Shown: in pieces, positions 1 to 59,504 of the stretch | Layout: each line of letters starts with the position of its first letter | Position numbering within the stretch: position 1 is the stretch's first letter | From: an uncultured Paludibacter sp. | GTDB taxonomy: Bacteria > Bacteroidota > Bacteroidia > Bacteroidales > Paludibacteraceae | Assembly: GCA_900498215.1 (NCBI GenBank) | Contig: LR026962.1 | Location: forward strand, 1,974,680-2,034,183 | DNA: 59,504 nucleotides | Direction of reading: 5' to 3' | The notes under the pieces: generated by a model | Databases searched by the model: none | Told to the model about the DNA's origin: nothing | What the model saw: the letters and a program-made list of their open reading frames with translations, nothing else | Position numbers and translations under genes: made by a program

Positions 1-1293
1 CAACCCTTTTGCAATAGTTTTTGCAGATTTCAAAGCAGTTTTATCAAAGATAGGATGAAGAAGCTCATCCAATTTATTTGGCTCAATACGTAAAATGGCT
101 GTTTTTTCATCAATCATACCTTGTTTAAGCATATCCATAGCAATTTTCACCATAGCAGCTCCGGTACGTTTTCCGTTGCGAGTTTGCAAGAACCACAATT
201 TACCTTCTTGTACGGTAAATTCCATATCTTGCATATCTTTGTAGTGGTTTTCGAGTTTGGTTTGAAGAGCATCCAATTCTTTATAAATTTCAGGCATTGC
301 TTCTTCCATTGAAGGATATTTTGCAACACGTTCCGCCTCTGAAATTCCGGCTAATTCAGCCCAGCGTTGAGAACCGATTTTGGTAATTTGTTGTGGAGTA
401 CGAATTCCTGCGACAACGTCTTCACCTTGCGCATTAATCAAATATTCACCTACAAACTGATCTTCGCCTGTTGCTGCGTCACGTGAGAATGCCACACCTG
501 TAGCAGATGTATCGCCCATGTTTCCAAACACCATAGCCTGAACATTTACAGCTGTTCCCCATTCCGCAGGTATTCCTTCCATTTTGCGATAAAGAATAGC
601 GCGATCGTTCATCCAAGAGTCAAATACAGAACAAACTGCTCCCCAAAGTTGCTCGTAAGCTGATTCAGGAAAATCGTGTCCGGTTTGTTTTTTAACAGCA
701 GCTTTAAATTTAGTTACCAATTCTTTTAAATCTTCAACACTCAATTCTGTATCAAGATGCACACCTTTTTCTTCCTTTACATGTTCTATGATTTCTTCAA
801 ACGGATCGATATCGTTTTTATTAACGGGTTTCATTCCAAGAACAACATCGCCATACATTTGTACAAAACGACGATAAGAGTCCCAAGCGAAACGAGCATT
901 GCCTGTTTTACGTATCATTCCTTCCACCACTGTATCATTCAAACCAAGATTTAAAATAGTATCCATCATACCCGGCATAGATGCACGAGCTCCGGAGCGG
1001 ACAGAAACCAATAACGGATTTTCAACATCTCCAAATTTTGATTTCATCAGTTCTTCTACACCTTCCATTGCTTTCTCCACTTCAGGTTTCAATAGTTCTA
1101 CTACTTTCTCTTTGCCTAAAGTGTAATATTCCGTACAAACATCCGTTGTAATGGTAAATCCGGGAGGTACCGGAACACCTATCAAGTTCATTTCGGCAAG
1201 GTTTGCACCTTTACCACCAAGCAGATTCTTCATATCCGCTTTACCTTCGGCTTTTCCGTTACCAAAGGTGTATACTCTTTTAGTTTCGCTCAT
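1..1293 (-). CDS. ppdK: Pyruvate, phosphate dikinase, N-terminal part (gene runs off the window)
   Basis: Interconverts pyruvate + ATP + Pi with PEP + AMP + PPi, linking glycolysis and gluconeogenesis in the cytoplasm. The 431 visible codons are open from the ATG at 1293 to the window edge. The start reads [18 protein letters not shown], followed by the nucleotide-binding part of the family ([10 protein letters not shown], then [16 protein letters not shown] near residues 100-115). The last visible residues, [10 protein letters not shown], are those that normally precede the PASPGAA phosphohistidine segment, so the swivelling His domain and the PEP/pyruvate barrel lie outside. The full enzyme is about 900 residues, so roughly half is here. 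It is transcribed alone, divergently from panC, with a -7 box about 67 nt upstream. Nothing looks broken. Confidence 0.96.
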
Positions 1294-1359
1294 ATTAAAA
1301 TGATTTATAATAAATTATGATATAATATTTTGACAAGAAGTGATAAATTTCTGAGGTTA

Positions 1360-1367
1360 CAAAGATA
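1360..1367 (-). promoter_or_regulatory. Bacteroidota -7 box for ppdK
   Basis: TATCTTTG on the minus strand matches TAnnTTTG and lies about 67 nt upstream of the ppdK ATG. I see no clear TTTG -33 element at the usual spacing. Confidence 0.5.
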
Positions 1368-1474
1368 ATTTTTTTTATTAAAATGAGAAAATCATACAAG
1401 ATTAAATATTCGAAACAGTTAGTTTGATAATTTGAATGTTGATTCTAATCTTATGTTATTCCGATTTTGTTTTA

Positions 1475-1482
1475 TATTTTTG
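1475..1482 (+). promoter_or_regulatory. Bacteroidota -7 box for the panC operon
   Basis: TATTTTTG matches TAnnTTTG, about 100 nt upstream of panC. It is the best candidate promoter for panC-panD-hisH-tgt-lptF/G. Confidence 0.5.
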
Positions 1483-1582
1483 TACTTTATTTTGGAAGTT
1501 AGCAATTTTTGGCAGTTATTGGCAAAACACAATGAAAGCCAACGTTTAACAGCCAAAGTCTAATAATAAAAAAGCATAGAAA

Positions 1583-2431
1583 ATGAAAATTATAAACACC
1601 ATATCCGAACTGAAATCATCTGTTTGGGAAATAAAAAAAGAAAAAAAATCCATTGGTTTTGTGCCTACAATGGGAGCTTTACACCAAGGACATTTGGAAC
1701 TTGTGCGAAAATGTGTGGCAGAAAATGATGTTTGCGTAGTGAGTGTTTTTGTCAATCCAACACAGTTTAATAATAAAACCGATTTGGAAAAATATCCGCG
1801 AAACATAGAAAAAGATTCCGAGATGCTCAAAAGTGTAGGTTGTAATTATGTTTTTACTCCTTCCGCTGAAGAAATGTATTCCAAAAACGAAATGGAAAAT
1901 ACATTTGAGTTCGATTTTGGAGGAATGGACAAAGTGATGGAAGGAAAATTTCGTCCGGGACATTTTAACGGAGTGGTTCAGGTGGTAAGCAAACTTTTTT
2001 CACTTATTCAGCCGGATAAAGCGTATTTTGGACTGAAGGATTTTCAGCAGCTGGCAATTATTCACAGAATGGTAAAAGTAATGAAGTTTCCGGTGGAAAT
2101 TATCGATTGTCCCATTGTAAGAGAGCCGTCAGGATTGGCAATGAGCAGCCGTAATGAACGTTTATCGTCCGAACAGCGTAAAAATGCTTCCAATATATAC
2201 AAAATTCTGTCCAAAAGTCGTACCTTTGTACCCGAAAAGTCGCCCGCGGAATTAATTCAATGGGTAACTGAACAAATTAACCGGACACAAGGTTTAGAAG
2301 TTGAGTATTACGATATTGTGGATAGAAAAACGTTGAAAACCATTGATAAGTGGCAAAATAATGCTGTTGGATGCATTGCTGTTTTTTGCGGTGAAGTGAG
2401 ATTGATCGATAATATCGAATATTCGTTTTAA
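1583..2431 (+). CDS. panC: Pantothenate synthetase
   Basis: Condenses pantoate and beta-alanine with ATP to give pantothenate, the precursor of coenzyme A. The 282-residue length is normal for the family. The N-terminal [12 protein letters not shown] (about residues 26-37) is the ATP-binding HxGH-type motif. FVNPTQFNN, the [13 protein letters not shown] segment and YFGLKDFQQ follow in the usual order, and the C-terminal half has MSSRNERLS. It is first in a plus-strand operon. The gap to panD is 24 nt, and PanD supplies the beta-alanine substrate, so the pair covers the last two steps. The ATG at 1583 fits the family N-terminus. Confidence 0.97.
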
Positions 2432-2455
2432 TTTACTAACTAAAACAATCAAAGA

Positions 2456-2803
2456 ATGTTAGTTAACATCGTAAAATCAAAAATTCATCGTGCAACCATT
2501 ACTGAAGCCAATTTGAATTATATCGGAAGCATTACCATTGACGAAAATTTAATGGAAGCAGCCAATCTTATTGAATATGAAAAAGTAATGGTAGTCAACA
2601 ACAACAATGGAGCCCGTTTTGAAACGTATGTAATTCGCGGTGAGCGCGGTTCAGAAACTATCTGCATTAATGGAGCCGCTGCGCGACTAGTTGAAGTTGG
2701 CGATATTGTAATTATTATGGCGTTTACCACAATGGAAATGGAAGAAGCCAAAAAATTCAAACCTGCCGTAATTTTTCCCGATGCTCACAATAAACTGCAT
2801 TAA
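2456..2803 (+). CDS. panD: Aspartate 1-decarboxylase
   Basis: Decarboxylates L-aspartate to beta-alanine for pantothenate synthesis. The protein is 115 residues, as usual. Pyruvoyl-dependent PanD self-cleaves between Gly24 and Ser25, and NYIGSITID at residues 21-29 contains that Gly-Ser pair, so the proenzyme should mature normally. Lys9 (VKSKIHRA) is the conserved N-terminal lysine. The gene lies 24 nt after panC and 9 nt before hisH, so it is probably co-transcribed with both. Confidence 0.97.
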
Positions 2804-2812
2804 TTCTCTCTG

Positions 2813-3397
2813 ATGAAAATTTCCATAATTAAATACAATGCAGGCAATATCCAGTCTGTACTTTTCGCTTTACAACGCATTGGTATAGAGGCAATTGTTA
2901 CAGACGATAAAGATAAAATCCTTTCCTCTGACAAAGTGATTTTTCCCGGCGTAGGCGAAGCATCTTCCGCTATGAAGTATTTGAAAGAAAAAAATCTGGA
3001 TACATTGATTAAAAATTTGAAACAACCTGTGTTGGGAATTTGTCTTGGAATGCAATTGATGTGCCGTCATTCTGAAGAAAACAATACCGATTGTTTAGGA
3101 ATTTTTGACTTAAATGTGAAACGATTCCCTGAAAGCGAACTGAAAGTACCGCAAATCGGCTGGAATAATATTTTTTCATTAAAATCACCGCTCTTAAAAG
3201 GAATTTCAGAAAAGGAATATATGTATTTTGTCCACAGCTACTATGTGGAAAAATGCACTGAAAGCATTGCTTTAACAGATTATGGATTGGAATATAGTTC
3301 TGCTATTCAAAAGGATAACTTTTACGCCGTACAGTTTCATCCCGAAAAATCAGGTGAAGCCGGACAGAAAATTTTGGAGAATTTTATCAACTTATGA
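2813..3397 (+). CDS. hisH: Imidazole glycerol phosphate synthase glutaminase subunit HisH
   Basis: Class I glutamine amidotransferase that feeds ammonia to HisF in histidine and AICAR synthesis. The 194 residues show the triad: Cys77 in GICLGMQ, and His176 and Glu178 in HPEKSG. The family segments KYNAGNIQSV and PGVGEASSAM are present near the N-terminus. No other his gene is in the window. It sits between panD and tgt, and its TGA overlaps the tgt ATG by 4 nt, which suggests translational coupling. It could be the organism's only HisH, relocated from a his operon, or a paralogue serving another HisF-like synthase; the sequence looks like ordinary HisH. Confidence 0.9.
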   Translation: MKISIIKYNAGNIQSVLFALQRIGIEAIVTDDKDKILSSDKVIFPGVGEASSAMKYLKEKNLDTLIKNLKQPVLGICLGMQLMCRHSEENNTDCLGIFDLNVKRFPESELKVPQIGWNNIFSLKSPLLKGISEKEYMYFVHSYYVEKCTESIALTDYGLEYSSAIQKDNFYAVQFHPEKSGEAGQKILENFINL

Positions 3398-4524
3398 CTT
3401 TTGAAATCCAACATACCGACCCAAACAGCAACGCTCGCTCGGGAATAATAAAAACCGATCACGGTGAAATAAAAACGCCTATTTTTATGCCTGTAGGAAC
3501 AGTCGCTTCGGTAAAAGCTGTACATTTTCAAGAGTTGAGGGAAGATATTAAGGCACAAATAATTTTAGGAAATACATATCATTTATATCTTCGACCGGGA
3601 ACGGAAATTTTGGAACAGGCTGGAGGTCTGCATAAATTCAACGGTTGGGAAAAGCCGATTTTAACAGACAGCGGCGGTTTTCAAGTGTTTTCATTGTCAA
3701 ATACACGAAAAATGCACGAAGAAGGCGTTACGTTTCATTCACATATCGATGGAAGCAAGCATCTTTTTACACCGGAAGGAGTCGTTGATATTCAACGTTC
3801 CATTGGTGCGGATATTACGATGGCGCTTGATGAATGTACACCGGGAACGGCAGATTATACGTATGCAAAAAAATCGATGGAACTTACTCATCGTTGGTTG
3901 GAGCGTGGTTTGAAGCGTTTTGACGAAACTCAACCGAAATACGGTTATTCTCAAACTTTTTTCCCAATAGTGCAAGGTTGTGTTTATCCTGATTTAAGAC
4001 GCGAATCTGCAAAATTTATTGCAGACCAAAACCGCGAAGGAAATGCAATAGGAGGTTTAGCTGTAGGAGAACCCACCGAAAAAATGTATGAAATGATTGA
4101 AGTAGTAAATGAAATACTACCAAAAGACAAACCACGTTATTTAATGGGAGTAGGAACTCCAATCAATATTTTGGAAGCCATTGAGCGCGGCGTAGATATG
4201 TTTGATTGTGTAATGCCTACACGTAACGGACGTAACGGAATGCTTTTTACCTCGCAAGGTGTGATGAATATGCGTAATGAAAAATGGAAAAATGATTTCT
4301 CTCCGTTAGATGAGGTTGGAACTTCTTATGTGGATAAGGCATATACTAAAGCTTATCTGCGTCATTTATTCATTAGTAAAGAATTGCTGGCAATGCAAAT
4401 AGCTTCCATTCATAATTTAGCTTTTTATTTATGGCTTGTAACTGAAGCAAAAAATCATATTGAAAAGGGCGATTTTACTATTTGGAAAAAAGAAATGGTA
4501 TATCAATTAGGAAGGAGATTATAA
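3394..4524 (+). CDS. tgt: Queuine/preQ1 tRNA-ribosyltransferase
   Basis: Exchanges guanine-34 of GUN-anticodon tRNAs for a queuosine precursor. The 376 residues are family-sized. The substrate-binding DSGGFQVFSL is near residues 90-99, and the catalytic aspartate lies in MFDCVMPTRNGRNG near residue 270. An oddity is the region around residues 300-325, where bacterial Tgt normally has the zinc-binding CxCx2C. Here it reads NDFSPLDEVGTSYVDKAY with no cysteine, while the later histidine (SIHNL, residue 340) remains. From memory Bacteroides Tgt has the same feature, so this is probably a clade trait and not damage. It overlaps hisH by 4 nt and is followed by a lipopolysaccharide transporter permease after 36 nt. 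Confidence 0.94.
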   Translation: MTFEIQHTDPNSNARSGIIKTDHGEIKTPIFMPVGTVASVKAVHFQELREDIKAQIILGNTYHLYLRPGTEILEQAGGLHKFNGWEKPILTDSGGFQVFSLSNTRKMHEEGVTFHSHIDGSKHLFTPEGVVDIQRSIGADITMALDECTPGTADYTYAKKSMELTHRWLERGLKRFDETQPKYGYSQTFFPIVQGCVYPDLRRESAKFIADQNREGNAIGGLAVGEPTEKMYEMIEVVNEILPKDKPRYLMGVGTPINILEAIERGVDMFDCVMPTRNGRNGMLFTSQGVMNMRNEKWKNDFSPLDEVGTSYVDKAYTKAYLRHLFISKELLAMQIASIHNLAFYLWLVTEAKNHIEKGDFTIWKKEMVYQLGRRL

Positions 4525-4560
4525 AATACTCAAGCTTATTAATGTATTGAATTTATAAGA

Positions 4561-5667
4561 ATGAACACAAAAATAAATTATCAAAAAATCGGATTAAAAC
4601 GAATTGATACATACATTATTAAAAAGTTTTTAGGAACTTTTTTCTTCACTATTATACTTATATTAAGTATCTCAATCGTTTTTGATATTACCGAGAAAAT
4701 TGATAATTTTTATGAAAATAACGCCCCTTGGAAAGCCATAATATTTGATTATTACCTCAATTTTATTCCTTTTTATGCTCATCTTTTCACTCCGCTTTTT
4801 ACATTTATTTCCGTAATATTTTTCACATCCAAAATGGCTAACAATACCGAAATTGTTGCTATTCTTGCAAGTGGGGTTAGTTTTAAACGTTTTTTACTCC
4901 CTTATGCCATATCAGCTGCGGTCATTATGTTGTTTTCATTTGTTTTAGGAGCATTTATTATTCCTCACTCTTCAAAAATAAAACTTGATTTTGAAAACAA
5001 ATACGTTGAGAAATTTAAGACTGAAAATGCACACAATATTCAAATGGAGGTAGAAAAGGGAACTATTTTATATTTTGATAGATTTGAAGAAACGAATAAT
5101 ACCGGATATAAATTTTCACTTGAAAAATTTGACAAAAAAATATTAATTTCCCGATTAACAGCAGAAAGCGTTATATGGGATTCTGCATATAATTGGCATG
5201 TTAATAACTATATAAAAAGGGATTTTAATGGAATGCGTGAAACACTGACAAGAGGCGATACTTTAAATTTAAAAATCCCAATACAACCGAAGGAACTTTT
5301 TATTTCTGCAGAAGAAGCACCTCAAATGTCACTTTTTGAATTAAGAAATTATCTTCAAAAACAAAAAAAACGTGGGGTTGGCAACACGCAAGTGTTTGAA
5401 GATGAATATTATAAGCGATATTCTATGCCTCTTGCTGCTATTATTATGACCCTTATTGGTGTTACATTATCTTCAAAAAAAGTTCGTGGAGGAATGGGTT
5501 TGAATTTAGGAATAGGACTGGCTTTAAGCTCTCTATACGTACTATTTATTACAATGTCTTCTACTTTTGCTGTAAGTGGATTAATGCCCACATTATTAGC
5601 CGTATGGATGCCTAATATTGTTTTTCTTTCCGTAGGACTTTACTTATATAGAATAGCTCCAAAATAA
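4561..5667 (+). CDS. LptF/LptG family LPS export permease (YjgP/YjgQ)
   Basis: Inner-membrane permease of the Lpt ABC transporter that lifts LPS from the inner membrane into the periplasmic bridge. The 368 residues have a cytoplasmic N-terminus (RIDTYIIKKFLGTFF is the family signature), hydrophobic helices near residues 20-45, 65-90 and 100-125, a hydrophilic periplasmic domain of about 150 residues, and three C-terminal helices from about residue 285. That is the LptF/G layout. I cannot tell F from G with confidence. It is the last gene of the panC operon, 36 nt after tgt; tgt followed by this permease is a common Bacteroidota order. An AT-rich dyad follows the stop. Confidence 0.9.
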   Translation: MNTKINYQKIGLKRIDTYIIKKFLGTFFFTIILILSISIVFDITEKIDNFYENNAPWKAIIFDYYLNFIPFYAHLFTPLFTFISVIFFTSKMANNTEIVAILASGVSFKRFLLPYAISAAVIMLFSFVLGAFIIPHSSKIKLDFENKYVEKFKTENAHNIQMEVEKGTILYFDRFEETNNTGYKFSLEKFDKKILISRLTAESVIWDSAYNWHVNNYIKRDFNGMRETLTRGDTLNLKIPIQPKELFISAEEAPQMSLFELRNYLQKQKKRGVGNTQVFEDEYYKRYSMPLAAIIMTLIGVTLSSKKVRGGMGLNLGIGLALSSLYVLFITMSSTFAVSGLMPTLLAVWMPNIVFLSVGLYLYRIAPK

Positions 5668-5669
5668 AC

Positions 5670-5707
5670 TACATTTAAATTTGTTGTATCCAATAAATTT
5701 AAATGTA
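5670..5707 (+). terminator. AT-rich dyad after the lptF/G gene
   Basis: A perfect 13-bp inverted repeat (left arm 5670-5682, right arm 5695-5707) with a 12-nt loop begins 2 nt after the stop codon. A TTTTTT run appears about 22 nt further on. It probably ends the panC operon, although the stem is almost all A/T. Confidence 0.5.
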
Positions 5708-5735
5708 ACATCTTTCCCAATTTTTTATATAAAAC

Positions 5736-5743
5736 TAATTTTG
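5736..5743 (+). promoter_or_regulatory. Orphan -7 box in a gene-free stretch
   Basis: TAATTTTG matches TAnnTTTG but no protein-coding gene follows on the plus strand before the convergent ompA gene. It may drive a small RNA or be a chance match in AT-rich DNA. Confidence 0.25.
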
Positions 5744-6055
5744 CATTTTATCTCTCCATAATATATATAGCGTAATAATATCTGAAATATGTGGAATAGC
5801 CTTAAAAAACTATGACAGGTCTTTTATAAGACAAAATAATTAAATTTATTATTATTCCTTGAATAAAATTCTTTTCTCGTGTTGCAGAAGCTAGCAACAC
5901 TCCATACATTTAATCCCTGATACTATTGATAAGACTTAAATGACATTGAATAATCCTTTTGAGTACGCTTTAAATACTGATTCTCTTTTCTTTCCATAAC
6001 ATTACTCTTTTTTATGTAACGCTATTTCAGGACGAGACACATATTACAAAAAAAA
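5744..6055 (+). other. Gene-free interval; possible small RNA
   Basis: No credible ORF lies between the lptF/G gene and ompA. The stretch contains a -7 box at its start, a hairpin with 7-bp arms (5879-5885 GTGTTGC and 5894-5900 GCAACAC) and a small GTCTT/AAGAC dyad near 5820. It ends at the ompA terminator hairpin, which could also work in this direction. This is compatible with a structured plus-strand transcript of roughly 300 nt, but nothing proves one, and I recognise no known RNA family. Confidence 0.2.
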
Positions 6056-6086
6056 AAGAAGCTGTCTAAAGATAGACAAGCCTCTT
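6056..6086 (-). terminator. Intrinsic terminator of the ompA-family gene
   Basis: On the minus strand a 13-bp stem with one G/A difference and one bulge, and a short loop near 6069-6072, is followed by a run of 11 T (plus-strand A run 6047-6057). It lies about 28 nt after the stop codon. Confidence 0.8.
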
Positions 6087-6113
6087 TTATTATTATAATT
6101 AAATATAATCTTT

Positions 6114-7271
6114 TTATTTAACTATTTCAAATTCAACGCGACGGTTTTTCTGACGACCTTCAGCAGTGTCATTTGATGCAATTGGTTGAGTTTCACCATA
6201 ACCAACTGTTGATAACATTGATTCAGAAACACCTTGTGATACTAAATAATCTTTAACTGTTTCAGCACGACGTTCGCTTAAACCTTGATTATAAGCATCA
6301 GGACCGATATTATCTGTGTTTCCTTTCACTGTCAATTTACCCCAAGTAGGATTATTTTTCAAAAGTGTAGCAATTTCATTCAATGTAGGATATGATGCAT
6401 CAGTCAATTTGTCAGAATCAAATTCAAATTCAATATTTTGGAATGAAGCATTAACTGTAGCACCTACAGGTTTGTTTGCTAAATCCTTTAATCCTTGTTC
6501 TAAAGCTGCTAAACGACTTTCGATATCATCAAGTCTTTTATCTGCACTGTTCAATCTATTAGTAAGAGCTGAATCATCATAAGGATTTTCAACTTGTTTT
6601 ACTACAGGAGGAGGAGCTGGATAGAATTGATCCATAGTCATACCACGTACGTGATCGGTAAGAGAGCCTAATTTGAAACGAAGAGTTGCCATAACAGTTA
6701 AAGCATCATCCCAACGATCTTTACTCATTTCCCCTCCCATCATTTCTTTCTGATATCCACGGTAAGTACTTTCTAAACCAATAGCTACTCTACGGCTTAA
6801 ATTTTGTTCGATCGCCAAGCCAACATAAGCTAAAGGATTGTAAGTGTCCTCTCCTGCAGCATCAGCGATATCATTTCCTAATGCAGCCATCTGAAGTCCT
6901 ACACCTGCACCAAAATTAGCATAAGCGTTGAAATTACCGTTAGTACGATGTGGCAATAAAAGATTAGATAAATTAATAGACATAAACAAACTTGGATCAA
7001 GAGTAGTTCCAGCTACATCGGCGCTGTTTTTATAATTTAAATAATCTACATTTAATCCAAATCCTACCAAAGGATTCACCGTACGTTCAATAGATAAACC
7101 GGCGCCCCAATTAATGTTTTTCTTCCATTCTTTTTGAGGAGTAATACGGAAATAATCACCACCTCCTTTAAGAGCGATAGACCATTTTGAAGCTTCAGTG
7201 GTTGTTGTTTGAGCATTCGTGAATGTAATTGCACTCGCAATTAACAATACACCTAAAAATAGTTTTTTCAT
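6114..7271 (-). CDS. OmpA-family outer membrane protein (barrel + peptidoglycan-binding domain)
   Basis: Abundant-type outer-membrane protein that tethers the outer membrane to peptidoglycan. The 385 residues start with a signal peptide (MKKLFLGVLLIASAITFTNAQ) and a beta-barrel region to about residue 210. A proline-rich linker (PAPPPVV) and a heptad-like segment near 230-265 follow. The C-terminal OmpA domain (about 280-385) contains GNTDNIG, the NQGLSERRAETVKDYL peptidoglycan-binding motif and NRRVEFEIVK. It resembles the OmpA-like proteins of Porphyromonas (Pgm6/7 type). It is single, with its own -7 box and a strong terminator. The final lysine lacks the usual terminal aromatic because the C-terminus is periplasmic. 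Confidence 0.93.
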   Translation of the reverse strand: MKKLFLGVLLIASAITFTNAQTTTTEASKWSIALKGGGDYFRITPQKEWKKNINWGAGLSIERTVNPLVGFGLNVDYLNYKNSADVAGTTLDPSLFMSINLSNLLLPHRTNGNFNAYANFGAGVGLQMAALGNDIADAAGEDTYNPLAYVGLAIEQNLSRRVAIGLESTYRGYQKEMMGGEMSKDRWDDALTVMATLRFKLGSLTDHVRGMTMDQFYPAPPPVVKQVENPYDDSALTNRLNSADKRLDDIESRLAALEQGLKDLANKPVGATVNASFQNIEFEFDSDKLTDASYPTLNEIATLLKNNPTWGKLTVKGNTDNIGPDAYNQGLSERRAETVKDYLVSQGVSESMLSTVGYGETQPIASNDTAEGRQKNRRVEFEIVK

Positions 7272-7324
7272 TTTTTTGTTTTTTATTATTAGCAGTTATA
7301 AAATTATTTAATTCAAAATTTAAG

Positions 7325-7332
7325 CAAAAATA
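7325..7332 (-). promoter_or_regulatory. -7 box for the ompA-family gene
   Basis: TATTTTTG on the minus strand, 54 nt upstream of the ATG at 7271. Confidence 0.55.
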
Positions 7333-7625
7333 CAAATTATTTTTAAAATTAAAATCTTTTTATTGTTTTTTTCTATTTTTATTAAAAAACATACTCATTA
7401 AAAACATAGGAGTTTTGCGTCTTGTTTGTTTTTTAACACAACAATTATAATGCCAAAAACTTAAATTTTATAACAAATATGTAATTTTATTAAATTTTAT
7501 TCGAATTTTTAAGAATACATACCTGCGTTTGTAAAATAATAACAATCTGTTGTCAATATTGTTTATGAGAAGAATTTTCCATTATTGTTTTCTATTAGGG
7601 GTACTATAAATATAGAAAAAATATG

Positions 7626-7633
7626 TAATTTTG
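7626..7633 (+). promoter_or_regulatory. -7 box for gcvP; decides the start codon
   Basis: TAATTTTG lies 28 nt upstream of the ATG at 7661. An in-frame TTG at 7631 that would add ten residues falls inside this box, so transcription would begin after it and the ATG at 7661 is preferred. Confidence 0.55.
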
Positions 7634-7660
7634 AACCTAATAAAAAACACAACACAAACT

Positions 7661-10513
7661 ATGAATAACCTATTGATTAACAGACATGTGGGCATATCGA
7701 AAGAAAACAAGAAAATAATGCTACAAAAAATTGGAGTAAAATCACTTGACGAACTTATCAATCAAACAATACCATCAAATATTTTATTAAAAGAAAAAAT
7801 AAAACTCCCAGAGCCTCTCTCTGAGCATCAATTTTCTACTCATACAACAGAACTTGCGTCTAAAAACAAAATATATAAATCATATATTGGACAAGGTTGG
7901 TACGGAACGGTTTTACCTGCAGTAATTCAACGTAATATTTTTGAAAATCCATCCTGGTACACTTCTTACACACCTTATCAGGCAGAAATCTCGCAAGGAA
8001 GATTAGAGGCATTGCTTAATTTCCAAACAGCTGTAAGTGATTTCACCGGACTTCCGCTCGCAAATGCTTCACTCTTAGATGAAGCTACTGCCGCTGCCGA
8101 AGCTGCAACGATGATGTTAAATCTGAGAAGCAGAGACCAAGTAAAATCAGGTGCAAACAAATTGTTTGTTGATGAAAACATATTTCCTCAAACACTGGCT
8201 GTACTTAAAACACGTTCCAAACTTCAAGGAATAGAATTAGTAATTACGGATTATTCATCTTTTAAATTTACAAATGATTTTTTTGGAGCAATTGTGCAAT
8301 ATCCAAACAGCAACGGAAACATTGAAGATTATGCTGATTTTACACAAAATGCTCATCAACATAATTGCAAAGTGGCAGTTGCAGCAGATATTTTAAGTTT
8401 AGCATTACTAAAAGCACCTGGAGAATGGGGAGCAGATATTTGTTTTGGTTCAACTCAGCGTTGGGGAATACCAATGAATTTTGGGGGCCCTTCTGCTGCA
8501 TATTTTGCTACTAAAGAGGAATTCAAGCGTGAAATTCCAGGAAGAATCATAGGAATCAGCAAAGATGTGAATGGAAAACCCGCATTAAGAATGGCGCTTC
8601 AAACCCGTGAACAACATATAAAACGTGAAAAAGCAACATCTAATATTTGTACTGCTCAGGCATTATTGGCTTCAATGGCTGGAATGTATACGGTTTATCA
8701 TGGAGCAGAAGGAGTCAGGGAAATTGCCTCTCAAATTCATTCCATCGCTACATACCTTAATGAAATGTTGGAAGTTTACGGTTTCACACAAGAAAACGAT
8801 AATTTCTTCGACACATTAAAAATATCATTGCCTGATAATGTTTCAGTTGAGAAATTAAGAAAAATTGCTTTAGAAAACGAAGTGAATTTCCATTATTTTG
8901 AAGATGAAACAATCGGATTAACTATAGATGAAACAACTGATGTTGATGATGTAAATACATTGATAGACATTTTCGCCACTGCCGCAGGAAACAATCCGAT
9001 ATTTGTCAACGAAGATGAAATTATAGATTTAAAATCCTTCGATGAGAATTTTGAGAGGAAGTCTGATTATCTTATCCACGACGTATTTAAAATGTATCAT
9101 ACCGAAACGGAGATGATGCGATACATCAAGAAATTGGAACGCCGTGATATTTCACTCACACATTCGATGATTTCGCTTGGTTCATGTACAATGAAATTAA
9201 ATGCGGCTTCCGAAATGCTCCCATTAAGCTTACCTTCATTTAACAGCATACATCCTTTAGCTCCCAAAGATCAAACCGAAGGATATAACGAATTGATTTC
9301 CAATTTAGAAGAATATTTGTGTTCTATTACCGGTTTTGACGCTTGTACGCTTCAGCCAAATTCAGGAGCCGCCGGTGAATTTACCGGATTACTCGTGATT
9401 CATTCTTATTTTAAGAAAAAAGGCGAAAATCAACGAAAAACAGTTCTCATTCCTGCGTCAGCACACGGCACAAATCCTGCAAGCGCAGCACAAGCCGGCT
9501 TTGATATTATAGTAGTAAAATGTGATGAAAAAGGAAATGTAGATTTAACTGATTGGAATGAAAAAGCAAAAGAAAATGCTGAAACGTTGGCTGGTTGTAT
9601 GATTACTTATCCTTCCACGCATGGAATTTTTGAAGTGAAAATTAAAGAAATGTGTGAAATCATTCATCAATATGGAGGGCTGGTATATATGGACGGAGCA
9701 AATATGAATGCTCAAGTTGGTTTAACTAATCCTGCAACCATCGGCGCTGATGTTTGTCATCTAAATTTACATAAAACATTTGCCATTCCTCACGGCGGCG
9801 GCGGTCCCGGAGTGGGTCCTATTTGTGTAGCAAAACACTTAACAGAATTTTTACCAAGTAAAGAATTTGGAGAAAATACAGTGGCTTCCGCTCCTTATGG
9901 AAGCGCCGGCGTACTTCCAATTACTTATGGTTATATTCGTATGATGGGTGAAAAAGGATTAACACAAGCGACTAAAATTGCTATCTTAAATGCAAACTAT
10001 TTAGCTGCAAAACTGAAAGATTCTTATGGAATAGTTTATACGGGAGAAAATGGTCGAGTTGGGCACGAACTGATTTTGGAGTGCAGAAATTTCAAAGCAA
10101 CCTCCGGAATTACGGAAACCGATATAGCAAAACGATTGATCGATTACGGATACCACGCTCCTACCCTTTCTTTTCCTGTTCATGGCACATTAATGATTGA
10201 GCCTACCGAAAGTGAAAGTTTAGCAGAGCTCGATAAATTCGCTGATGCTATGCTGAAAATTTATGAAGAAATAAAAGAAGTTGAAAACGGAATAGCCGAC
10301 AAAACTAACAATGTGTTGGTAAATGCTCCGCATCCCGAATACGCGATAGTTTCAAGCGAATGGAACCATCCTTATTCACGTGAAAAAGCGGCTTATCCTG
10401 CAGAGTGGGTGGCGGAAAATAAATTTTGGATTAACGTAGCGCGTGTTGACAATGCCTTTGGAGACCGAAATTTGATTTGCACTTGCATTCCAACCGAAGA
10501 ATGGATGAAATAA
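7661..10513 (+). CDS. gcvP: Glycine dehydrogenase (aminomethyl-transferring), P-protein
   Basis: PLP-dependent decarboxylating subunit of the glycine cleavage system, which splits glycine to CO2, NH3 and methylene-tetrahydrofolate with the T, H and L proteins. The 950-residue single chain contains both halves that some bacteria split into GcvPA and GcvPB. The PLP lysine is Lys705 in LNLHKTFAIPHGGGGPG. The N-terminal half has YTPYQAEISQGRLEALLNFQ and the start of the C-terminal half has SLGSCTMKLNA. The start at 7661 gives MNNLLINRHVG, the family N-terminus. No gcvT or gcvH is adjacent. A perfect hairpin follows the stop. Confidence 0.97.
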   Translation: MNNLLINRHVGISKENKKIMLQKIGVKSLDELINQTIPSNILLKEKIKLPEPLSEHQFSTHTTELASKNKIYKSYIGQGWYGTVLPAVIQRNIFENPSWYTSYTPYQAEISQGRLEALLNFQTAVSDFTGLPLANASLLDEATAAAEAATMMLNLRSRDQVKSGANKLFVDENIFPQTLAVLKTRSKLQGIELVITDYSSFKFTNDFFGAIVQYPNSNGNIEDYADFTQNAHQHNCKVAVAADILSLALLKAPGEWGADICFGSTQRWGIPMNFGGPSAAYFATKEEFKREIPGRIIGISKDVNGKPALRMALQTREQHIKREKATSNICTAQALLASMAGMYTVYHGAEGVREIASQIHSIATYLNEMLEVYGFTQENDNFFDTLKISLPDNVSVEKLRKIALENEVNFHYFEDETIGLTIDETTDVDDVNTLIDIFATAAGNNPIFVNEDEIIDLKSFDENFERKSDYLIHDVFKMYHTETEMMRYIKKLERRDISLTHSMISLGSCTMKLNAASEMLPLSLPSFNSIHPLAPKDQTEGYNELISNLEEYLCSITGFDACTLQPNSGAAGEFTGLLVIHSYFKKKGENQRKTVLIPASAHGTNPASAAQAGFDIIVVKCDEKGNVDLTDWNEKAKENAETLAGCMITYPSTHGIFEVKIKEMCEIIHQYGGLVYMDGANMNAQVGLTNPATIGADVCHLNLHKTFAIPHGGGGPGVGPICVAKHLTEFLPSKEFGENTVASAPYGSAGVLPITYGYIRMMGEKGLTQATKIAILNANYLAAKLKDSYGIVYTGENGRVGHELILECRNFKATSGITETDIAKRLIDYGYHAPTLSFPVHGTLMIEPTESESLAELDKFADAMLKIYEEIKEVENGIADKTNNVLVNAPHPEYAIVSSEWNHPYSREKAAYPAEWVAENKFWINVARVDNAFGDRNLICTCIPTEEWMK

Positions 10514-10518
10514 TAACT

Positions 10519-10546
10519 GTAAAGACGCCATATCTGGCGTCTTTAC
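10519..10546. terminator. Perfect 12-bp hairpin between convergent gcvP and the radical SAM gene
   Basis: Left arm GTAAAGACGCCA (10519-10530), loop TATC, right arm 10535-10546 fully complementary. It starts 5 nt after the gcvP stop and contains the stop codon of the opposing gene (10543-10545). No long T-run follows on either strand, so it may be a repeat-type palindrome reused as a bidirectional terminator. A degenerate relative (TAAAGAC...GTCTTTA) lies at 53240-53260. Confidence 0.7.
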
Positions 10547-11556
10547 TCTGTACAATTCCGACACATTTCAAATTGTTTTCTGTCGAATAATATATTTTTT
10601 CTGAAATTTTCGGCTGATTCTCCGTTCCACACAGTTTCAAAATCATTTTCATACAAATTTCCAAAAGAAAAATTGCTGTTTTTATCAAAGCAACAAGGTA
10701 AAAATTCTCCTTTCGAGTTGATTACACCTCCAGTCCAAAGTCGTTTACAGTTGTTTTTTAGTGGAGATTTTATTTTATATGTCCCGTTTTCAGTTTGTTT
10801 GTATCGAGAGTATTTTTCAAGCGTTGGAATAAATTCACTCCCGTTTTCAAAATCGTAAATCTGTGCCGATTTTAGTGTAAGTTTATCCGCTTTCCATTTT
10901 TTAGTTAGAGATTTTATCTTTTTGATTTGATGTTCATTGTGTTTCATTACAATAAACTGAATTTCAATAAACGGATGTGCTCTTTTAAGCTTTTCTTTCC
11001 ATTCTACAATAGAGCTTATCGTTTGAATTGCCTTATCAAGTTTTCCACCCACACGATATCGCTCATAAACCTCTTGAGTTGTACCGTCAATAGAAATAAT
11101 TATTCGGTCCAAACCGCTTTCAACTATCTGTTTTGCGTATTCATTATTAATCAGCTGTGCATTTGTTGAAGTAGATGTGAGAATATTTTTTTTTCTTGCA
11201 TATTTTACCAAATCCAGAAAGGTTCGATTCATAAACGGCTCACCCTGAAAATAGAAAATAATATGCGTAAGTGTTGGGGCGAGGTTATCGATTATTTTTT
11301 TTGATTTCTGAATATCGATATTGATTGGTTTTATCTTTTCTATACGAACGCCCACAGGACATTCCGGACAATGCAAATTACATACATTACTGGGCTCCAT
11401 TGAAATAAAAATGGGCTGACGTTTCCACTTTGACAATTTTCCTTGTTTAGAAAATTGATACGAAACAAATGCTTTTAGTGCATTCCAACTACGTTTTGGA
11501 GGTAAAATAGCCTGTAGAATTCGACAAACATAATATATTTTTGACTTTAATCCCAT
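10543..11556 (-). CDS. Radical SAM / SPASM-domain protein
   Basis: Iron-sulfur enzyme that cleaves S-adenosylmethionine to start radical chemistry; the substrate is unknown. The 337 residues begin MGLKSKIYYVCRILQ. Near residues 58-66 the cluster motif is CNLHCPEC, the CxxxCxxC form. YFQGEPFMN and IISIDGTTQEVYERYR are core radical SAM segments. The C-terminal SPASM region shows NCKRLW, FLPCCFDKN, FGN and MCRNC, ligands for an auxiliary cluster. An upstream in-frame TTG at 11568 is possible but the ATG at 11556 is preferred. There is no adjacent precursor peptide or maturase partner to hint at the substrate, so it may modify a peptide or a sugar. It converges on gcvP. Confidence 0.88.
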   Translation of the reverse strand: MGLKSKIYYVCRILQAILPPKRSWNALKAFVSYQFSKQGKLSKWKRQPIFISMEPSNVCNLHCPECPVGVRIEKIKPINIDIQKSKKIIDNLAPTLTHIIFYFQGEPFMNRTFLDLVKYARKKNILTSTSTNAQLINNEYAKQIVESGLDRIIISIDGTTQEVYERYRVGGKLDKAIQTISSIVEWKEKLKRAHPFIEIQFIVMKHNEHQIKKIKSLTKKWKADKLTLKSAQIYDFENGSEFIPTLEKYSRYKQTENGTYKIKSPLKNNCKRLWTGGVINSKGEFLPCCFDKNSNFSFGNLYENDFETVWNGESAENFRKNILFDRKQFEMCRNCTE

Positions 11557-11655
11557 AACAGAAACCAATCAATTTTCACTCAATAATTGCGTTGCAAAGA
11601 AACATAAAATTCTATATAAAACACGCCGATTTTAGGAAAATATGATTTATTCTTG

Positions 11656-11663
11656 TAAATTTG
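11656..11663 (+). promoter_or_regulatory. -7 box for the holB cluster
   Basis: TAAATTTG matches TAnnTTTG, 29 nt upstream of the GTG start at 11693. Confidence 0.5.
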
Positions 11664-11692
11664 CAGATTAAATTGATTATAAATAGAGAAAG

Positions 11693-12844
11693 GTGTTCAG
11701 AGACGTTATTGGTCAGCAAGCAATAAAAGAACGGTTGATTTGTCCCGCTATTGATAACCGCATTCCACACGCACAACTGCTTTACGGACAGGAAGGTGTG
11801 GGAAAATTGGCGTTGGCTCTTGCGTTTGCGCAATACGTGATGTGCGAACATCCGATACAATCAGACGCTTGCGGTATTTGTCCTTCTTGTGTGAAGTTTC
11901 AGAAAATGCAGCATCCCGATTTGCATTTTGTGTTTCCGATAATTAAACCGCCCAGCAAAAACACGGTAGTATGCGATGATTTTGTGCAGGAATTTAGGGA
12001 AATGTTGATTGAAAGTCCGTATTTTAGTGTGCAAGATTGGTACGAAGTGATTGGTGATGGTGCAAAACAAGGAGCAATTTACGCCAATGAAAGCGCTGAA
12101 ATTATCCGTAAATTGAGTTTAAAAACATACGAATCGGAATATAAAGTGATGATTATTTGGTTGCCGGAATTGATGAACGATTCTTGCGCCAACAAATTGT
12201 TGAAAATACTCGAAGAGCCACCCTCGAAAACGCTTTTTTTGTTAATTTCCAACACTATTGAAGGAAATATTGCTACGATTCTTTCACGTACGCAACACAT
12301 TCACGTTCCGCGTTTAAGCGAAGAAGAAATTGTAAAAGCATTAATGGAAGCTAATCCGAATGCGCAATTGATTGACACTCAAAATGCTGCACGCATTGCG
12401 GAAGGAAGTTACTTACAAGCGAAAAAGATTCTGGAACAAAGTCGTGAAAGCCGGGTGAATTTCGAGCGTTTTGTAGAATTGATGCGAAAAGCATGGCTTG
12501 TGGGAAATAAAAGAGATTACGATGCGCTGCTAATGCTAAGAGCGTGGGCGGATAATTTATCAAGCAACGATTTGGGGCGTGAAAGACAGAAAACATTTTT
12601 GCAATACGCACAAAACATGGTGCGTGAAAATTTTATATTTAATCTGAAACAAGCGGATTTAAATTATATGACGAATTATGAAACCGATTTTTCGTTAAAA
12701 TTCTCACCGTTTATTAACGAACGAAACGTGGAAGATTTAATGAACGAATTTGCTTTGGCAGAAAGACACATAGAACAAAACACATACGCAAAAATGGTTT
12801 TCTTTGATTTGGCATTGAAAACAATAATGCTGTTGAAGAAATGA
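11693..12844 (+). CDS. holB: DNA polymerase III delta-prime subunit
   Basis: AAA+ clamp-loader subunit that helps place the beta clamp on primed DNA. The 383 residues start at a GTG (FRDVIGQQAIKERL follows, the family N-terminus; no in-frame ATG is nearby). The Walker A region is GQEGVGKLALA, with Leu after the Lys, the degenerate form common in delta-prime. The zinc-binding cysteines appear in MCEHP...CGICPSC (about residues 49-63), then MQHPDLHFV. NKLLKILEEPP is the conserved delta-prime segment. It is first in a run with ricT, gldH and trmB, an order I know from other Bacteroidales. Confidence 0.92.
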   Translation: MFRDVIGQQAIKERLICPAIDNRIPHAQLLYGQEGVGKLALALAFAQYVMCEHPIQSDACGICPSCVKFQKMQHPDLHFVFPIIKPPSKNTVVCDDFVQEFREMLIESPYFSVQDWYEVIGDGAKQGAIYANESAEIIRKLSLKTYESEYKVMIIWLPELMNDSCANKLLKILEEPPSKTLFLLISNTIEGNIATILSRTQHIHVPRLSEEEIVKALMEANPNAQLIDTQNAARIAEGSYLQAKKILEQSRESRVNFERFVELMRKAWLVGNKRDYDALLMLRAWADNLSSNDLGRERQKTFLQYAQNMVRENFIFNLKQADLNYMTNYETDFSLKFSPFINERNVEDLMNEFALAERHIEQNTYAKMVFFDLALKTIMLLKK

Positions 12845-12900
12845 AACTTTCTCCGAATTTTTAAAGGAGAATTGTAAATTAATAAAACAAAAATAATATT

Positions 12901-12920
12901 CCAAGAATCTTGATTCTTGG
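12901..12920. repeat. 20-nt palindrome between holB and ricT
   Basis: CCAAGAATC-TT-GATTCTTGG: perfect 9-bp arms with a 2-nt centre (in RNA, 8 bp with a CTTG loop). It lies 18 nt before the ricT ATG and has no T-run after it, so it looks more like a short palindromic repeat or a leader hairpin than a terminator. Confidence 0.5.
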
Positions 12921-12937
12921 TTCTAAATATCTAAAAA

Positions 12938-14089
12938 ATGGACTATAAACTATATACAAGCGGCTGCTCAATGAACAAAAAAGGATGCTGCCTCACAACA
13001 GATAAAAAACTCAGCGTACACGATTGGCTGTGCGACTTACCTGAAACCGTACAGGAAACTGATTTCGTGGAAGTTCAATTCAAAAACACACGCAAAAGTT
13101 ACTTTTTAAATAATAGTAAATTAGATCTTTTCAAAGGGGATATGGTAGCGGTGGAAGCTTCTCCCGGACACGATATTGGTGAAGTTACACTCACGGGAAA
13201 ATTGGTTGTGCTTCAAATGAAGAAAAATAACATTGATATGGCTAAATTTGAAGTGAGAAAAATATACCGGAAAGTGCGCGATGTGGATATGGAAAAATAT
13301 CACGAAGCCAAAGCCAAAGAGCAGGAAACAATGATAAAAGCACGTCAAATTGCTGAAAGTCTTAATTTGAATATGAAAATCGGCGATGTTGAATATCAGG
13401 GCGATGGAAGCAAAGCTATTTTTTATTACATTGCCGATGAACGCGTTGATTTCCGTCAGTTGATAAAAGTTTTTGCCGAAACATTCCGTATTCGCATCGA
13501 AATGAAACAAATTGGAGCTCGTCAGGAAGCGGGACGAATTGGAGGAATTGGACCTTGCGGACGCGAACTTTGCTGCTCAAAATGGATGACAAGTTTCAGT
13601 ACCGTTTCTACCAGCGCAGCTCGCTATCAAGATTTGTCGCTTAATCCGCAAAAGTTGGCAGGACAATGCGCAAAACTTAAATGCTGCATGAATTATGAAC
13701 TAGATTCATACGTAGATGCGTCAAAAAATCTCCCATCCAAGGAAGTGAACCTGGAAACAAAAGATGCTGTTTATTATCATTTCAAAACAGAAGTGTTTAA
13801 GGGATTAATCACTTATTCTACTTCGCCTGAATTTGCTGCTAATTTGGTTACAATTACGGCTGAAAGAGCCAAAGAAATCATCCGAATAAATAAAAAAGGA
13901 CACAAACCAACCAGTTTGGAAGAAGAAAAACAGCAACCCAATGAAAAGAAAATTTCAACAGAATACGAAAATATTGTTGGACAAGACAGCTTAACTCGTT
14001 TTGATGCTCAAAAAAAAGAAGGAAAACAACAACAAAACCATCGAAAGAACAATTATCACCGCCACGGGAAAAGAAACGGGAATCAATAA
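12938..14089 (+). CDS. PSP1-domain protein, RicT/YaaT family
   Basis: In Bacillus, RicT (YaaT) is part of the RicAFT complex that holds Fe-S clusters and stimulates RNase Y processing; the Bacteroidota role is not established. The 383 residues begin with a cysteine-rich MDYKLYTSGCSMNKKGCC. The PSP1 C-terminal domain contains GPCGRELCCSKWM (about residues 204-216) and AKLKCCMNYE, which are the cluster-ligand cysteines. The tail from about residue 320 is low-complexity and basic (KKEGKQQQNHRKNNYHRHGK). It lies between holB and a gldH-type gene. RicA and RicF partners are not visible here. Confidence 0.9.
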   Translation: MDYKLYTSGCSMNKKGCCLTTDKKLSVHDWLCDLPETVQETDFVEVQFKNTRKSYFLNNSKLDLFKGDMVAVEASPGHDIGEVTLTGKLVVLQMKKNNIDMAKFEVRKIYRKVRDVDMEKYHEAKAKEQETMIKARQIAESLNLNMKIGDVEYQGDGSKAIFYYIADERVDFRQLIKVFAETFRIRIEMKQIGARQEAGRIGGIGPCGRELCCSKWMTSFSTVSTSAARYQDLSLNPQKLAGQCAKLKCCMNYELDSYVDASKNLPSKEVNLETKDAVYYHFKTEVFKGLITYSTSPEFAANLVTITAERAKEIIRINKKGHKPTSLEEEKQQPNEKKISTEYENIVGQDSLTRFDAQKKEGKQQQNHRKNNYHRHGKRNGNQ

Positions 14090-14118
14090 AATTAGTTTAT
14101 AGTAAACAATTTATAGAA

Positions 14119-14583
14119 ATGATAAAAAAATCATTGATACTTTTCGTAATCATTTTAATGTCAATATCTTGCCATCAGAATGAAGTTTATTTTCAATACA
14201 ATAAAATTCCAAACGGCGGCTGGAATAAAGATAGTTTGTTGAATTACGATATCCATATCACAGACAACGCCATATCCTATAATTTTTATATCCACGTTCG
14301 TCATCATGGCAATTATCCTTATCAAAATATCTGGCTTTTTTTACAACAAATGAATCCGGATAGCGCTATTACAAAAGATACAATTGAAGCATATTTAGCA
14401 GATCAATACGGGAAATGGCTAGGTTCAGGAGCGGGAAATTTAAAAGAAATGCCTATTATTTATAAAAAACAAGTTCAGTTTCCCGATACCGGAGTTTATC
14501 GTTTTAAAATTCGCCAAGGAATGCGTGATAGTCTTCTTCAAGGAATAAATGATGTTGGAATAAGAATAGAAAAGGCTGATTAA
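14119..14583 (+). CDS. gldH: GldH-family lipoprotein
   Basis: In Flavobacterium, GldH is a lipoprotein needed for gliding; Bacteroidales homologues usually occur without gliding, so the function here is open. The 154 residues have a lipoprotein signal with the lipidated Cys18 in LMSISC. A beta-rich domain follows (YFQYNKIPNGGWNKDSLLNYDI, then VRHHGNYPYQNIWLF) that is typical of the family. It lies 29 nt after ricT and 9 nt before the trmB ATG. The neighbouring holB-ricT-gldH order supports the assignment. The window also carries porX and porW, so the genome has at least part of the related type IX secretion system. Confidence 0.87.
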   Translation: MIKKSLILFVIILMSISCHQNEVYFQYNKIPNGGWNKDSLLNYDIHITDNAISYNFYIHVRHHGNYPYQNIWLFLQQMNPDSAITKDTIEAYLADQYGKWLGSGAGNLKEMPIIYKKQVQFPDTGVYRFKIRQGMRDSLLQGINDVGIRIEKAD

Positions 14584-14592
14584 TAATTGGTT

Positions 14593-15339
14593 ATGGGGAA
14601 AAATAAACTTGCAAAATTTGCTGAATTGGAAACATTTCCACACGTGTTTCAAGTTCCTTCTTCTACTCTTTTAAAGGGAGAAGGATTTCCTTTAAAAGGA
14701 AAATGGAATACTGATTTTTTCAAAAACTCCAATCCGATTGTGCTCGAACTTGGCTGTGGAAAAGGAGAATATACGGTAGAATTGGCAAAACAATTCCCGG
14801 ATAAAAATTATATCGGCGTAGATATTAAAGGAGCGCGCATTTGGACAGGAGCAAAAGAAAGCTACCTTAAGGAAATGAAAAATGTGGCTTTTATCCGTAC
14901 GGATATAGAAATGATCGAACATTTTTTCGCAGAAAACGAAGTCAGTGAAATCTGGCTTACTTTTCCTGATCCGCAAATGAAAAAAACTACCAAACGACTC
15001 ACGGCAACTAATTTCATTCAATCCTATTTAAAATTTCTGAAAAAAGATGGAATTATTCATCTAAAAACCGATAGTCCGTTTATGTTCACATACACATGCG
15101 AAATGGTAAGAATTAATAATTTGCCAGCATTAAAACAAATTGAAGACATTTACAATACCGAGAATATTGATAAAATACTGAATATCAAAACCTATTATGA
15201 ACAGCAATGGCTTGAAAGAGGATTGACAATCAAATACATTTCTTTTCAACCATTAAAAAAAGAACATTACATTGAGCCGGAAATTGATATAGAATACGAT
15301 GAATATCGGAGTTTTAAACGATTCAGGCGGCAACAATAA
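14593..15339 (+). CDS. trmB: tRNA (guanine-46-N7)-methyltransferase
   Basis: SAM-dependent methylation of G46 in tRNA variable loops. The 248 residues begin [15 protein letters not shown]. The SAM-binding motif [15 protein letters not shown] is near residues 48-62, followed by [17 protein letters not shown], and the catalytic segment [12 protein letters not shown] is near 117-128. A TTG two codons upstream (14587) is in frame, but the ATG is the natural start. The TrmB fold normally ends near residue 230, and the few extra basic residues at the end (FKRFRRQQ) are unremarkable. It follows gldH by 9 nt. Confidence 0.95.
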
Positions 15340-15391
15340 TATATCTCATTTGTTATAAATTAAAAGTTGATTAAATTACAGTTACAGCACG

Positions 15392-16498
15392 ATGACCCTT
15401 TATCCTAACTTAATACTCGAAGCTTTAAAGCATGTTCGCTATCCCGGAACAGGAAACGATATTGTTTCATCCGGAATGGTACAAGATAATATACGAATTG
15501 ACGGGAAAAAAGTAAGTTTCTCTATATTATTTGAAAAAAATAATGATCCTTTTGCAAAATCAGTTGTAAAAGCTGCCGAGCAAGCTATCTTAACTTATAT
15601 TGGTGAAGATATTGATATAAAAGGCAATATTACTATCGAAACAAAGCCGCAAGCTCCTCCAAAACCTGTTTCAATTCTCCCTAATGTAAAAAATATACTT
15701 GCTGTTTTTTCAGGAAAAGGCGGAGTAGGAAAATCAACCGTTGCTGCCAATTTAGCAGTATCATTAGCAGCTTTAGGTTACAAAGTTGGTTTACTTGATG
15801 CTGATATTCACGGACCTTCGGTTCCAAAAATGTTTGGCGTGGAGGATGAAAGACCTTTTGTAGAAGAAATTGACGGTAAGCATACCATTATTCCTCTGCA
15901 AAGATACGGCGTTAAAATAATGTCAATCGGTTTCTTTGTAGATCAAGAAAGTGCGTTAGTTTGGCGCGGAAGTATGTCAAGCAATGCGTTAAAACAATTA
16001 ATAACCGATTCGGATTGGGGTGAATTAGATTATTTTATAATGGATTTACCTCCCGGAACCGGCGATATTCACCTTACATTGGTGCAAACAATGGGTATTA
16101 CAGGCGCTATTGCTGTTACCACCCCTCAAGATGTAGCTTTAGCCGATGCACGAAAAGGAATTAATATGTTCTTGGGTGAAAAAGTAAATGTTCCGGTGCT
16201 TGGTTTAGTAGAAAATATGGCTTGGTTTACACCCGCAGAACTTCCTCAAAATAAATATTATATCTTTGGAAAAGATGGAGGAAAAAAACTTTGTGAAGAA
16301 TTAAATATTCCTCTATTAGGACAAATTCCATTGGTTCAAAGTATTCGTGAAGGTGGAGATGAAGGAAAACCTATTTCCATAAACGAAAACTCACTTACAG
16401 CAAACGCATTTAAAGAATTGGCAACAAAAGTAATCGAAAGAATTGATTATAGAAATCAACATTGGGAAGCAACAAAAAGAGTTGAAATAGTTAAATAA
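15392..16498 (+). CDS. mrp: Mrp/ApbC/NBP35-family P-loop ATPase
   Basis: Carrier ATPase thought to deliver Fe-S clusters to apoproteins in the cytoplasm. The 368 residues have an N-terminal MIP18-like domain (about 1-85) and then the deviant Walker A FSGKGGVGKSTVAAN near residue 107, followed by GLLDADIHGPSVPKMFG and DYFIMDLPPGTGDIHLT. The C-terminal CPxC cysteines that bridge the cluster in many Mrp proteins are absent: the equivalent stretch is LVENMAWFTPAELPQNKYY. I recall the same wording in Bacteroides homologues, so this looks like a lineage trait. It is 52 nt downstream of trmB. Confidence 0.92.
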   Translation: MTLYPNLILEALKHVRYPGTGNDIVSSGMVQDNIRIDGKKVSFSILFEKNNDPFAKSVVKAAEQAILTYIGEDIDIKGNITIETKPQAPPKPVSILPNVKNILAVFSGKGGVGKSTVAANLAVSLAALGYKVGLLDADIHGPSVPKMFGVEDERPFVEEIDGKHTIIPLQRYGVKIMSIGFFVDQESALVWRGSMSSNALKQLITDSDWGELDYFIMDLPPGTGDIHLTLVQTMGITGAIAVTTPQDVALADARKGINMFLGEKVNVPVLGLVENMAWFTPAELPQNKYYIFGKDGGKKLCEELNIPLLGQIPLVQSIREGGDEGKPISINENSLTANAFKELATKVIERIDYRNQHWEATKRVEIVK

Positions 16499-16656
16499 AT
16501 TTAAATTTTGTTTTTAAGTTTTGCGCGGCAACCAAATTATTAACATTTTTGTACGGTTTTTGTTATAAAAATGCCGTTCCTCAGATTTTTTAACCTAAAA
16601 AATCTATCATTCTAAAAAATCATCACACCTACTACTTACTACTAAAATTTTTATTT

Positions 16657-18093
16657 ATGAAAAGATTTTTTGTCCTCTTTTTGTATTTCATTCCAACCTT
16701 GAAATCAAATACTCAAGAAATACATTTTATTACAAAAAAAAGTTTTGTTATACTTTTTTTATGCTTATCTATAACTACTTCTGGGGTTTTTGCTCAGACA
16801 TACAATGATTGGTCAAAATGGTCAATTACTTTGGAGGGAGGAGTAAATAAATTCGATGGAGACATAATACAAAAATATAATGACATTACCCCCACATCTT
16901 TTAACAAAATCACTGTGGGGGGGTCAGTAGAATGTACCGTGACACCCGTTTGGAGTATGGGATTGGAATATCATTATTTACCACTATCTGCAAATGCGAC
17001 GTATTCAAATTCTCACCACGCTGAATTTGTGGGAAAAATGCATAATCTTGATTATTTTATGTCATTCAACGTTATAAAATTATTTTATAGAAAGACACAG
17101 TCGAAGTGGGGCATTTGGGGGAATATTGGCGCAGGATATGCGTGGTATAAAAGTACTTATACAACCACGCGAGCAGGAATGAGCATACGAGATGGACATG
17201 GTAATTTATATACCGATTTTAATGATACAATTAATGATGGTAGAGCCGCATATGTTCCTATTGGATTATTAATTGAATATAATTTTACAAAAAACTTTGC
17301 GTTGGGCACAAAAATACAATACCGTGCGTATAATAAGGATTACATTGAACAGAGAATACAACACGGTGTTACAAATGATTTTATTGAACTTGCAACTCTT
17401 CAACTTCGCTGGAAATTTAATGCCAGACATAAAAACCACACCAGAAATAATAATGTATTGTTATTTGATAACGATACAATAACAGATAACTTTAAGGGAA
17501 TACAAGAAAAAGTAGATTCATTACAAAAAAATCTTGCAATAATAACGCCATTAGTCGAAAAACATGAAAATTTCATTAATGAAAATGCTCCTGAAATTGA
17601 AAAAATTCCCGACTATAACAACAGAATTAAAAAACTGGAAAATATTATATGCCCTGACGGACCTGATACCGACAACGATGGAGTTCCTGATTGTAGAGAT
17701 AAAGAACCGGATACACCGGAAAACACTCCTGTTGATTTTTGGGGAAGAAGCATTACCAGCTATGACGTGAATAGCGCTGCTGTATTCTTCGATTTTGACA
17801 AAACTGATCTTAATGAAGAAGCGCAAAGGGCTATCAGATATGCTGCCAATAAATTAAAATCCGATCCTTCATTAATTGTAGAAGTGCGTGGATTTACAGA
17901 TAACATGGGTGGAGAAAAATACAATGAAGGGTTAAGTCAACGTCGTGCAAATAAAGTTAAAAATGAATTGGTTAAAGAATATGGTATTAATCCAGACAGA
18001 ATTATAGCAAATGGCAAGGGAAAATATGATCCGGATGACAAAGTTATTCGTTACCGCCCATATCGTACAGTGATGTTTTTCTATAATAAATAA
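16657..18093 (+). CDS. OmpA-family protein with thrombospondin-type-3-like calcium motif
   Basis: Outer-membrane barrel joined to a peptidoglycan-binding OmpA domain. Of 478 residues, a barrel domain spans about 50-255 and a helical linker about 285-330. An acidic PDTDNDGVPDCRDKEPDTP segment near 345 matches a TSP3 calcium-binding repeat, and the OmpA domain (about 370-478) has GFTDNMGG and NEGLSQRRANKVKNEL. The N-terminus is odd: one hydrophobic stretch (FFVLFLYFI) is followed by a second, conventional signal-like segment (KKSFVILFLCLSITTSGVFAQ) without a Met between them. Either translation really starts at the ATG at 16657, or a non-AUG start is used further in. A terminator follows. Confidence 0.88.
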   Translation: MKRFFVLFLYFIPTLKSNTQEIHFITKKSFVILFLCLSITTSGVFAQTYNDWSKWSITLEGGVNKFDGDIIQKYNDITPTSFNKITVGGSVECTVTPVWSMGLEYHYLPLSANATYSNSHHAEFVGKMHNLDYFMSFNVIKLFYRKTQSKWGIWGNIGAGYAWYKSTYTTTRAGMSIRDGHGNLYTDFNDTINDGRAAYVPIGLLIEYNFTKNFALGTKIQYRAYNKDYIEQRIQHGVTNDFIELATLQLRWKFNARHKNHTRNNNVLLFDNDTITDNFKGIQEKVDSLQKNLAIITPLVEKHENFINENAPEIEKIPDYNNRIKKLENIICPDGPDTDNDGVPDCRDKEPDTPENTPVDFWGRSITSYDVNSAAVFFDFDKTDLNEEAQRAIRYAANKLKSDPSLIVEVRGFTDNMGGEKYNEGLSQRRANKVKNELVKEYGINPDRIIANGKGKYDPDDKVIRYRPYRTVMFFYNK

Positions 18094-18114
18094 GAAAACC
18101 TTAATAATATTTCA

Positions 18115-18146
18115 AAGCCCACCTGGTATTGGTGGGTTTTGTTTTT
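18115..18146 (+). terminator. Intrinsic terminator after the OmpA-like gene
   Basis: CCCACC/GGTGGG 6-bp GC stem (extended by flanking A/T pairs) with a 7-nt loop, followed by TTTTGTTTTTT. Confidence 0.85.
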
Positions 18147-18165
18147 TATATCGTTCGTATTTTCT

Positions 18166-18173
18166 TAACTTTG
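18166..18173 (+). promoter_or_regulatory. -7 box for fmt
   Basis: TAACTTTG, 23 nt upstream of the fmt ATG. A TTTG inside the preceding terminator tail is a possible but distant -33 element. Confidence 0.55.
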
Positions 18174-18195
18174 CCTTGTAATAAAAAAACAAATA

Positions 18196-19149
18196 ATGAA
18201 TAAAAAAGAAGACTTGCGAATCATTTTTATGGGCACTCCCGAATTTGCAGTGGAAAGTTTGAAAGAGCTTATTGAAGGCGGCTATAATGTTGTAGCTGTA
18301 ATTACCATGCCTGATAAACCTGCGGGACGTGGACATAAAATGCAATTTTCCGATGTGAAAGAATATGCTTTGTCCAAAAATCTTCCTATTCTTCAACCTG
18401 AAAGACTAAAAGATGAAGCTTTTCTGCAAGAGCTTCGTTCATATCGGGCAGATTTGCAAATTGTTGTAGCATTCCGTATGCTGCCTGAAGTAGTTTGGAA
18501 TATGCCCAAATATGGGACATTTAATCTCCACGCGTCGCTTTTACCTCAATACAGAGGAGCAGCGCCTATTAACTGGGCAATAATTAACGGCGAAAAAGAA
18601 ACCGGAGCAACTACATTTTTTCTTACACACGAAATTGACACCGGAAAAATTATTCTTCAAAAAAAAACAACAATCGATGATACCGATAATGCCGGAAGTG
18701 TTCACGACAAACTGATGGAAATGGGAGCAAAAATGGTTACAAAAACCGTAGATTTGCTTTTGGATGATAAAATAAACGCTATTCCACAAGATGAATTTAT
18801 TCGCAACGATGCAGAACTCAAATTAGCTCCCAAAATCTTCAAAGAAACCTGCGAATTGAAATTTAATTTATCGGTGGAACAAGCACACAATTTTGTACGC
18901 GGACTTTCACCTTACCCTGCGGCTTGGATAAATATTCAATTTCCACAAATGGATGAATCTATTATTTTGAAAATTTTTGAAACAAAACCGGAATTTTCTC
19001 AACACAAACACTCAGTTGGTAAATTAATTACAGACGGTAAAAAAGAGGCAAAAATTGCGTTGAAAAATGGATTTTTACATCTGCTTGAAATTCAAGCTCC
19101 AGGCAAAAAAAAGATGAAAATCGGCGATTTCCTGAACGGATTAAAGTAA
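18196..19149 (+). CDS. fmt: Methionyl-tRNA formyltransferase
   Basis: Formylates Met-tRNAfMet with 10-formyl-THF for translation initiation. The 317 residues are full length. The N-terminal FMGTPEFAVESLKEL and VVAVITMPDKPAGRG are followed by the catalytic signature NLHASLLPQYRGAAPINWAI near residues 112-131, containing the Asn-His pair, and then THEIDTGKIILQ. The smaller C-terminal tRNA-binding domain begins around residue 210 (FVRGLSPYPAAW). It has its own -7 box and a terminator upstream. The stop is 14 nt from the 3' end of the convergent lrp gene, with no clear hairpin between them. Confidence 0.97.
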   Translation: MNKKEDLRIIFMGTPEFAVESLKELIEGGYNVVAVITMPDKPAGRGHKMQFSDVKEYALSKNLPILQPERLKDEAFLQELRSYRADLQIVVAFRMLPEVVWNMPKYGTFNLHASLLPQYRGAAPINWAIINGEKETGATTFFLTHEIDTGKIILQKKTTIDDTDNAGSVHDKLMEMGAKMVTKTVDLLLDDKINAIPQDEFIRNDAELKLAPKIFKETCELKFNLSVEQAHNFVRGLSPYPAAWINIQFPQMDESIILKIFETKPEFSQHKHSVGKLITDGKKEAKIALKNGFLHLLEIQAPGKKKMKIGDFLNGLK

Positions 19150-19163
19150 AATCGTTTCTTCTT

Positions 19164-19661
19164 TTAGATGTAATACTCAATCGAAGAATTCACCCTTGTT
19201 TCAATACTAATTTCGTACGGTTGCTTCACATCGCCCATCACAAACACACTCTGAATGCCACTGATACTGCTCAATTTTCCCAATTTATTCAGTAAAAAAT
19301 GCTGGTAATATTTCATATCGGGAGCTTGAATTTTGAGCAAATAATCAAAATCTCCCGAAATATTATAGCATTCCGTTACTTCCGGTAATTTTTGTATTTC
19401 TTCTGCAAATTCATTAGCTATCACAGCGTTGAGTTGTTTTAACTTCACATTGCAATACACGGCAAATCCTCTGTTGAGTTTCTCATAATCAAGAATTGCC
19501 ATATATTTTTTTATAAATCCTTCCTTTTCCAATCTTTTTACCCTGTCGTAAACGGGTGTAGATGAAAGATTTACCTTCATCGCTAAGTCCTTTGTAGTTA
19601 ATCTACCGTCTTCTTGTAAAAATCGAAGAATTTGCAAGTCAGTTTTATCGAGTTGATACAT
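19164..19661 (-). CDS. Lrp/AsnC-family transcriptional regulator
   Basis: Feast/famine regulator that senses an amino acid and binds DNA as a dimer or octamer. The 165 residues begin with an N-terminal winged HTH (LDKTDLQILRFLQEDGRLTTKDLAMKVNLSSTPVYDRVKRLEKEGFI, residues 4-49). The rest is a RAM ligand-binding domain (about 65-150) with CYNISGDFDYLLKIQ. It is divergent from cysK, and both -7 boxes lie in the shared 211-nt gap. It therefore probably controls itself and perhaps the cysK-sulfhydrylase pair in response to methionine, leucine or cysteine; that target is inferred from position only. Confidence 0.93.
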   Translation of the reverse strand: MYQLDKTDLQILRFLQEDGRLTTKDLAMKVNLSSTPVYDRVKRLEKEGFIKKYMAILDYEKLNRGFAVYCNVKLKQLNAVIANEFAEEIQKLPEVTECYNISGDFDYLLKIQAPDMKYYQHFLLNKLGKLSSISGIQSVFVMGDVKQPYEISIETRVNSSIEYYI

Positions 19662-19730
19662 AAAAGAATAATTTTCTGTTTATAATGAAAAAAATGTCAT
19701 TTAATAGAATAAAATATAATTCTAATACGA

Positions 19731-19738
19731 CAAAAATA
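19731..19738 (-). promoter_or_regulatory. -7 box for the lrp-family gene
   Basis: TATTTTTG on the minus strand, about 70 nt upstream of the ATG at 19661. Confidence 0.5.
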
Positions 19739-19765
19739 GTTATTTTTTCTGATTTATAAAATTTA

Positions 19766-19798
19766 TTTGGAAAATATATCTGTTTCGATTTATTTTTG
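19766..19798 (+). promoter_or_regulatory. Promoter for cysK (-33 and -7 elements)
   Basis: TTTG (19766-19769), a 21-nt spacer, then TATTTTTG (19791-19798). This is the best two-element Bacteroidota promoter on the plus strand of the window, 75 nt upstream of cysK. Confidence 0.65.
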
Positions 19799-19872
19799 CA
19801 GTAAAATTACAAACTATAATTTCTCAATTTTGTTATAATACAAAAAAATAGTTTATCTAAAAAATATACGTT

Positions 19873-20817
19873 ATGGCTAAAATAGCAAATAAAATTACAG
19901 ATTTGATTGGAAATACTCCTTTATTGCAATTGAATAATTTCACTTCAAACAAAGGACTGGAATCCAACATTATTGCCAAGCTGGAATATTACAATCCTGC
20001 CGGCTGTGTAAAAGAGCGTATTGCGTTTGCAATGATTGAAGATGCTGAAAAGCGAGGACTTTTAAATAAAGATACCGAAATTATCGAACCCACAAGTGGA
20101 AACACAGGAATAGGTTTGGCAATGGTAGCGGCGTCGAAGGGTTATAAACTCACACTCACGATGCCTGAAACTATGAGTATTGAACGCCGCAAACTTCTGA
20201 AAGCGTTGGGAGCAAATTTGGTTCTTACACCCGGAGCGGAAGGAATGAAAGGCGCAATAAATAAAGCGAATGAACTTGCATCAGCTGGAAACGCTTTTAT
20301 TCCGCAACAATTTGATAATCCTGCCAACCCTGCGATACACGAAAAAACTACCGGTGAAGAAATCTGGAGAGATACAGATGGAAAGATTGATATTTTTGTT
20401 GCAGGAGTTGGAACGGGCGGAACAATTAGCGGCGCCGGGAAAACCCTCAAAAAACACAATCCCGACATCAAAGTTGTAGCGGTAGAACCGACAGATTCGC
20501 CGGTTCTCTCCGGAGGAAATCCCGGACCGCATAAAATTCAGGGAATTGGAGCCGGATTTATTCCAAAAAACTACGATGGTTCTGTTGTGGATGAAATTAT
20601 TCAGGTAAGCAATGACAATGCCATTCTTGCGTCAAGACAAGTATCGCGTGAAGAAGGACTTTTAGTGGGAATTTCATCGGGAGCCGCACTTTACGCCGCA
20701 TCGCAATTGGCTTTGCGTCCCGAAAATAAAGGAAAAAACATTGTGGTAATTTTACCTGATACCGGAGAACGTTATCTTTCAACTCTTTTGTACGATTTTG
20801 ACGAATATCCGTTGTAA
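19873..20817 (+). CDS. cysK: Cysteine synthase (O-acetylserine sulfhydrylase)
   Basis: PLP enzyme making cysteine from O-acetylserine and sulfide. The 314 residues are typical. The PLP lysine is Lys47 in [14 protein letters not shown], the phosphate loop [11 protein letters not shown] is near residue 180, and [12 protein letters not shown] is the substrate loop. It lies upstream of an O-acetylhomoserine sulfhydrylase gene with a 112-nt gap. An Lrp-family regulator diverges from it, suggesting a sulfur amino acid unit. It might be a CysM-type isoform, but the motif set fits CysK better. Confidence 0.95.
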
Positions 20818-20839
20818 ACAGCGGTAAGCAGTAAGTGTT

Positions 20840-20878
20840 CAGCTTATTGAGTTGCATAAACTTCACAACTAATTGCTG
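20840..20878. repeat. Imperfect dyad between cysK and the sulfhydrylase gene
   Basis: Arms of about 13 nt (CAGCTTATTGAGTTG and CAACTAATTGCTG) with two unpaired bases on the left arm and an 11-nt loop. There is no T-run. It may attenuate between the two genes or be a repeat remnant; I see no SAM riboswitch features. Confidence 0.3.
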
Positions 20879-20917
20879 AATGCTGACAACCACATAACAA
20901 ATTAACTATTCAACTAA

Positions 20918-22231
<1,314 letters not shown>

Positions 22232-22247
22232 ATAAGAATGTGTTGTA

Positions 22248-22287
22248 AATAACCTTTTCTGAGTTTCTCGGGAAAGGTTATTTTTTT
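22248..22287. terminator. Bidirectional terminator between metY and the glycosyltransferase gene
   Basis: Arms AATAACCTTT and AAAGGTTATT flank a partly paired loop, with a T7 run at 22281-22287 on the plus strand. It overlaps the stop codon of the opposing gene at 22278-22280. Confidence 0.8.
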
Positions 22288-23231
22288 GAATGATATTCTG
22301 CCAAATATTCCTGTTCCGTTTGTCCCGGAGTAGGATAAAAAATTGCCTTTTGCAAGCAATCTAAAGCATCCAAATCCATAATTGTGCTGTAACCTGCACG
22401 ACATACAATCTTATTACATCCTTTCAACGCCGCAGCTAATTCTTTGCTTCCTAAATGAGAAAGAAGCGTGATATTTCCAATTGTTTTTAGATGATTTTCT
22501 TTTGATGGCAACCCTTGAACAATCAACGTTTTTTCCTTTTGATTTTGATATTTTTCAATCATCGAATTTTCAAAAATAGTGCGTTGCGGTTCCACTCCCG
22601 AAATAACAACAACCGTTTCAAAATCATCATTGGGATTGATTTTTTTTAATTCAGTAAATCGGGAAAGAGTTCCGATAAATTTTGCATTTTTTGGTAACGG
22701 ATATTTATGCGATAAATCTCCGGAAAGTCCTCCGTTTTTTTCAAAATCCGGTATCCAACATTCATTGTATTTTTCAATGATGTATTTGTGCAAACGATAA
22801 CCTACACATTCTAAAAAACGCAATATTTTCGGCATTTTTACCATTATTTGATGCGTAATATAAACCGAATGAACATTCTTATTCCACAATCCGAAACGAT
22901 TATCGGAAATCACAACATCAAAATGTTCTTGTTCTAAAATTTGTTTCAGCCGCTTATTTTCTTGCTTTATTCCATTGAGAAGTTTGGGTAAAAAAACCAA
23001 CATTGCCCAAAATTGCGATTTGCCTTTGGAGTATTTAACAGGATAAGATGGAAATTCAATGGTGCGTAATTCAGGAAATTGTTGTTGCAAAAACTTCAGA
23101 GGAAAACCATCAGAGGCAATTACTTCTTCGTTTCCTTTTTCCAATTCCGTGTGAATAATCGGAACACACCTCGAAGCGTGTCCTAATCCCCAATTCAGAG
23201 GGCAGACAAGTATTTTTTCTCCTCCATTCAA
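22278..23231 (-). CDS. MurG-like family glycosyltransferase
   Basis: Probably transfers a sugar from a nucleotide donor; acceptor unknown. The 317 residues open with KILVCPLNWGLGHASRCVPII, the glycine-rich N-terminal loop of GT-B enzymes. The second half has FETVVVISGVEPQRTIFE and a donor-binding segment CNKIVCRAGYSTIMDLDALDCLQKAIFYPTPGQTEQEYLA, similar to the MurG/GT28 C-terminal site. The start is a TTG at 23231; no ATG is available in frame before the glycine loop, so a non-ATG start is likely. It is followed by the metY terminator and preceded by a hairpin, so it is probably a single transcript. Confidence 0.8.
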   Translation of the reverse strand: MNGGEKILVCPLNWGLGHASRCVPIIHTELEKGNEEVIASDGFPLKFLQQQFPELRTIEFPSYPVKYSKGKSQFWAMLVFLPKLLNGIKQENKRLKQILEQEHFDVVISDNRFGLWNKNVHSVYITHQIMVKMPKILRFLECVGYRLHKYIIEKYNECWIPDFEKNGGLSGDLSHKYPLPKNAKFIGTLSRFTELKKINPNDDFETVVVISGVEPQRTIFENSMIEKYQNQKEKTLIVQGLPSKENHLKTIGNITLLSHLGSKELAAALKGCNKIVCRAGYSTIMDLDALDCLQKAIFYPTPGQTEQEYLAEYHSKK

Positions 23232-23247
23232 AACATAGCCTTATTAA

Positions 23248-23280
23248 AAACAAATTGCCGTTAAAAACGGCAGTTTGTTT
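23248..23280 (-). terminator. Hairpin terminator of the DUF3267 gene
   Basis: 15-bp stem with one G-T wobble, a 3-nt loop and, on the minus strand, a TTTTT run after the right arm. It lies 14 nt past the DUF3267 stop codon. Confidence 0.8.
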
Positions 23281-23294
23281 GAGAAGTAAACATT

Positions 23295-23927
23295 TTATTC
23301 TTCCTTCTTCACATAGAAATACGTTTTTCCTTCTTCTTTTATATCGAAAGTGAGAATTTCTTTATCTTCACGATTTTCAAAATAGGAAAGCAACCCAAAA
23401 TCTCCTCCGCAAAACAAACTGTGAATACCAAAAATACTTAAAAAGAAATAAAACATAGGTTGATTGTACGTTAAAACCATTCCGATAATAGTAAGAACAG
23501 CTATTGTAATTACCGGCGCTAATGCAACAATTTTAAATTGTCTGAAAGTAAGCACTTGTTTATCTGCCAGTACGAAAAATAAAAATTTCCTTACGCGCAT
23601 ACCGAACGAAAGTTTTTTCGCACCAACGAGTTTATATGCTGCTGCATGTATTAATTCGTGAACAGCTATAAGAAAAGTTACTGAAAAAAGTATTCCGCAA
23701 GCTAACCCCACTAAATTATCGAATTCCCGATGTTTTATAAACGGCATAAACGCTTTGAAACCGCCTATCATAATGGCAATCAATCCCATGACCTGATACA
23801 TATTGGAAGTGGCAGACCAACTTCCACCATCGCCCATTTCCTTCATCACCACATGTTTCATATTTTTGTGGGAAAAAGCGTCTAATTTTTCGTATTCGGG
23901 ACTATTTATTAATTCTTCGTATGTCAT
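23295..23927 (-). CDS. DUF3267 membrane protein, putative zinc metalloprotease
   Basis: The 210 residues have hydrophobic helices near 50-65, 72-100, 130-155 and 158-175. The second ends in AVHELIHAAAYKLVGAKK (about residue 90), an HExxH motif next to a membrane segment as in DUF3267 and site-2-protease-like proteins. It could cleave within membranes, but no substrate is known and activity is inferred from the motif only. It is flanked by terminator-like dyads and looks monocistronic, downstream of the lpxK-PNP pair on the same strand. Confidence 0.78.
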   Translation of the reverse strand: MTYEELINSPEYEKLDAFSHKNMKHVVMKEMGDGGSWSATSNMYQVMGLIAIMIGGFKAFMPFIKHREFDNLVGLACGILFSVTFLIAVHELIHAAAYKLVGAKKLSFGMRVRKFLFFVLADKQVLTFRQFKIVALAPVITIAVLTIIGMVLTYNQPMFYFFLSIFGIHSLFCGGDFGLLSYFENREDKEILTFDIKEEGKTYFYVKKEE

Positions 23928-23947
23928 TTTTTATTATTTCTGGTTTC

Positions 23948-23998
23948 GAGTTTCAAGTTACAAGAGTTTTAAAACGCAGAACACGAAACTTGGAACTC
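23948..23998. repeat. Dyad between the PNP gene and the DUF3267 gene
   Basis: Arms GAGTTTCAAGTT (23948-23959) and AACTTGGAACTC (23987-23998) pair over 12 bp with one wobble, separated by 27 nt. The right arm ends 3 nt before the PNP stop codon. There is no T-run on the minus strand, so termination is doubtful. Confidence 0.35.
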
Positions 23999-24000
23999 AA

Positions 24001-24813
24001 TTATATTTCTGCAACTAATTCTTTCATTATCTGCGTCATAAGCGGTTGCACTTTGTTTCCAATTTCTTGAACTTCTTCGTGCGAAACTTCCACAATTTTT
24101 CCCGGAACGCCTAAATCTGTAATTATCGACATACCAAAAACACGAATTCCGGCGTGATTTGCTACAATTACCTCAGGAACAGTACTCATTCCAACAGCAT
24201 CGCCTCCACAAATGCGGAAATAACGATATTCAGCAGGCGTTTCAAAAGTTGGTCCCGATGTTCCTACATAAACTCCTTCCACTACTTTGATGTTGTTGCG
24301 TTTTGCAATTTCTTTCGCTTTTGCAATCAATTCTTTATCGTAAGCGTCGCTCATATCAGGAAAACGCACACCAAGTTCCTTGTAATTTTTGCCACGTAAA
24401 GGATGCTCGGGAAACAAATTGATATGATCGGTGATAATCATCAAATCGCCGATTTCAAAATCGGGATGCATCCCGCCTGAAGCATTGGAAACAAGAAGAT
24501 TTTCTATTCCGAGCGCTTTCATTACGCGCACCGGAAAAGTAACCTGTTTCATATCGTATCCTTCATAATAATGAAAACGACCTTGCATCGCAAGTATTTT
24601 TACATCGCCTAATTTTCCGAAAATAAGTTTTCCGCTGTGTCCTTCAACGGTTGAAATCGGGAAATTCGGAATATTTTCATAAGGAATTTCTTGTTTTTCA
24701 GTAATTTGTATAACTAAATTACCCAAACCCGTACCGAGAATAATACCTGTTTTAGGCAGTACTGCTACTTTTGATTTAATAAAATCAGCGGTTTCTTGAA
24801 TTTTTTCCAACAT
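24001..24813 (-). CDS. Purine nucleoside phosphorylase
   Basis: Phosphorolysis of purine nucleosides for salvage. The 270 residues match the trimeric class (PNP-I, PunA/DeoD-II type). [11 protein letters not shown] is near residue 24, [15 protein letters not shown] near 72, [27 protein letters not shown] near 109 and [15 protein letters not shown] near 185, with the purine-binding [14 protein letters not shown]. The first 29 nt overlap the 3' end of lpxK, which suggests translational coupling. An adenine phosphoribosyltransferase gene elsewhere in the window is a functional relative in salvage. Confidence 0.94.
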
Positions 24814-25843
24814 AATCGTAAATTTTTTGATTAAATATGTTTTCTTGGTTATTTAATATTTTTATATGCAAGGGCAACGCATAAATCTTCTTTTTCAATT
24901 CCTCATTCATATAATTCATTGACTTTAAGCGAGCCGCATCTTTTTCTGTGGTTAAAATTATTTTATTTCCCGTTTTTTCCTCTATTTCTTTTAATTCCTT
25001 TTCCGAAAAATAATGATGGTCGGCAAAAGTAATTGTTTCTATCGATTTAGCCAATTTTTCTATATAATTTATCATTGGAAAAGGATTAACAATTGCCGAA
25101 ACCAACAAAATATCCAAATTTTTCAACTTTTTATTGTCTATTTTTTCTCCGTCAAAAACAGGATAAATTTCTCCATACTCCAAACCTGAGAAAAAAATAT
25201 GTTGATATGATTTTGGATTGATTTCTTTTGTAATACGCTGAATATCTTCGCTTTTAGTATCCAGCGGACATTTTGTAACCATAATTATATCAGCTCTATC
25301 TGCATTTTTTCTTCGCTCGCGAAGGCTTCCGTAAGGCAACACAAAATCTTGTGTAAACGGTTTTGAAAAATCAGTAAGTAAAATGGATAATCCGGGTTTG
25401 ATGTATTGATGTTGATAAGCATCATCCAATAAAATTACTTCCGTATCTGGTTTGATTTGAAGAATTTTATTTACTCCATGCACGCGTTTCTCATCTACAA
25501 AAACGGATATTTCAGAAAATTTGGAATGAATTTGAAAAGGTTCGTCTCCAATTTCATTGGCTGTGGTATATTCATCGGCTTTAACAAATCCTTTCGTTTT
25601 TCGTTTATAACCGCGACTCAAAACTGCCGTTTTATATTCGTCTTTCAACAAACGGATTAAGAACTCAATATGTGGTGTTTTTCCTGTGCCGCCTACAGCT
25701 AAATTTCCAATACTTATAATTGGTAATGGAAAAGATGTGGAAGTAAATATTCTTTTTCTGAAAAACAAATTTCTCACTTCCATCATATCGCCATATATTA
25801 TTGATATAAAGCGTGTTAATGTGTTTGGACTGATAAAATTCAA
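24785..25843 (-). CDS. lpxK: Tetraacyldisaccharide 4'-kinase (lipid A synthesis)
   Basis: Phosphorylates the 4' position of the lipid A precursor at the inner membrane. The 352 residues have an N-terminal amphipathic/hydrophobic segment and the P-loop [17 protein letters not shown] (about residues 44-60). [61 protein letters not shown] and [11 protein letters not shown] follow, all LpxK signatures. It shares 29 nt with the downstream PNP gene. Upstream is the sppA terminator, so lpxK and PNP form their own unit. Confidence 0.95.
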
Positions 25844-25894
25844 TTCGTAGTAAATCTTTTACACAAAGATAGAATTTTTTATTTTAAAAACAGA

Positions 25895-25921
25895 AAAAGA
25901 CGACTAAAACAGCCGTCTTTT
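25895..25921 (-). terminator. Intrinsic terminator of sppA
   Basis: On the minus strand, an 11-bp stem (arms 25911-25921 and 25895-25905, one G-U pair), a 5-nt loop and a T-rich tail. It lies about 70 nt past the sppA stop. The plus strand also shows a T-run, so it may act both ways. Confidence 0.75.
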
Positions 25922-25991
25922 ATTTTTTAATTGGAGTTGTATTTGAAATTTTGTTTCAATGTAATGATTTTGATACTTCCTCTGTTCACCC

Positions 25992-27758
25992 CTAATTAAA
26001 CGTTACATCAAAAGGCATCAGTGCATATATTCCATTCATTTTTTGAGCTTGCTTAATTTGTTGCAGGATAAAATAATTTTCTCCCAATTGTTTTTTTACA
26101 ATACGTATTTCTGACGCATCTTCAAATTCTTTTATAAAACGAGTGAAAAAATCTTCTTTTTCAGGATATGTTTTTACGTTATACTGGGTAAGATTTGCTT
26201 TTTTTGCTGCCAATGCAATAGCATCATTAATTGTTCCTAATTTGTCCACAAGTCCAAGTTTCATAGCATCTTCGCCTGTCCACACACGACCTTCAGCAAT
26301 TGCTTTAATTTGATCCGGCGTTTTTCCTCTGCCTTCAGCGCATCGACTTACAAAAAGTTCATAACCACGGTTTACATAACTCTGCATTAAATTACGTTCT
26401 TCAGGTGTAAACGGGCGAGTAACTGAAATAGCATCGCTCATTTTATTGGTTTTTATTCCATCTGTTGAAAGTCCTAATTTATCATACAATCCTTTTACGT
26501 TGGGAATAATTCCAAAAATACCGATAGAGCCCGTGAGTGTGTTTGGTTGGGCAATAATAGTATCGGCAGCGCAAGAAATATAATAACCTCCGGATGCAGC
26601 ATAATCACCCATTGAAACAATAACGGGTTTTTCCTTTTTGAGTTGCTTTATAGCATTGAGAATTTGTTCCGAACCATAAGCGCTTCCTCCGGGCGAATTT
26701 ACACGGAAAACAACTGCTTTTATTGTTTTTTCTTGGCGTACATCATTAATGGTTTTTACCAAATCTTGAGAAACAATTCCATCTTCTCCACCATCCATAT
26801 CAATTCCGCCAAAAGCATAAATTACTGCCACTTTTTCTTTTTCTAATTTTTTATTAGACGAAACTTTAACTAACTCTGAATTAGACACATAATATATGCT
26901 TTCATCCCTGTCTTGTTTTAAATATTCATTATTTATAACCGAATCCACTCCATCAACATATACCAGCGAATCAATCATTTTAGCTTTTAGGGCTTTATCC
27001 ACCGGCTGAAACAACATCATTTGATCGGCAAGTGTATTTAATGAATCAATAGAAATTTTTCTGGAAACGGAAATTTCATTCAACAGATTTTTCCAAATAG
27101 AATTAGCAAAAACGGTAACTTGTTCCTTATTTGCATCGCTCATTTTATCCATAATAAATGGTTCAACAGCAGATTTAAAGGTACCAACTTTAACAACTTG
27201 CATTTCAACACCTAATTTGTCTAACGCTTTTTTGAAAAACATAGTTTGAGATGAAAGTCCTTGAAAATCGATCATTCCTTGTGGATTAAGCAACATTTTA
27301 TCGGCTACCGAACAGAGATAATACATTTTTTGTGTATAAACATCGGCGTAAGCAACAATGAATTTTCCCGACTTCTTAAAATCCTCCAAAGCATCACGTA
27401 TTTCTTTTACCGATGCGTATCCTGCAGATAATGCTCCGGCTTCCAAATAAATACCCTTGATGTTATCATTGTTTTTGGCTTTTTCAATGTTGGCGAGAAC
27501 ATCATCAAGTCCGATACTTTTTTCTTTCGCACGTCCAAACGGCGTAACAAAAAAACCTGAGAACGGATTATCCTGCGAACGTTCTACCAAATTACCATTC
27601 AGTTCCAATCTATAAACAGAATTCGGCTTTAACTTCACAACCTTATCGGTAGAACTTGCAACGATGCCAATAAAACCCATAAATAATATTATTCCAAGAA
27701 AAGTGGTAATAATAATACCCACAATGGTGGCAAGTGTAAATTTAAGAAATTGTTTCAT
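25992..27758 (-). CDS. sppA: Signal peptide peptidase SppA, 67-kDa type
   Basis: Membrane serine protease that degrades cleaved signal peptides. The 588 residues are the long, tandem-domain form. There is an N-terminal transmembrane helix (about 8-35), Lys195 in GTFKSAVEPF as general base, and Ser389 in DYAASGGYYIS as nucleophile, preceded by FRVNSPGGSAYGSE. Both catalytic residues of the Ser/Lys dyad are therefore present in the expected halves. It has its own -7 box and terminator. The next gene upstream on this strand is thioredoxin. Confidence 0.95.
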   Translation of the reverse strand: MKQFLKFTLATIVGIIITTFLGIILFMGFIGIVASSTDKVVKLKPNSVYRLELNGNLVERSQDNPFSGFFVTPFGRAKEKSIGLDDVLANIEKAKNNDNIKGIYLEAGALSAGYASVKEIRDALEDFKKSGKFIVAYADVYTQKMYYLCSVADKMLLNPQGMIDFQGLSSQTMFFKKALDKLGVEMQVVKVGTFKSAVEPFIMDKMSDANKEQVTVFANSIWKNLLNEISVSRKISIDSLNTLADQMMLFQPVDKALKAKMIDSLVYVDGVDSVINNEYLKQDRDESIYYVSNSELVKVSSNKKLEKEKVAVIYAFGGIDMDGGEDGIVSQDLVKTINDVRQEKTIKAVVFRVNSPGGSAYGSEQILNAIKQLKKEKPVIVSMGDYAASGGYYISCAADTIIAQPNTLTGSIGIFGIIPNVKGLYDKLGLSTDGIKTNKMSDAISVTRPFTPEERNLMQSYVNRGYELFVSRCAEGRGKTPDQIKAIAEGRVWTGEDAMKLGLVDKLGTINDAIALAAKKANLTQYNVKTYPEKEDFFTRFIKEFEDASEIRIVKKQLGENYFILQQIKQAQKMNGIYALMPFDVTFN

Positions 27759-27793
27759 GGTGATTTTTCATTAAATTATTTTTTACAAAGAAA

Positions 27794-27801
27794 CAAAAAT
27801 A
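27794..27801 (-). promoter_or_regulatory. -7 box for sppA
   Basis: TATTTTTG on the minus strand, 36 nt upstream of the ATG at 27758. Confidence 0.5.
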
Positions 27802-27815
27802 TTTTGAGAAACATA

Positions 27816-28112
27816 TTAAACAAACGATAAAACCGTATTTAAAAGCGATTGTTTATCCATTCCGCCCGAATGTTTCCAAACCACTTTTCCGTTTTTAAAT
27901 ATTGCCAAAGTAGGAACTGCCCGAATTTGCAAAGCAGCAGCAATCTGCTGATTTTTATCTACATCCACTTTCAGTACGCGAGCTTTCCCTTGTACTTCTT
28001 TTCCTACAGCTTCAACAATAGGTGAAACCGCTTTACACGGTCCGCACCAGGTCGCATAAAAATCTACCAGTACGGGCTGACCGGAATTAATAATTTCTTG
28101 AAATGAACTCAT
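27816..28112 (-). CDS. trxA: Thioredoxin
   Basis: Small disulfide reductase of the cytoplasm. The 98 residues contain the active site WCGPC (Cys23 and Cys26), the cis-Pro segment RAVPTLAIF, and KVDVDKNQQIAAAL. It is slightly shorter than the 105-109 residues usual in bacteria, because the N-terminal strand is trimmed (MSSFQEIINSGQPVLVDFYA). It lies between hsp20 and sppA on the same strand, with an hsp20 terminator upstream, so it probably has its own promoter. The nearness of two stress-related genes may be coincidental. Confidence 0.95.
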   Translation of the reverse strand: MSSFQEIINSGQPVLVDFYATWCGPCKAVSPIVEAVGKEVQGKARVLKVDVDKNQQIAAALQIRAVPTLAIFKNGKVVWKHSGGMDKQSLLNTVLSFV

Positions 28113-28141
28113 AATTATTATTTGATTATTTATTTTTAAAC

Positions 28142-28171
28142 AAAAAAAGAAGGCAGATGTTTCCGCCTTCT
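28142..28171 (-). terminator. Intrinsic terminator of hsp20
   Basis: AGAAGGC/GCCTTCT 7-bp stem with a 10-nt loop, followed on the minus strand by TTTTTTT. It is 16 nt past the hsp20 stop. Confidence 0.85.
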
Positions 28172-28187
28172 AAAAATGAAAAACGAT

Positions 28188-28625
28188 TTATTTTATCTCT
28201 ACTGTACGAGGCGCTTTTGGTTTTGCTTCTTCCCTTTTAGGAATTACAACATTCAAAATACCTTTGTCATAATTTGCTTCGATTTTTTCACCGTCAACGG
28301 TATGTGGCAGTGTAAACGAGCGACAGAATGATTGATAACTAAACTCACGTTTTGTGTAACGACCATTTTCGTCTTTTTCTTCACTATTTTCCTTTTTCTC
28401 AGACGAAATGGAAAGAACATCATTATGAACCTCGATTTTGAAATCTTTTTTGTCAAAACCGGGAACTGCTACTTCAATTTGATACTCATTTTCGTTTTCT
28501 TTTACATTTACCGAAGGCAATGTAGTGTTTGTTTTTGAGTAATTTTTGTTTGACCAATCCATTAATTCTCCATTATCAAAGAAACGGTCAAACCAAGGCG
28601 TTTGTGAAAATCTTACTAATGACAT
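28188..28625 (-). CDS. Small heat-shock protein (Hsp20/alpha-crystallin)
   Basis: ATP-independent holdase chaperone. The 145 residues hold the alpha-crystallin domain from about 35 to 130: PSVNVKENENEYQIEVAVPGFDKKDFKIEV, LSISSEKKE, FSYQSFCRSFTLPHTVDGEKIEANYDKGILNVVIPK. The last contains the GILxVxIPK signature, and a short basic tail carries the I-x-I/V-type residues. The upstream region is unusual: a sigma-54-like promoter, a dyad and a repeated block. It is probably a single-gene transcript with its own terminator. Confidence 0.95.
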   Translation of the reverse strand: MSLVRFSQTPWFDRFFDNGELMDWSNKNYSKTNTTLPSVNVKENENEYQIEVAVPGFDKKDFKIEVHNDVLSISSEKKENSEEKDENGRYTKREFSYQSFCRSFTLPHTVDGEKIEANYDKGILNVVIPKREEAKPKAPRTVEIK

Positions 28626-28646
28626 AATAAATTTCCTTTCTCTATA

Positions 28647-28683
28647 ATTAAGTTAAACATTATTTTTTGTTATTCAACTTAAT
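28647..28683 (-). promoter_or_regulatory. Dyad in the hsp20 leader
   Basis: ATTAAGTT (28647-28654) and AACTTAAT (28676-28683) are inverted around a 21-nt centre. They lie between the putative sigma-54 promoter and the start codon, so they may be an operator or a leader hairpin. It is not a CIRCE element. Confidence 0.35.
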
Positions 28684-28686
28684 AGC

Positions 28687-28702
28687 AGCAAAAGAAATAC
28701 CA
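28687..28702 (-). promoter_or_regulatory. Putative sigma-54 promoter of hsp20
   Basis: On the minus strand the sequence TGGTATTTCTTTTGCT fits the -24/-12 consensus TGGYRYRNNNNTTGCW with one mismatch, including GG-N10-GC. Transcription would begin near 28676, leaving a leader of about 50 nt. A GACA-GAA-TGTC dyad lies just upstream (28716-28726). Confidence 0.45.
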
Positions 28703-28767
28703 ACAGAAAAAACAGGACAGAATGTCATTAATCTGTTTTCCTTTTCAAATCATGAAAAAACATAACA

Positions 28768-28795
28768 TTTTGGTTATCATAAAAATAAAAGAAAA
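28768..28795. repeat. Direct repeat copy 1 upstream of hsp20
   Basis: Begins TTTTGGTTATC and continues ATAAAAATAAAAGAAAA. Copy 2 is 73 nt further from hsp20. It is about 105 nt upstream of the predicted start of transcription, a typical distance for an enhancer site used by sigma-54 activators. Confidence 0.5.
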
Positions 28796-28840
28796 AACAC
28801 CTCAAAAAACAAGACATTTTGACAGCATTTTTATTAGTGT

Positions 28841-28869
28841 TTTTGGTTATCTATAAAAATAAGAGAAAA
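28841..28869. repeat. Direct repeat copy 2 upstream of hsp20
   Basis: TTTTGGTTATC then T, then ATAAAAATAAGAGAAAA: about 27 of 29 positions agree with copy 1, with one inserted T and one A/G change. It ends 15 nt before the 3' end of the barrel-protein gene. Confidence 0.5.
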
Positions 28870-28884
28870 TTTATACCTAATTTA

Positions 28885-29640
28885 TCAATAATCGCAGTGA
28901 CAATCCCATTTTTTACGCCTGGAGAGATTTATTTCGAAATAATAAGCAGCAATCACTCGAAAATCCATCGACATATCATCTCTTTTTGAAAATTTAGGAT
29001 GGTATCCATCAATAAAGTCTGAGAAAAATTGCGTGGCTCTATATTCCGCACCTAAAGAAAACTGGTCATTTAAACGATATTGATATCCAAATCCGCCATA
29101 GATACATGGAGATTGTTCCTTATATTTAACTTTGTCGGAAGAACGAATTAAATCCGGATTTAAAAAACGTGCTTTTGCATAAGAATATCCGCCACCGCCA
29201 AACATATAAATATTGTTTGGATTGAAATCCTTCATATAACTACCGCCCAAAAGTGTTATTTCCAACTGTCCGCTATAGCCCCATTGTCTTGATTTAAACG
29301 CCATTTGACGATAGTTTAAGTGAGTTCCCTTATCGTCTCCTTGATAATGATTATTGATTTCGGTCAAGAAAGAAAACCCTATTCGGAAAGGAGTAGTGTA
29401 TCTGAATCCTACAGCAAGTGACGTATTAATATCAACTAATGCAAATTTTTCAGCAACATATCCGCCAATGTCTCCATAAAGTTTTGTAATTCCGGTTGCT
29501 GCATAAACAGAGGTTTCCCCTAATTGAGATGAAGAAAAACTCCCCTGAGCAGAAGCGTCGGCAAGAAAAACTGAAAAGAAAATAATGTGCAAAAATAAAA
29601 ATCTAACTAAAACGCTTCTAACCTTCAACATGTGTATCAT
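28885..29640 (-). CDS. Outer membrane beta-barrel protein (DUF6089-like)
   Basis: Secreted barrel of unknown function. From the ATG at 29640 the signal peptide reads MIHMLKVRSVLVRFLFLHIIFFSVFLADASAQG, with cleavage after SAQ. The mature part has alternating strands such as TSVYAATGITKLYGDIGGYV, LAVGFRYTTPFRIGFSF, NIYMFGGGGYSYAK, YGGFGYQYRLNDQFSLGAEYRATQFFSDFIDGYHPKFSKRDD and VIAAYYFE. The TKLYGDIG and GYHP..S..DD wording recalls the DUF6089 family of Bacteroidota. The start could instead be the ATG three codons on (29631); an earlier TTG is less likely. No partner gene is obvious. Confidence 0.75.
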   Translation of the reverse strand: MIHMLKVRSVLVRFLFLHIIFFSVFLADASAQGSFSSSQLGETSVYAATGITKLYGDIGGYVAEKFALVDINTSLAVGFRYTTPFRIGFSFLTEINNHYQGDDKGTHLNYRQMAFKSRQWGYSGQLEITLLGGSYMKDFNPNNIYMFGGGGYSYAKARFLNPDLIRSSDKVKYKEQSPCIYGGFGYQYRLNDQFSLGAEYRATQFFSDFIDGYHPKFSKRDDMSMDFRVIAAYYFEINLSRRKKWDCHCDY

Positions 29641-29681
29641 AGTATAGGAACAAAACAAAAGTGTCTCTCATCTTTCTGACG

Positions 29682-29689
29682 CAAAAATA
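29682..29689 (-). promoter_or_regulatory. -7 box for the barrel-protein gene
   Basis: TATTTTTG on the minus strand, about 42 nt upstream of the ATG at 29640. Confidence 0.5.
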
Positions 29690-29813
29690 GTTTAATATTT
29701 TGTCTTTTTGTTTGTTTTGGTATTAAAAAAAGTTTTTATTGTGCAAATACAGTCAATTATTCTGCATTTATGTAAATCGTTTTTACATTCTTATAACAAA
29801 TTGATTCATTTTA

Positions 29814-31481
29814 CTAATATCGAAAACTACTTCCTCCCACAAATTCCCTCAAAAGAGAAGTTGGAGGAATTTCACGATCGGGAATAGACATAAAGTATTT
29901 TAAAAATTTTAATAAACGGTGTGTTTCGGTATATTCATCGCAATATTTAGGAACTTGTTCTAAAATTGGTTCGGCATATCTTTTTAACACGGCAAGTTCG
30001 AATATAAGAGCGGAATTAAACATAATATCGGCATTTTCCTGATACGGGAAAATCCATTTTTCCTCTCCACGACGTACACTTGAGTATCTTGCAATTGTTT
30101 CACGCGCAGAATAACCTCTATATCGATAATCACGTATCACACGCCGAAGCAAACGCGTGTCTGCCGTTGGAATCCAATTATGTTCGTCAATAGAAATGGT
30201 GGTAAGCGCCGAAACATATATTTTAAATGTTGTTTCTGCCGGAATACTTTTTGTTAACTCCGGATTTAAAGCGTGTATTCCTTCTAAAATAAGAATAGTA
30301 TCATCTTCAATTTTAAGTTTGTCTCCTCTAAAATATCTCTTTCCGTCTTCAAAACTAAACGTGGGAATATCTATTTCTTTTCCACTTAACAATTCTTGCA
30401 ACTGCAAATTGAAAAACGGTAAATCTAATGCGTGTAGCGATTCAAAATCAAAATCTCCACTTTCATCTTTTGGCGTATGTTCTCTGTCCACAAAATAATT
30501 ATCCAGCGATATTGTTTTTGGTTTCATTCCGCTTACCATTAATTGCACAGAAAGTCGTTTGCTAAAAGTGGTTTTGCCCGATGAAGAAGGACCAGAAATT
30601 AACACCAGTTTTACTTTCGGTCTTTGTTGAATCATATCGGCAATGGAAGCCACTTTCTTTTCGTGGAGAGCTTCCGCAATTTTTATCATATTGAATGCCT
30701 GTCCGTTTTGCGTACTTTGATTAAATTCGCCAACCGAAGTCATCCCCATAATTTTATTCCATTCCAAATATTCTTTGAAAATATCAAACATTTTTGGTTG
30801 CAGAATCATATTTTCAAGTACTGAAGGATTTTCTCTGTCAGGCACTTGAAGAAGCATTCCATCGTAATAAGGAATTAAATCAAAAATATCTAAATAACCT
30901 GTAGAAGGGAGTAAGATGCTGGTATAATAATCTATGAAATTTCCAATACGATAATAACGCAAATATGGCTCGCCAAAACTGTCGAAAAGCGCGTCTTTGC
31001 TTGCATGATTTGTTGTGTTATTAAATAATTCTTTTACCTGTTCTTTTTGTTTTTCTTCACAAATAATTGACTCGTTTTTTTCAATTATTTCTTGCATTCT
31101 CGATTTAATTTGAGCAACAATAGCAGAAGAAATCGGCTGCCCCAAGTTATCAATTTGGCAGTAATAACCTTTCGAAATCGGATGTTCTATTTGTAAAATT
31201 GCTTGCGGATAAAGATCATTTACAGCTTTTGCAAGCACCATAGAGAGCGTACGGACATACACGCGCATTCCCGATGGGATACTTGAATCAATAAATTCAA
31301 TATCTTTTGGTTTGTAAACAAGAAAATTAAGGTCTTCTACTTTGTAATTCACCCGTGCAGCAACAACCCTGTATTTTAAATTTATACCTAAATCGTTGTA
31401 TATTTCAAGTAATGACGTGCCTAATGGATAACTGTGATATTTTTGTGTGTTTTTACAGTAAATTGTTACGTTTTTGTCCAT
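29814..31481 (-). CDS. Nucleoside kinase with N-terminal TGS domain (uridine kinase family)
   Basis: Probable uridine/cytidine-type kinase. The first ~60 residues (VTIYCKNTQKYHSYPLGTSLLEIYNDLG) form a TGS-like domain, and a middle region resembles the threonyl-tRNA synthetase second additional domain. The P-loop kinase starts near residue 290 with VLISGPSSSGKTTFSKRLSVQL, then TISLDNYFVDREHTP, DFESLHALDLPFFN and LILEGIHALNPEL. This 555-residue architecture is common in Bacteroidota and clostridia. The substrate is inferred from the kinase family only; the TGS part may bind RNA or a nucleotide. The gene follows the CarboxypepD_reg-like gene by 45 nt. Confidence 0.88.
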   Translation of the reverse strand: MDKNVTIYCKNTQKYHSYPLGTSLLEIYNDLGINLKYRVVAARVNYKVEDLNFLVYKPKDIEFIDSSIPSGMRVYVRTLSMVLAKAVNDLYPQAILQIEHPISKGYYCQIDNLGQPISSAIVAQIKSRMQEIIEKNESIICEEKQKEQVKELFNNTTNHASKDALFDSFGEPYLRYYRIGNFIDYYTSILLPSTGYLDIFDLIPYYDGMLLQVPDRENPSVLENMILQPKMFDIFKEYLEWNKIMGMTSVGEFNQSTQNGQAFNMIKIAEALHEKKVASIADMIQQRPKVKLVLISGPSSSGKTTFSKRLSVQLMVSGMKPKTISLDNYFVDREHTPKDESGDFDFESLHALDLPFFNLQLQELLSGKEIDIPTFSFEDGKRYFRGDKLKIEDDTILILEGIHALNPELTKSIPAETTFKIYVSALTTISIDEHNWIPTADTRLLRRVIRDYRYRGYSARETIARYSSVRRGEEKWIFPYQENADIMFNSALIFELAVLKRYAEPILEQVPKYCDEYTETHRLLKFLKYFMSIPDREIPPTSLLREFVGGSSFRY

Positions 31482-31526
31482 ACATTCTCAATAATATTTC
31501 TTACTCTTTCAAACTAAAATTTCAAA

Positions 31527-32828
31527 CTATTTGGATGATTTTTTAAGTTGTTTTTGTATTTTATTTATAGCATTTTCTATTGATTTTTCCGGTTCAATTA
31601 TGTTTTTTTCGCCCCAAAAATCGGAGTCGCTAAACCCTGAAATTGCATCAAATAAAACTACGTTTGGGCGAATTAAAGTTTTGTTTTTGAACGTACTTTT
31701 ATCTACTTTTTCTTTCCAATTTGTTGCAGCCATCTCAATGGAGCTATTGTAATATGTGTTGAAAAATTTCTTTTTCCAATCGATTTTTAATCCCAAATCT
31801 ACCCGGCTGTAAGAATATCGCCATTTCCCGTCAGTTAATTTATAATCAATTAAATAATGAGCTTTTGTGGCAAAAACACGCGCATTAAAAGGTTTTTTAC
31901 GAATAAATAACATAGCCGCCACTTCCGGTTGTTGCAAATTAACATCGAAATCGGCTTTCGCTAAAGCATAAGTTTGGGCATCAATGTATAATTTCCCATA
32001 TAAAAGAGGGTCTTTTATCGCTGCATTTTGCTTAAATCCAACCACATAAATCAATCTTTCATCAATCCGTTCGTTTCCTTCATATTCAAAAGTATAGTCA
32101 TTCAAATTATCCCACGTTAAAAAATATTCGGGATATTTTATTACGTCTATAAAAAGTGTATTAAAAGGTCCGCCCATAAGTTTGAAAACCACTGTATCTA
32201 ACTTGTTGTAATCGGTACTTTTCCTCGACCTGAACAAAGATACTTTATCTTGTTGATAATTGTTGTAAGATTGTTTATAAATATCTACAATTGCTTCCGA
32301 AATCGATATCGGAGTATTTTTTTTGCGAATAATTTCTCTATAAAATGCATTCATTAACATATCTTCGCCGCTGTAATTTTTCGATCTTTCATCCAACATT
32401 CTTTTTACCAGTTCCAACGCATCGTTAGGCAGCACATCAATTTCCGGCAACGTAAACCCTAATTGAGTCAAACCTATTTTATTTTTTTGTTCCTTTAATG
32501 AATTTATCGGCACTCTTAATGTTTCGTATCCTATGAAATTAATTTCAATGCTTCCGTCTATTAAAGAAACAGGAATTTTCAACAGGAATTCGCCTTCAGA
32601 ATTGGTTACGGTAGAAATATTGGTAGAGACAACACTTATGTGGGCAAAAGGCAATTTTTCACCGTTTTTTTTATCAATTACTACACCCGAATAGGAATTG
32701 TAAGCAGAATCTGCTTTCTGCAGAAGTACATTATTTGCAGCCATCATATTAGTAACTGCAAATAGCAGACATAAAAGCACAAAATATTTTTTGATGCTTT
32801 CTTTTTGATTTTGTTTAATGGCAAACAT
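31527..32828 (-). CDS. CarboxypepD_reg-like domain protein, exported
   Basis: Probable outer-membrane or periplasmic protein of unknown role. The 433 residues have a signal segment (KKYFVLLCLLFAVTNMMAAN, about 14-33). A carboxypeptidase-D regulatory-like Ig fold spans about 45-130 (YSGVVIDKKNGEKLPFAHISVVSTNISTVTNSEGEFLLKIP, INFIGYETLRVPI), the fold often found at the N-terminus of SusC/TonB receptors. The rest has no plug or barrel and resembles other Bacteroidota carboxypeptidase-like proteins. It starts 28 nt after recO, so the two are likely co-transcribed. Confidence 0.8.
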   Translation of the reverse strand: MFAIKQNQKESIKKYFVLLCLLFAVTNMMAANNVLLQKADSAYNSYSGVVIDKKNGEKLPFAHISVVSTNISTVTNSEGEFLLKIPVSLIDGSIEINFIGYETLRVPINSLKEQKNKIGLTQLGFTLPEIDVLPNDALELVKRMLDERSKNYSGEDMLMNAFYREIIRKKNTPISISEAIVDIYKQSYNNYQQDKVSLFRSRKSTDYNKLDTVVFKLMGGPFNTLFIDVIKYPEYFLTWDNLNDYTFEYEGNERIDERLIYVVGFKQNAAIKDPLLYGKLYIDAQTYALAKADFDVNLQQPEVAAMLFIRKKPFNARVFATKAHYLIDYKLTDGKWRYSYSRVDLGLKIDWKKKFFNTYYNSSIEMAATNWKEKVDKSTFKNKTLIRPNVVLFDAISGFSDSDFWGEKNIIEPEKSIENAINKIQKQLKKSSK

Positions 32829-32856
32829 AATTGTAATTATTTAAGTGAATCTATTT

Positions 32857-33582
32857 TTAGTTCCATAAATCATGCAAAACCTCTGTTGATTTTATTTTCT
32901 GAAAATCAGGCAAATGCAGCTTGTAATACTCAATCAATGAATTCAAAAGTTCAGCTCTTCTGTTTTTTGTCAAAGATAATACATTCAAATTATTAAAATT
33001 CATTTCCATCAACACTTTAAAACTTTCCACATTTTCTTTTTGTAAAAAATGTGTATGACTGGGCTGAAAATGCTCGAAAACACCGTTTTGCAAATCGAAA
33101 AAATTGGCTGTTTCCATTCGCTCCACGTTAGGAGAAAAACCCAAATGCTCCGAGAGTTTTACCAAAAAACACAAATGAAAATTACCCAGTCCTTGCTCAC
33201 ATTTATCCAGTTCAAAAACCGATTTTTCCAAAAAATCATATAAATTTTCATCCGCTTCGGTATGTTTAAGCGTTTTATGCAGTATTTCCGCCATAAAAAT
33301 AGCCAATGAACTTTTTACCGGATGAAACGGAATTTCAAAAAAAGGTTGTACAATTCTCACTTCTTTCAAATGCTGGACGTTATTCTTAGGATAATGCGCA
33401 AAATCAATTTCCAACACTGAAAGCGGCTGTAAAAAAGCGCTTTTGCAAACAGACTTTTTCTTATTTATACCACGCACCATAAACGATAATTTTCCAAACT
33501 GCCGAGTATAAATATTCACAATATTGGAAGAATCCGAATATTTTACCTGATGAAGAACAATTCCTTTCGTTTTTACCTGCAT
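32857..33582 (-). CDS. recO: DNA repair protein RecO
   Basis: Helps RecR and RecF load RecA onto SSB-coated DNA and anneals strands. The 241 residues begin with the N-terminal OB-fold signature KTKGIVLHQVKYSDSSNIVNIYTRQFGKLSFMVRGINKKK. The helical C-terminal domain follows from about residue 80. The C-terminal zinc cysteines of many RecO proteins are not obvious, as is often so in Bacteroidota. It is divergent from valS and first in a run with the CarboxypepD_reg-like and TGS-kinase genes. Confidence 0.92.
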   Translation of the reverse strand: MQVKTKGIVLHQVKYSDSSNIVNIYTRQFGKLSFMVRGINKKKSVCKSAFLQPLSVLEIDFAHYPKNNVQHLKEVRIVQPFFEIPFHPVKSSLAIFMAEILHKTLKHTEADENLYDFLEKSVFELDKCEQGLGNFHLCFLVKLSEHLGFSPNVERMETANFFDLQNGVFEHFQPSHTHFLQKENVESFKVLMEMNFNNLNVLSLTKNRRAELLNSLIEYYKLHLPDFQKIKSTEVLHDLWN

Positions 33583-33600
33583 ATTGAATCAATCTCTCTA

Positions 33601-33608
33601 CAAATGTA
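33601..33608 (-). promoter_or_regulatory. -7 box for recO
   Basis: TACATTTG on the minus strand, 19 nt upstream of the recO ATG. Confidence 0.5.
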
Positions 33609-33669
33609 CAATATTTTCAAATTTTCTGATAAGATTTATTTCAAATTTTCTTAAAAACGTCATTTTCAC

Positions 33670-33677
33670 TATCTTTG
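33670..33677 (+). promoter_or_regulatory. -7 box for valS
   Basis: TATCTTTG, 42 nt upstream of the valS ATG. Confidence 0.55.
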
Positions 33678-33718
33678 CACTCCTAAAATCAGAAGTTAGA
33701 AATTAGAATAGTAAGAAA

Positions 33719-36355
33719 ATGGAACTTGCAAGCAAATACAGCCCGGCGGAAATTGAAGATAAATGGTATGAGTATTGGATGAAAAACGGTTTTTTTCATT
33801 CGGAACCTGATGAACGTGAACCTTACACAATTGTGATTCCACCGCCAAACGTAACCGGCGTGCTTCACATGGGACATATGTTGAATAATACTATTCAGGA
33901 TATTTTGGTGCGTCGTGCGCGCATGTTAGGTAAAAACGCCTGCTGGGTTCCGGGAACCGATCACGCTTCCATTGCTACCGAAGCAAAAGTGGTGGCAAAA
34001 TTAGCTTCCGAAGGAATTAAAAAAACCGATTTGTCGCGTGAAGAATTTCTCAAACACGCTTGGGATTGGACTCATAAACACGGCGGAATTATCCTTGAAC
34101 AGCTTAAAAAACTCGGCGCTTCGTGCGATTGGGAACGAACCGCTTTCACAATGGACGAAAAACGCTCCGAAAGTGTATTGAAAGTTTTTATGGATTTATA
34201 CAACAAAGGTTTGATTTATCGTGGTGTGCGAATGGTAAATTGGGATCCAAAAGCGCTTACGGCACTTTCTGACGAAGAAGTAATATTTAAAGAACAGCAA
34301 GGAAAGCTCTTCTACCTCCGTTACAAAATCGACGGTGAAGATGGATATGCAGTTGTGGCTACAACCAGACCTGAAACAATAATGGGTGATACTGCTATGT
34401 GTATCAATCCAAACGATCCTAAAAATCAACATTTGAAAGGTAAAAAAGTAATTGTTCCATTGATTAATCGTGTTGTTCCGGTAATTGAAGATGAATATGT
34501 GGATGTGGAATTTGGAACGGGATGTTTAAAAGTAACTCCTGCACACGATGTGAATGATTATATGCTGGGTGAAAAATACAATCTTCCTTCTATTGATATT
34601 TTTAATGATAACGGAACGTTAAACGAACACGGTGAAATGTATGCCGGAATGGATCGTTTTGATGTACGAAAACAGATCGAAAAAGACCTTGAAGCTGCCG
34701 GTTTACTTGAAAAAACAGAACCTTACACTAATAAAGTAGGTTTTTCGGAACGTACGGATGTGCCGATTGAACCAAAACTTTCTATGCAGTGGTTCTTAAA
34801 AATGGAGCAATTGGCGCAACCTGCTTTGAAAGCGGTGATGGACGATGACATTAAACTTTATCCGTCAAAATTTAAAAATACTTACCGTCACTGGATGGAA
34901 AACGTAAAAGATTGGTGTATTTCACGTCAGCTTTGGTGGGGGCATCGCATTCCTGCATATTTTCTTCCTCAGGGAGGTTTTGTTGTTGCTTTGAGCAAAG
35001 AAGAAGCTTATGAAAAAGCTTTAAAAATGGTCAATTATCCGTTATCAATGGATGATTTACGTCAGGATGAAGATTGCTTGGATACTTGGTTTTCTTCTTG
35101 GTTGTGGCCGATTTCTGTTTTTGACGGAATAAATCAACCTGAAAATAAAGACATTCAATACTATTATCCGACAAACGATTTGGTAACCGCTCCCGAAATT
35201 TTATTTTTCTGGGTAGCGCGTATGATTATTGCCGGATACGAATATGAACACGAAATGCCTTTCAAAAATGTATATCTTACCGGAATTGTACGTGATAAAT
35301 TGGGGCGTAAAATGTCAAAATCATTGGGGAATTCTCCTGATCCGTTGGAATTGATTCCCACATACGGAGCTGATGCGGTTCGTTTGGGAATGTTGCTTAC
35401 TTCGCCTGCCGGAAACGATTTGCCTTACGATGACTCCCTTTGCGAACAGGGAAGAAATTTCAACAACAAAATTTGGAACGCTTTCCGTTTGGTAAAAGGA
35501 TGGAGCCTCCCCCCAACCCCCTCCACAGGAGGGGGAGAAATATCCCAACCTGCATCTGCAAAAGTGGCTGTAAAATGGTTTGAAGCGCAATTAAACAAAG
35601 CTTTAGCTGAAATTGAAGATTTATTCGGAAAGTATCGCCTTTCGGAAGCGTTGATGGCTGTGTATAAACTTTTCTGGGACGAGTTTTCATCCTGGTATCT
35701 TGAAATGGTGAAACCTGCATATCAACAACCCATTGATAATGAAACTTATAATGCTACTCTTGGATTTTTCGATGCGCTGTTGAAAGCGTTGCATCCGTTT
35801 ATGCCGTTTATCACCGAAGAACTTTGGCAGGCGCTTGAAGACAGAAATGAAGGTGAAAGTATTATGATGCAAATGATGCCAAAAACTCAAAGTGCAGATG
35901 AAAAAGTGATTGGTGATTTTGAAAAAACAAAAGAAATTATTGCCGGAATTCGTACTATCCGTTTGCAAAAAAATATCCCGAATAAAGAAACATTGAAACT
36001 GCAAATTAACGGCGAACACAATGCGGATTTTGACGCGGCGATTGAGAAACTTTGTAATCTGGAAAATATTGAAAAAACTTCGGAAAAAGCGCCGGGCTCA
36101 GTTTCTTTCTTGGTAGGAACTACGGAATACACTGTTCCGATGGGCAGTTTGATAAATGCCGAAGAAGAAATCAAGAAAATGGAAGCTGAAATTGTGTATT
36201 TGGAAGGTTTCTTAAATTCTGTGATGAAAAAACTTGGCAACGAAAAATTTGTGACCAATGCCAAACCGGAAATTGTAGAAGCGGAACGCAAAAAACAAGC
36301 CGATGCGGAAAGTAAAATCGCATCGTTGAAAGAAAGTATTTCGGCTTTAAGGTAA
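33719..36355 (+). CDS. valS: Valyl-tRNA synthetase (contains an in-frame palindromic repeat)
   Basis: Charges tRNA-Val. The 878 residues show the class I motifs: HMGH at about 50-53 and KMSKS at 531-535. The editing domain lies between ([32 protein letters not shown]), a tRNA-binding helical domain follows, and a C-terminal coiled coil runs from about 805 ([20 protein letters not shown]). At residues 596-607, just after FRLVKGW, a peptide [12 protein letters not shown] is encoded by a GC-rich palindrome unlike the surrounding AT-rich DNA. The frame is intact before and after, so the enzyme is probably active with a surface insertion between the catalytic and anticodon-binding parts. It has its own -7 box and a terminator. 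Confidence 0.97.
35505..35539 (+). repeat. GC-rich palindromic element, copy 1, inside valS
   Basis: Core hairpin CCCCCTCC-ACA-GGAGGGGG (35517-35535), preceded by CCTCCCCCCAA. It is the most G/C-dense tract for kilobases. Shared pattern with the other three copies: a C-run, (T)AA, a second C-run, a short A-containing centre, a matching G-run. It is in the sense orientation relative to valS and adds 12 codons or so without shifting the frame. Confidence 0.75.
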
Positions 36356-36374
36356 CGTAGTGATGTTACATAAA

Positions 36375-36409
36375 AAACGGTTCCAGTAAGAAAATAACAG
36401 AAACCGTTT
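36375..36409 (+). terminator. Terminator of valS
   Basis: AAACGGTT/AACCGTTT 8-bp arms with a 19-nt loop, then ATATTTTT. It lies between convergent valS and the lipoprotein gene. Confidence 0.6.
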
Positions 36410-36432
36410 ATATTTTTATAGAAAGAACAATT

Positions 36433-36978
36433 TTACAATCCTAACACATCCAAATCAACTGCAAATACCGATTTCGCATCCAATTTATATTCCGGAGAAA
36501 CAATTGCATCGGTTGTAACGGTAGTTTTAAAAGTGATTTTATCTTTTAAGAAATAGTCTTTTAAATCCACATCTTTGCAATTCAAAGTGATGGTTGTTAA
36601 TCTTGTCCCATCAGAATCAGGAACATCTTTTTCCGCAACCAGCGTTTCAGGTAAACCTTCAGCAGCAATGTAAATTTTTATAGACTTGAAGAAATTTAAA
36701 TCTCCGTCAGAAGGTGATTTTATTACCAATTCAAACTTTTCCAGCGAAACTTTTTCTACCATATTTAAATTGTATCCCTGATTTCCTAACGATGTCTCTG
36801 TGTTTGTTTGTACTTCAGGAGTTTCAATCGGAGTCGGACTCGCTAAAATTGGCAAATTGTCAGGAATTACAATTTCTACACTATAAGGCAGTTTAATAAT
36901 GGTTAACTTTGATAGTTCTTTACATCCAGTCAAACCAATTGCAAATAACGCAAAAATAAAAGGAATCAGTTTTTTCAT
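36433..36978 (-). CDS. Hypothetical lipoprotein
   Basis: The 181 residues from the ATG at 36978 start with a lipoprotein signal MKKLIPFIFALFAIGLTGC, with Cys19 lipidated. The mature part is beta-rich with a stretch of short strands (KFELVIKSPSDGDLNFFKSIKIYIAAEGLPETLVAEKDVP; TTITLNCKDVDLKDYFLKDKITFKTTVTTDAI). I recognise no named family. The frame stays open for another 27 codons upstream, but the lipobox position and the -7 box at 37035 decide for the internal ATG. It stands alone between valS and the U32 gene. Confidence 0.75.
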   Translation of the reverse strand: MKKLIPFIFALFAIGLTGCKELSKLTIIKLPYSVEIVIPDNLPILASPTPIETPEVQTNTETSLGNQGYNLNMVEKVSLEKFELVIKSPSDGDLNFFKSIKIYIAAEGLPETLVAEKDVPDSDGTRLTTITLNCKDVDLKDYFLKDKITFKTTVTTDAIVSPEYKLDAKSVFAVDLDVLGL

Positions 36979-37034
36979 AAATGTAATTTTTAATAAGTTT
37001 ATATTGATTTTAATGACAAGCTTTTGATTTTCAA

Positions 37035-37042
37035 CAAAATTA
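37035..37042 (-). promoter_or_regulatory. -7 box for the lipoprotein gene
   Basis: TAATTTTG on the minus strand, 57 nt upstream of the ATG at 36978. It lies inside the longer in-frame extension, arguing against that start. Confidence 0.45.
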
Positions 37043-37135
37043 TGAACAAGAAAGTTCAAAAATCAAACCTTTTTATTTTGTGTAATAAGAAATAATACAA
37101 AACATAAACGTAATTTTTAGGTTCCGCTTATGTTT

Positions 37136-38395
37136 TTACTGTTTCTTTACCTTATCCGCGCTCACAATTTTGAAAACTTTATCGTTTCTGCGTACAAGTT
37201 CTTTTGTTTTAATAGAAAAATAGGTTCCTTTTTCCACTTTTTCCACCGGTTTTAGTTCCACACGCATTTCATCAATAATATCTTCATAAGCGCCGGTAGT
37301 TTCGCCTGTAATTAAAATTTCATCGCCTGTTTGCAAATGTTGAGTTTCAAGCAAAATTTCCGCAACGCCAATTTTATTGAAATAATTAGTTACCTTCCCA
37401 ATGTAAATCTTGCGATGTGTCGCTTCCGAACCGTAATTTTTACTCCACTCCCCTAACCTTTGACCTAAATAATAACCGTTCCAGAATCCGCGATTAAAAA
37501 CACGAGCCAGACGTGCGTCCCAATCTGCAATTTTTTCATCGGTAAAATCATTATTCAAAGCGGCTTCAACCGCTTCATTGTAGCAGGTAACCACTGTTTT
37601 TACATATTCAGCGCCTCGCGCGCGACCTTCAATTTTGAAAACACGTACGCCTGCTTCCAGCATTTCGTCCACAAAACCAATGGTTTTCAAATCTTTGGGC
37701 GACATAATGTACTCGTTGTCAATTTCCAACTCTATTTCACTGTCTTTGTCTTTTACATTATAACCTCTACGGCAAATTTGATTGCATTCACCGCGATTGG
37801 CAGAAAGATTTTTTTCGTGCAAACTCAAATAACATTTTCCCGAAACCGCCATACAAAGCGCGCCGTGGCAAAACATTTCAATACGGATAAGTTCGCCGTT
37901 TTTTCCTTTAATTTGCTGCTCAATAATTGCATTGTGAATTTCTTTAACCTGTTTCAGGTTCAATTCCCGAGCCAAAACAACCACATCGGCAAATTGTGCG
38001 TAAAATTTCAGCGATTCCACATTTGTGATATTCAATTGGGTTGAAAGATGCACCTCCACTCCTACATTGTTCGCATACATCAACGCGGCAACGTCCGAAG
38101 CAATAATAGCTGAAACCTGTACTTCTTTCGCCGTGTCGATAATTTCACGCATTAAAGTCATATCGTTATCATAAATAATTGTATTTACCGTGAGATAACT
38201 TTTTACATTATTTTCGTTGCAGATTTTTACTATTTTTCGCAAATCGTCGGTAGTAAAATTACTGCTCGACTTGCTCCGCATATTCAGTTTTTCAATACCA
38301 AAATATACCGAATTTGCTCCGGCTTTGATTGCTGCCGCCAAGCTTTCCCAGCTTCCGGCAGGAGCCATAATTTCTATATCTTTTCGTAGTAACAT
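37136..38395 (-). CDS. U32-family protein (tRNA hydroxylation/peptidase U32 type)
   Basis: Relatives in E. coli (TrhP/YegQ, RlhA, UbiU) carry Fe-S clusters and hydroxylate RNA or ubiquinone precursors, so the old 'peptidase' name may mislead. The 419 residues open with IEIMAPAGSWESLAAAIKAGANSVYFGI. The U32 signature MFCHGALCMAVSGKCYLS is near residue 170, followed by NRGECNQICRR, giving four cysteines suited to a cluster. DLKTIGFVDEMLEAGVRVFKIEGRAR follows. It most resembles the TrhP type, which makes 5-hydroxyuridine in tRNA. An upstream TTG is in frame but the ATG at 38395 is preferred. It diverges from dusB, another tRNA-modifying enzyme. Confidence 0.88.
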   Translation of the reverse strand: MLLRKDIEIMAPAGSWESLAAAIKAGANSVYFGIEKLNMRSKSSSNFTTDDLRKIVKICNENNVKSYLTVNTIIYDNDMTLMREIIDTAKEVQVSAIIASDVAALMYANNVGVEVHLSTQLNITNVESLKFYAQFADVVVLARELNLKQVKEIHNAIIEQQIKGKNGELIRIEMFCHGALCMAVSGKCYLSLHEKNLSANRGECNQICRRGYNVKDKDSEIELEIDNEYIMSPKDLKTIGFVDEMLEAGVRVFKIEGRARGAEYVKTVVTCYNEAVEAALNNDFTDEKIADWDARLARVFNRGFWNGYYLGQRLGEWSKNYGSEATHRKIYIGKVTNYFNKIGVAEILLETQHLQTGDEILITGETTGAYEDIIDEMRVELKPVEKVEKGTYFSIKTKELVRRNDKVFKIVSADKVKKQ

Positions 38396-38426
38396 CAATT
38401 TTTTATTTAAAAAACGATTTTCGGCA

Positions 38427-38434
38427 CAAAATTA
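38427..38434 (-). promoter_or_regulatory. -7 box for the U32 gene
   Basis: TAATTTTG on the minus strand, 32 nt upstream of the ATG at 38395. Confidence 0.5.
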
Positions 38435-38602
38435 CATCATATTTTTCAATTTGCACATAATAAGAATTACAACTTCAATTATGTATATCTTCTACCATTA
38501 TATATGAAATGTATTTATATTTGATTTTCAATTATTTTCATTACAGACTTAAAAATAAATCATAAAAATCACAATAATCATAGTTCAGACTATTATTTTT
38601 TA

Positions 38603-38610
38603 TAATTTTG
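38603..38610 (+). promoter_or_regulatory. -7 box for dusB
   Basis: TAATTTTG ends 9 nt before the dusB ATG, implying a leader of only about 5 nt. Confidence 0.5.
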
Positions 38611-38618
38611 CACTTATT

Positions 38619-39599
38619 ATGCAAATAGCAAACATACAATTTTCGGAACATCCGCTGTTTTTAGCTCCAATGGAAGACGTAACCGATCCGGCATTTAGGC
38701 TTTTATGCAAACGTTTCGGAGCCGAAATGGTTTACACGGAGTTTGTTTCAGCTGATGCTTTGATACGAAACGTGAAACGCACGGAACAAAAACTTACACT
38801 GCACGATGAGGAACGTCCCGTTGCCATACAAATTTACGGTCGTGAAACAGATGTAATGGCAGAAGCCGCAAAAATTTGCGAACAGGTAAATCCCGATATT
38901 ATTGATTTGAACTTTGGATGCCCTGTAAAACGTGTGGCAGGAAAAGGAGCCGGAGCGGGAATGTTGCAAAATCCCGAAAAAATGTTGGAAATAACCGCAG
39001 AAGTTGTAAAAGCCGTTAAAGTTCCTGTAACCGTAAAAACACGTCTGGGTTGGGACGAAAACAGCAAAATCATTGTTGATTTGGCGGAAAAATTGCAAGA
39101 TTGCGGCATTGCCGCGCTTACCATTCACGGAAGAACACGTTCGCAAATGTATAAAGGCGAAGCCGATTGGACATTGATAGGCGAAGTGAAAAATAATCCG
39201 CGAATGAAAATTCCAATAATAGGAAACGGTGATGTTACAACACCTGAAAGAGCCAAAGAATGTTTTGATAAATACGGCGTGGATGCAGTAATGATAGGGC
39301 GTGCAAGCATTGGAAAACCTTGGATTTTCGCCGAAGTGAAAAATTACTTGGAAACGGGCGAAAAACAAACTTTGTTAAACTTCGACGATCAAAAAAACAT
39401 TTTGAAACAGCAAGTGTTAGATGCTATTAAGTGGCTCGACGAACGAAAAGGAATACTTCATTCAAGAAGACATTTAGCGGCAAGTCCCGCATTCAAAGGC
39501 ATTCCGCATTTTAAGGAAACCCGCATCGCTATGCTTAGGGCTACAACAAAAGATGAATTGTTTGGAATAATTGATAATATCGAAAATCCTGAAATATAA
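38619..39599 (+). CDS. dusB: tRNA-dihydrouridine synthase
   Basis: FMN-dependent reduction of uridines in tRNA D-loops. The 326 residues have the barrel motifs PLFLAPMEDVTDPAFRLLCKRFGAEMVYTEFVSADAL and VAIQIYGR. The active-site cysteine is in LNFGCPVKRVAGKGAGAGML, and LTIHGRTRSQMYKGEADW and IIGNGDVTTPERAKECFDKYGVDAVMIGRASIGKPWIF follow. This matches the DusB/NifR3 subfamily. It is divergent from a U32-type RNA-modification gene. The leader is very short. Confidence 0.95.
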   Translation: MQIANIQFSEHPLFLAPMEDVTDPAFRLLCKRFGAEMVYTEFVSADALIRNVKRTEQKLTLHDEERPVAIQIYGRETDVMAEAAKICEQVNPDIIDLNFGCPVKRVAGKGAGAGMLQNPEKMLEITAEVVKAVKVPVTVKTRLGWDENSKIIVDLAEKLQDCGIAALTIHGRTRSQMYKGEADWTLIGEVKNNPRMKIPIIGNGDVTTPERAKECFDKYGVDAVMIGRASIGKPWIFAEVKNYLETGEKQTLLNFDDQKNILKQQVLDAIKWLDERKGILHSRRHLAASPAFKGIPHFKETRIAMLRATTKDELFGIIDNIENPEI

Positions 39600-39648
39600 C
39601 ATATTAATTAACCTTATTCATTCATTTTAATAATTAAATAGAAATCTT

Positions 39649-41700
39649 ATGTCAATCTTAAAAAAATCTTCCATTATGGGAAGTTTATTAATTGCATCGA
39701 TCTTTATGATGAATTCTTGTAATAAAAAAACATCAGCAAAAGAACAAACTGCAGGTATTCAACTTGCAAATTTGGACACTACAGCCAAACTCGGCGATGA
39801 CTTTTATCAATATGCTTGTGGCGGCTGGATGAAAAATAATCCGTTGACAGGCGAATATTCCCGTTTCGGAAGTTTTGATAAACTTGCAGAAAATAATCGC
39901 GAACAACTAAAAGGATTAATTGAAGAAATTGCTTCAAAACCGGCAAAATCGGGTTCGGTAGAGCAAAAAATTGCCGATATGTTTAATTTGGCAATGGACA
40001 GCACAAAATTAAATACCGATGGCGTTTCTCCTCTTAAAGCCGATTTAGATAAAATTGCCGCTATTAAAGATAAAGAAGGAATAGAAAAAGCAATTCCTGA
40101 ATTGATGCAACAAGGAATTCATCCTTATTTTGGAATTTATGTAGATGCCGACCCTAAAAGCAGCAAAGAAAATCTGCTTCAAACTTATCAGGGCGGTCTT
40201 GGTATGGGACAACGCGATTATTATCTTGAAAATGATGCGAACACTAAAAATATTCGGGATAAATACCAAATTCACGTAGCAAAAATGTTTGAATTAACCG
40301 GATTTGACGCCGCAACAGCTCAAAAAAATGCAGCTGATGTAATGCGCATTGAAACCCGCTTGGCAAAATCGGCTTACGACAATGTAAAGCTACGCGACCC
40401 GCAAGCAAACTATAATAAAATGGCTGTGGCTGATGCTCAAAAATTGGTTCCTGAAATAAACTGGGATAATTTATTAGCCGGATTGAATTTGAAAGACGTC
40501 AAAAATCTCTCTATTTCTCAAAAAGAAAATATGGTGGAAGTAGGTAAAATAATTAACTCGGAACCAATACCCGTGCAAGTTGCTTATTTACAGTGGAATG
40601 TAATTAACGATGCTGCATCTTATTTGAGTGACAGTATTTACAAAGAACATTTTGATTTTTACGGCAAAGTAATGTCAGGAAAACAACAACCTCAACCCCG
40701 CTGGAAACGCGCAGTAGCAAACGTGGAAGGTTCGCTGGGAGAAGCCGTAGGACAAATGTATGTGAAGAAATATTTCCCTCCTGCAGCCAAAGAACGTATG
40801 GAAAAATTGGTGAAAAATCTTCAAAAATCGCTGGGTGAACGTATTAAAGGACTTACTTGGATGGGAGACAGCACCAAACAAAAAGCGCTGGAAAAATTAG
40901 AAGCGTTTTATGTAAAAGTAGGATATCCAAATAAATGGAGAGATTACAGCAAATTAGATATCAAAAAAGATAATTATTGGGAAAACATAAAACGCGCAAG
41001 CAAATTTGAAAGCGATTATATGTTTGCTAAACTTGGTAAACCTGTGGATAAAGATGAATGGTTGATGACACCGCAAACTGTAAACGCTTATTATAACCCG
41101 TCGACGAATGAAATTTGTTTCCCTGCCGGAATTTTGCAATATCCATTTTTCGATATGAATGCCGACGACGCTTTCAATTATGGTGCAATCGGAGTGGTAA
41201 TCGGACACGAAATGACACACGGATTTGATGATCAAGGGCGTCAGTTTGATAAAGACGGAAATCTTAAAGATTGGTGGACGGCAGAAGATGCCAAAAAATT
41301 TACTGAAAATGCAAATAAACTGGCTGATTTTTACAGCAATATTGAAGTTGCGCCGGAAACAAAAGCAAACGGTAAATTTACACTTGGTGAAAATATTGCC
41401 GACCAAGGCGGTTTACAAGTTTCGTATTTTGCTCTTCAAAATGTGTTGAAAACAAATCCGCTTCCTGTAAAAGACGGTTTTACTCCCGAGCAACGTTTCT
41501 TCTTGGCTTATGCTAATGTTTGGGCAGGCAATATTCGTCCTGAAGAGATTTTGAAACGTACCAAAACCGACCCGCATTCACTTGGAAAATGGCGTGTAGA
41601 CGCTGCGCTTCCTCACATTGAAGGTTGGTACAAAGCATTTGATATTAAGCCGACAGATAAAATGTATGTGGCTCTGGAAAAACGTGCAATAGTTTGGTAA
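39649..41700 (+). CDS. M13-family metallopeptidase, lipoprotein
   Basis: Neprilysin/PepO-like zinc endopeptidase of the cell envelope. The 683 residues start with a lipoprotein signal ending at Cys24 (LLIASIFMMNSC). The M13 N-terminal domain has LGDDFYQYACGGWMKNNPL. The catalytic helix is VVIGHEMTHGFDDQGRQFD (about residue 518), with the third ligand Glu in ENIADQGGLQ, and NAYYNPSTNEICFPAGILQ is the substrate-binding NAYY region. The end reads ALEKRAIVW, where most M13 enzymes end in a CxVW-type tail; here Cys is replaced. It is monocistronic and ends at a very strong hairpin. Confidence 0.95.
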   Translation: MSILKKSSIMGSLLIASIFMMNSCNKKTSAKEQTAGIQLANLDTTAKLGDDFYQYACGGWMKNNPLTGEYSRFGSFDKLAENNREQLKGLIEEIASKPAKSGSVEQKIADMFNLAMDSTKLNTDGVSPLKADLDKIAAIKDKEGIEKAIPELMQQGIHPYFGIYVDADPKSSKENLLQTYQGGLGMGQRDYYLENDANTKNIRDKYQIHVAKMFELTGFDAATAQKNAADVMRIETRLAKSAYDNVKLRDPQANYNKMAVADAQKLVPEINWDNLLAGLNLKDVKNLSISQKENMVEVGKIINSEPIPVQVAYLQWNVINDAASYLSDSIYKEHFDFYGKVMSGKQQPQPRWKRAVANVEGSLGEAVGQMYVKKYFPPAAKERMEKLVKNLQKSLGERIKGLTWMGDSTKQKALEKLEAFYVKVGYPNKWRDYSKLDIKKDNYWENIKRASKFESDYMFAKLGKPVDKDEWLMTPQTVNAYYNPSTNEICFPAGILQYPFFDMNADDAFNYGAIGVVIGHEMTHGFDDQGRQFDKDGNLKDWWTAEDAKKFTENANKLADFYSNIEVAPETKANGKFTLGENIADQGGLQVSYFALQNVLKTNPLPVKDGFTPEQRFFLAYANVWAGNIRPEEILKRTKTDPHSLGKWRVDAALPHIEGWYKAFDIKPTDKMYVALEKRAIVW

Positions 41701-41728
41701 AACTTTATCCTAAGGAGAGAGACTTTTA

Positions 41729-41777
41729 AAACACAAAACATCCCGATTGAAAATTTCAATCGGGATGTTTTGTGTTT
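41729..41777. terminator. Perfect 24-bp hairpin, bidirectional terminator
   Basis: The inverted repeat is perfect over 24 bp on each side of a single central A (41753), including the GC-rich CATCCCG/CGGGATG block. The outer A-rich and T-rich ends supply U-tracts on both strands. It ends the M13 gene and contains the stop codon (41776-41778) of the opposing small gene. Confidence 0.9.
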
Positions 41778-41952
41778 AGTTGTTCTCGTCCAAATCAACC
41801 TTTTTAATACGTTTATATTTTTTCTTGGACGTTTCTATCTTTTGATATAAAATCGGCTTCCCGTGAGCGTTTATTTCATCTTCACGGCTTTGTTTCCTCG
41901 CGGATTTAATAATATCTTTTATTTGATCGTTTTTTTTCTTTTTCCGTTTCAT
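41776..41952 (-). CDS. 58-residue basic protein, conserved-type hypothetical
   Basis: A short gene easily missed by length filters. The 58 residues begin MKRKKKKNDQIKDIIKSARK and continue with KQSREDEINAHGKPILYQ before a basic KKKYKRIKKVDLDENN tail. Its ATG is 3 nt past the stop of the upstream alpha/beta hydrolase, so it looks translationally coupled at the end of the argF'-apt-argB run. The SREDEI...HGKP segment resembles a small lysine-rich protein I have seen annotated as hypothetical in other Bacteroidales. The highly basic composition would suit nucleic acid or ribosome binding, but that is inference. Its stop lies in the terminator hairpin. Confidence 0.7.
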   Translation of the reverse strand: MKRKKKKNDQIKDIIKSARKQSREDEINAHGKPILYQKIETSKKKYKRIKKVDLDENN

Positions 41953-41955
41953 CTT

Positions 41956-42825
41956 CTATTCAATAAATCCTTGTTCTTTCAACCAGTTTTTAAGCGCTTC
42001 GGGCCAGTTATCAGAATCAATTCCTTTAGGTCTCATTCCAAAACCGTGTCCGCCTTTTTCATACTCGTTTAACTGCACCGGGATATTATTTTTTTTTAGA
42101 GCTTCCGCCAAATTTTCGCTATTTTTTATGGGTACGGTTTTGTCGTCTTTAGCGTGAAAAATAAATGTAGGCGGAGTGCTTTTTTTAACTTGCAGTTCAT
42201 TTGAATACAATTTTACCAACTCTTCCGAAGGTTTTTTACCTAACAAATTATTTCTTGAACCTTTGTGTGTAAATGTGCTATCCATCGTTACCACAGGATA
42301 ACCCAAAATCATAAACGCAGGACGCTGTGATTTCTTTCTGAAATGAGTTCCAACAGTGGAAGCTAAGTGTCCTCCGGCAGAAAATCCCATCACACCTATT
42401 TTATTTTTGTCTATTCTCCATTTTTTAGAATTTTTTCTGATAATGGAAATGGCGGTCTGCGCATCTTTTAACGGAATTTTATAGTGTCCGTTAGGCATTC
42501 TGTAATAAAGAACAAATGCCGAAACACCTAATTGATTGAACCATTTGGCAATTTCTTCGCCTTCTTTAATTACAGAAACACCGCTGTAACCTCCACCGGG
42601 ACAAATCAATACGGCAGTTCCGTTTGCTGTTTCCGCAGGTGCAATAAAACTCATTATTCGAGGTTTGCTAATATCAAGAATAAAATCTTTGTCGCGCCAG
42701 CTTTCTTTATTTTTGAGTTCGTTGCTCTCCGCCGCGCCCTTTGGATAAAGTAATATTTTTTCTTGTGAAGTCATTTTGAATGACAATAAAAGTAAAGCAA
42801 TGATTAAAAAATTATGTTTTCCCAT
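41956..42825 (-). CDS. Alpha/beta hydrolase, exported esterase/xylan-esterase-like
   Basis: Carbohydrate esterase-like or general lipase/esterase. The 289 residues have a short signal (MGKHNFLIIALLLLSFKMTSQ). The oxyanion region is LICPGGGYSGVSV, the nucleophile is in MGFSAGGHLA (GxSxG) near residue 150, the acid in FHAKDDKTVP and the histidine in EKGGHGFGMRP. It resembles the BD-FAE/acetylxylan esterase group of gut Bacteroidota, but the substrate is unknown and no polysaccharide locus is near. It follows argB by 26 nt. Confidence 0.87.
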   Translation of the reverse strand: MGKHNFLIIALLLLSFKMTSQEKILLYPKGAAESNELKNKESWRDKDFILDISKPRIMSFIAPAETANGTAVLICPGGGYSGVSVIKEGEEIAKWFNQLGVSAFVLYYRMPNGHYKIPLKDAQTAISIIRKNSKKWRIDKNKIGVMGFSAGGHLASTVGTHFRKKSQRPAFMILGYPVVTMDSTFTHKGSRNNLLGKKPSEELVKLYSNELQVKKSTPPTFIFHAKDDKTVPIKNSENLAEALKKNNIPVQLNEYEKGGHGFGMRPKGIDSDNWPEALKNWLKEQGFIE

Positions 42826-42851
42826 ACAATAAACAGATTTACGAAATAAGA

Positions 42852-43628
42852 TTACAATTGCATCTTCGTTCCACCATTTGTGTGGAATAAATCGGCACGT
42901 GTAATAATTACCTCCTTTACGCCCGCTTTGAGCGCATCAAAAGCATTATCAATTTTAGGAATCATTCCACCTTGAACCACATTTTCTTCTATTAGTTTTT
43001 TATAAATATCGCCAGTGATGATTGGAATTACACTTTCATCATTATTTTCATCAGATAATACTCCTTTTTTCTCGAAACAATACATTAATGTTACATCAAA
43101 ATATTTTACCAATGCTTTGGCTGCTTCACCTGCAATAGTATCAGCATTGGTATTCAACATATTTCCTTTACCGTCGTGTGTGAGTGGTGCGAGCACAGGA
43201 ACTATGTCTTTCGCAATCAAATCAGCTAAAATTTCAGCGTTTACTTTTTTTACGTCGCCAACAAAACCATAATCTACCTCTTTTACAGGGCGTTTATCAG
43301 AAATCATATAATTCATATCGGCTCCGGTTAGTCCCAACGCATTTATTCCTAACAATTGTAAACCGGCAACAATTTGTTTATTTACTAAACCTCCATACAC
43401 CATTGTAACCACTTTGAGCGTTTCTTCATCGGTAATTCTGCGTCCGTTTACCATTTTACTTTCCACTCCAAGTTTTGACGCTAAAGCCGTAGCAGAACGT
43501 CCTCCACCGTGTACAAGTACTTTATGACCTTCTATTTTGGAAAAATCCAAAAGCAGTTGTTTGAGCGAGTCCGGTTCTTCTACAATTTTTCCACCAACTT
43601 TTATAAGGATAAGTTTTTCTTTAACCAT
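42852..43628 (-). CDS. argB: Acetylglutamate kinase (may act on succinylglutamate)
   Basis: Phosphorylates the gamma-carboxyl of N-acylglutamate in arginine synthesis. From the ATG at 43628 it has 258 residues, the family length: MVKEKLILIKVGGKIVEEP, VLVHGGGRSATALA, VNGRRITDEETLKVV, GLTGADMNYMI, NTNADTIAGEAAKAL, and GGMIPKIDNAFDALKAGVKEVIITRAD. The frame is open 31 codons further upstream, but that extension has no family similarity. The neighbouring argF' is of the N-succinylornithine type, so the natural substrate may be N-succinylglutamate. It lies 117 nt after apt. Confidence 0.93.
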   Translation of the reverse strand: MVKEKLILIKVGGKIVEEPDSLKQLLLDFSKIEGHKVLVHGGGRSATALASKLGVESKMVNGRRITDEETLKVVTMVYGGLVNKQIVAGLQLLGINALGLTGADMNYMISDKRPVKEVDYGFVGDVKKVNAEILADLIAKDIVPVLAPLTHDGKGNMLNTNADTIAGEAAKALVKYFDVTLMYCFEKKGVLSDENNDESVIPIITGDIYKKLIEENVVQGGMIPKIDNAFDALKAGVKEVIITRADLFHTNGGTKMQL

Positions 43629-43745
43629 TTTGGATGAAGTTATTTTTAGAGCTTGTTTAGGCAATGGAGGAATATTATCGTTTACACATTTATGTTCTGT
43701 ATAAAGATTTTTTTTCTCCATATCATTTTTTCATTCAAAAAATAA

Positions 43746-44270
43746 TTAAAATTCTATCAATGCGTGTACATCTTTCGCCTCTCCAAGACGTTTGATGCCT
43801 TCAAGAAATGTCAAATTAATAAGGAAACTAACATAAATAGGATTGTTCCCGAAATTTTTCAACAACTGCAAAGCAGCATTTGCGCTTCCACCTGTAGCAA
43901 GTAAATCATCGTGAAGAAGAATAACATCGTCGGCTTCAATAGCATCTTTATGAATTTCAAGCGCATCAGCGCCATATTCAAGTGAATAATCTACTTTGAA
44001 AGTTTCTGCCGGAAGTTTCCCCGGTTTGCGAAGTAATACAAAACCGGCGTTCAGTTTGTAAGCCAATATGCTTCCCAAAACAAAACCGCGACTTTCAACG
44101 CCTACTACTTTTGTAATGCCTTTGTTTTTGTAGTACTCATAAAGTTCATCTGCCATATAATGAAGCACTTCAGCATCTTTTAATGCCGTGGTAATATCTT
44201 TGAATTGAATTCCCGGAACAGGAAAATCAGGTACGTTTCTTATAGATGCAATAACTTGTTCTAAATTCAT
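43746..44270 (-). CDS. apt: Adenine phosphoribosyltransferase
   Basis: Converts adenine + PRPP to AMP for purine salvage. The 174 residues carry IRNVPDFPVPGIQFKDITTAL, VVGVESRGFVLGSILAYKL, LLRKPGKLPAETFKVDYSLEYG and the PRPP-binding VILLHDDLLATGGSANAALQLL. The position between argF' (11-nt gap upstream) and argB mixes salvage and arginine genes; the close spacing suggests co-transcription with argF'. A purine nucleoside phosphorylase gene at 24 kb acts in the same pathway. Confidence 0.96.
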   Translation of the reverse strand: MNLEQVIASIRNVPDFPVPGIQFKDITTALKDAEVLHYMADELYEYYKNKGITKVVGVESRGFVLGSILAYKLNAGFVLLRKPGKLPAETFKVDYSLEYGADALEIHKDAIEADDVILLHDDLLATGGSANAALQLLKNFGNNPIYVSFLINLTFLEGIKRLGEAKDVHALIEF

Positions 44271-44281
44271 ATTTTCGTTTT

Positions 44282-45235
44282 TTAAATGTTTTCCAATAAT
44301 CTTTTAATTACAACTTGTGCCGAAATTTCACGATTGGCAGCTTCAGGAATTACAATGGATTGCGGACTTTCAATCACATCGTCGGTTACAATCATATTTC
44401 TTCTCACCGGAAGACAATGCATAAAATAAGCGTTGTTGGTGAGCGCCATTTTTGCGCTGTCTACTGTCCAGTTTCTATCAGTACTTAAGATTTTTCCATA
44501 ATTCGGATCTTGATAGGCAGCCCAATTTTTAGCGTAGATAAAATCGGCTCCTTCAAATGCTTTTTTCTGATTATATTCCATTTTTGCACCACGCACAAAT
44601 TGCTCCGCCAATTCATACCCTTCAGGATGTGTAATTACAAAATCCACATCGGCTTCATTCATAAAATCGGCAAAAGAATTGGGAACCGCCTGCGGTAAAG
44701 CTTTTGGATGTGGCGCCCAAGTTAAAACCACTTTCGGACGAGCTGTTTTTTTGTATTCTTCAATGGTAATTAAATCGGCAAACGCTTGTAAAGGATGTCC
44801 TGTTGCAGCTTCCATACTGAAAACAGGTTTCCCTGAATATTTTATAAATTGATTGAGAATGGTTTCTTCGTAATCAAATTTTTTGTCTTCAAATTGAGCA
44901 AAAGAGCGTACTCCGATTACATCACAATAACTTCCCATCACAGGAATAGCTTCTAAAATATGTTCGGGTTTTTCGCCGTCCATAATTACGCCGCGTTCGG
45001 TTTCCAATTTCCATGCGCCTTGATTAATATCGAGCACCATTGTGTTCATTCCAAGGTTCATTCCTGCTTTTTGTGTGCTTAAGCGCGTGCGTAAACTGGA
45101 GTTAAAAAACACCATCAACAGCGTTTTATTTTCACCGATATGTTTGTAGGCATAGCGATTTTTCTTGATTTCAAGAGCTTCTTTTACCGCTTCATGAAGA
45201 TTTCCTAAATCCTTAACGTTTGTATAAGTTTTCAT
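44282..45235 (-). CDS. argF': N-succinylornithine carbamoyltransferase
   Basis: Carbamoylates an N-acylated ornithine in the Bacteroidota arginine pathway. The 317 residues have FFNSSLRTRLSTQKAGMNLGMN (the SxRT-type carbamoyl-phosphate site), VFSMEAATGHPLQAFADL and FMHCLPVRRN. The key discriminating position is residue 90: Bacteroides fragilis succinylornithine transcarbamylase has Pro there, acetylornithine enzymes have Glu. With the ATG at 45235, Pro90 falls in MDGEKPEH, matching the succinyl type. An ATG three codons upstream (45244) is the alternative start. It has its own -7 box. Confidence 0.92.
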   Translation of the reverse strand: MKTYTNVKDLGNLHEAVKEALEIKKNRYAYKHIGENKTLLMVFFNSSLRTRLSTQKAGMNLGMNTMVLDINQGAWKLETERGVIMDGEKPEHILEAIPVMGSYCDVIGVRSFAQFEDKKFDYEETILNQFIKYSGKPVFSMEAATGHPLQAFADLITIEEYKKTARPKVVLTWAPHPKALPQAVPNSFADFMNEADVDFVITHPEGYELAEQFVRGAKMEYNQKKAFEGADFIYAKNWAAYQDPNYGKILSTDRNWTVDSAKMALTNNAYFMHCLPVRRNMIVTDDVIESPQSIVIPEAANREISAQVVIKRLLENI

Positions 45236-45257
45236 CTTATTCATTTTTTCAAAGCTA

Positions 45258-45265
45258 CAAATTTA
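45258..45265 (-). promoter_or_regulatory. -7 box for the argF' cluster
   Basis: TAAATTTG on the minus strand, about 23 nt upstream of the ATG at 45235. It is the likely promoter for argF'-apt and perhaps argB and the genes after it. Confidence 0.55.
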
Positions 45266-45301
45266 CAAAATAATTAGTTGCAAATTGTTTTTTTAAAATA
45301 A

Positions 45302-45337
45302 AAAACCGATTAATTCATAAATGTTTTAATCGGTTTT
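45302..45337 (-). terminator. Terminator of the barrel-protein gene at 45.4-46.1 kb
   Basis: Perfect 11-bp arms (AAAACCGATTA / TAATCGGTTTT) with a 14-nt loop, followed on the minus strand by a T-rich tail. Confidence 0.8.
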
Positions 45338-45360
45338 TGAGTTATTATGAAGGTTATTTA

Positions 45361-46131
45361 CTAAAATCTATATCCTATGGAAAGTCCCATTCTAAAGAAA
45401 GCCCAAGGACCTGTTAAATCTACAGATACATTTTTTTCGTCTACAGTAGTGGTGTATTTTATCACGGGAATATCACTGAGTGCGTCGTCAATATTGTTTT
45501 TTACTTCTTGTTGTTGCTCTTCTGTCATAGTGCCTGTTGCATAATACCCGTGCACATTTCCTGAAGATTTTCCGCCATGAAGTCCCAAAATAGACCAGTC
45601 CAGAACAATATTTTTATGTTTCCCTAACAGCCATTGATATCCAATCATCAATCCGCCGCTGTATGTTTTTAATTTACCATCCATAATAACTTCGTGGTCA
45701 ACGTCATTATCGGTAAATGTAACGCTTAAATCGCTCAAGCCAAATTGCTCGTATTTAAAATATGGAGCGAAATAAAACCCTTTTCCATAACCGGAACCTG
45801 TATAAATTCTTAATTCAGGAGTTAAGGCAAAGGTATTAACTTTCATGTTTTGAATGGTTTCATCGTTATTGTTATTTGATGAAGTAAAAGAATTGATAAA
45901 TGGAATTCCTCCTTTAGGCATTACGTTTACGCCCAACACAGCGCTAAATCTGTTGTTAATGATGCGTTCGCCGTAAAATCCAAAGTTTCTTATCGGGAGC
46001 CCTGTTAAATTTACTTTAATAATGTTTTTACCATCCAATAAGGCGCCATCAGAAACACTCCAATCTTTTTGTGAAAAAAGAGCGGAAACACTTACCATAA
46101 GTAAGAGAACGAGAGTAAATAGCTTTTTCAT
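45361..46131 (-). CDS. Outer membrane beta-barrel protein
   Basis: Secreted barrel without a recognisable named family. The 256 residues have a signal peptide MKKLFTLVLLLMVSVSALFSQ and strands such as IIKVNLTGLPIRNFGFYGERIINNRFSAVLGVNVMP, LTPELRIYTGSGYGKGFYFAPYFKYEQFGLSDLSVTF and YSGGLMIGYQWLLGKHKNIVLDWSILGLHGG. The C-terminal MGLSIGYRF ends in Phe, the outer-membrane barrel signature. The early NLTGLPIRNF..YGERI segment recalls DUF3575-type barrels. It is downstream of porX but has its own -7 box and terminator. Confidence 0.75.
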   Translation of the reverse strand: MKKLFTLVLLLMVSVSALFSQKDWSVSDGALLDGKNIIKVNLTGLPIRNFGFYGERIINNRFSAVLGVNVMPKGGIPFINSFTSSNNNNDETIQNMKVNTFALTPELRIYTGSGYGKGFYFAPYFKYEQFGLSDLSVTFTDNDVDHEVIMDGKLKTYSGGLMIGYQWLLGKHKNIVLDWSILGLHGGKSSGNVHGYYATGTMTEEQQQEVKNNIDDALSDIPVIKYTTTVDEKNVSVDLTGPWAFFRMGLSIGYRF

Positions 46132-46156
46132 AGGATTGTTTTTTTATAGTTTTCTG

Positions 46157-46164
46157 CAAATATA
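46157..46164 (-). promoter_or_regulatory. -7 box for the barrel-protein gene
   Basis: TATATTTG on the minus strand, 26 nt upstream of the ATG at 46131. Confidence 0.5.
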
Positions 46165-46221
46165 ATTTAAAATATCAATTATGTCAATAAAGATACTATT
46201 ATTTTACTATTAAACCGTCGA

Positions 46222-47769
46222 TTACTTTGGCTCCATCGTTATAAGCGGAATAATCATTTCTTCCAATGAAATTCCACCGTGCTGAATAGTGTTTTTATAA
46301 TAACTTACGTAGTAATTATAATTATTTGGATACGCGAAAAAGTCTTCGTTTCCGGCAAAAATATATGCTGAACTTACATTTGGGCTGGGCAATCCTGCTT
46401 TTGTCGGCTGTGTAATTTCAAAAACCTCTTTTTTATTGTAACTCAAGTTTTTACCCACTTTGTAACGCAAGTTGGTGTTGGTGTTTTTATCACCCACCAC
46501 TTTTAGTGGGTCTTTTACCTGAATGGCGCCATGATCGGTAGTGAAAACCACTTTGTAACCGCGTTGTGCAATGGCTTTGAAAAGGTCGTAAGTTGCAGAA
46601 TGCCTGAACCAGGAAAGCGTTAACGAGCGATATGCTTTTTCATCGTTAGCTAATTCACGTACCATTTTAATTTCGGTGCGGGCGTGTGAAAGCATATCGA
46701 TAAAGTTTAAAACCACCACATTTAACTGGTTATTTTCCATTTGTGGAAGTTGTTCTATTACTTTTTCGCAAAAACCGTTTTCGAATACTTTATGATATGA
46801 GAATGAATATTTTTTACGGAAACGATCCAATTGTGTTTGCAATAAATCTTTTTCATTCAAATTTTTCCCCTCCTCTTCTTCTTCGTCCACCCAAAGATGT
46901 GGAAACATTTGTTGTATTTGCAACGGCATTAATCCCGAAAAAATTGCATTGCGCGCATATTGTGTTGCTGTAGGAAGAATGCTGCAATACATATCTTCTT
47001 CGGTAATGGTATAAAAATCCGACAATAATTCGCGAATAATTCGCCATTGATCGTATCTGAAATTATCGACAAGAATGAAAAATACTTTTTCCCCTTTGTC
47101 GAGCAACGGAAAAATTTTGGTTTTAAAAATATCGGGACTCATCAAAGGACGGTTTTCGGGTGCAGCCATCCAATCCATATAATTTTTCTTCACAAATTTA
47201 TTGAATGTGCCGTTTGCTTCGGTTTTTTGCATTCGAAGCATTTCGTCCATCGCATTGTCGGCTTCGGCAAGTTCCAATTCCCAAAAAACCAGTTTTTTGT
47301 AAACGTCCACCCAATCGTTGTACGAAAAAGAATCGTTTATTTGCATTCCAATATTTCGGAATTCCTGCTGGTAAGCAGATGTTGTGTGTTCTTGTACAAT
47401 TTCCCGTTTGTGAATATTCTTTTTCAGTGTAAGTAAAATTTGGCTGGGATTTACCGGTTTTGTTAAATAATCGGCAATTTTATTCCCGATAGCCATATTC
47501 ATTATGTCTTCTTCTTCGCTTTTGGTTATCATTACAAGCGGAACATCCGGATCTATTTCTTTGATTTGAGTTACAGTTTGCAAACCGCTCAAACCCGGCA
47601 TATTTTCATCGAGAAAAATAATGTCGAATGTGTCTTTTTTACATAAATCAACAGCGTCTTTTCCATTGGTAACGGTAACCACATCGAATCCTTTTTCTTC
47701 CAAAAAAAGAATATACGGTTGGAGTAAATCCATTTCATCGTCAGCCCAAAGTATGCGGTCTTTTTTCAT
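46222..47769 (-). CDS. porX: Response regulator PorX with PglZ effector domain (type IX secretion control)
   Basis: PorX of Porphyromonas gingivalis pairs with the kinase PorY, and with the ECF factor SigP controls transcription of type IX secretion genes. The 515 residues consist of a receiver domain (1-120) with the acidic pocket ADDE at 9-12, the phospho-accepting Asp54 in IIFLDENMPG and the Lys in DYLTKPVNPS, then a helical linker. A PglZ/alkaline-phosphatase-like domain follows (about 205-515) with FFILVDNFRYDQWRII, SILPTATQYARNAIFSGLMP and VVFTTDHGAIQVKDP, which hold likely metal ligands. It starts 6 nt after the stop of porW. No PorY kinase is in the window. Confidence 0.93.
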   Translation of the reverse strand: MKKDRILWADDEMDLLQPYILFLEEKGFDVVTVTNGKDAVDLCKKDTFDIIFLDENMPGLSGLQTVTQIKEIDPDVPLVMITKSEEEDIMNMAIGNKIADYLTKPVNPSQILLTLKKNIHKREIVQEHTTSAYQQEFRNIGMQINDSFSYNDWVDVYKKLVFWELELAEADNAMDEMLRMQKTEANGTFNKFVKKNYMDWMAAPENRPLMSPDIFKTKIFPLLDKGEKVFFILVDNFRYDQWRIIRELLSDFYTITEEDMYCSILPTATQYARNAIFSGLMPLQIQQMFPHLWVDEEEEEGKNLNEKDLLQTQLDRFRKKYSFSYHKVFENGFCEKVIEQLPQMENNQLNVVVLNFIDMLSHARTEIKMVRELANDEKAYRSLTLSWFRHSATYDLFKAIAQRGYKVVFTTDHGAIQVKDPLKVVGDKNTNTNLRYKVGKNLSYNKKEVFEITQPTKAGLPSPNVSSAYIFAGNEDFFAYPNNYNYYVSYYKNTIQHGGISLEEMIIPLITMEPK

Positions 47770-47774
47770 AATTT

Positions 47775-50700
47775 CTACTTCAAATAAAACTCTTTCATAA
47801 AATCAAAATACGTATTCAAATCGTTTTTCTGTACCATAATGTTGAGGTTTTCCTGTGTGCCGATGAGATTACGTTTGTTTAATCCTTTTGTTGCTTCTAT
47901 AATTGCCGGCTCTTTAAGCATACGCAGCAAATATGATTTTGCCGTGTTTGCGTCTACAAATGAACCGATGATAATCGCCTGCTGTTTTCCAAAGTTTTCC
48001 AGTGAAATTCTTAAGTTGAGCATTCCATAATTGGCAGCATTGTATTTATCAAATGCTTGTTGAATGGCTGAAAAGTTTTTAACTCCGCCTCCCGGAACGT
48101 ACAATGCAACAAAATGAGGCGCGTTCGGACGGTAAGCGTATGTATTTTTAAACCACGCCACAGGTTCTTCTACTTTTGGTTTTTCGGGTTCGGCAGGTTT
48201 GGTTTCTACGGTTGATTGTACTTCTTCTTTTTTTACAGGCTCCAGAGTTGTTTGCTGTGCAATTTCTTTGTTTTCTGTTTGCTTTGTTTCTTTTGTTTCG
48301 GCAATTTTTTTCGTCTCTGTTTTTGCTTTTTCCGCCACTTTTGGTTTTTCAAGTTTTTTTACTTCTGCAAGTTGTGGTTTTGGTTTCTCTTTTAAAAGAT
48401 TTTCTTTTTCAAATTCCAAATATTGGTCTAATGTGAAAAAGTTTTTTAATTTTCCGAAATTATCTTCGGAAATCGGAATTAATTTAATATCCAATGAATC
48501 AATTAAATGCGCCAGTTCCTTATCGGTACGGATGGTTTTTTCGTACCAAAGCGCTTCATCGAACGATTCGAGATTGGTAACCGAAAGAGCTTTGTCCGTA
48601 TCATTTATTTTTCCGGTTTCAAAATCGAAATCTTTAATCATAAACCGCGAAAAATTGAACATTGCAGTGTTGTATAGCAATTTGTTCATTGCCGAATCGT
48701 TCAAGTTTCCAACAAACATCAACCGATGTTTTCCATCTTTGCTGTCAGAAAGCGACATTATATCTGTTTCTTCCGATATTGCCGCTTCTTCCGCCCGTTT
48801 TGCAAGTAAAGAGCCGTGTGTTTTGCCCAATTGTGCTACATTTCCCTGTTTCATTAATGCCAAAATATCTTTTGCCATTGCGCTTACGTCGCTGTTTGGA
48901 TAATGCGCTACCAACGAATCCAACGAAGTTTTGAATAAACCTGATTTTTGCGTTTTACCAATACTTAACGCATTCAAAAACTCAAATTTCGGCATCAAAG
49001 ATGAAACCGGATATTTTTTCTTGATATATTCCACATTTTTAAAAACAGTTGGAAAATCGCTTTTGGTGTATGCCGCATAGGTTTGGTTGTAAACAGAATC
49101 TTGTTCCTGATACATTTTTTCCATCCGCTTCACAAAATTGGGTTGTTGAAGCATTTCAGCGTAATTGCTTTTTGGGTAACGACTGAGTATTTGCAAACGA
49201 TATCTTTCTTCCGCTTCCGAATCGCCTTGACGCGCGGCAATAAGAAAACGCTGGTAAATAGTTTCCATCACGCGTTCATCTTTCGGGAATCGGTTTTCAA
49301 AATCTTGAAAAGTTTCAATTGCTATCGGATAATCTTGCATTTTATCCTTAAAAATGAATCCCATATTGAACAGCGCATCGGCAATTTCTTCGTTTGATTT
49401 TTGTTGTTGTTTGGCGCTAAAAGGCAGTTGTTGCAAGTAAAAGTCTACGCTTTTATTATCGGCAGTAGCGTTTGTCTTTTGTGGTTTTTCGCCCGCCTTT
49501 TCAGGTTCGCCTGTTTCTCTTGCTGAATTTGTTGCTGAAGTCGAATTGTTTGAAGATGATGTATTGTCCGCAAATAAAGCGGCTGATTTATTGTTTCGTT
49601 GCCAGTTGTCTTCCAATTTTCGGTTTCCCCATTTTTTTCTAAAATCTGTTTTTCCACTGCGAATGGTGTTTGAATTGTAAAAATACCAATCGCCGCCCGA
49701 ATTTGCGCCAATCATTTGATTTGGCATCGGCATAGAGAAATCATCTTCTTCCTGATTATTTTGGCGGTAATTAGGATTATTTTCCCGTTCCTGTTTTTCC
49801 TTCTGTTCTTTTTCGTCTTTTTTTACTTTTTCAATGATGTTATTGATAACATCGAGCCGCTCTTTTTCAGGCATCTTTGCCAACCGCAGCAAACTGTCCT
49901 GTAATTCTACCACTTCGTCTTCTTTCACTAATTCCGCTAATACTTCAGCACGTTTACTTATTCGCGGATAATCATCGTATTCGTTTGTGAAAATTTTTGC
50001 CGCTTCGCTGTAATTGGGTTCCGCTTTGATGTATTTTTTATTGTTGTAATATAAATCTCCCAGTTGAACTAGCGCAATTCCTTTTTCAATACCGTTTCGC
50101 TTGCTTTTTTGCGTTGCCTGCGAATAATATTCAATGGCTTTTATGGTATCTTTTGCATTCAGAAAAATATTTCCCAAAGCGGTGTAAATTTGGTCTAAAT
50201 ATTCTTTGTTTTTACGATTTTTTGCCAATCCTTTCAGTTCTTTTTCAACGGATTTAATGTCGGTTCCCGTAACGAGTTGTGCACGGTTAATACGCGCATT
50301 GAGCTCCATTTCATAAGGAGGTGATGATTTTATTACTGCGGTATAATAATTTTCAGCTTGTTCCTTATCGTTTGTACGTGAGTAAATTTGCGCCAAAATG
50401 TATTTAAATCGGGTTTGAAGTTTTCCGTCTTTTTCGCGTTCAATAGCAAGTTTCAGGTATGGAATAGCTTCACGATATTGTTGCTTTTTCAACAACACAT
50501 CCGCCATTGCTGCAGAAAATAATCCCGTATTTTTTTTGTTGAGTTTTTCGGTCGAAAGTTTGGTAAGAACTTCTTCAGCTTCGTAAATCCAGTCCATTTC
50601 TGCGTAAGCGCGGGCAGTCCATATTTGCGCTTCGGCAACCACATCGGGAACGGTAGCGTAATGTTTTATGATGTAAGAAAACGTTCCAACCGAACCCAGA

Positions 50701-51146
50701 AAATCTCCTTTGTGAAATTCAGATTTTGCCAACATCAACCAAGCTTGTTTCAGCGCCGGATTAAATTCGTTTTGTTCATACCACGCACGATATTTGGGAT
50801 CGTTCCATTTTTTGAAATTCTTATTCGGTTTTTTCTTAATGGAATGCAGTTTTATTGCTTTGCGGCTTTTTTCTATTGCTCTGCCCATATTGGAACCGGC
50901 GGAAGACAAAATTTCGTGATGGCTCGAAGGATACATGGGCAACACCTGCGAATAATCGTCTTTGTTGGCTTTCGAAATGTTTTCCATTCCTTCCTTATAA
51001 CTTTCCGAACCGTTGAAAAAGATATTGAATTTGGTAGTTACATTTTGGTAAAAGCGAGACATTCCGGTGTTTTTCTGCGTGGAACACCCCGCAAAAGTCA
51101 ATAATAATACCAATAAAAATGCAGTATTTAGATAATATTTTTTCAA
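47775..51146 (-). CDS. porW: Type IX secretion lipoprotein PorW/SprE, TPR-rich
   Basis: Outer-membrane lipoprotein of the type IX secretion machinery; SprE is needed for secretion and gliding in Flavobacterium, PorW for gingipain secretion. The 1123 residues start with a lipoprotein signal ending LTFAGC (Cys21). RFYQNVTTKFNIFFNGSESYKEG is the family hallmark. TPR-like helical repeats occur through about 130-440 and 600-720. Low-complexity linkers (KKDEKEQKEKQERENN; KPKPQLAEVKKLEKPKVAEKAKTETKK) separate them from a C-terminal SPOR-like domain (HFVALYVPGGGVKNFSAIQQAF). It is longer than the ~870 residues I recall for SprE, mostly from the linkers. It heads a two-gene unit with porX. Confidence 0.9.
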   Translation of the reverse strand: MKKYYLNTAFLLVLLLTFAGCSTQKNTGMSRFYQNVTTKFNIFFNGSESYKEGMENISKANKDDYSQVLPMYPSSHHEILSSAGSNMGRAIEKSRKAIKLHSIKKKPNKNFKKWNDPKYRAWYEQNEFNPALKQAWLMLAKSEFHKGDFLGSVGTFSYIIKHYATVPDVVAEAQIWTARAYAEMDWIYEAEEVLTKLSTEKLNKKNTGLFSAAMADVLLKKQQYREAIPYLKLAIEREKDGKLQTRFKYILAQIYSRTNDKEQAENYYTAVIKSSPPYEMELNARINRAQLVTGTDIKSVEKELKGLAKNRKNKEYLDQIYTALGNIFLNAKDTIKAIEYYSQATQKSKRNGIEKGIALVQLGDLYYNNKKYIKAEPNYSEAAKIFTNEYDDYPRISKRAEVLAELVKEDEVVELQDSLLRLAKMPEKERLDVINNIIEKVKKDEKEQKEKQERENNPNYRQNNQEEDDFSMPMPNQMIGANSGGDWYFYNSNTIRSGKTDFRKKWGNRKLEDNWQRNNKSAALFADNTSSSNNSTSATNSARETGEPEKAGEKPQKTNATADNKSVDFYLQQLPFSAKQQQKSNEEIADALFNMGFIFKDKMQDYPIAIETFQDFENRFPKDERVMETIYQRFLIAARQGDSEAEERYRLQILSRYPKSNYAEMLQQPNFVKRMEKMYQEQDSVYNQTYAAYTKSDFPTVFKNVEYIKKKYPVSSLMPKFEFLNALSIGKTQKSGLFKTSLDSLVAHYPNSDVSAMAKDILALMKQGNVAQLGKTHGSLLAKRAEEAAISEETDIMSLSDSKDGKHRLMFVGNLNDSAMNKLLYNTAMFNFSRFMIKDFDFETGKINDTDKALSVTNLESFDEALWYEKTIRTDKELAHLIDSLDIKLIPISEDNFGKLKNFFTLDQYLEFEKENLLKEKPKPQLAEVKKLEKPKVAEKAKTETKKIAETKETKQTENKEIAQQTTLEPVKKEEVQSTVETKPAEPEKPKVEEPVAWFKNTYAYRPNAPHFVALYVPGGGVKNFSAIQQAFDKYNAANYGMLNLRISLENFGKQQAIIIGSFVDANTAKSYLLRMLKEPAIIEATKGLNKRNLIGTQENLNIMVQKNDLNTYFDFMKEFYLK

Positions 51147-51245
51147 AACAATAATCGATTTAGTTCTTTTTTCGGCAGAAAATATGCCATTACAAAAACC
51201 CTTAAAATGCTATTTTATTGTGCAATAGTAAGAAGTTTTAACCTA

Positions 51246-51253
51246 CAAAAATA
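51246..51253 (-). promoter_or_regulatory. -7 box for porW-porX
   Basis: TATTTTTG on the minus strand, 100 nt upstream of the porW ATG. It is only 21 nt from an oppositely directed box at 51275. Confidence 0.45.
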
Positions 51254-51274
51254 CAATTTTCCGTCTATTATCAC

Positions 51275-51282
51275 TAACTTTG
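51275..51282 (+). promoter_or_regulatory. -7 box for the 130-residue protein gene
   Basis: TAACTTTG, 80 nt upstream of the ATG at 51363; divergent from the porW box. Confidence 0.5.
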
Positions 51283-51362
51283 CAGGCAAAATTTTGGTAA
51301 AAAGCAAATTCGTTAATTTACCTTTTGATTTTTGGTTTTTGAATATATAATTTCTAAATAAT

Positions 51363-51755
51363 ATGTTTTATCTTATCGGAATATTAGTTTTTTTCGGACT
51401 TTTACTGTTTCTCGTTACGTATTTTAAAAGAAGAAAAGAAACGGGAAGTCCTGATATTATTATAAATGAAGACCCTGAATGTTGCGGAGCGCACGAAGTT
51501 TGCGATAAAGATACACTGCTCAGTGCAAGCGCAAAACCGGAGTATTTTGATGATGAAGAATTAGATGTTTTTGCCGGAATTTCTTCCGAAAAATATTCAG
51601 AAGAGCAAGTGAACGCCATTTCCGAAGTGTTTTATTCTCTTCCCGAAGATAATGTTGCCGCGTGGCTTAGAAGTTTGCAACTCCGCAATATTCAATTGCC
51701 AAATTTAATTAAGGAACAGGCGCTAATGGTAGTAGGAGAAAGACGGAATTCTTAA
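51363..51755 (+). CDS. Small membrane-anchored protein with a CCGxHxVC motif
   Basis: Function unknown. The 130 residues have one N-terminal helix (FYLIGILVFFGLLLFLVTYF, about 2-21) followed by a cytoplasmic RRK stretch, then DPECCGAHEVCDKD near residues 38-51. The rest is acidic (DDEELDVFAGISSEKYSEEQVNAISEVFYSLPEDNVAAWLRSLQLRNIQLP). The cysteine/histidine cluster could bind a metal or an Fe-S cluster. I recall similar Bacteroidota proteins labelled 'phospholipase' without visible support. It is divergent from porW and convergent with the CPBP gene, whose stop is only about 20 nt away. Confidence 0.75.
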   Translation: MFYLIGILVFFGLLLFLVTYFKRRKETGSPDIIINEDPECCGAHEVCDKDTLLSASAKPEYFDDEELDVFAGISSEKYSEEQVNAISEVFYSLPEDNVAAWLRSLQLRNIQLPNLIKEQALMVVGERRNS

Positions 51756-51776
51756 TCTTTAATTCCTAAAGTGGAA

Positions 51777-52637
51777 CTAAATGTTTTTAATATTAGTTCT
51801 TGACGGTTTATAAATCATCCAAAGAATAAAAATAGAGATAATTCCGCTAATAACGCCGTAAACATACGTGTCGGCTTTCCCAAAATTTTCCAGTTGGTTA
51901 TCGTTTCCCGAAAAAAAAGTAACCGAAACCGCCAATGCGTTGTTTACAAAATGCGCCAATATCGGTAGCCAAAGCGTGCGAGTCCACACAAGAATATATC
52001 CGAACATCGCTCCAAGCAACATTCGGGGAATAAATCCGTACATTTGGAAATGAATTAAACTGAAAATAACGGCTGTAATCCAAACAGCGGTGATTTTCGA
52101 GAATTTTTCGGAAAAAACATTTTGCATTGCGCCCCGGAAAAATAATTCTTCGCCAAAAGCGGGAAGCAACGCCATTAAAAACAAATTAAACAAATATCCG
52201 CCGCCGGTTTTTACGTTTAAAAACTCTTTGGTGAGCTCACCCGCTCTTGTTTCATACTCTTTGAAAAGTTCTTCTAACCCTTTCAACGCTGCAGGCAAGT
52301 GAATTTGTTCATTAAAATAAGCCAACAAATTAATAAACGGCTGAACCGAAATCATCAGTAAAACAACCAACGTAATTTGCTGAATTGCAGGCATTTTATT
52401 TAGATAAAATGCCTCTATCGGTTTTTCGTACCAAAAATAACCTAAAAATGCCACCGGGAGAATGAAAAAGAACACCGCCGTAATCAGTTGAAGGATTTTT
52501 TGAGAGTCGATGCTGTTAGGATTTCCTCCAAAGATAGTCCAAATAAAAAATCCCGTCATTAAAAAAAGCAAACTGATAAGCACAAGTTGGATAATTTTTC
52601 CCAACCAGGACGAATTTCCGAATAATTCTTTAAGCAT
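51777..52637 (-). CDS. CPBP-family intramembrane glutamic endopeptidase
   Basis: Membrane protease of the Rce1/ABI clan, of unknown substrate. It is 286 residues from the ATG at 52637. About eight hydrophobic helices carry the three CPBP motifs: EELFFRGAMQNVF near 170, FSLIHFQMYG near 205 and HFVNNALAV near 240. A GTG eight codons upstream (52661) would lengthen it, but that codon falls in the -7 box TATTTTTG, so the ATG is preferred. It may be co-regulated with nothing else here; the RNA-binding protein gene upstream ends in a terminator. Confidence 0.87.
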   Translation of the reverse strand: MLKELFGNSSWLGKIIQLVLISLLFLMTGFFIWTIFGGNPNSIDSQKILQLITAVFFFILPVAFLGYFWYEKPIEAFYLNKMPAIQQITLVVLLMISVQPFINLLAYFNEQIHLPAALKGLEELFKEYETRAGELTKEFLNVKTGGGYLFNLFLMALLPAFGEELFFRGAMQNVFSEKFSKITAVWITAVIFSLIHFQMYGFIPRMLLGAMFGYILVWTRTLWLPILAHFVNNALAVSVTFFSGNDNQLENFGKADTYVYGVISGIISIFILWMIYKPSRTNIKNI

Positions 52638-52660
52638 AGCTGCAAATGGATTTAGATGCA

Positions 52661-52668
52661 CAAAAATA
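52661..52668 (-). promoter_or_regulatory. -7 box for the CPBP protease gene; decides the start codon
   Basis: TATTTTTG on the minus strand. It sits directly after the T-tail of the rbp terminator and overlaps an in-frame GTG, leaving the ATG at 52637 about 20 nt downstream of the likely start of transcription. Confidence 0.55.
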
Positions 52669-52670
52669 CA

Positions 52671-52702
52671 AAAACTTCCATACTTTTCAGCGTGGAAGTT
52701 TT
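52671..52702 (-). terminator. Terminator of the RRM protein gene
   Basis: Perfect 10-bp arms (AAAACTTCCA / TGGAAGTTTT) with a 12-nt loop and a T-rich tail on the minus strand, 22 nt past the stop. The tail merges with the promoter of the next gene. Confidence 0.85.
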
Positions 52703-52724
52703 GTTAATGGGTTTAGTGAAAAAA

Positions 52725-52970
52725 TTAGTCGCGTGGACGAGCTTCTTTTACAACCAATGTTCTGCCGTCAAGCTCGGCGCCGTTTAGTTCTTCAATCATT
52801 TTAGTAGCAGCGGCATCGTCAGCCATTTCTACAAATGCGAATCCTTTTGATTTGCCCGTTTCACGGTCTTTGATAACTTTACAAGAAGTAACTTCGCCAT
52901 ATTCAGCTACTACGCCTTGTAAATCATTTTCCCGAACTTTGTAGCTCAGGTTTCCGAAATAAATGTTCAT
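52725..52970 (-). CDS. RNA-binding protein, single RRM domain
   Basis: Small RNA-recognition-motif protein, as found in Bacteroidota and cyanobacteria, probably an RNA chaperone or global post-transcriptional regulator. The 81 residues are one RRM: RNP2 is MNIYFGNLS at the start and RNP1 is KSKGFAFVEM near residues 41-50. It ends right after the fold (VVKEARPRD), without the glycine-rich tail of some relatives. The two-element promoter about 130 nt upstream implies a leader of around 120 nt, long for this genome and reminiscent of cold-shock-type control. Confidence 0.95.
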   Translation of the reverse strand: MNIYFGNLSYKVRENDLQGVVAEYGEVTSCKVIKDRETGKSKGFAFVEMADDAAATKMIEELNGAELDGRTLVVKEARPRD

Positions 52971-53099
52971 AGAAAAAATTTAAAAATTTGAATAAAAAAA
53001 ATGTGATTTGAAAAATAGTATAGAAAACGAGAGGTTACGAAAAATACAATTTTCATTCAAAACAAATTGGAGAGAATTGTCGGATTTTAGAAACCAAGC

Positions 53100-53130
53100 G
53101 AAAAATACACTTTACTTTCAAGGATACAAA
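53100..53130 (-). promoter_or_regulatory. Promoter of the RRM protein gene (-33 and -7 elements)
   Basis: On the minus strand TTTG (53127-53130), a 19-nt spacer, then TATTTTTC (53100-53107), one base off TAnnTTTG. Spacing is ideal. The predicted transcript starts about 120 nt before the ATG. Confidence 0.5.
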
Positions 53131-53239
53131 GGAACGGATTTTTTTTGAATAAACAAGAAAAACCGTGAAAATATTTGAAAAATAGTGAATTAAGGGGAAA
53201 AATTCGAATAAAAAATGTTAGAATTTATTTTAATATACA

Positions 53240-53260
53240 TAAAGACTTGGTTCGTCTTTA
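53240..53260. repeat. Short palindrome TAAAGAC-N7-GTCTTTA
   Basis: Perfect 7-bp arms, 7-nt loop. The arms share the sequence TAAAGAC/GTCTTTA with the gcvP hairpin at 10519-10546, so the two may be members of one family. Confidence 0.4.
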
Positions 53261-53306
53261 CCCCTAATTTACATTATTATTTATTGCCTAAAGAAATTTT
53301 TTATGG

Positions 53307-54395
53307 TTAAGATAGATTTAACTTTTGATAAAACTCTCTTCCAATTGTGTATGGAATTAACTTCTTGTAATGAAATCTACCTAAGATAATGGCTGGGTGT
53401 GTACCTATTTTATTTGCATAGTCCAAGACTTTTTGTTCGTTAAGGGGAATTTGTTTTAACAATTCTCTTTCTTCATCATTTGAGAAAGTCCATTTTATAG
53501 CAAATTGATCAGCCTCTTCTTCTTTTTCTTTATTATAACTAGAGTATTCAATATCTTCTAAAAAAATATCTTTTTTGCCGTGTAAAATAATATGACCAGC
53601 TTCGTGAAAAAAAGTGAACCAGAATCTATCATTCTGATTATATCTGCCCGAGAGTTGAATGACAGGGTTTTCGTCTATCCATCGTGTTGCACCACTTAGA
53701 GGCGCTTTTTTTATACAAGGAGTATGAACTACTTTTACACCAGATTCTAAACAGATTTTTTGTAATTGCCAAAAAAAATCGTCAGGCTGTAAAGCCATAA
53801 TAGATTTTATCTTATATAACGATTCTTTAAATTTATTTTCAGAATAAGCACTACAAGACAACTGGCTAGCTTGGATTTCCCCTTGACGAATCCAAGCTGA
53901 AATAGCATAAGGTTCTTTGGTATGTGCCAATGAAATTCTGAATGCAACTTTAAGAGGTTGATTGAAAAAATAATTTTCCCAAGCAGAAGGAGAGCTTACG
54001 CCAAAAAAAGTAAATAATTCTGAAACTTTATCTTCTGCTTTTGATTGAGCATTTATCCAACCATTCTTAACCATATCTAATAAAGGGAAACATTTTGCCC
54101 AATTCTCGGCTTCTTTTATAGCTAAGGCTCTTTTTTCTCTTGCTTTATATTCATCAAAGCTATACTGTTTTTTTATCCAATAACGAGCGGGTATTTTTAG
54201 TACATTTTCAAATAAAATAGCCATCTCGGGAGTAATTGAACTTTCCTCATTAAGGATTGCTATAATGGTTTTTTCAGGTTTACCGGTTCGAATAGCAAAT
54301 TCTTTGGATCCCATATTTAGTTCTTCCAATTTTTCTCTCAATGTTTCGCCTGGATGGAATGCGATATCTGTATAAAATTCGTTTATGGTTGCCAT
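53307..54395 (-). CDS. HigA-like antitoxin with C-terminal ImmA/IrrE metallopeptidase domain
   Basis: Likely antitoxin/regulator of the upstream toxin gene. The 362 residues begin with an HTH of the HigA type (FHPGETLREKLEELNMGSKEFAIRTGKPEKTIIAILNEESSITPEMAILFENVLKIPARYW, about 14-73). The middle part is helical, and an ImmA/IrrE zinc peptidase domain carries FFHEAGHIILHG with the HExxH at 264-268 and a downstream EEEADQFAIKW acidic helix. This is more than three times the size of a plain HigA (~100 residues). The peptidase half could cleave the HTH repressor or a partner to trigger derepression. It lies 11 nt after the toxin gene. Confidence 0.88.
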   Translation of the reverse strand: MATINEFYTDIAFHPGETLREKLEELNMGSKEFAIRTGKPEKTIIAILNEESSITPEMAILFENVLKIPARYWIKKQYSFDEYKAREKRALAIKEAENWAKCFPLLDMVKNGWINAQSKAEDKVSELFTFFGVSSPSAWENYFFNQPLKVAFRISLAHTKEPYAISAWIRQGEIQASQLSCSAYSENKFKESLYKIKSIMALQPDDFFWQLQKICLESGVKVVHTPCIKKAPLSGATRWIDENPVIQLSGRYNQNDRFWFTFFHEAGHIILHGKKDIFLEDIEYSSYNKEKEEEADQFAIKWTFSNDEERELLKQIPLNEQKVLDYANKIGTHPAIILGRFHYKKLIPYTIGREFYQKLNLS

Positions 54396-54406
54396 AATTG
54401 TCGCTT

Positions 54407-54739
54407 TTAATGATAGTCTACTATTTCTACAATTTCGATGCCTACAATTTCACACCAAATATATTGACCTGCCTGATTTATAGGTATTGGAGTTTCCTGA
54501 GGTGTAAAAATCAAACGATATGGATGGTTCAAATCGCAAGCCCACTGTCCTTTTCTGTTATTTGTCAATTCGTGATACCTACCTGGTAAATATCTTACAT
54601 CTTCTAAAGTCTCAGCATCGCGTAAGTCAGTCAATCGTTTTAAAAAAATTGTACCTTGTTTTTCACCCAACTCTTTTTTACATTTTTTTATGTCGCTGGC
54701 TAATTTTCCCAACCTTTTATCACTAAACTTTATATCCAT
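54407..54739 (-). CDS. HigB-like (RelE/ParE superfamily) toxin
   Basis: Putative ribosome-dependent mRNA endonuclease of a type II toxin-antitoxin pair. The 110 residues have the compact RelE/HigB layout: IKFSDKRLGKLASDIKKCKKELGEKQGTIFLKRLTDLRDAETLEDVRYLPGRYHELTNNRKGQWACDLNHPYRLIFTP, with LPGRYHEL and the PYRLIF strand characteristic of HigB. The toxin-first order is typical of hig loci. A TATTTTTG box ends only 3 nt before the ATG, which predicts a leaderless transcript. Confidence 0.85.
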   Translation of the reverse strand: MDIKFSDKRLGKLASDIKKCKKELGEKQGTIFLKRLTDLRDAETLEDVRYLPGRYHELTNNRKGQWACDLNHPYRLIFTPQETPIPINQAGQYIWCEIVGIEIVEIVDYH

Positions 54740-54741
54740 TG

Positions 54742-54749
54742 CAAAAATA
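54742..54749 (-). promoter_or_regulatory. -7 box abutting the toxin start codon
   Basis: TATTTTTG on the minus strand, ending 2 bases before the ATG. Transcription would start at or near the A of the ATG. Confidence 0.4.
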
Positions 54750-54815
54750 CAATATTTATTTTTAACTTACACTATCTGTTATTTATTTTAACCATTTTTT
54801 ATCAATTTTGAAAAT

Positions 54816-56054
54816 CTACTCTCTCACTAATCCTTCTCCTTCAATCACCCATTTGTAAGTACAAAGTTCAGCTAAAGCCATGGGTCCTCGCGCGTGCAGT
54901 TTTTGGGTACTGATACCGATTTCTGCGCCCAGTCCAAATTGCGCGCCGTCGGTAAAAGCGGTGGAAACGTTGGTATAAACGCACGCGGCATCCACCGCTT
55001 TTATAAAATATGCGGCGTTTTCAGCGTTTTCGGTAACAATACATTCACTGTGTTTGGAGCTGTAAAGTGAAATGTGTTCTATGGCGGCTTCCAAGTTTGC
55101 AACGGTTTTCACAGCCATTTTGTAATTCAAAAATTCGGTTCCGAAACTGTGTTTGTCAGCGTGTTGAAGCAAATTTTCGGGATAATTTCCTTTCAGTTTG
55201 CCGTATGCTTTTTCATCGGCATAAATAATTACGTTTTTTTCTGCTAGTTTTTGGCAAAGTTGCGGTATATCGTTCAAACGGTTTTCGTGTATAATCAAGC
55301 CATCCAAAGCATTACAAACACTTACACGGCGAGTTTTGGCATTGAAAACAATGTTTTTTCCTTTTTCCAAATCGCCAAATTCATCAAAATAGGTATGGCA
55401 AACTCCGGCGCCCGTTTCAATTACCGGAACTTGCGAATTTTTCCGCACGAAATCAATCAAACCTTGTCCTCCTCGCGGAATAACCATATCTACCACGCCT
55501 ACAGCTTGCATCAATTCGGCAGTAGCTTCACGTCCCGCAGGAAGAAGTTGCACCGCATTTTTATCTATTCCGTTTTTTTCCAGCACATCCTGAATAATTT
55601 CCACAATGGCAAGATTGGAACGATATGCGTCGGTTCCGCCTTTGAGCACGCACACATTCCCCGATTTAAAACAAAGCGAAAACACATCGAAACTCACATT
55701 GGGACGCGCTTCGTAAATAATTCCGATAATTCCGAACGGAACGGTAATTTTTTTCAACCTCATTCCGTTGGGACGCACCGTTTCGCTTAAAATTTTTCCC
55801 AGCGGCGAAGGCAAATTTGCCACATTTCGCATATCGGCAGCAATTCCTTCCAAGCGGTTTTCGGAAAGTAAAAGACGGTCGTACATCGGATTTGATTTGT
55901 CCATTTCAGCCAAATCCAGCGCGTTGGCAGATAAAATTTTTTCTGCGTTGGGAAGAATTTCATCAGCCAGTTGCAATAATACGGTTTTAATTTTGTCTAC
56001 GCCTATTAAATTCAGTTTGCGTGATGCGATTTGCGCGTTTTTTTGCCAAGTCAT
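54816..56054 (-). CDS. proA: Gamma-glutamyl phosphate reductase (proline synthesis)
   Basis: NADPH-dependent reduction of glutamyl phosphate to glutamate semialdehyde. The 412 residues have the aldehyde dehydrogenase-like layout: [115 protein letters not shown] (the catalytic Cys is in VSVCNALD), then [40 protein letters not shown]. proB is not adjacent. It follows dnaG with a hairpin between. Confidence 0.96.
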
Positions 56055-56073
56055 AACTGTGATTTTTTAGCTT

Positions 56074-56106
56074 ATTCACGGGGTGACTTCGAGTCATCCC
56101 GTGAAT
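56074..56106. terminator. Long hairpin between dnaG and proA
   Basis: 14-bp stem (arms 56074-56087 and 56093-56106) with one G-T pair and a TTCGA loop, 2 nt beyond the dnaG stop on the minus strand. There is no T-run on the minus strand, so it may end dnaG transcripts inefficiently, protect a 3' end, or be a palindromic repeat (ATTCACGGG...CCCGTGAAT). Confidence 0.55.
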
Positions 56107-56108
56107 TT

Positions 56109-58082
56109 TTATAATAAGTTTAATACCCTGTCTAATTCTTCCGAGAGTTTTGATTTAAAAAAGTCGATTTGTTTGATTTCGCTCATCAATTCCATTGTTC
56201 GTGTTTCATCCGATTTTTCGGTTGCGGCTTTCATTTCGAGCATTTTATCTTTTCGTTTTTGTAAAATCATTACCAATTTGTACTCGTAAATGTATCGCGG
56301 AGCAAGTTCATTCAGCCGATTATCGTCGGTTTCAATTTGGTGAAATTTGGAATGGATTTTACTCAAAACATATTTATCAGAAATTAAATCTGCCGTAAGC
56401 GAACTTAATTCATAATCGGGATGATTGAGGAAATATTTTTCAGCAATAAAATTATTCTCTTCAAAACTATTTTTATATTCTTCAACCAATTTGCGGTGTT
56501 TCTCGTTTTGAAAAATCAATTGATCGTTTTCCAATTCTTCAAAAATATATTGATCGACACACAACGTATTTCCATTTTCATCTTTGAAAAGAATATTTCT
56601 GCCGTACTTCAACAGCGTACGGATAATGTTTCGTTCTTCTTTTTCAAATTTTGTAATAGAAATGGTTTCCGGCGTTTTTTTTACCGAAACGGTTTCTTCT
56701 TTTTTCTCGTCTTCCGGTTTTTTATTTATCCGCGCTTCAAATTCTTTGGTTTTTATTTTCGATATTTCGTGATAAAGAACGTTCTCTGCCACATTCAACA
56801 GCGTGCTGCATTCTTTTACATATTCCGCGCGGATAATTTGATTGGGAATAATCGCAATGCTCTGTACAATATCCTGCACGAGTTTTGCCTTTTTTATCGG
56901 GTCGTTTCCGGCATCTTCGAGTAAGAGATTGGTTTTAAAACGGATAAAATCGGCAGCATTTTTCTCCACAAATTCGATAAAATCCGAAGAGTTGTGTTTG
57001 CGTGCAAAACTGTCGGGGTCGTCGCCATCGGGAAGAAGCAACACTTTGATGTTCAGTCCTTCTTCGAGCAACATATCAATACCGCGTATGGATGCTTTTA
57101 TTCCTGCGGGATCGCCATCGTAAATTACGGTAACATTTTCAGTAAAGCGATGAATAAGGCGGATTTGTCCCGGAGTAAGCGAAGTTCCCGACGAAGCCAC
57201 AACGTTTTCAATACCGCTTTGGTGCATTGAAATTACATCGGTGTAACCTTCTACCAAATAACAACGGTCGTGTTTTACAATGGCTTGTTTGGCAAAGAAA
57301 ATACCGTAAAGTTCGTTGCTTTTGTGATAAATTTCACTTTCGGGCGAATTGACGTATTTGGCGGTTTTATCGTCTTTTTTCAGCACACGACCTCCGAAAG
57401 CCAATACTTTTCCCGACAAAGAATGCACGGGAAACATTACGCGACCTCGAAAACGGTCAGCCCCCCTAAATCCCCCCACAGGGGGGACTTTTTCTCCGTT
57501 TTCGGAGGTAGCATAATCTATTGTAAGCCCTGTTTTTACCAAAAAATCTTTGTTGTAACCGGCTTTCAACGCTTCTTTGGTGAAAGCGTCGCGCTCATCC
57601 AAACAATATCCGAGTTGGAATTTTTGTATAATATCGTCGCGGAAACCACGCTCGTGGAAATAACTCAATCCTACAGCTTTTCCCTCAACGTGATGATGAA
57701 GCGTGTTTGTAAAATATTTTTGTGCAAATTCATTGACCAGCAACATACTTTCGCGGTCGTTGTTGGCTTGCAATTCTTCCGCAGTAAGTTCTTTTTCAAC
57801 TATTTCGATGTGGTATTTTTTTGCCAGATATTTGAGCGCATCCACATACGAAAGCTGTTCGTGTTCCATAATAAAATGAACGGAATTTCCGCCTTTTCCG
57901 CATCCAAAACATTTGAAAATTCCTTTGGCAGGCGAAACGGTAAACGAAGGCGTTTTTTCGTTGTGGAAAGGACACAAACCAATCATATTCACACCGCGCC
58001 GGCGCAAAGTAACATAATCGCCTACCACATCTTCAATGCGTGCGGCTTCGTGAATTCGTTCTATGGTTGCTTGATCTATCAT
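56109..58082 (-). CDS. dnaG: DNA primase (contains an in-frame palindromic repeat)
   Basis: Makes RNA primers at the replication fork. The 657 residues hold the CHC2 zinc finger (Cys37, His40, Cys58, Cys61 in GLCPFHNEKTPSF...FKCFGCGKGG), the primase core with DRFRGRVMFPVHSLSGKVLAFGGR, the Toprim domain with YLVEGYTDVISMHQSGIENVVASSGTSL and VIYDGDPAG, and a helicase-binding C-terminus. Directly before the DRFRGRVMFP motif, residues 199-208 (VPPVGGFRGA) come from a GC-rich palindrome that stands out from the AT-rich gene. The frame is intact, so the enzyme must tolerate an insertion between the N-terminal part of the core and this basic motif. The ATG at 58082 sits beside another palindrome copy. 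Confidence 0.96.
   Translation of the reverse strand: MIDQATIERIHEAARIEDVVGDYVTLRRRGVNMIGLCPFHNEKTPSFTVSPAKGIFKCFGCGKGGNSVHFIMEHEQLSYVDALKYLAKKYHIEIVEKELTAEELQANNDRESMLLVNEFAQKYFTNTLHHHVEGKAVGLSYFHERGFRDDIIQKFQLGYCLDERDAFTKEALKAGYNKDFLVKTGLTIDYATSENGEKVPPVGGFRGADRFRGRVMFPVHSLSGKVLAFGGRVLKKDDKTAKYVNSPESEIYHKSNELYGIFFAKQAIVKHDRCYLVEGYTDVISMHQSGIENVVASSGTSLTPGQIRLIHRFTENVTVIYDGDPAGIKASIRGIDMLLEEGLNIKVLLLPDGDDPDSFARKHNSSDFIEFVEKNAADFIRFKTNLLLEDAGNDPIKKAKLVQDIVQSIAIIPNQIIRAEYVKECSTLLNVAENVLYHEISKIKTKEFEARINKKPEDEKKEETVSVKKTPETISITKFEKEERNIIRTLLKYGRNILFKDENGNTLCVDQYIFEELENDQLIFQNEKHRKLVEEYKNSFEENNFIAEKYFLNHPDYELSSLTADLISDKYVLSKIHSKFHQIETDDNRLNELAPRYIYEYKLVMILQKRKDKMLEMKAATEKSDETRTMELMSEIKQIDFFKSKLSEELDRVLNLL
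57458..57489 (-). repeat. GC-rich palindromic element, copy 2, inside dnaG
   Basis: Plus-strand core TCCCCCC-ACA-GGGGGGA (57471-57487), preceded by CAGCCCCCCTAAA. Read on the plus strand it aligns with the valS copy: C-run, AA, second C-run, CACAGG centre, G-run, GA. Relative to dnaG it is antisense, so a different peptide (VPPVGGFRGA) is encoded, still in frame. Confidence 0.75.
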
Positions 58083-58083
58083 T

Positions 58084-58110
58084 TGCCCCTTTAACTCCCT
58101 GAAGGGTTAA
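58084..58110 (+). repeat. GC-rich palindromic element, copy 3, upstream of dnaG
   Basis: GCCCCTTTAACTCCC followed by TGAAGGGTTAA. It has the same order (C-run, TAAC, C-run, centre, G-run) with shorter runs. It begins 2 nt upstream of the dnaG ATG (58082) and fills most of the gap to the next gene, so it lies in the dnaG leader. Confidence 0.55.
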
Positions 58111-58113
58111 TTA

Positions 58114-58791
58114 TTATTTACCTTCTTTTATTTTAATGTCGATTTTTTCGGTATCATCAAACTCAAATTCTTCGCCTTTTTGATTGCAATTGTAAACAAT
58201 AATAGGTATCTTATTTAGTTTTTCAGATGCAATCATATAGAACTTGCGTTTTTCACCATCTCTAAAGATATATTCAAAAACAGCAATTCCTTTTTGAACG
58301 TCAATGATATGGATGATAACTTCTTGTCTATAGTTGTAATATGTATTTATGAGTTTAAATACATAAGTTTTGCTGTCAATTTTTTTTTGATTAATAATTT
58401 TATTAGCGTAAGAACCTTCTCCTGTCCAATCAATAAAAGTTGTGTCATTAATTGATGCCTTGTAATGAAATAAAAAATCACAGGGCTTATATGCATAAAA
58501 TTTTCCTTTGTATTTCTCTATCTCAATCCAGTTTTTCCACGGAATAACAGGTTTGTCTTTATTGAGATTTTGATTTCTTTCTTTTAATTGCTTAAGAGAA
58601 TTCTTATATGTACTTTTGTCAAAATCATCAAATTTAAAATTATTTATTTCATTGTAATACTTGCTGTTTTTATTATAATCAATAAATATTTTATGAACAC
58701 TATCGTTTTCGATAAAAACAGTATCATTTTTATTTTGTCCAAAAAGAGGACAGGCAAAACAAAAAATTAATATTTTTACAATTAATTTCAT
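58114..58791 (-). CDS. Hypothetical exported protein
   Basis: Function unknown. From the ATG at 58791 the 225 residues begin MKLIVKILIFCFACPLFGQNKND, a signal peptide. The mature part is lysine-, asparagine- and aspartate-rich with a beta-type pattern (KFYAYKPCDFLFHYKASINDTTFIDWTGEGSYANKIINQKKIDSKTYVFKLINTYYNYRQEVIIHIIDVQKGIAVFEYIF). The frame is open 14 codons further up, but that extension (MNKPLTPLKGNKNK) is encoded by a palindromic repeat and would bury the signal peptide, so I reject it. It lies between dnaG and the DUF4268 gene on the same strand. Confidence 0.72.
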   Translation of the reverse strand: MKLIVKILIFCFACPLFGQNKNDTVFIENDSVHKIFIDYNKNSKYYNEINNFKFDDFDKSTYKNSLKQLKERNQNLNKDKPVIPWKNWIEIEKYKGKFYAYKPCDFLFHYKASINDTTFIDWTGEGSYANKIINQKKIDSKTYVFKLINTYYNYRQEVIIHIIDVQKGIAVFEYIFRDGEKRKFYMIASEKLNKIPIIVYNCNQKGEEFEFDDTEKIDIKIKEGK

Positions 58792-58802
58792 TTTATTTTT
58801 AT

Positions 58803-58828
58803 TCCCCTTTAGGGGGGTTAGGGGTTTA
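58803..58828 (-). repeat. GC-rich palindromic element, copy 4
   Basis: On the minus strand TAAACCCCTAACCCCCC followed by TAAAGGGGAA. It has the same C-run/AAC/C-run/AAA/G-run pattern. It provides the TAA stop of the DUF4268 gene (58826-58828) and creates a false in-frame N-terminal extension of the next gene. It lies 0.7 kb from copy 3 and 1.3 kb from copy 2. Confidence 0.65.
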
Positions 58829-59278
58829 TTCAATCACATCTTTTACATTCCGAAACGCCTTTTCCAATTTCAGCATTTCTTCCGACATAAAACGGTAAAA
58901 TTCCATCCAATTATTTCTTCTGTGGATGTCAATACCTGATTTTTGACTGTAAATGCGACATACTTCGTTGCCTGTTTCGCGCACATACGCAAAATTCCAA
59001 ATCAATCCTTGCGGAAAATCTTCTTCCATCAGCGCTTTATAACGTTCAAACTGTTCGTAAGTTTCCAATCGTTTTGTTTCATCCGGATGATTGAGTTCCA
59101 AAATTACAAAAGCGCCGTCGCGGTTTGCGTCAAATTTCAGTTCCACCCCTTTCATTTTGGTATTATAAAGCATAAATTTGCTTTTTCGCTTTCCAAGCAC
59201 GGGATGATTACTGCAAAAAACACCAAATCCTTCCCAAAATTCTTTTTTCAACTGCTTTAATTCGTCTTTGGTGTACAT
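58826..59278 (-). CDS. DUF4268 domain protein
   Basis: The 150 residues correspond to a stand-alone DUF4268 domain, a family of unknown function sometimes fused to nuclease-like parts: MYTKDELKQLKKEFWEGFGVFCSNHP, KFMLYNTKMKGVELKFDANRDGAFVILELNHPDETKRLETYEQFERYKALMEEDFPQGLIWNFAYVRETG, RIYSQKSGIDIHRRNNWMEFYRFMSEEMLKLEKAFRN. The stop codon is donated by a palindromic element. It is divergent from rpoN. Confidence 0.85.
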   Translation of the reverse strand: MYTKDELKQLKKEFWEGFGVFCSNHPVLGKRKSKFMLYNTKMKGVELKFDANRDGAFVILELNHPDETKRLETYEQFERYKALMEEDFPQGLIWNFAYVRETGNEVCRIYSQKSGIDIHRRNNWMEFYRFMSEEMLKLEKAFRNVKDVIE

Positions 59279-59300
59279 TTTTCAGATTAAAATTTTATTG

Positions 59301-59308
59301 CAAATCTA
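59301..59308 (-). promoter_or_regulatory. -7 box for the DUF4268 gene
   Basis: TAGATTTG on the minus strand, 23 nt upstream of the ATG at 59278. Confidence 0.5.
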
Positions 59309-59379
59309 CTCAAATAAATTCAATTTTTCAAAGAAAAGAACTTGGAGATAAATGTAATGATACTTTTAGCAAAAAATAC

Positions 59380-59387
59380 TATCTTTG
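59380..59387 (+). promoter_or_regulatory. -7 box for rpoN
   Basis: TATCTTTG, 59 nt upstream of the rpoN ATG. Confidence 0.5.
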
Positions 59388-59445
59388 CAGTGCGTGAACA
59401 AATGTTCTGTGGAGATTTGTTTAAAAAAAGAGATTTTCAGCTTAT

Positions 59446-59504
59446 ATGTTAAGACAGCAATTACAACAAAAACTTCAACAAAAACTATCGCCTGCTCAAA
59501 TTCA
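59446..59504 (+). CDS. rpoN: RNA polymerase sigma-54 factor, first codons only
   Basis: Nineteen codons are visible, MLRQQLQQKLQQKLSPAQI, before the window ends. The Gln/Leu-rich QQLQQKLQQKLSPAQIQ pattern is the start of sigma-54 region I, which binds activators and keeps the holoenzyme closed until ATP hydrolysis. The assignment rests on this short stretch alone and the rest of the gene is outside. It matters because a sigma-54-like promoter lies upstream of hsp20 in the same window. It is divergent from the DUF4268 gene. Confidence 0.8.
   Translation, partial: MLRQQLQQKLQQKLSPAQI

Follow-up and report, generated by a model that had tools for sequence, protein, structure and literature searches.

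The valyl-tRNA synthetase gene (valS) of the uncultured Paludibacter sp. studied here carries a GC-rich palindrome in frame, and by its sequence design this palindrome belongs to a known class of repeats, the BoxC/PIT/TM class II intrastrand triplex motifs. Palindromes of the same class are found as inverted pairs around a domain of the DUF559 nuclease family, which itself lies in frame inside conserved host proteins. We consider the valS palindrome probably to be a solo BoxC/PIT-type copy, a scar or a non-autonomous form of this in-frame DUF559 element. The original prediction, made from one stretch of 59,504 nt (hereafter the window), had proposed an inserting palindromic element tolerated inside a housekeeping enzyme, comparable in principle to the Rickettsia palindromic elements (RPE). 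Membership of the known BoxC/PIT class and the association with the DUF559 nuclease go beyond it.

The valS gene (33719..36355, plus strand) encodes an intact protein of 878 residues with the Pfam domains tRNA-synt_1, Anticodon_1 and Val_tRNA-synt_C, which aligns over its full length to T. thermophilus ValRS (1GAX). The insert, at residues ~596-607, sits between the conserved FRLVKGW and ISQPA, a site that on the 1GAX sequence separates the catalytic part from the anticodon-binding part. With its short flanks it reads GAGCCTCCCCCCAACCCCCTCCACAGGAGGGGGAGAA (35503..35539, plus strand) and encodes 12 residues. Its core is a 30-nt element, CCTCCCCCCAACCCCCTCCACAGGAGGGGG (35506..35535, plus strand), with a GC content of 70% vs 40% for the gene, and the window has one match to the 19-nt core pattern vs 0.01 expected; the palindrome first seen in the raw sequence is real. 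None of the 29 complete ValS sequences from relatives aligned over the site has the insert, and GWEVADIEQPESA or a similar sequence is found there instead; three partial copies from the same genus likewise lack it. Extra residues were therefore rightly predicted, but the net gain is 8 and not the 12 implied, so a few host residues were replaced by the insertion. The valS element has no stop codon in any of its six frames, which is true of only 7 of 72 copies; for most copies, three to five of the frames are open.

On the plus strand, the valS element runs CCTCCCCCC-AA-CCCCCTCC-ACA-GGAGGGGG (35506-35535). The C-rich block CCTCCCCCC (35506..35514) mirrors the 5' stem arm CCCCCTCC (35517..35524) and is the complement of a third strand, while the 3' stem arm is GGAGGGGG (35528..35535). 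Read on the minus strand, the motif core (35506..35535) is CCCCCTCC-TGT-GGAGGGGG-TTG-GGGGGAGG, corresponding to pyrimidine stem, loop, purine stem, loop and third strand, i.e., a hairpin and, after it, a third strand mirroring its purine arm. This strand order, with stems of 6-15 nt and loops of 1-6 nt, defines class II motifs (PMC4666352), and the valS element agrees with it in order, stems and loops. The third strand of class II motifs is antiparallel and forms G.GC, A.AT and T.AT triads with at most one mismatch (PMC4666352); by inspection 8/8 triads of the valS element conform, and 43 of 57 elements of this genome are perfect. Since the descriptor itself requires a C-rich flank, a shuffled third strand is the relevant control, and against it mean triad conformity was 0.94 vs 0.74 for the 57 elements of this genome, 0.93 vs 0.72 for 125 elements at DUF559 loci and 0.94 vs 0.78 for 113 elements from GTDB loci. 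The consensus of the TM-ECO subfamily, CCCTCNCCC N3-6 GGGNGAGGG N3 GGGNGAGGG (PMC4666352), is not matched by the valS copy, whose stems are the 8-nt CCCCCTCC. Another sub-type in this genome, CCTCACCC/CCCTCTCC/GGAGAGGG, comes very close to the E. coli consensus, including its T.A-T triad. A G-quadruplex was rejected as the primary design: some types have four G-runs on the G strand, but the GGAGAGGG class fits the triplex triads better. Such a structure may still form in vitro.

A second in-frame copy in the window is a PIT-type element on the minus strand (57461..57487; CCCCCCTAAATCCCCCCACAGGGGGGA on the plus strand) in dnaG, which encodes a DNA primase of 657 residues (56109..58082, minus strand; Pfam Zn_ribbon_DnaG, DNAG_N and Toprim). 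It lies at residues ~199-208 and adds a net 12 residues that are absent in 5/5 relatives. A short PIT-type element (58804..58826, minus strand) occupies the extreme 5' edge of ORF 58114-58833, which was called from a TTG and reads through the palindrome. The true start of this ORF is probably the ATG of MKLIVKILIFCF, with the element probably just upstream of it, and such elements are a hazard for start-codon annotation wherever they precede genes. Between dnaG and its upstream gene, a weak degenerate hairpin (58085..58107, no strand assigned) went undetected by the descriptor and is a doubtful member of the family. The original prediction had the same element recurring at 57458, 58084 and 58803; the first and last of these are real, the middle one is only the weak hairpin, and the copies are variants of one family and not identical.

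The genome has many further copies, and together with the empty valS sites of relatives they support the proposed inserting element in a housekeeping enzyme. A whole-genome search gave 26 matches to the family pattern vs 0 for reversed-pattern controls, and an unbiased sample of 459.5 kb of this genome held 15 copies vs 0 in a Markov shuffle. Besides the pattern searches, a spread of stretches and targeted stretches together covered ~18% of the genome without tiling, so in-gene proportions are sample figures; of the ~16 copies in the unbiased stretches, ~4 clearly lie inside genes. A near-exact valS core was found in at least 120 stretches of GTDB genomes from Bacteroidota, Planctomycetes, Clostridia, Cyanobacteria, Gammaproteobacteria and other groups. 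Two dense arrangements were also noted. At G000:C1:3132902-3133908 (L092), inverted PITs of two sub-types alternate with a period of ~126 nt, a tandemly expanded cluster of palindrome pairs; at G000:C1:409697-411274 (L094), more than 10 PITs of several sub-types, arranged as inverted pairs, lie outside long ORFs and are partly duplicated. The whole genome of G019, from the same family, contains the reversed control pattern GGGGN{2,8}GGGGN{1,8}CCCC 213 and 200 times vs 0 and 3 for the PIT pattern; these matches are a repeat family of opposite strand order.

Besides ValS and DnaG, in-frame elements were found in the sample of this genome in IleS (five), AlaS, MetH (two), PrmC, PDH-E2 (two) and a glycosyltransferase. 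Elements at the ends of MnmE, HutI, HisC and two ABC-transporter genes were also identified, and some of these may be mis-called starts. The AlaS element adds 10 residues and is absent in 5/5 relatives, MetH is empty in four of five genomes searched (G008, G005, G003 and G026), and IleS sites 217, 344 and 651 are empty in most of 30 loci. Empty sites in relatives polarise these events as gains by in-frame insertion. From gene to gene, the frame and the orientation in which the element is read differ. REPs of other families are already known from within genes, tRNA synthetases among them (PMC3733652), so tolerance of palindromes inside genes is not new in itself. A separate observation concerns IleS of G032 (L365), a genome with no DUF559 match, where the ORF of 1314 residues is ~150 residues longer than in relatives, possibly from another in-frame insert or an extended ORF.

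DUF559 is a protein family of unknown function. In MetH of this genome, a single open frame encodes PIT(+)-DUF559 (PF04480, 1e-28)-PIT(-). A PF04480 profile search of 41 related genomes gave many matches inside ORFs of 550-1350 residues, and Pfam and alignments identified the hosts of in-frame DUF559 domains as ValS, LeuS, IleS, MetH, UvrA, PrmC and SpoIID. Across 57 DUF559 loci from two data sets, a PIT lies within 250 nt at 49 and inverted PITs flank both sides at 30; for the 28 domains within long ORFs, the numbers are 27 and 21, respectively. The same descriptor found inverted flanks at 0/25 Y1-transposase loci and in 2 of 600 random windows. In other families of Bacteroidota (L332, L334), inverted palindromes with DUF559 were also seen inside long HsdR-type-like ORFs, the host being named by eye. 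Of 14 open-access papers that name DUF559, none deals with palindromes or mobility, judging from title and abstract.

In 23 DUF559 copies, the catalytic residues E, D, E-x-D and H do not vary. The DUF559 profile matches PDB 3HRL (3e-31) and also 3R3P (1.4e-6), a mobile intron protein by its listing, which we take to be the EDxHD homing endonuclease I-Bth0305I. The 3R3P match relates DUF559 to the Vsr-like EDxHD family of I-Bth0305I (PMC3943268), and the invariant residues include the conserved acidic catalytic positions; DUF559 may be an active nuclease with a role in moving the unit. A tree of 60 DUF559 domains places most in-frame copies in one group (90/91), with many forks lacking resolution. 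Some same-site copies are joined across genera (ValS, 97/81; the second MetH site; HsdR-like), and different genes of one genus are also joined (UvrA with PrmC; IleS with UvrA). This branching is compatible with copies inherited or homing at one site as well as with copies that jumped to new genes.

The palindromes could instead be an independent selfish or structural repeat moved by another agent, with DUF559 cassettes captured between them by recombination and not driving their spread. PITs indeed far outnumber DUF559 copies: this genome has more than 100 PIT pattern matches (overlaps counted), most of them not beside its three DUF559 domains. Also counting against a DUF559-borne unit are the approximately half of DUF559 loci with no clear inverted pair, the weaker or different flanks of free-standing DUF559 genes, and the lack of any definable target-site duplication. 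E. coli BoxC was reported without mobility genes (PMC4666352). The E. coli K-12 DUF559 gene ycjD (NC_000913.3:1351204-1351760, L296) lies ~170 nt from motif 9 in Table 1 of Holder (PMC4666352), yet it is near only 1 of the 23 E. coli motifs; this single case may be a lead that the PIT-DUF559 link extends beyond Bacteroidota. What capture does not readily explain is the consistent orientation, as most in-frame copies have a + palindrome upstream and a - palindrome downstream with the ends ~10-110 nt from the DUF559 domain, and the fact that such flanks were found around no other enzyme, Y1 transposases (0/25) included. Furthermore, PIT copy number tracks DUF559 presence across the 41 genomes (Spearman 0.61; Fisher p 3e-5), also when the home genus is left out (p 0.004), these tests ignoring finer phylogeny; three PIT-rich genomes with no strong DUF559 match and three PIT-poor genomes with one count against this trend. 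Overall we regard capture as unlikely.

Site histories among relatives are consistent with an element that carries its own nuclease. The clearest is IleS 651, where empty, full, remnant and solo forms occur among close relatives. The site is empty (HYPFENKELI...FPADF) in G006 of the same genus and G008 of the same family, holds a full palindrome-DUF559-palindrome in G004 and G005, has two palindromes separated by 17 residues in G000 and a solo palindrome in G003, and the frame is kept in all forms. Outside the family, DUF559 also fills this loop in Prolixibacteraceae (L173) and Galbibacter sp. EGI 63066 (L152), two loci found solely through their valS-type palindrome. At one PrmC site, G005 has DUF559, G004 two palindromes and G000 one; one MetH site is occupied in G000, G004 and G007; and ValS carries DUF559 near residue 205 in two genera (G004, G017). 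Occupancy of one site across lineages, with empty relatives, was thus observed at LeuS, IleS, ValS and MetH sites, although loop tolerance alone would be equally expected to produce such recurrence. Most of the relatives are draft genomes; single-contig genomes and one named strain give the same pattern.

An origin with no dedicated enzyme, in which stalled forks give rise to the palindromes through template switching or fold-back synthesis and in-frame survivors are kept by chance, appears very improbable to us. Such a process would suit triplex DNA, for which a block to polymerases in vitro and a link with local instability have been reported (PMC4666352), and it would suit the insertion footprints, in which a few host residues are replaced without clean duplications. 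It leaves unexplained why near-identical motifs occur in many phyla, why they are arranged inversely around DUF559 and why full elements occupy the same sites across genera. We give hardly any credence to the idea that the host enzymes benefit from the inserted peptides and domains, which selection would then keep, e.g., as regulatory loops. In several cases, inserts of different genera do share both the enzyme and the loop, but tolerance or homing predicts this recurrence equally well, and the inserts are patchily present among close relatives, vary in frame and orientation by gene, and leave scars that differ between sister species. An ordinary GC-rich indel or a chance palindrome with no wider family, for which nothing speaks beyond the variable length of the loops at insertion sites, is refuted by how many copies there are, how widely they are distributed and how well they conform to the motif.

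Known splicing and transposition systems were also considered as candidates. Pfam found no Hint or splicing domain in the inserts, where DUF559 and the related MTES_1575 nuclease family were the only matches, and inteins were rejected on the absence of the Hint domain. Group I and II introns were likewise rejected: six loci and the window gave no Rfam match to intron RNA, and most in-ORF inserts are free of stop codons. Y1/RAYT transposases were rejected as mobilisers, with inverted flanks at none of 25 PF01797 loci and a flank of any kind at one; this genome has 12 PF01797 matches, and none of the loci examined has inverted-element flanks. Membership of the GTAG/CGTC REPs was also rejected, the tetranucleotide foot being absent beside the valS element. 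Separately, a 149-residue IS200-type Y1 transposase is present in four equal-scoring copies (G000:C1:561228, 678720, 764278 and 828015), which by their look are a recently active insertion sequence.

We return to a compact mobile unit of this bacterial group in which the palindromes would be the inverted ends and the DUF559 nuclease domain the sole gene. On balance, we incline to view BoxC/PIT motifs as the recognition ends of selfish elements that do without splicing, with DUF559 as an in-frame gene, homing-like spread and retargeting, and peptide scars left across many bacteria. A complete palindrome-DUF559-palindrome unit would be translated in frame and without stops as part of the host protein. 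The nuclease made inside that protein could nick or cut DNA at or near unoccupied sites or palindrome structures, and the palindromic ends would serve as recognition or repair structures of the unit. Repair would then insert a copy of the element, homing-like at the same site or else in a new gene, and only insertions that keep the frame in tolerant loops would survive. Scars made of two palindromes, or of one as in valS, could be left when the interior is deleted or when just the ends move. The valS copy may be such a deletion scar or a product of ends mobilised in trans; among relatives, none was seen to have the full DUF559 element at valS-596, and a nuclease may never have been part of this copy.

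These elements share features with several known systems. As in the BoxC/PIT/TM motifs described by Hoyne and Maher and by others (PMC4666352), the order is pyrimidine, purine and third strand, the triad rules are the same, stems are 8-9 nt and loops ~3 nt, inverted pairs are common and the distribution among bacteria is wide. In E. coli, copies are reported to lie only between genes, with no mobility genes and an unclear origin (Holder et al. 2015, PMC4666352), whereas those studied here lie in frame in essential genes, are polarised as insertions by empty sites and have a nuclease domain between inverted copies. REPs, REPINs and RAYTs (PMC3733652, PMC3116915, PMC6006769) also comprise short GC-rich palindromes and inverted dimers, some of them intragenic, including in tRNA synthetases; the valS element differs in having no GTAG/CGTC foot, and Y1/RAYT genes here have no inverted flanks. 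EDxHD homing endonucleases such as I-Bth0305I (PMC3943268) resemble DUF559 in profile and in their recurrence at conserved sites of essential genes across lineages, but here no intron or intein surrounds the nuclease, no separate DNA-binding module was seen, and the domain lies in the host frame with palindromic ends. Inteins are likewise nuclease-bearing inserts translated in frame in essential enzymes, but the units described here have no Hint or splicing domain. RPE, like the elements found here, are palindromes that conserved protein genes tolerate within their reading frame; they differ in lineage and base composition, and the 30-37 nt C/G-rich unit of this Bacteroidota genome is set apart by lineage and size only. 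To our knowledge, no nuclease is known for RPE, whereas DUF559 is flanked by palindromes here. RPE-1 units are also longer (PMC3733652). While the repeat class of the palindrome and in-frame palindromes in other systems are already known, no counterpart of a nuclease-bearing, unspliced, palindrome-ended unit was found in the open-access literature.

Holder et al. (2015; PMC4666352) left open whether the E. coli motif is inserted or deleted, and intragenic copies in aligned conserved proteins show gain directly. DUF559 becomes a testable candidate for the enzyme that moves PITs. If this is true, the element would survive inside essential enzymes without any splicing, and aminoacyl-tRNA synthetases and repair proteins would acquire new loops and inserted domains from it.
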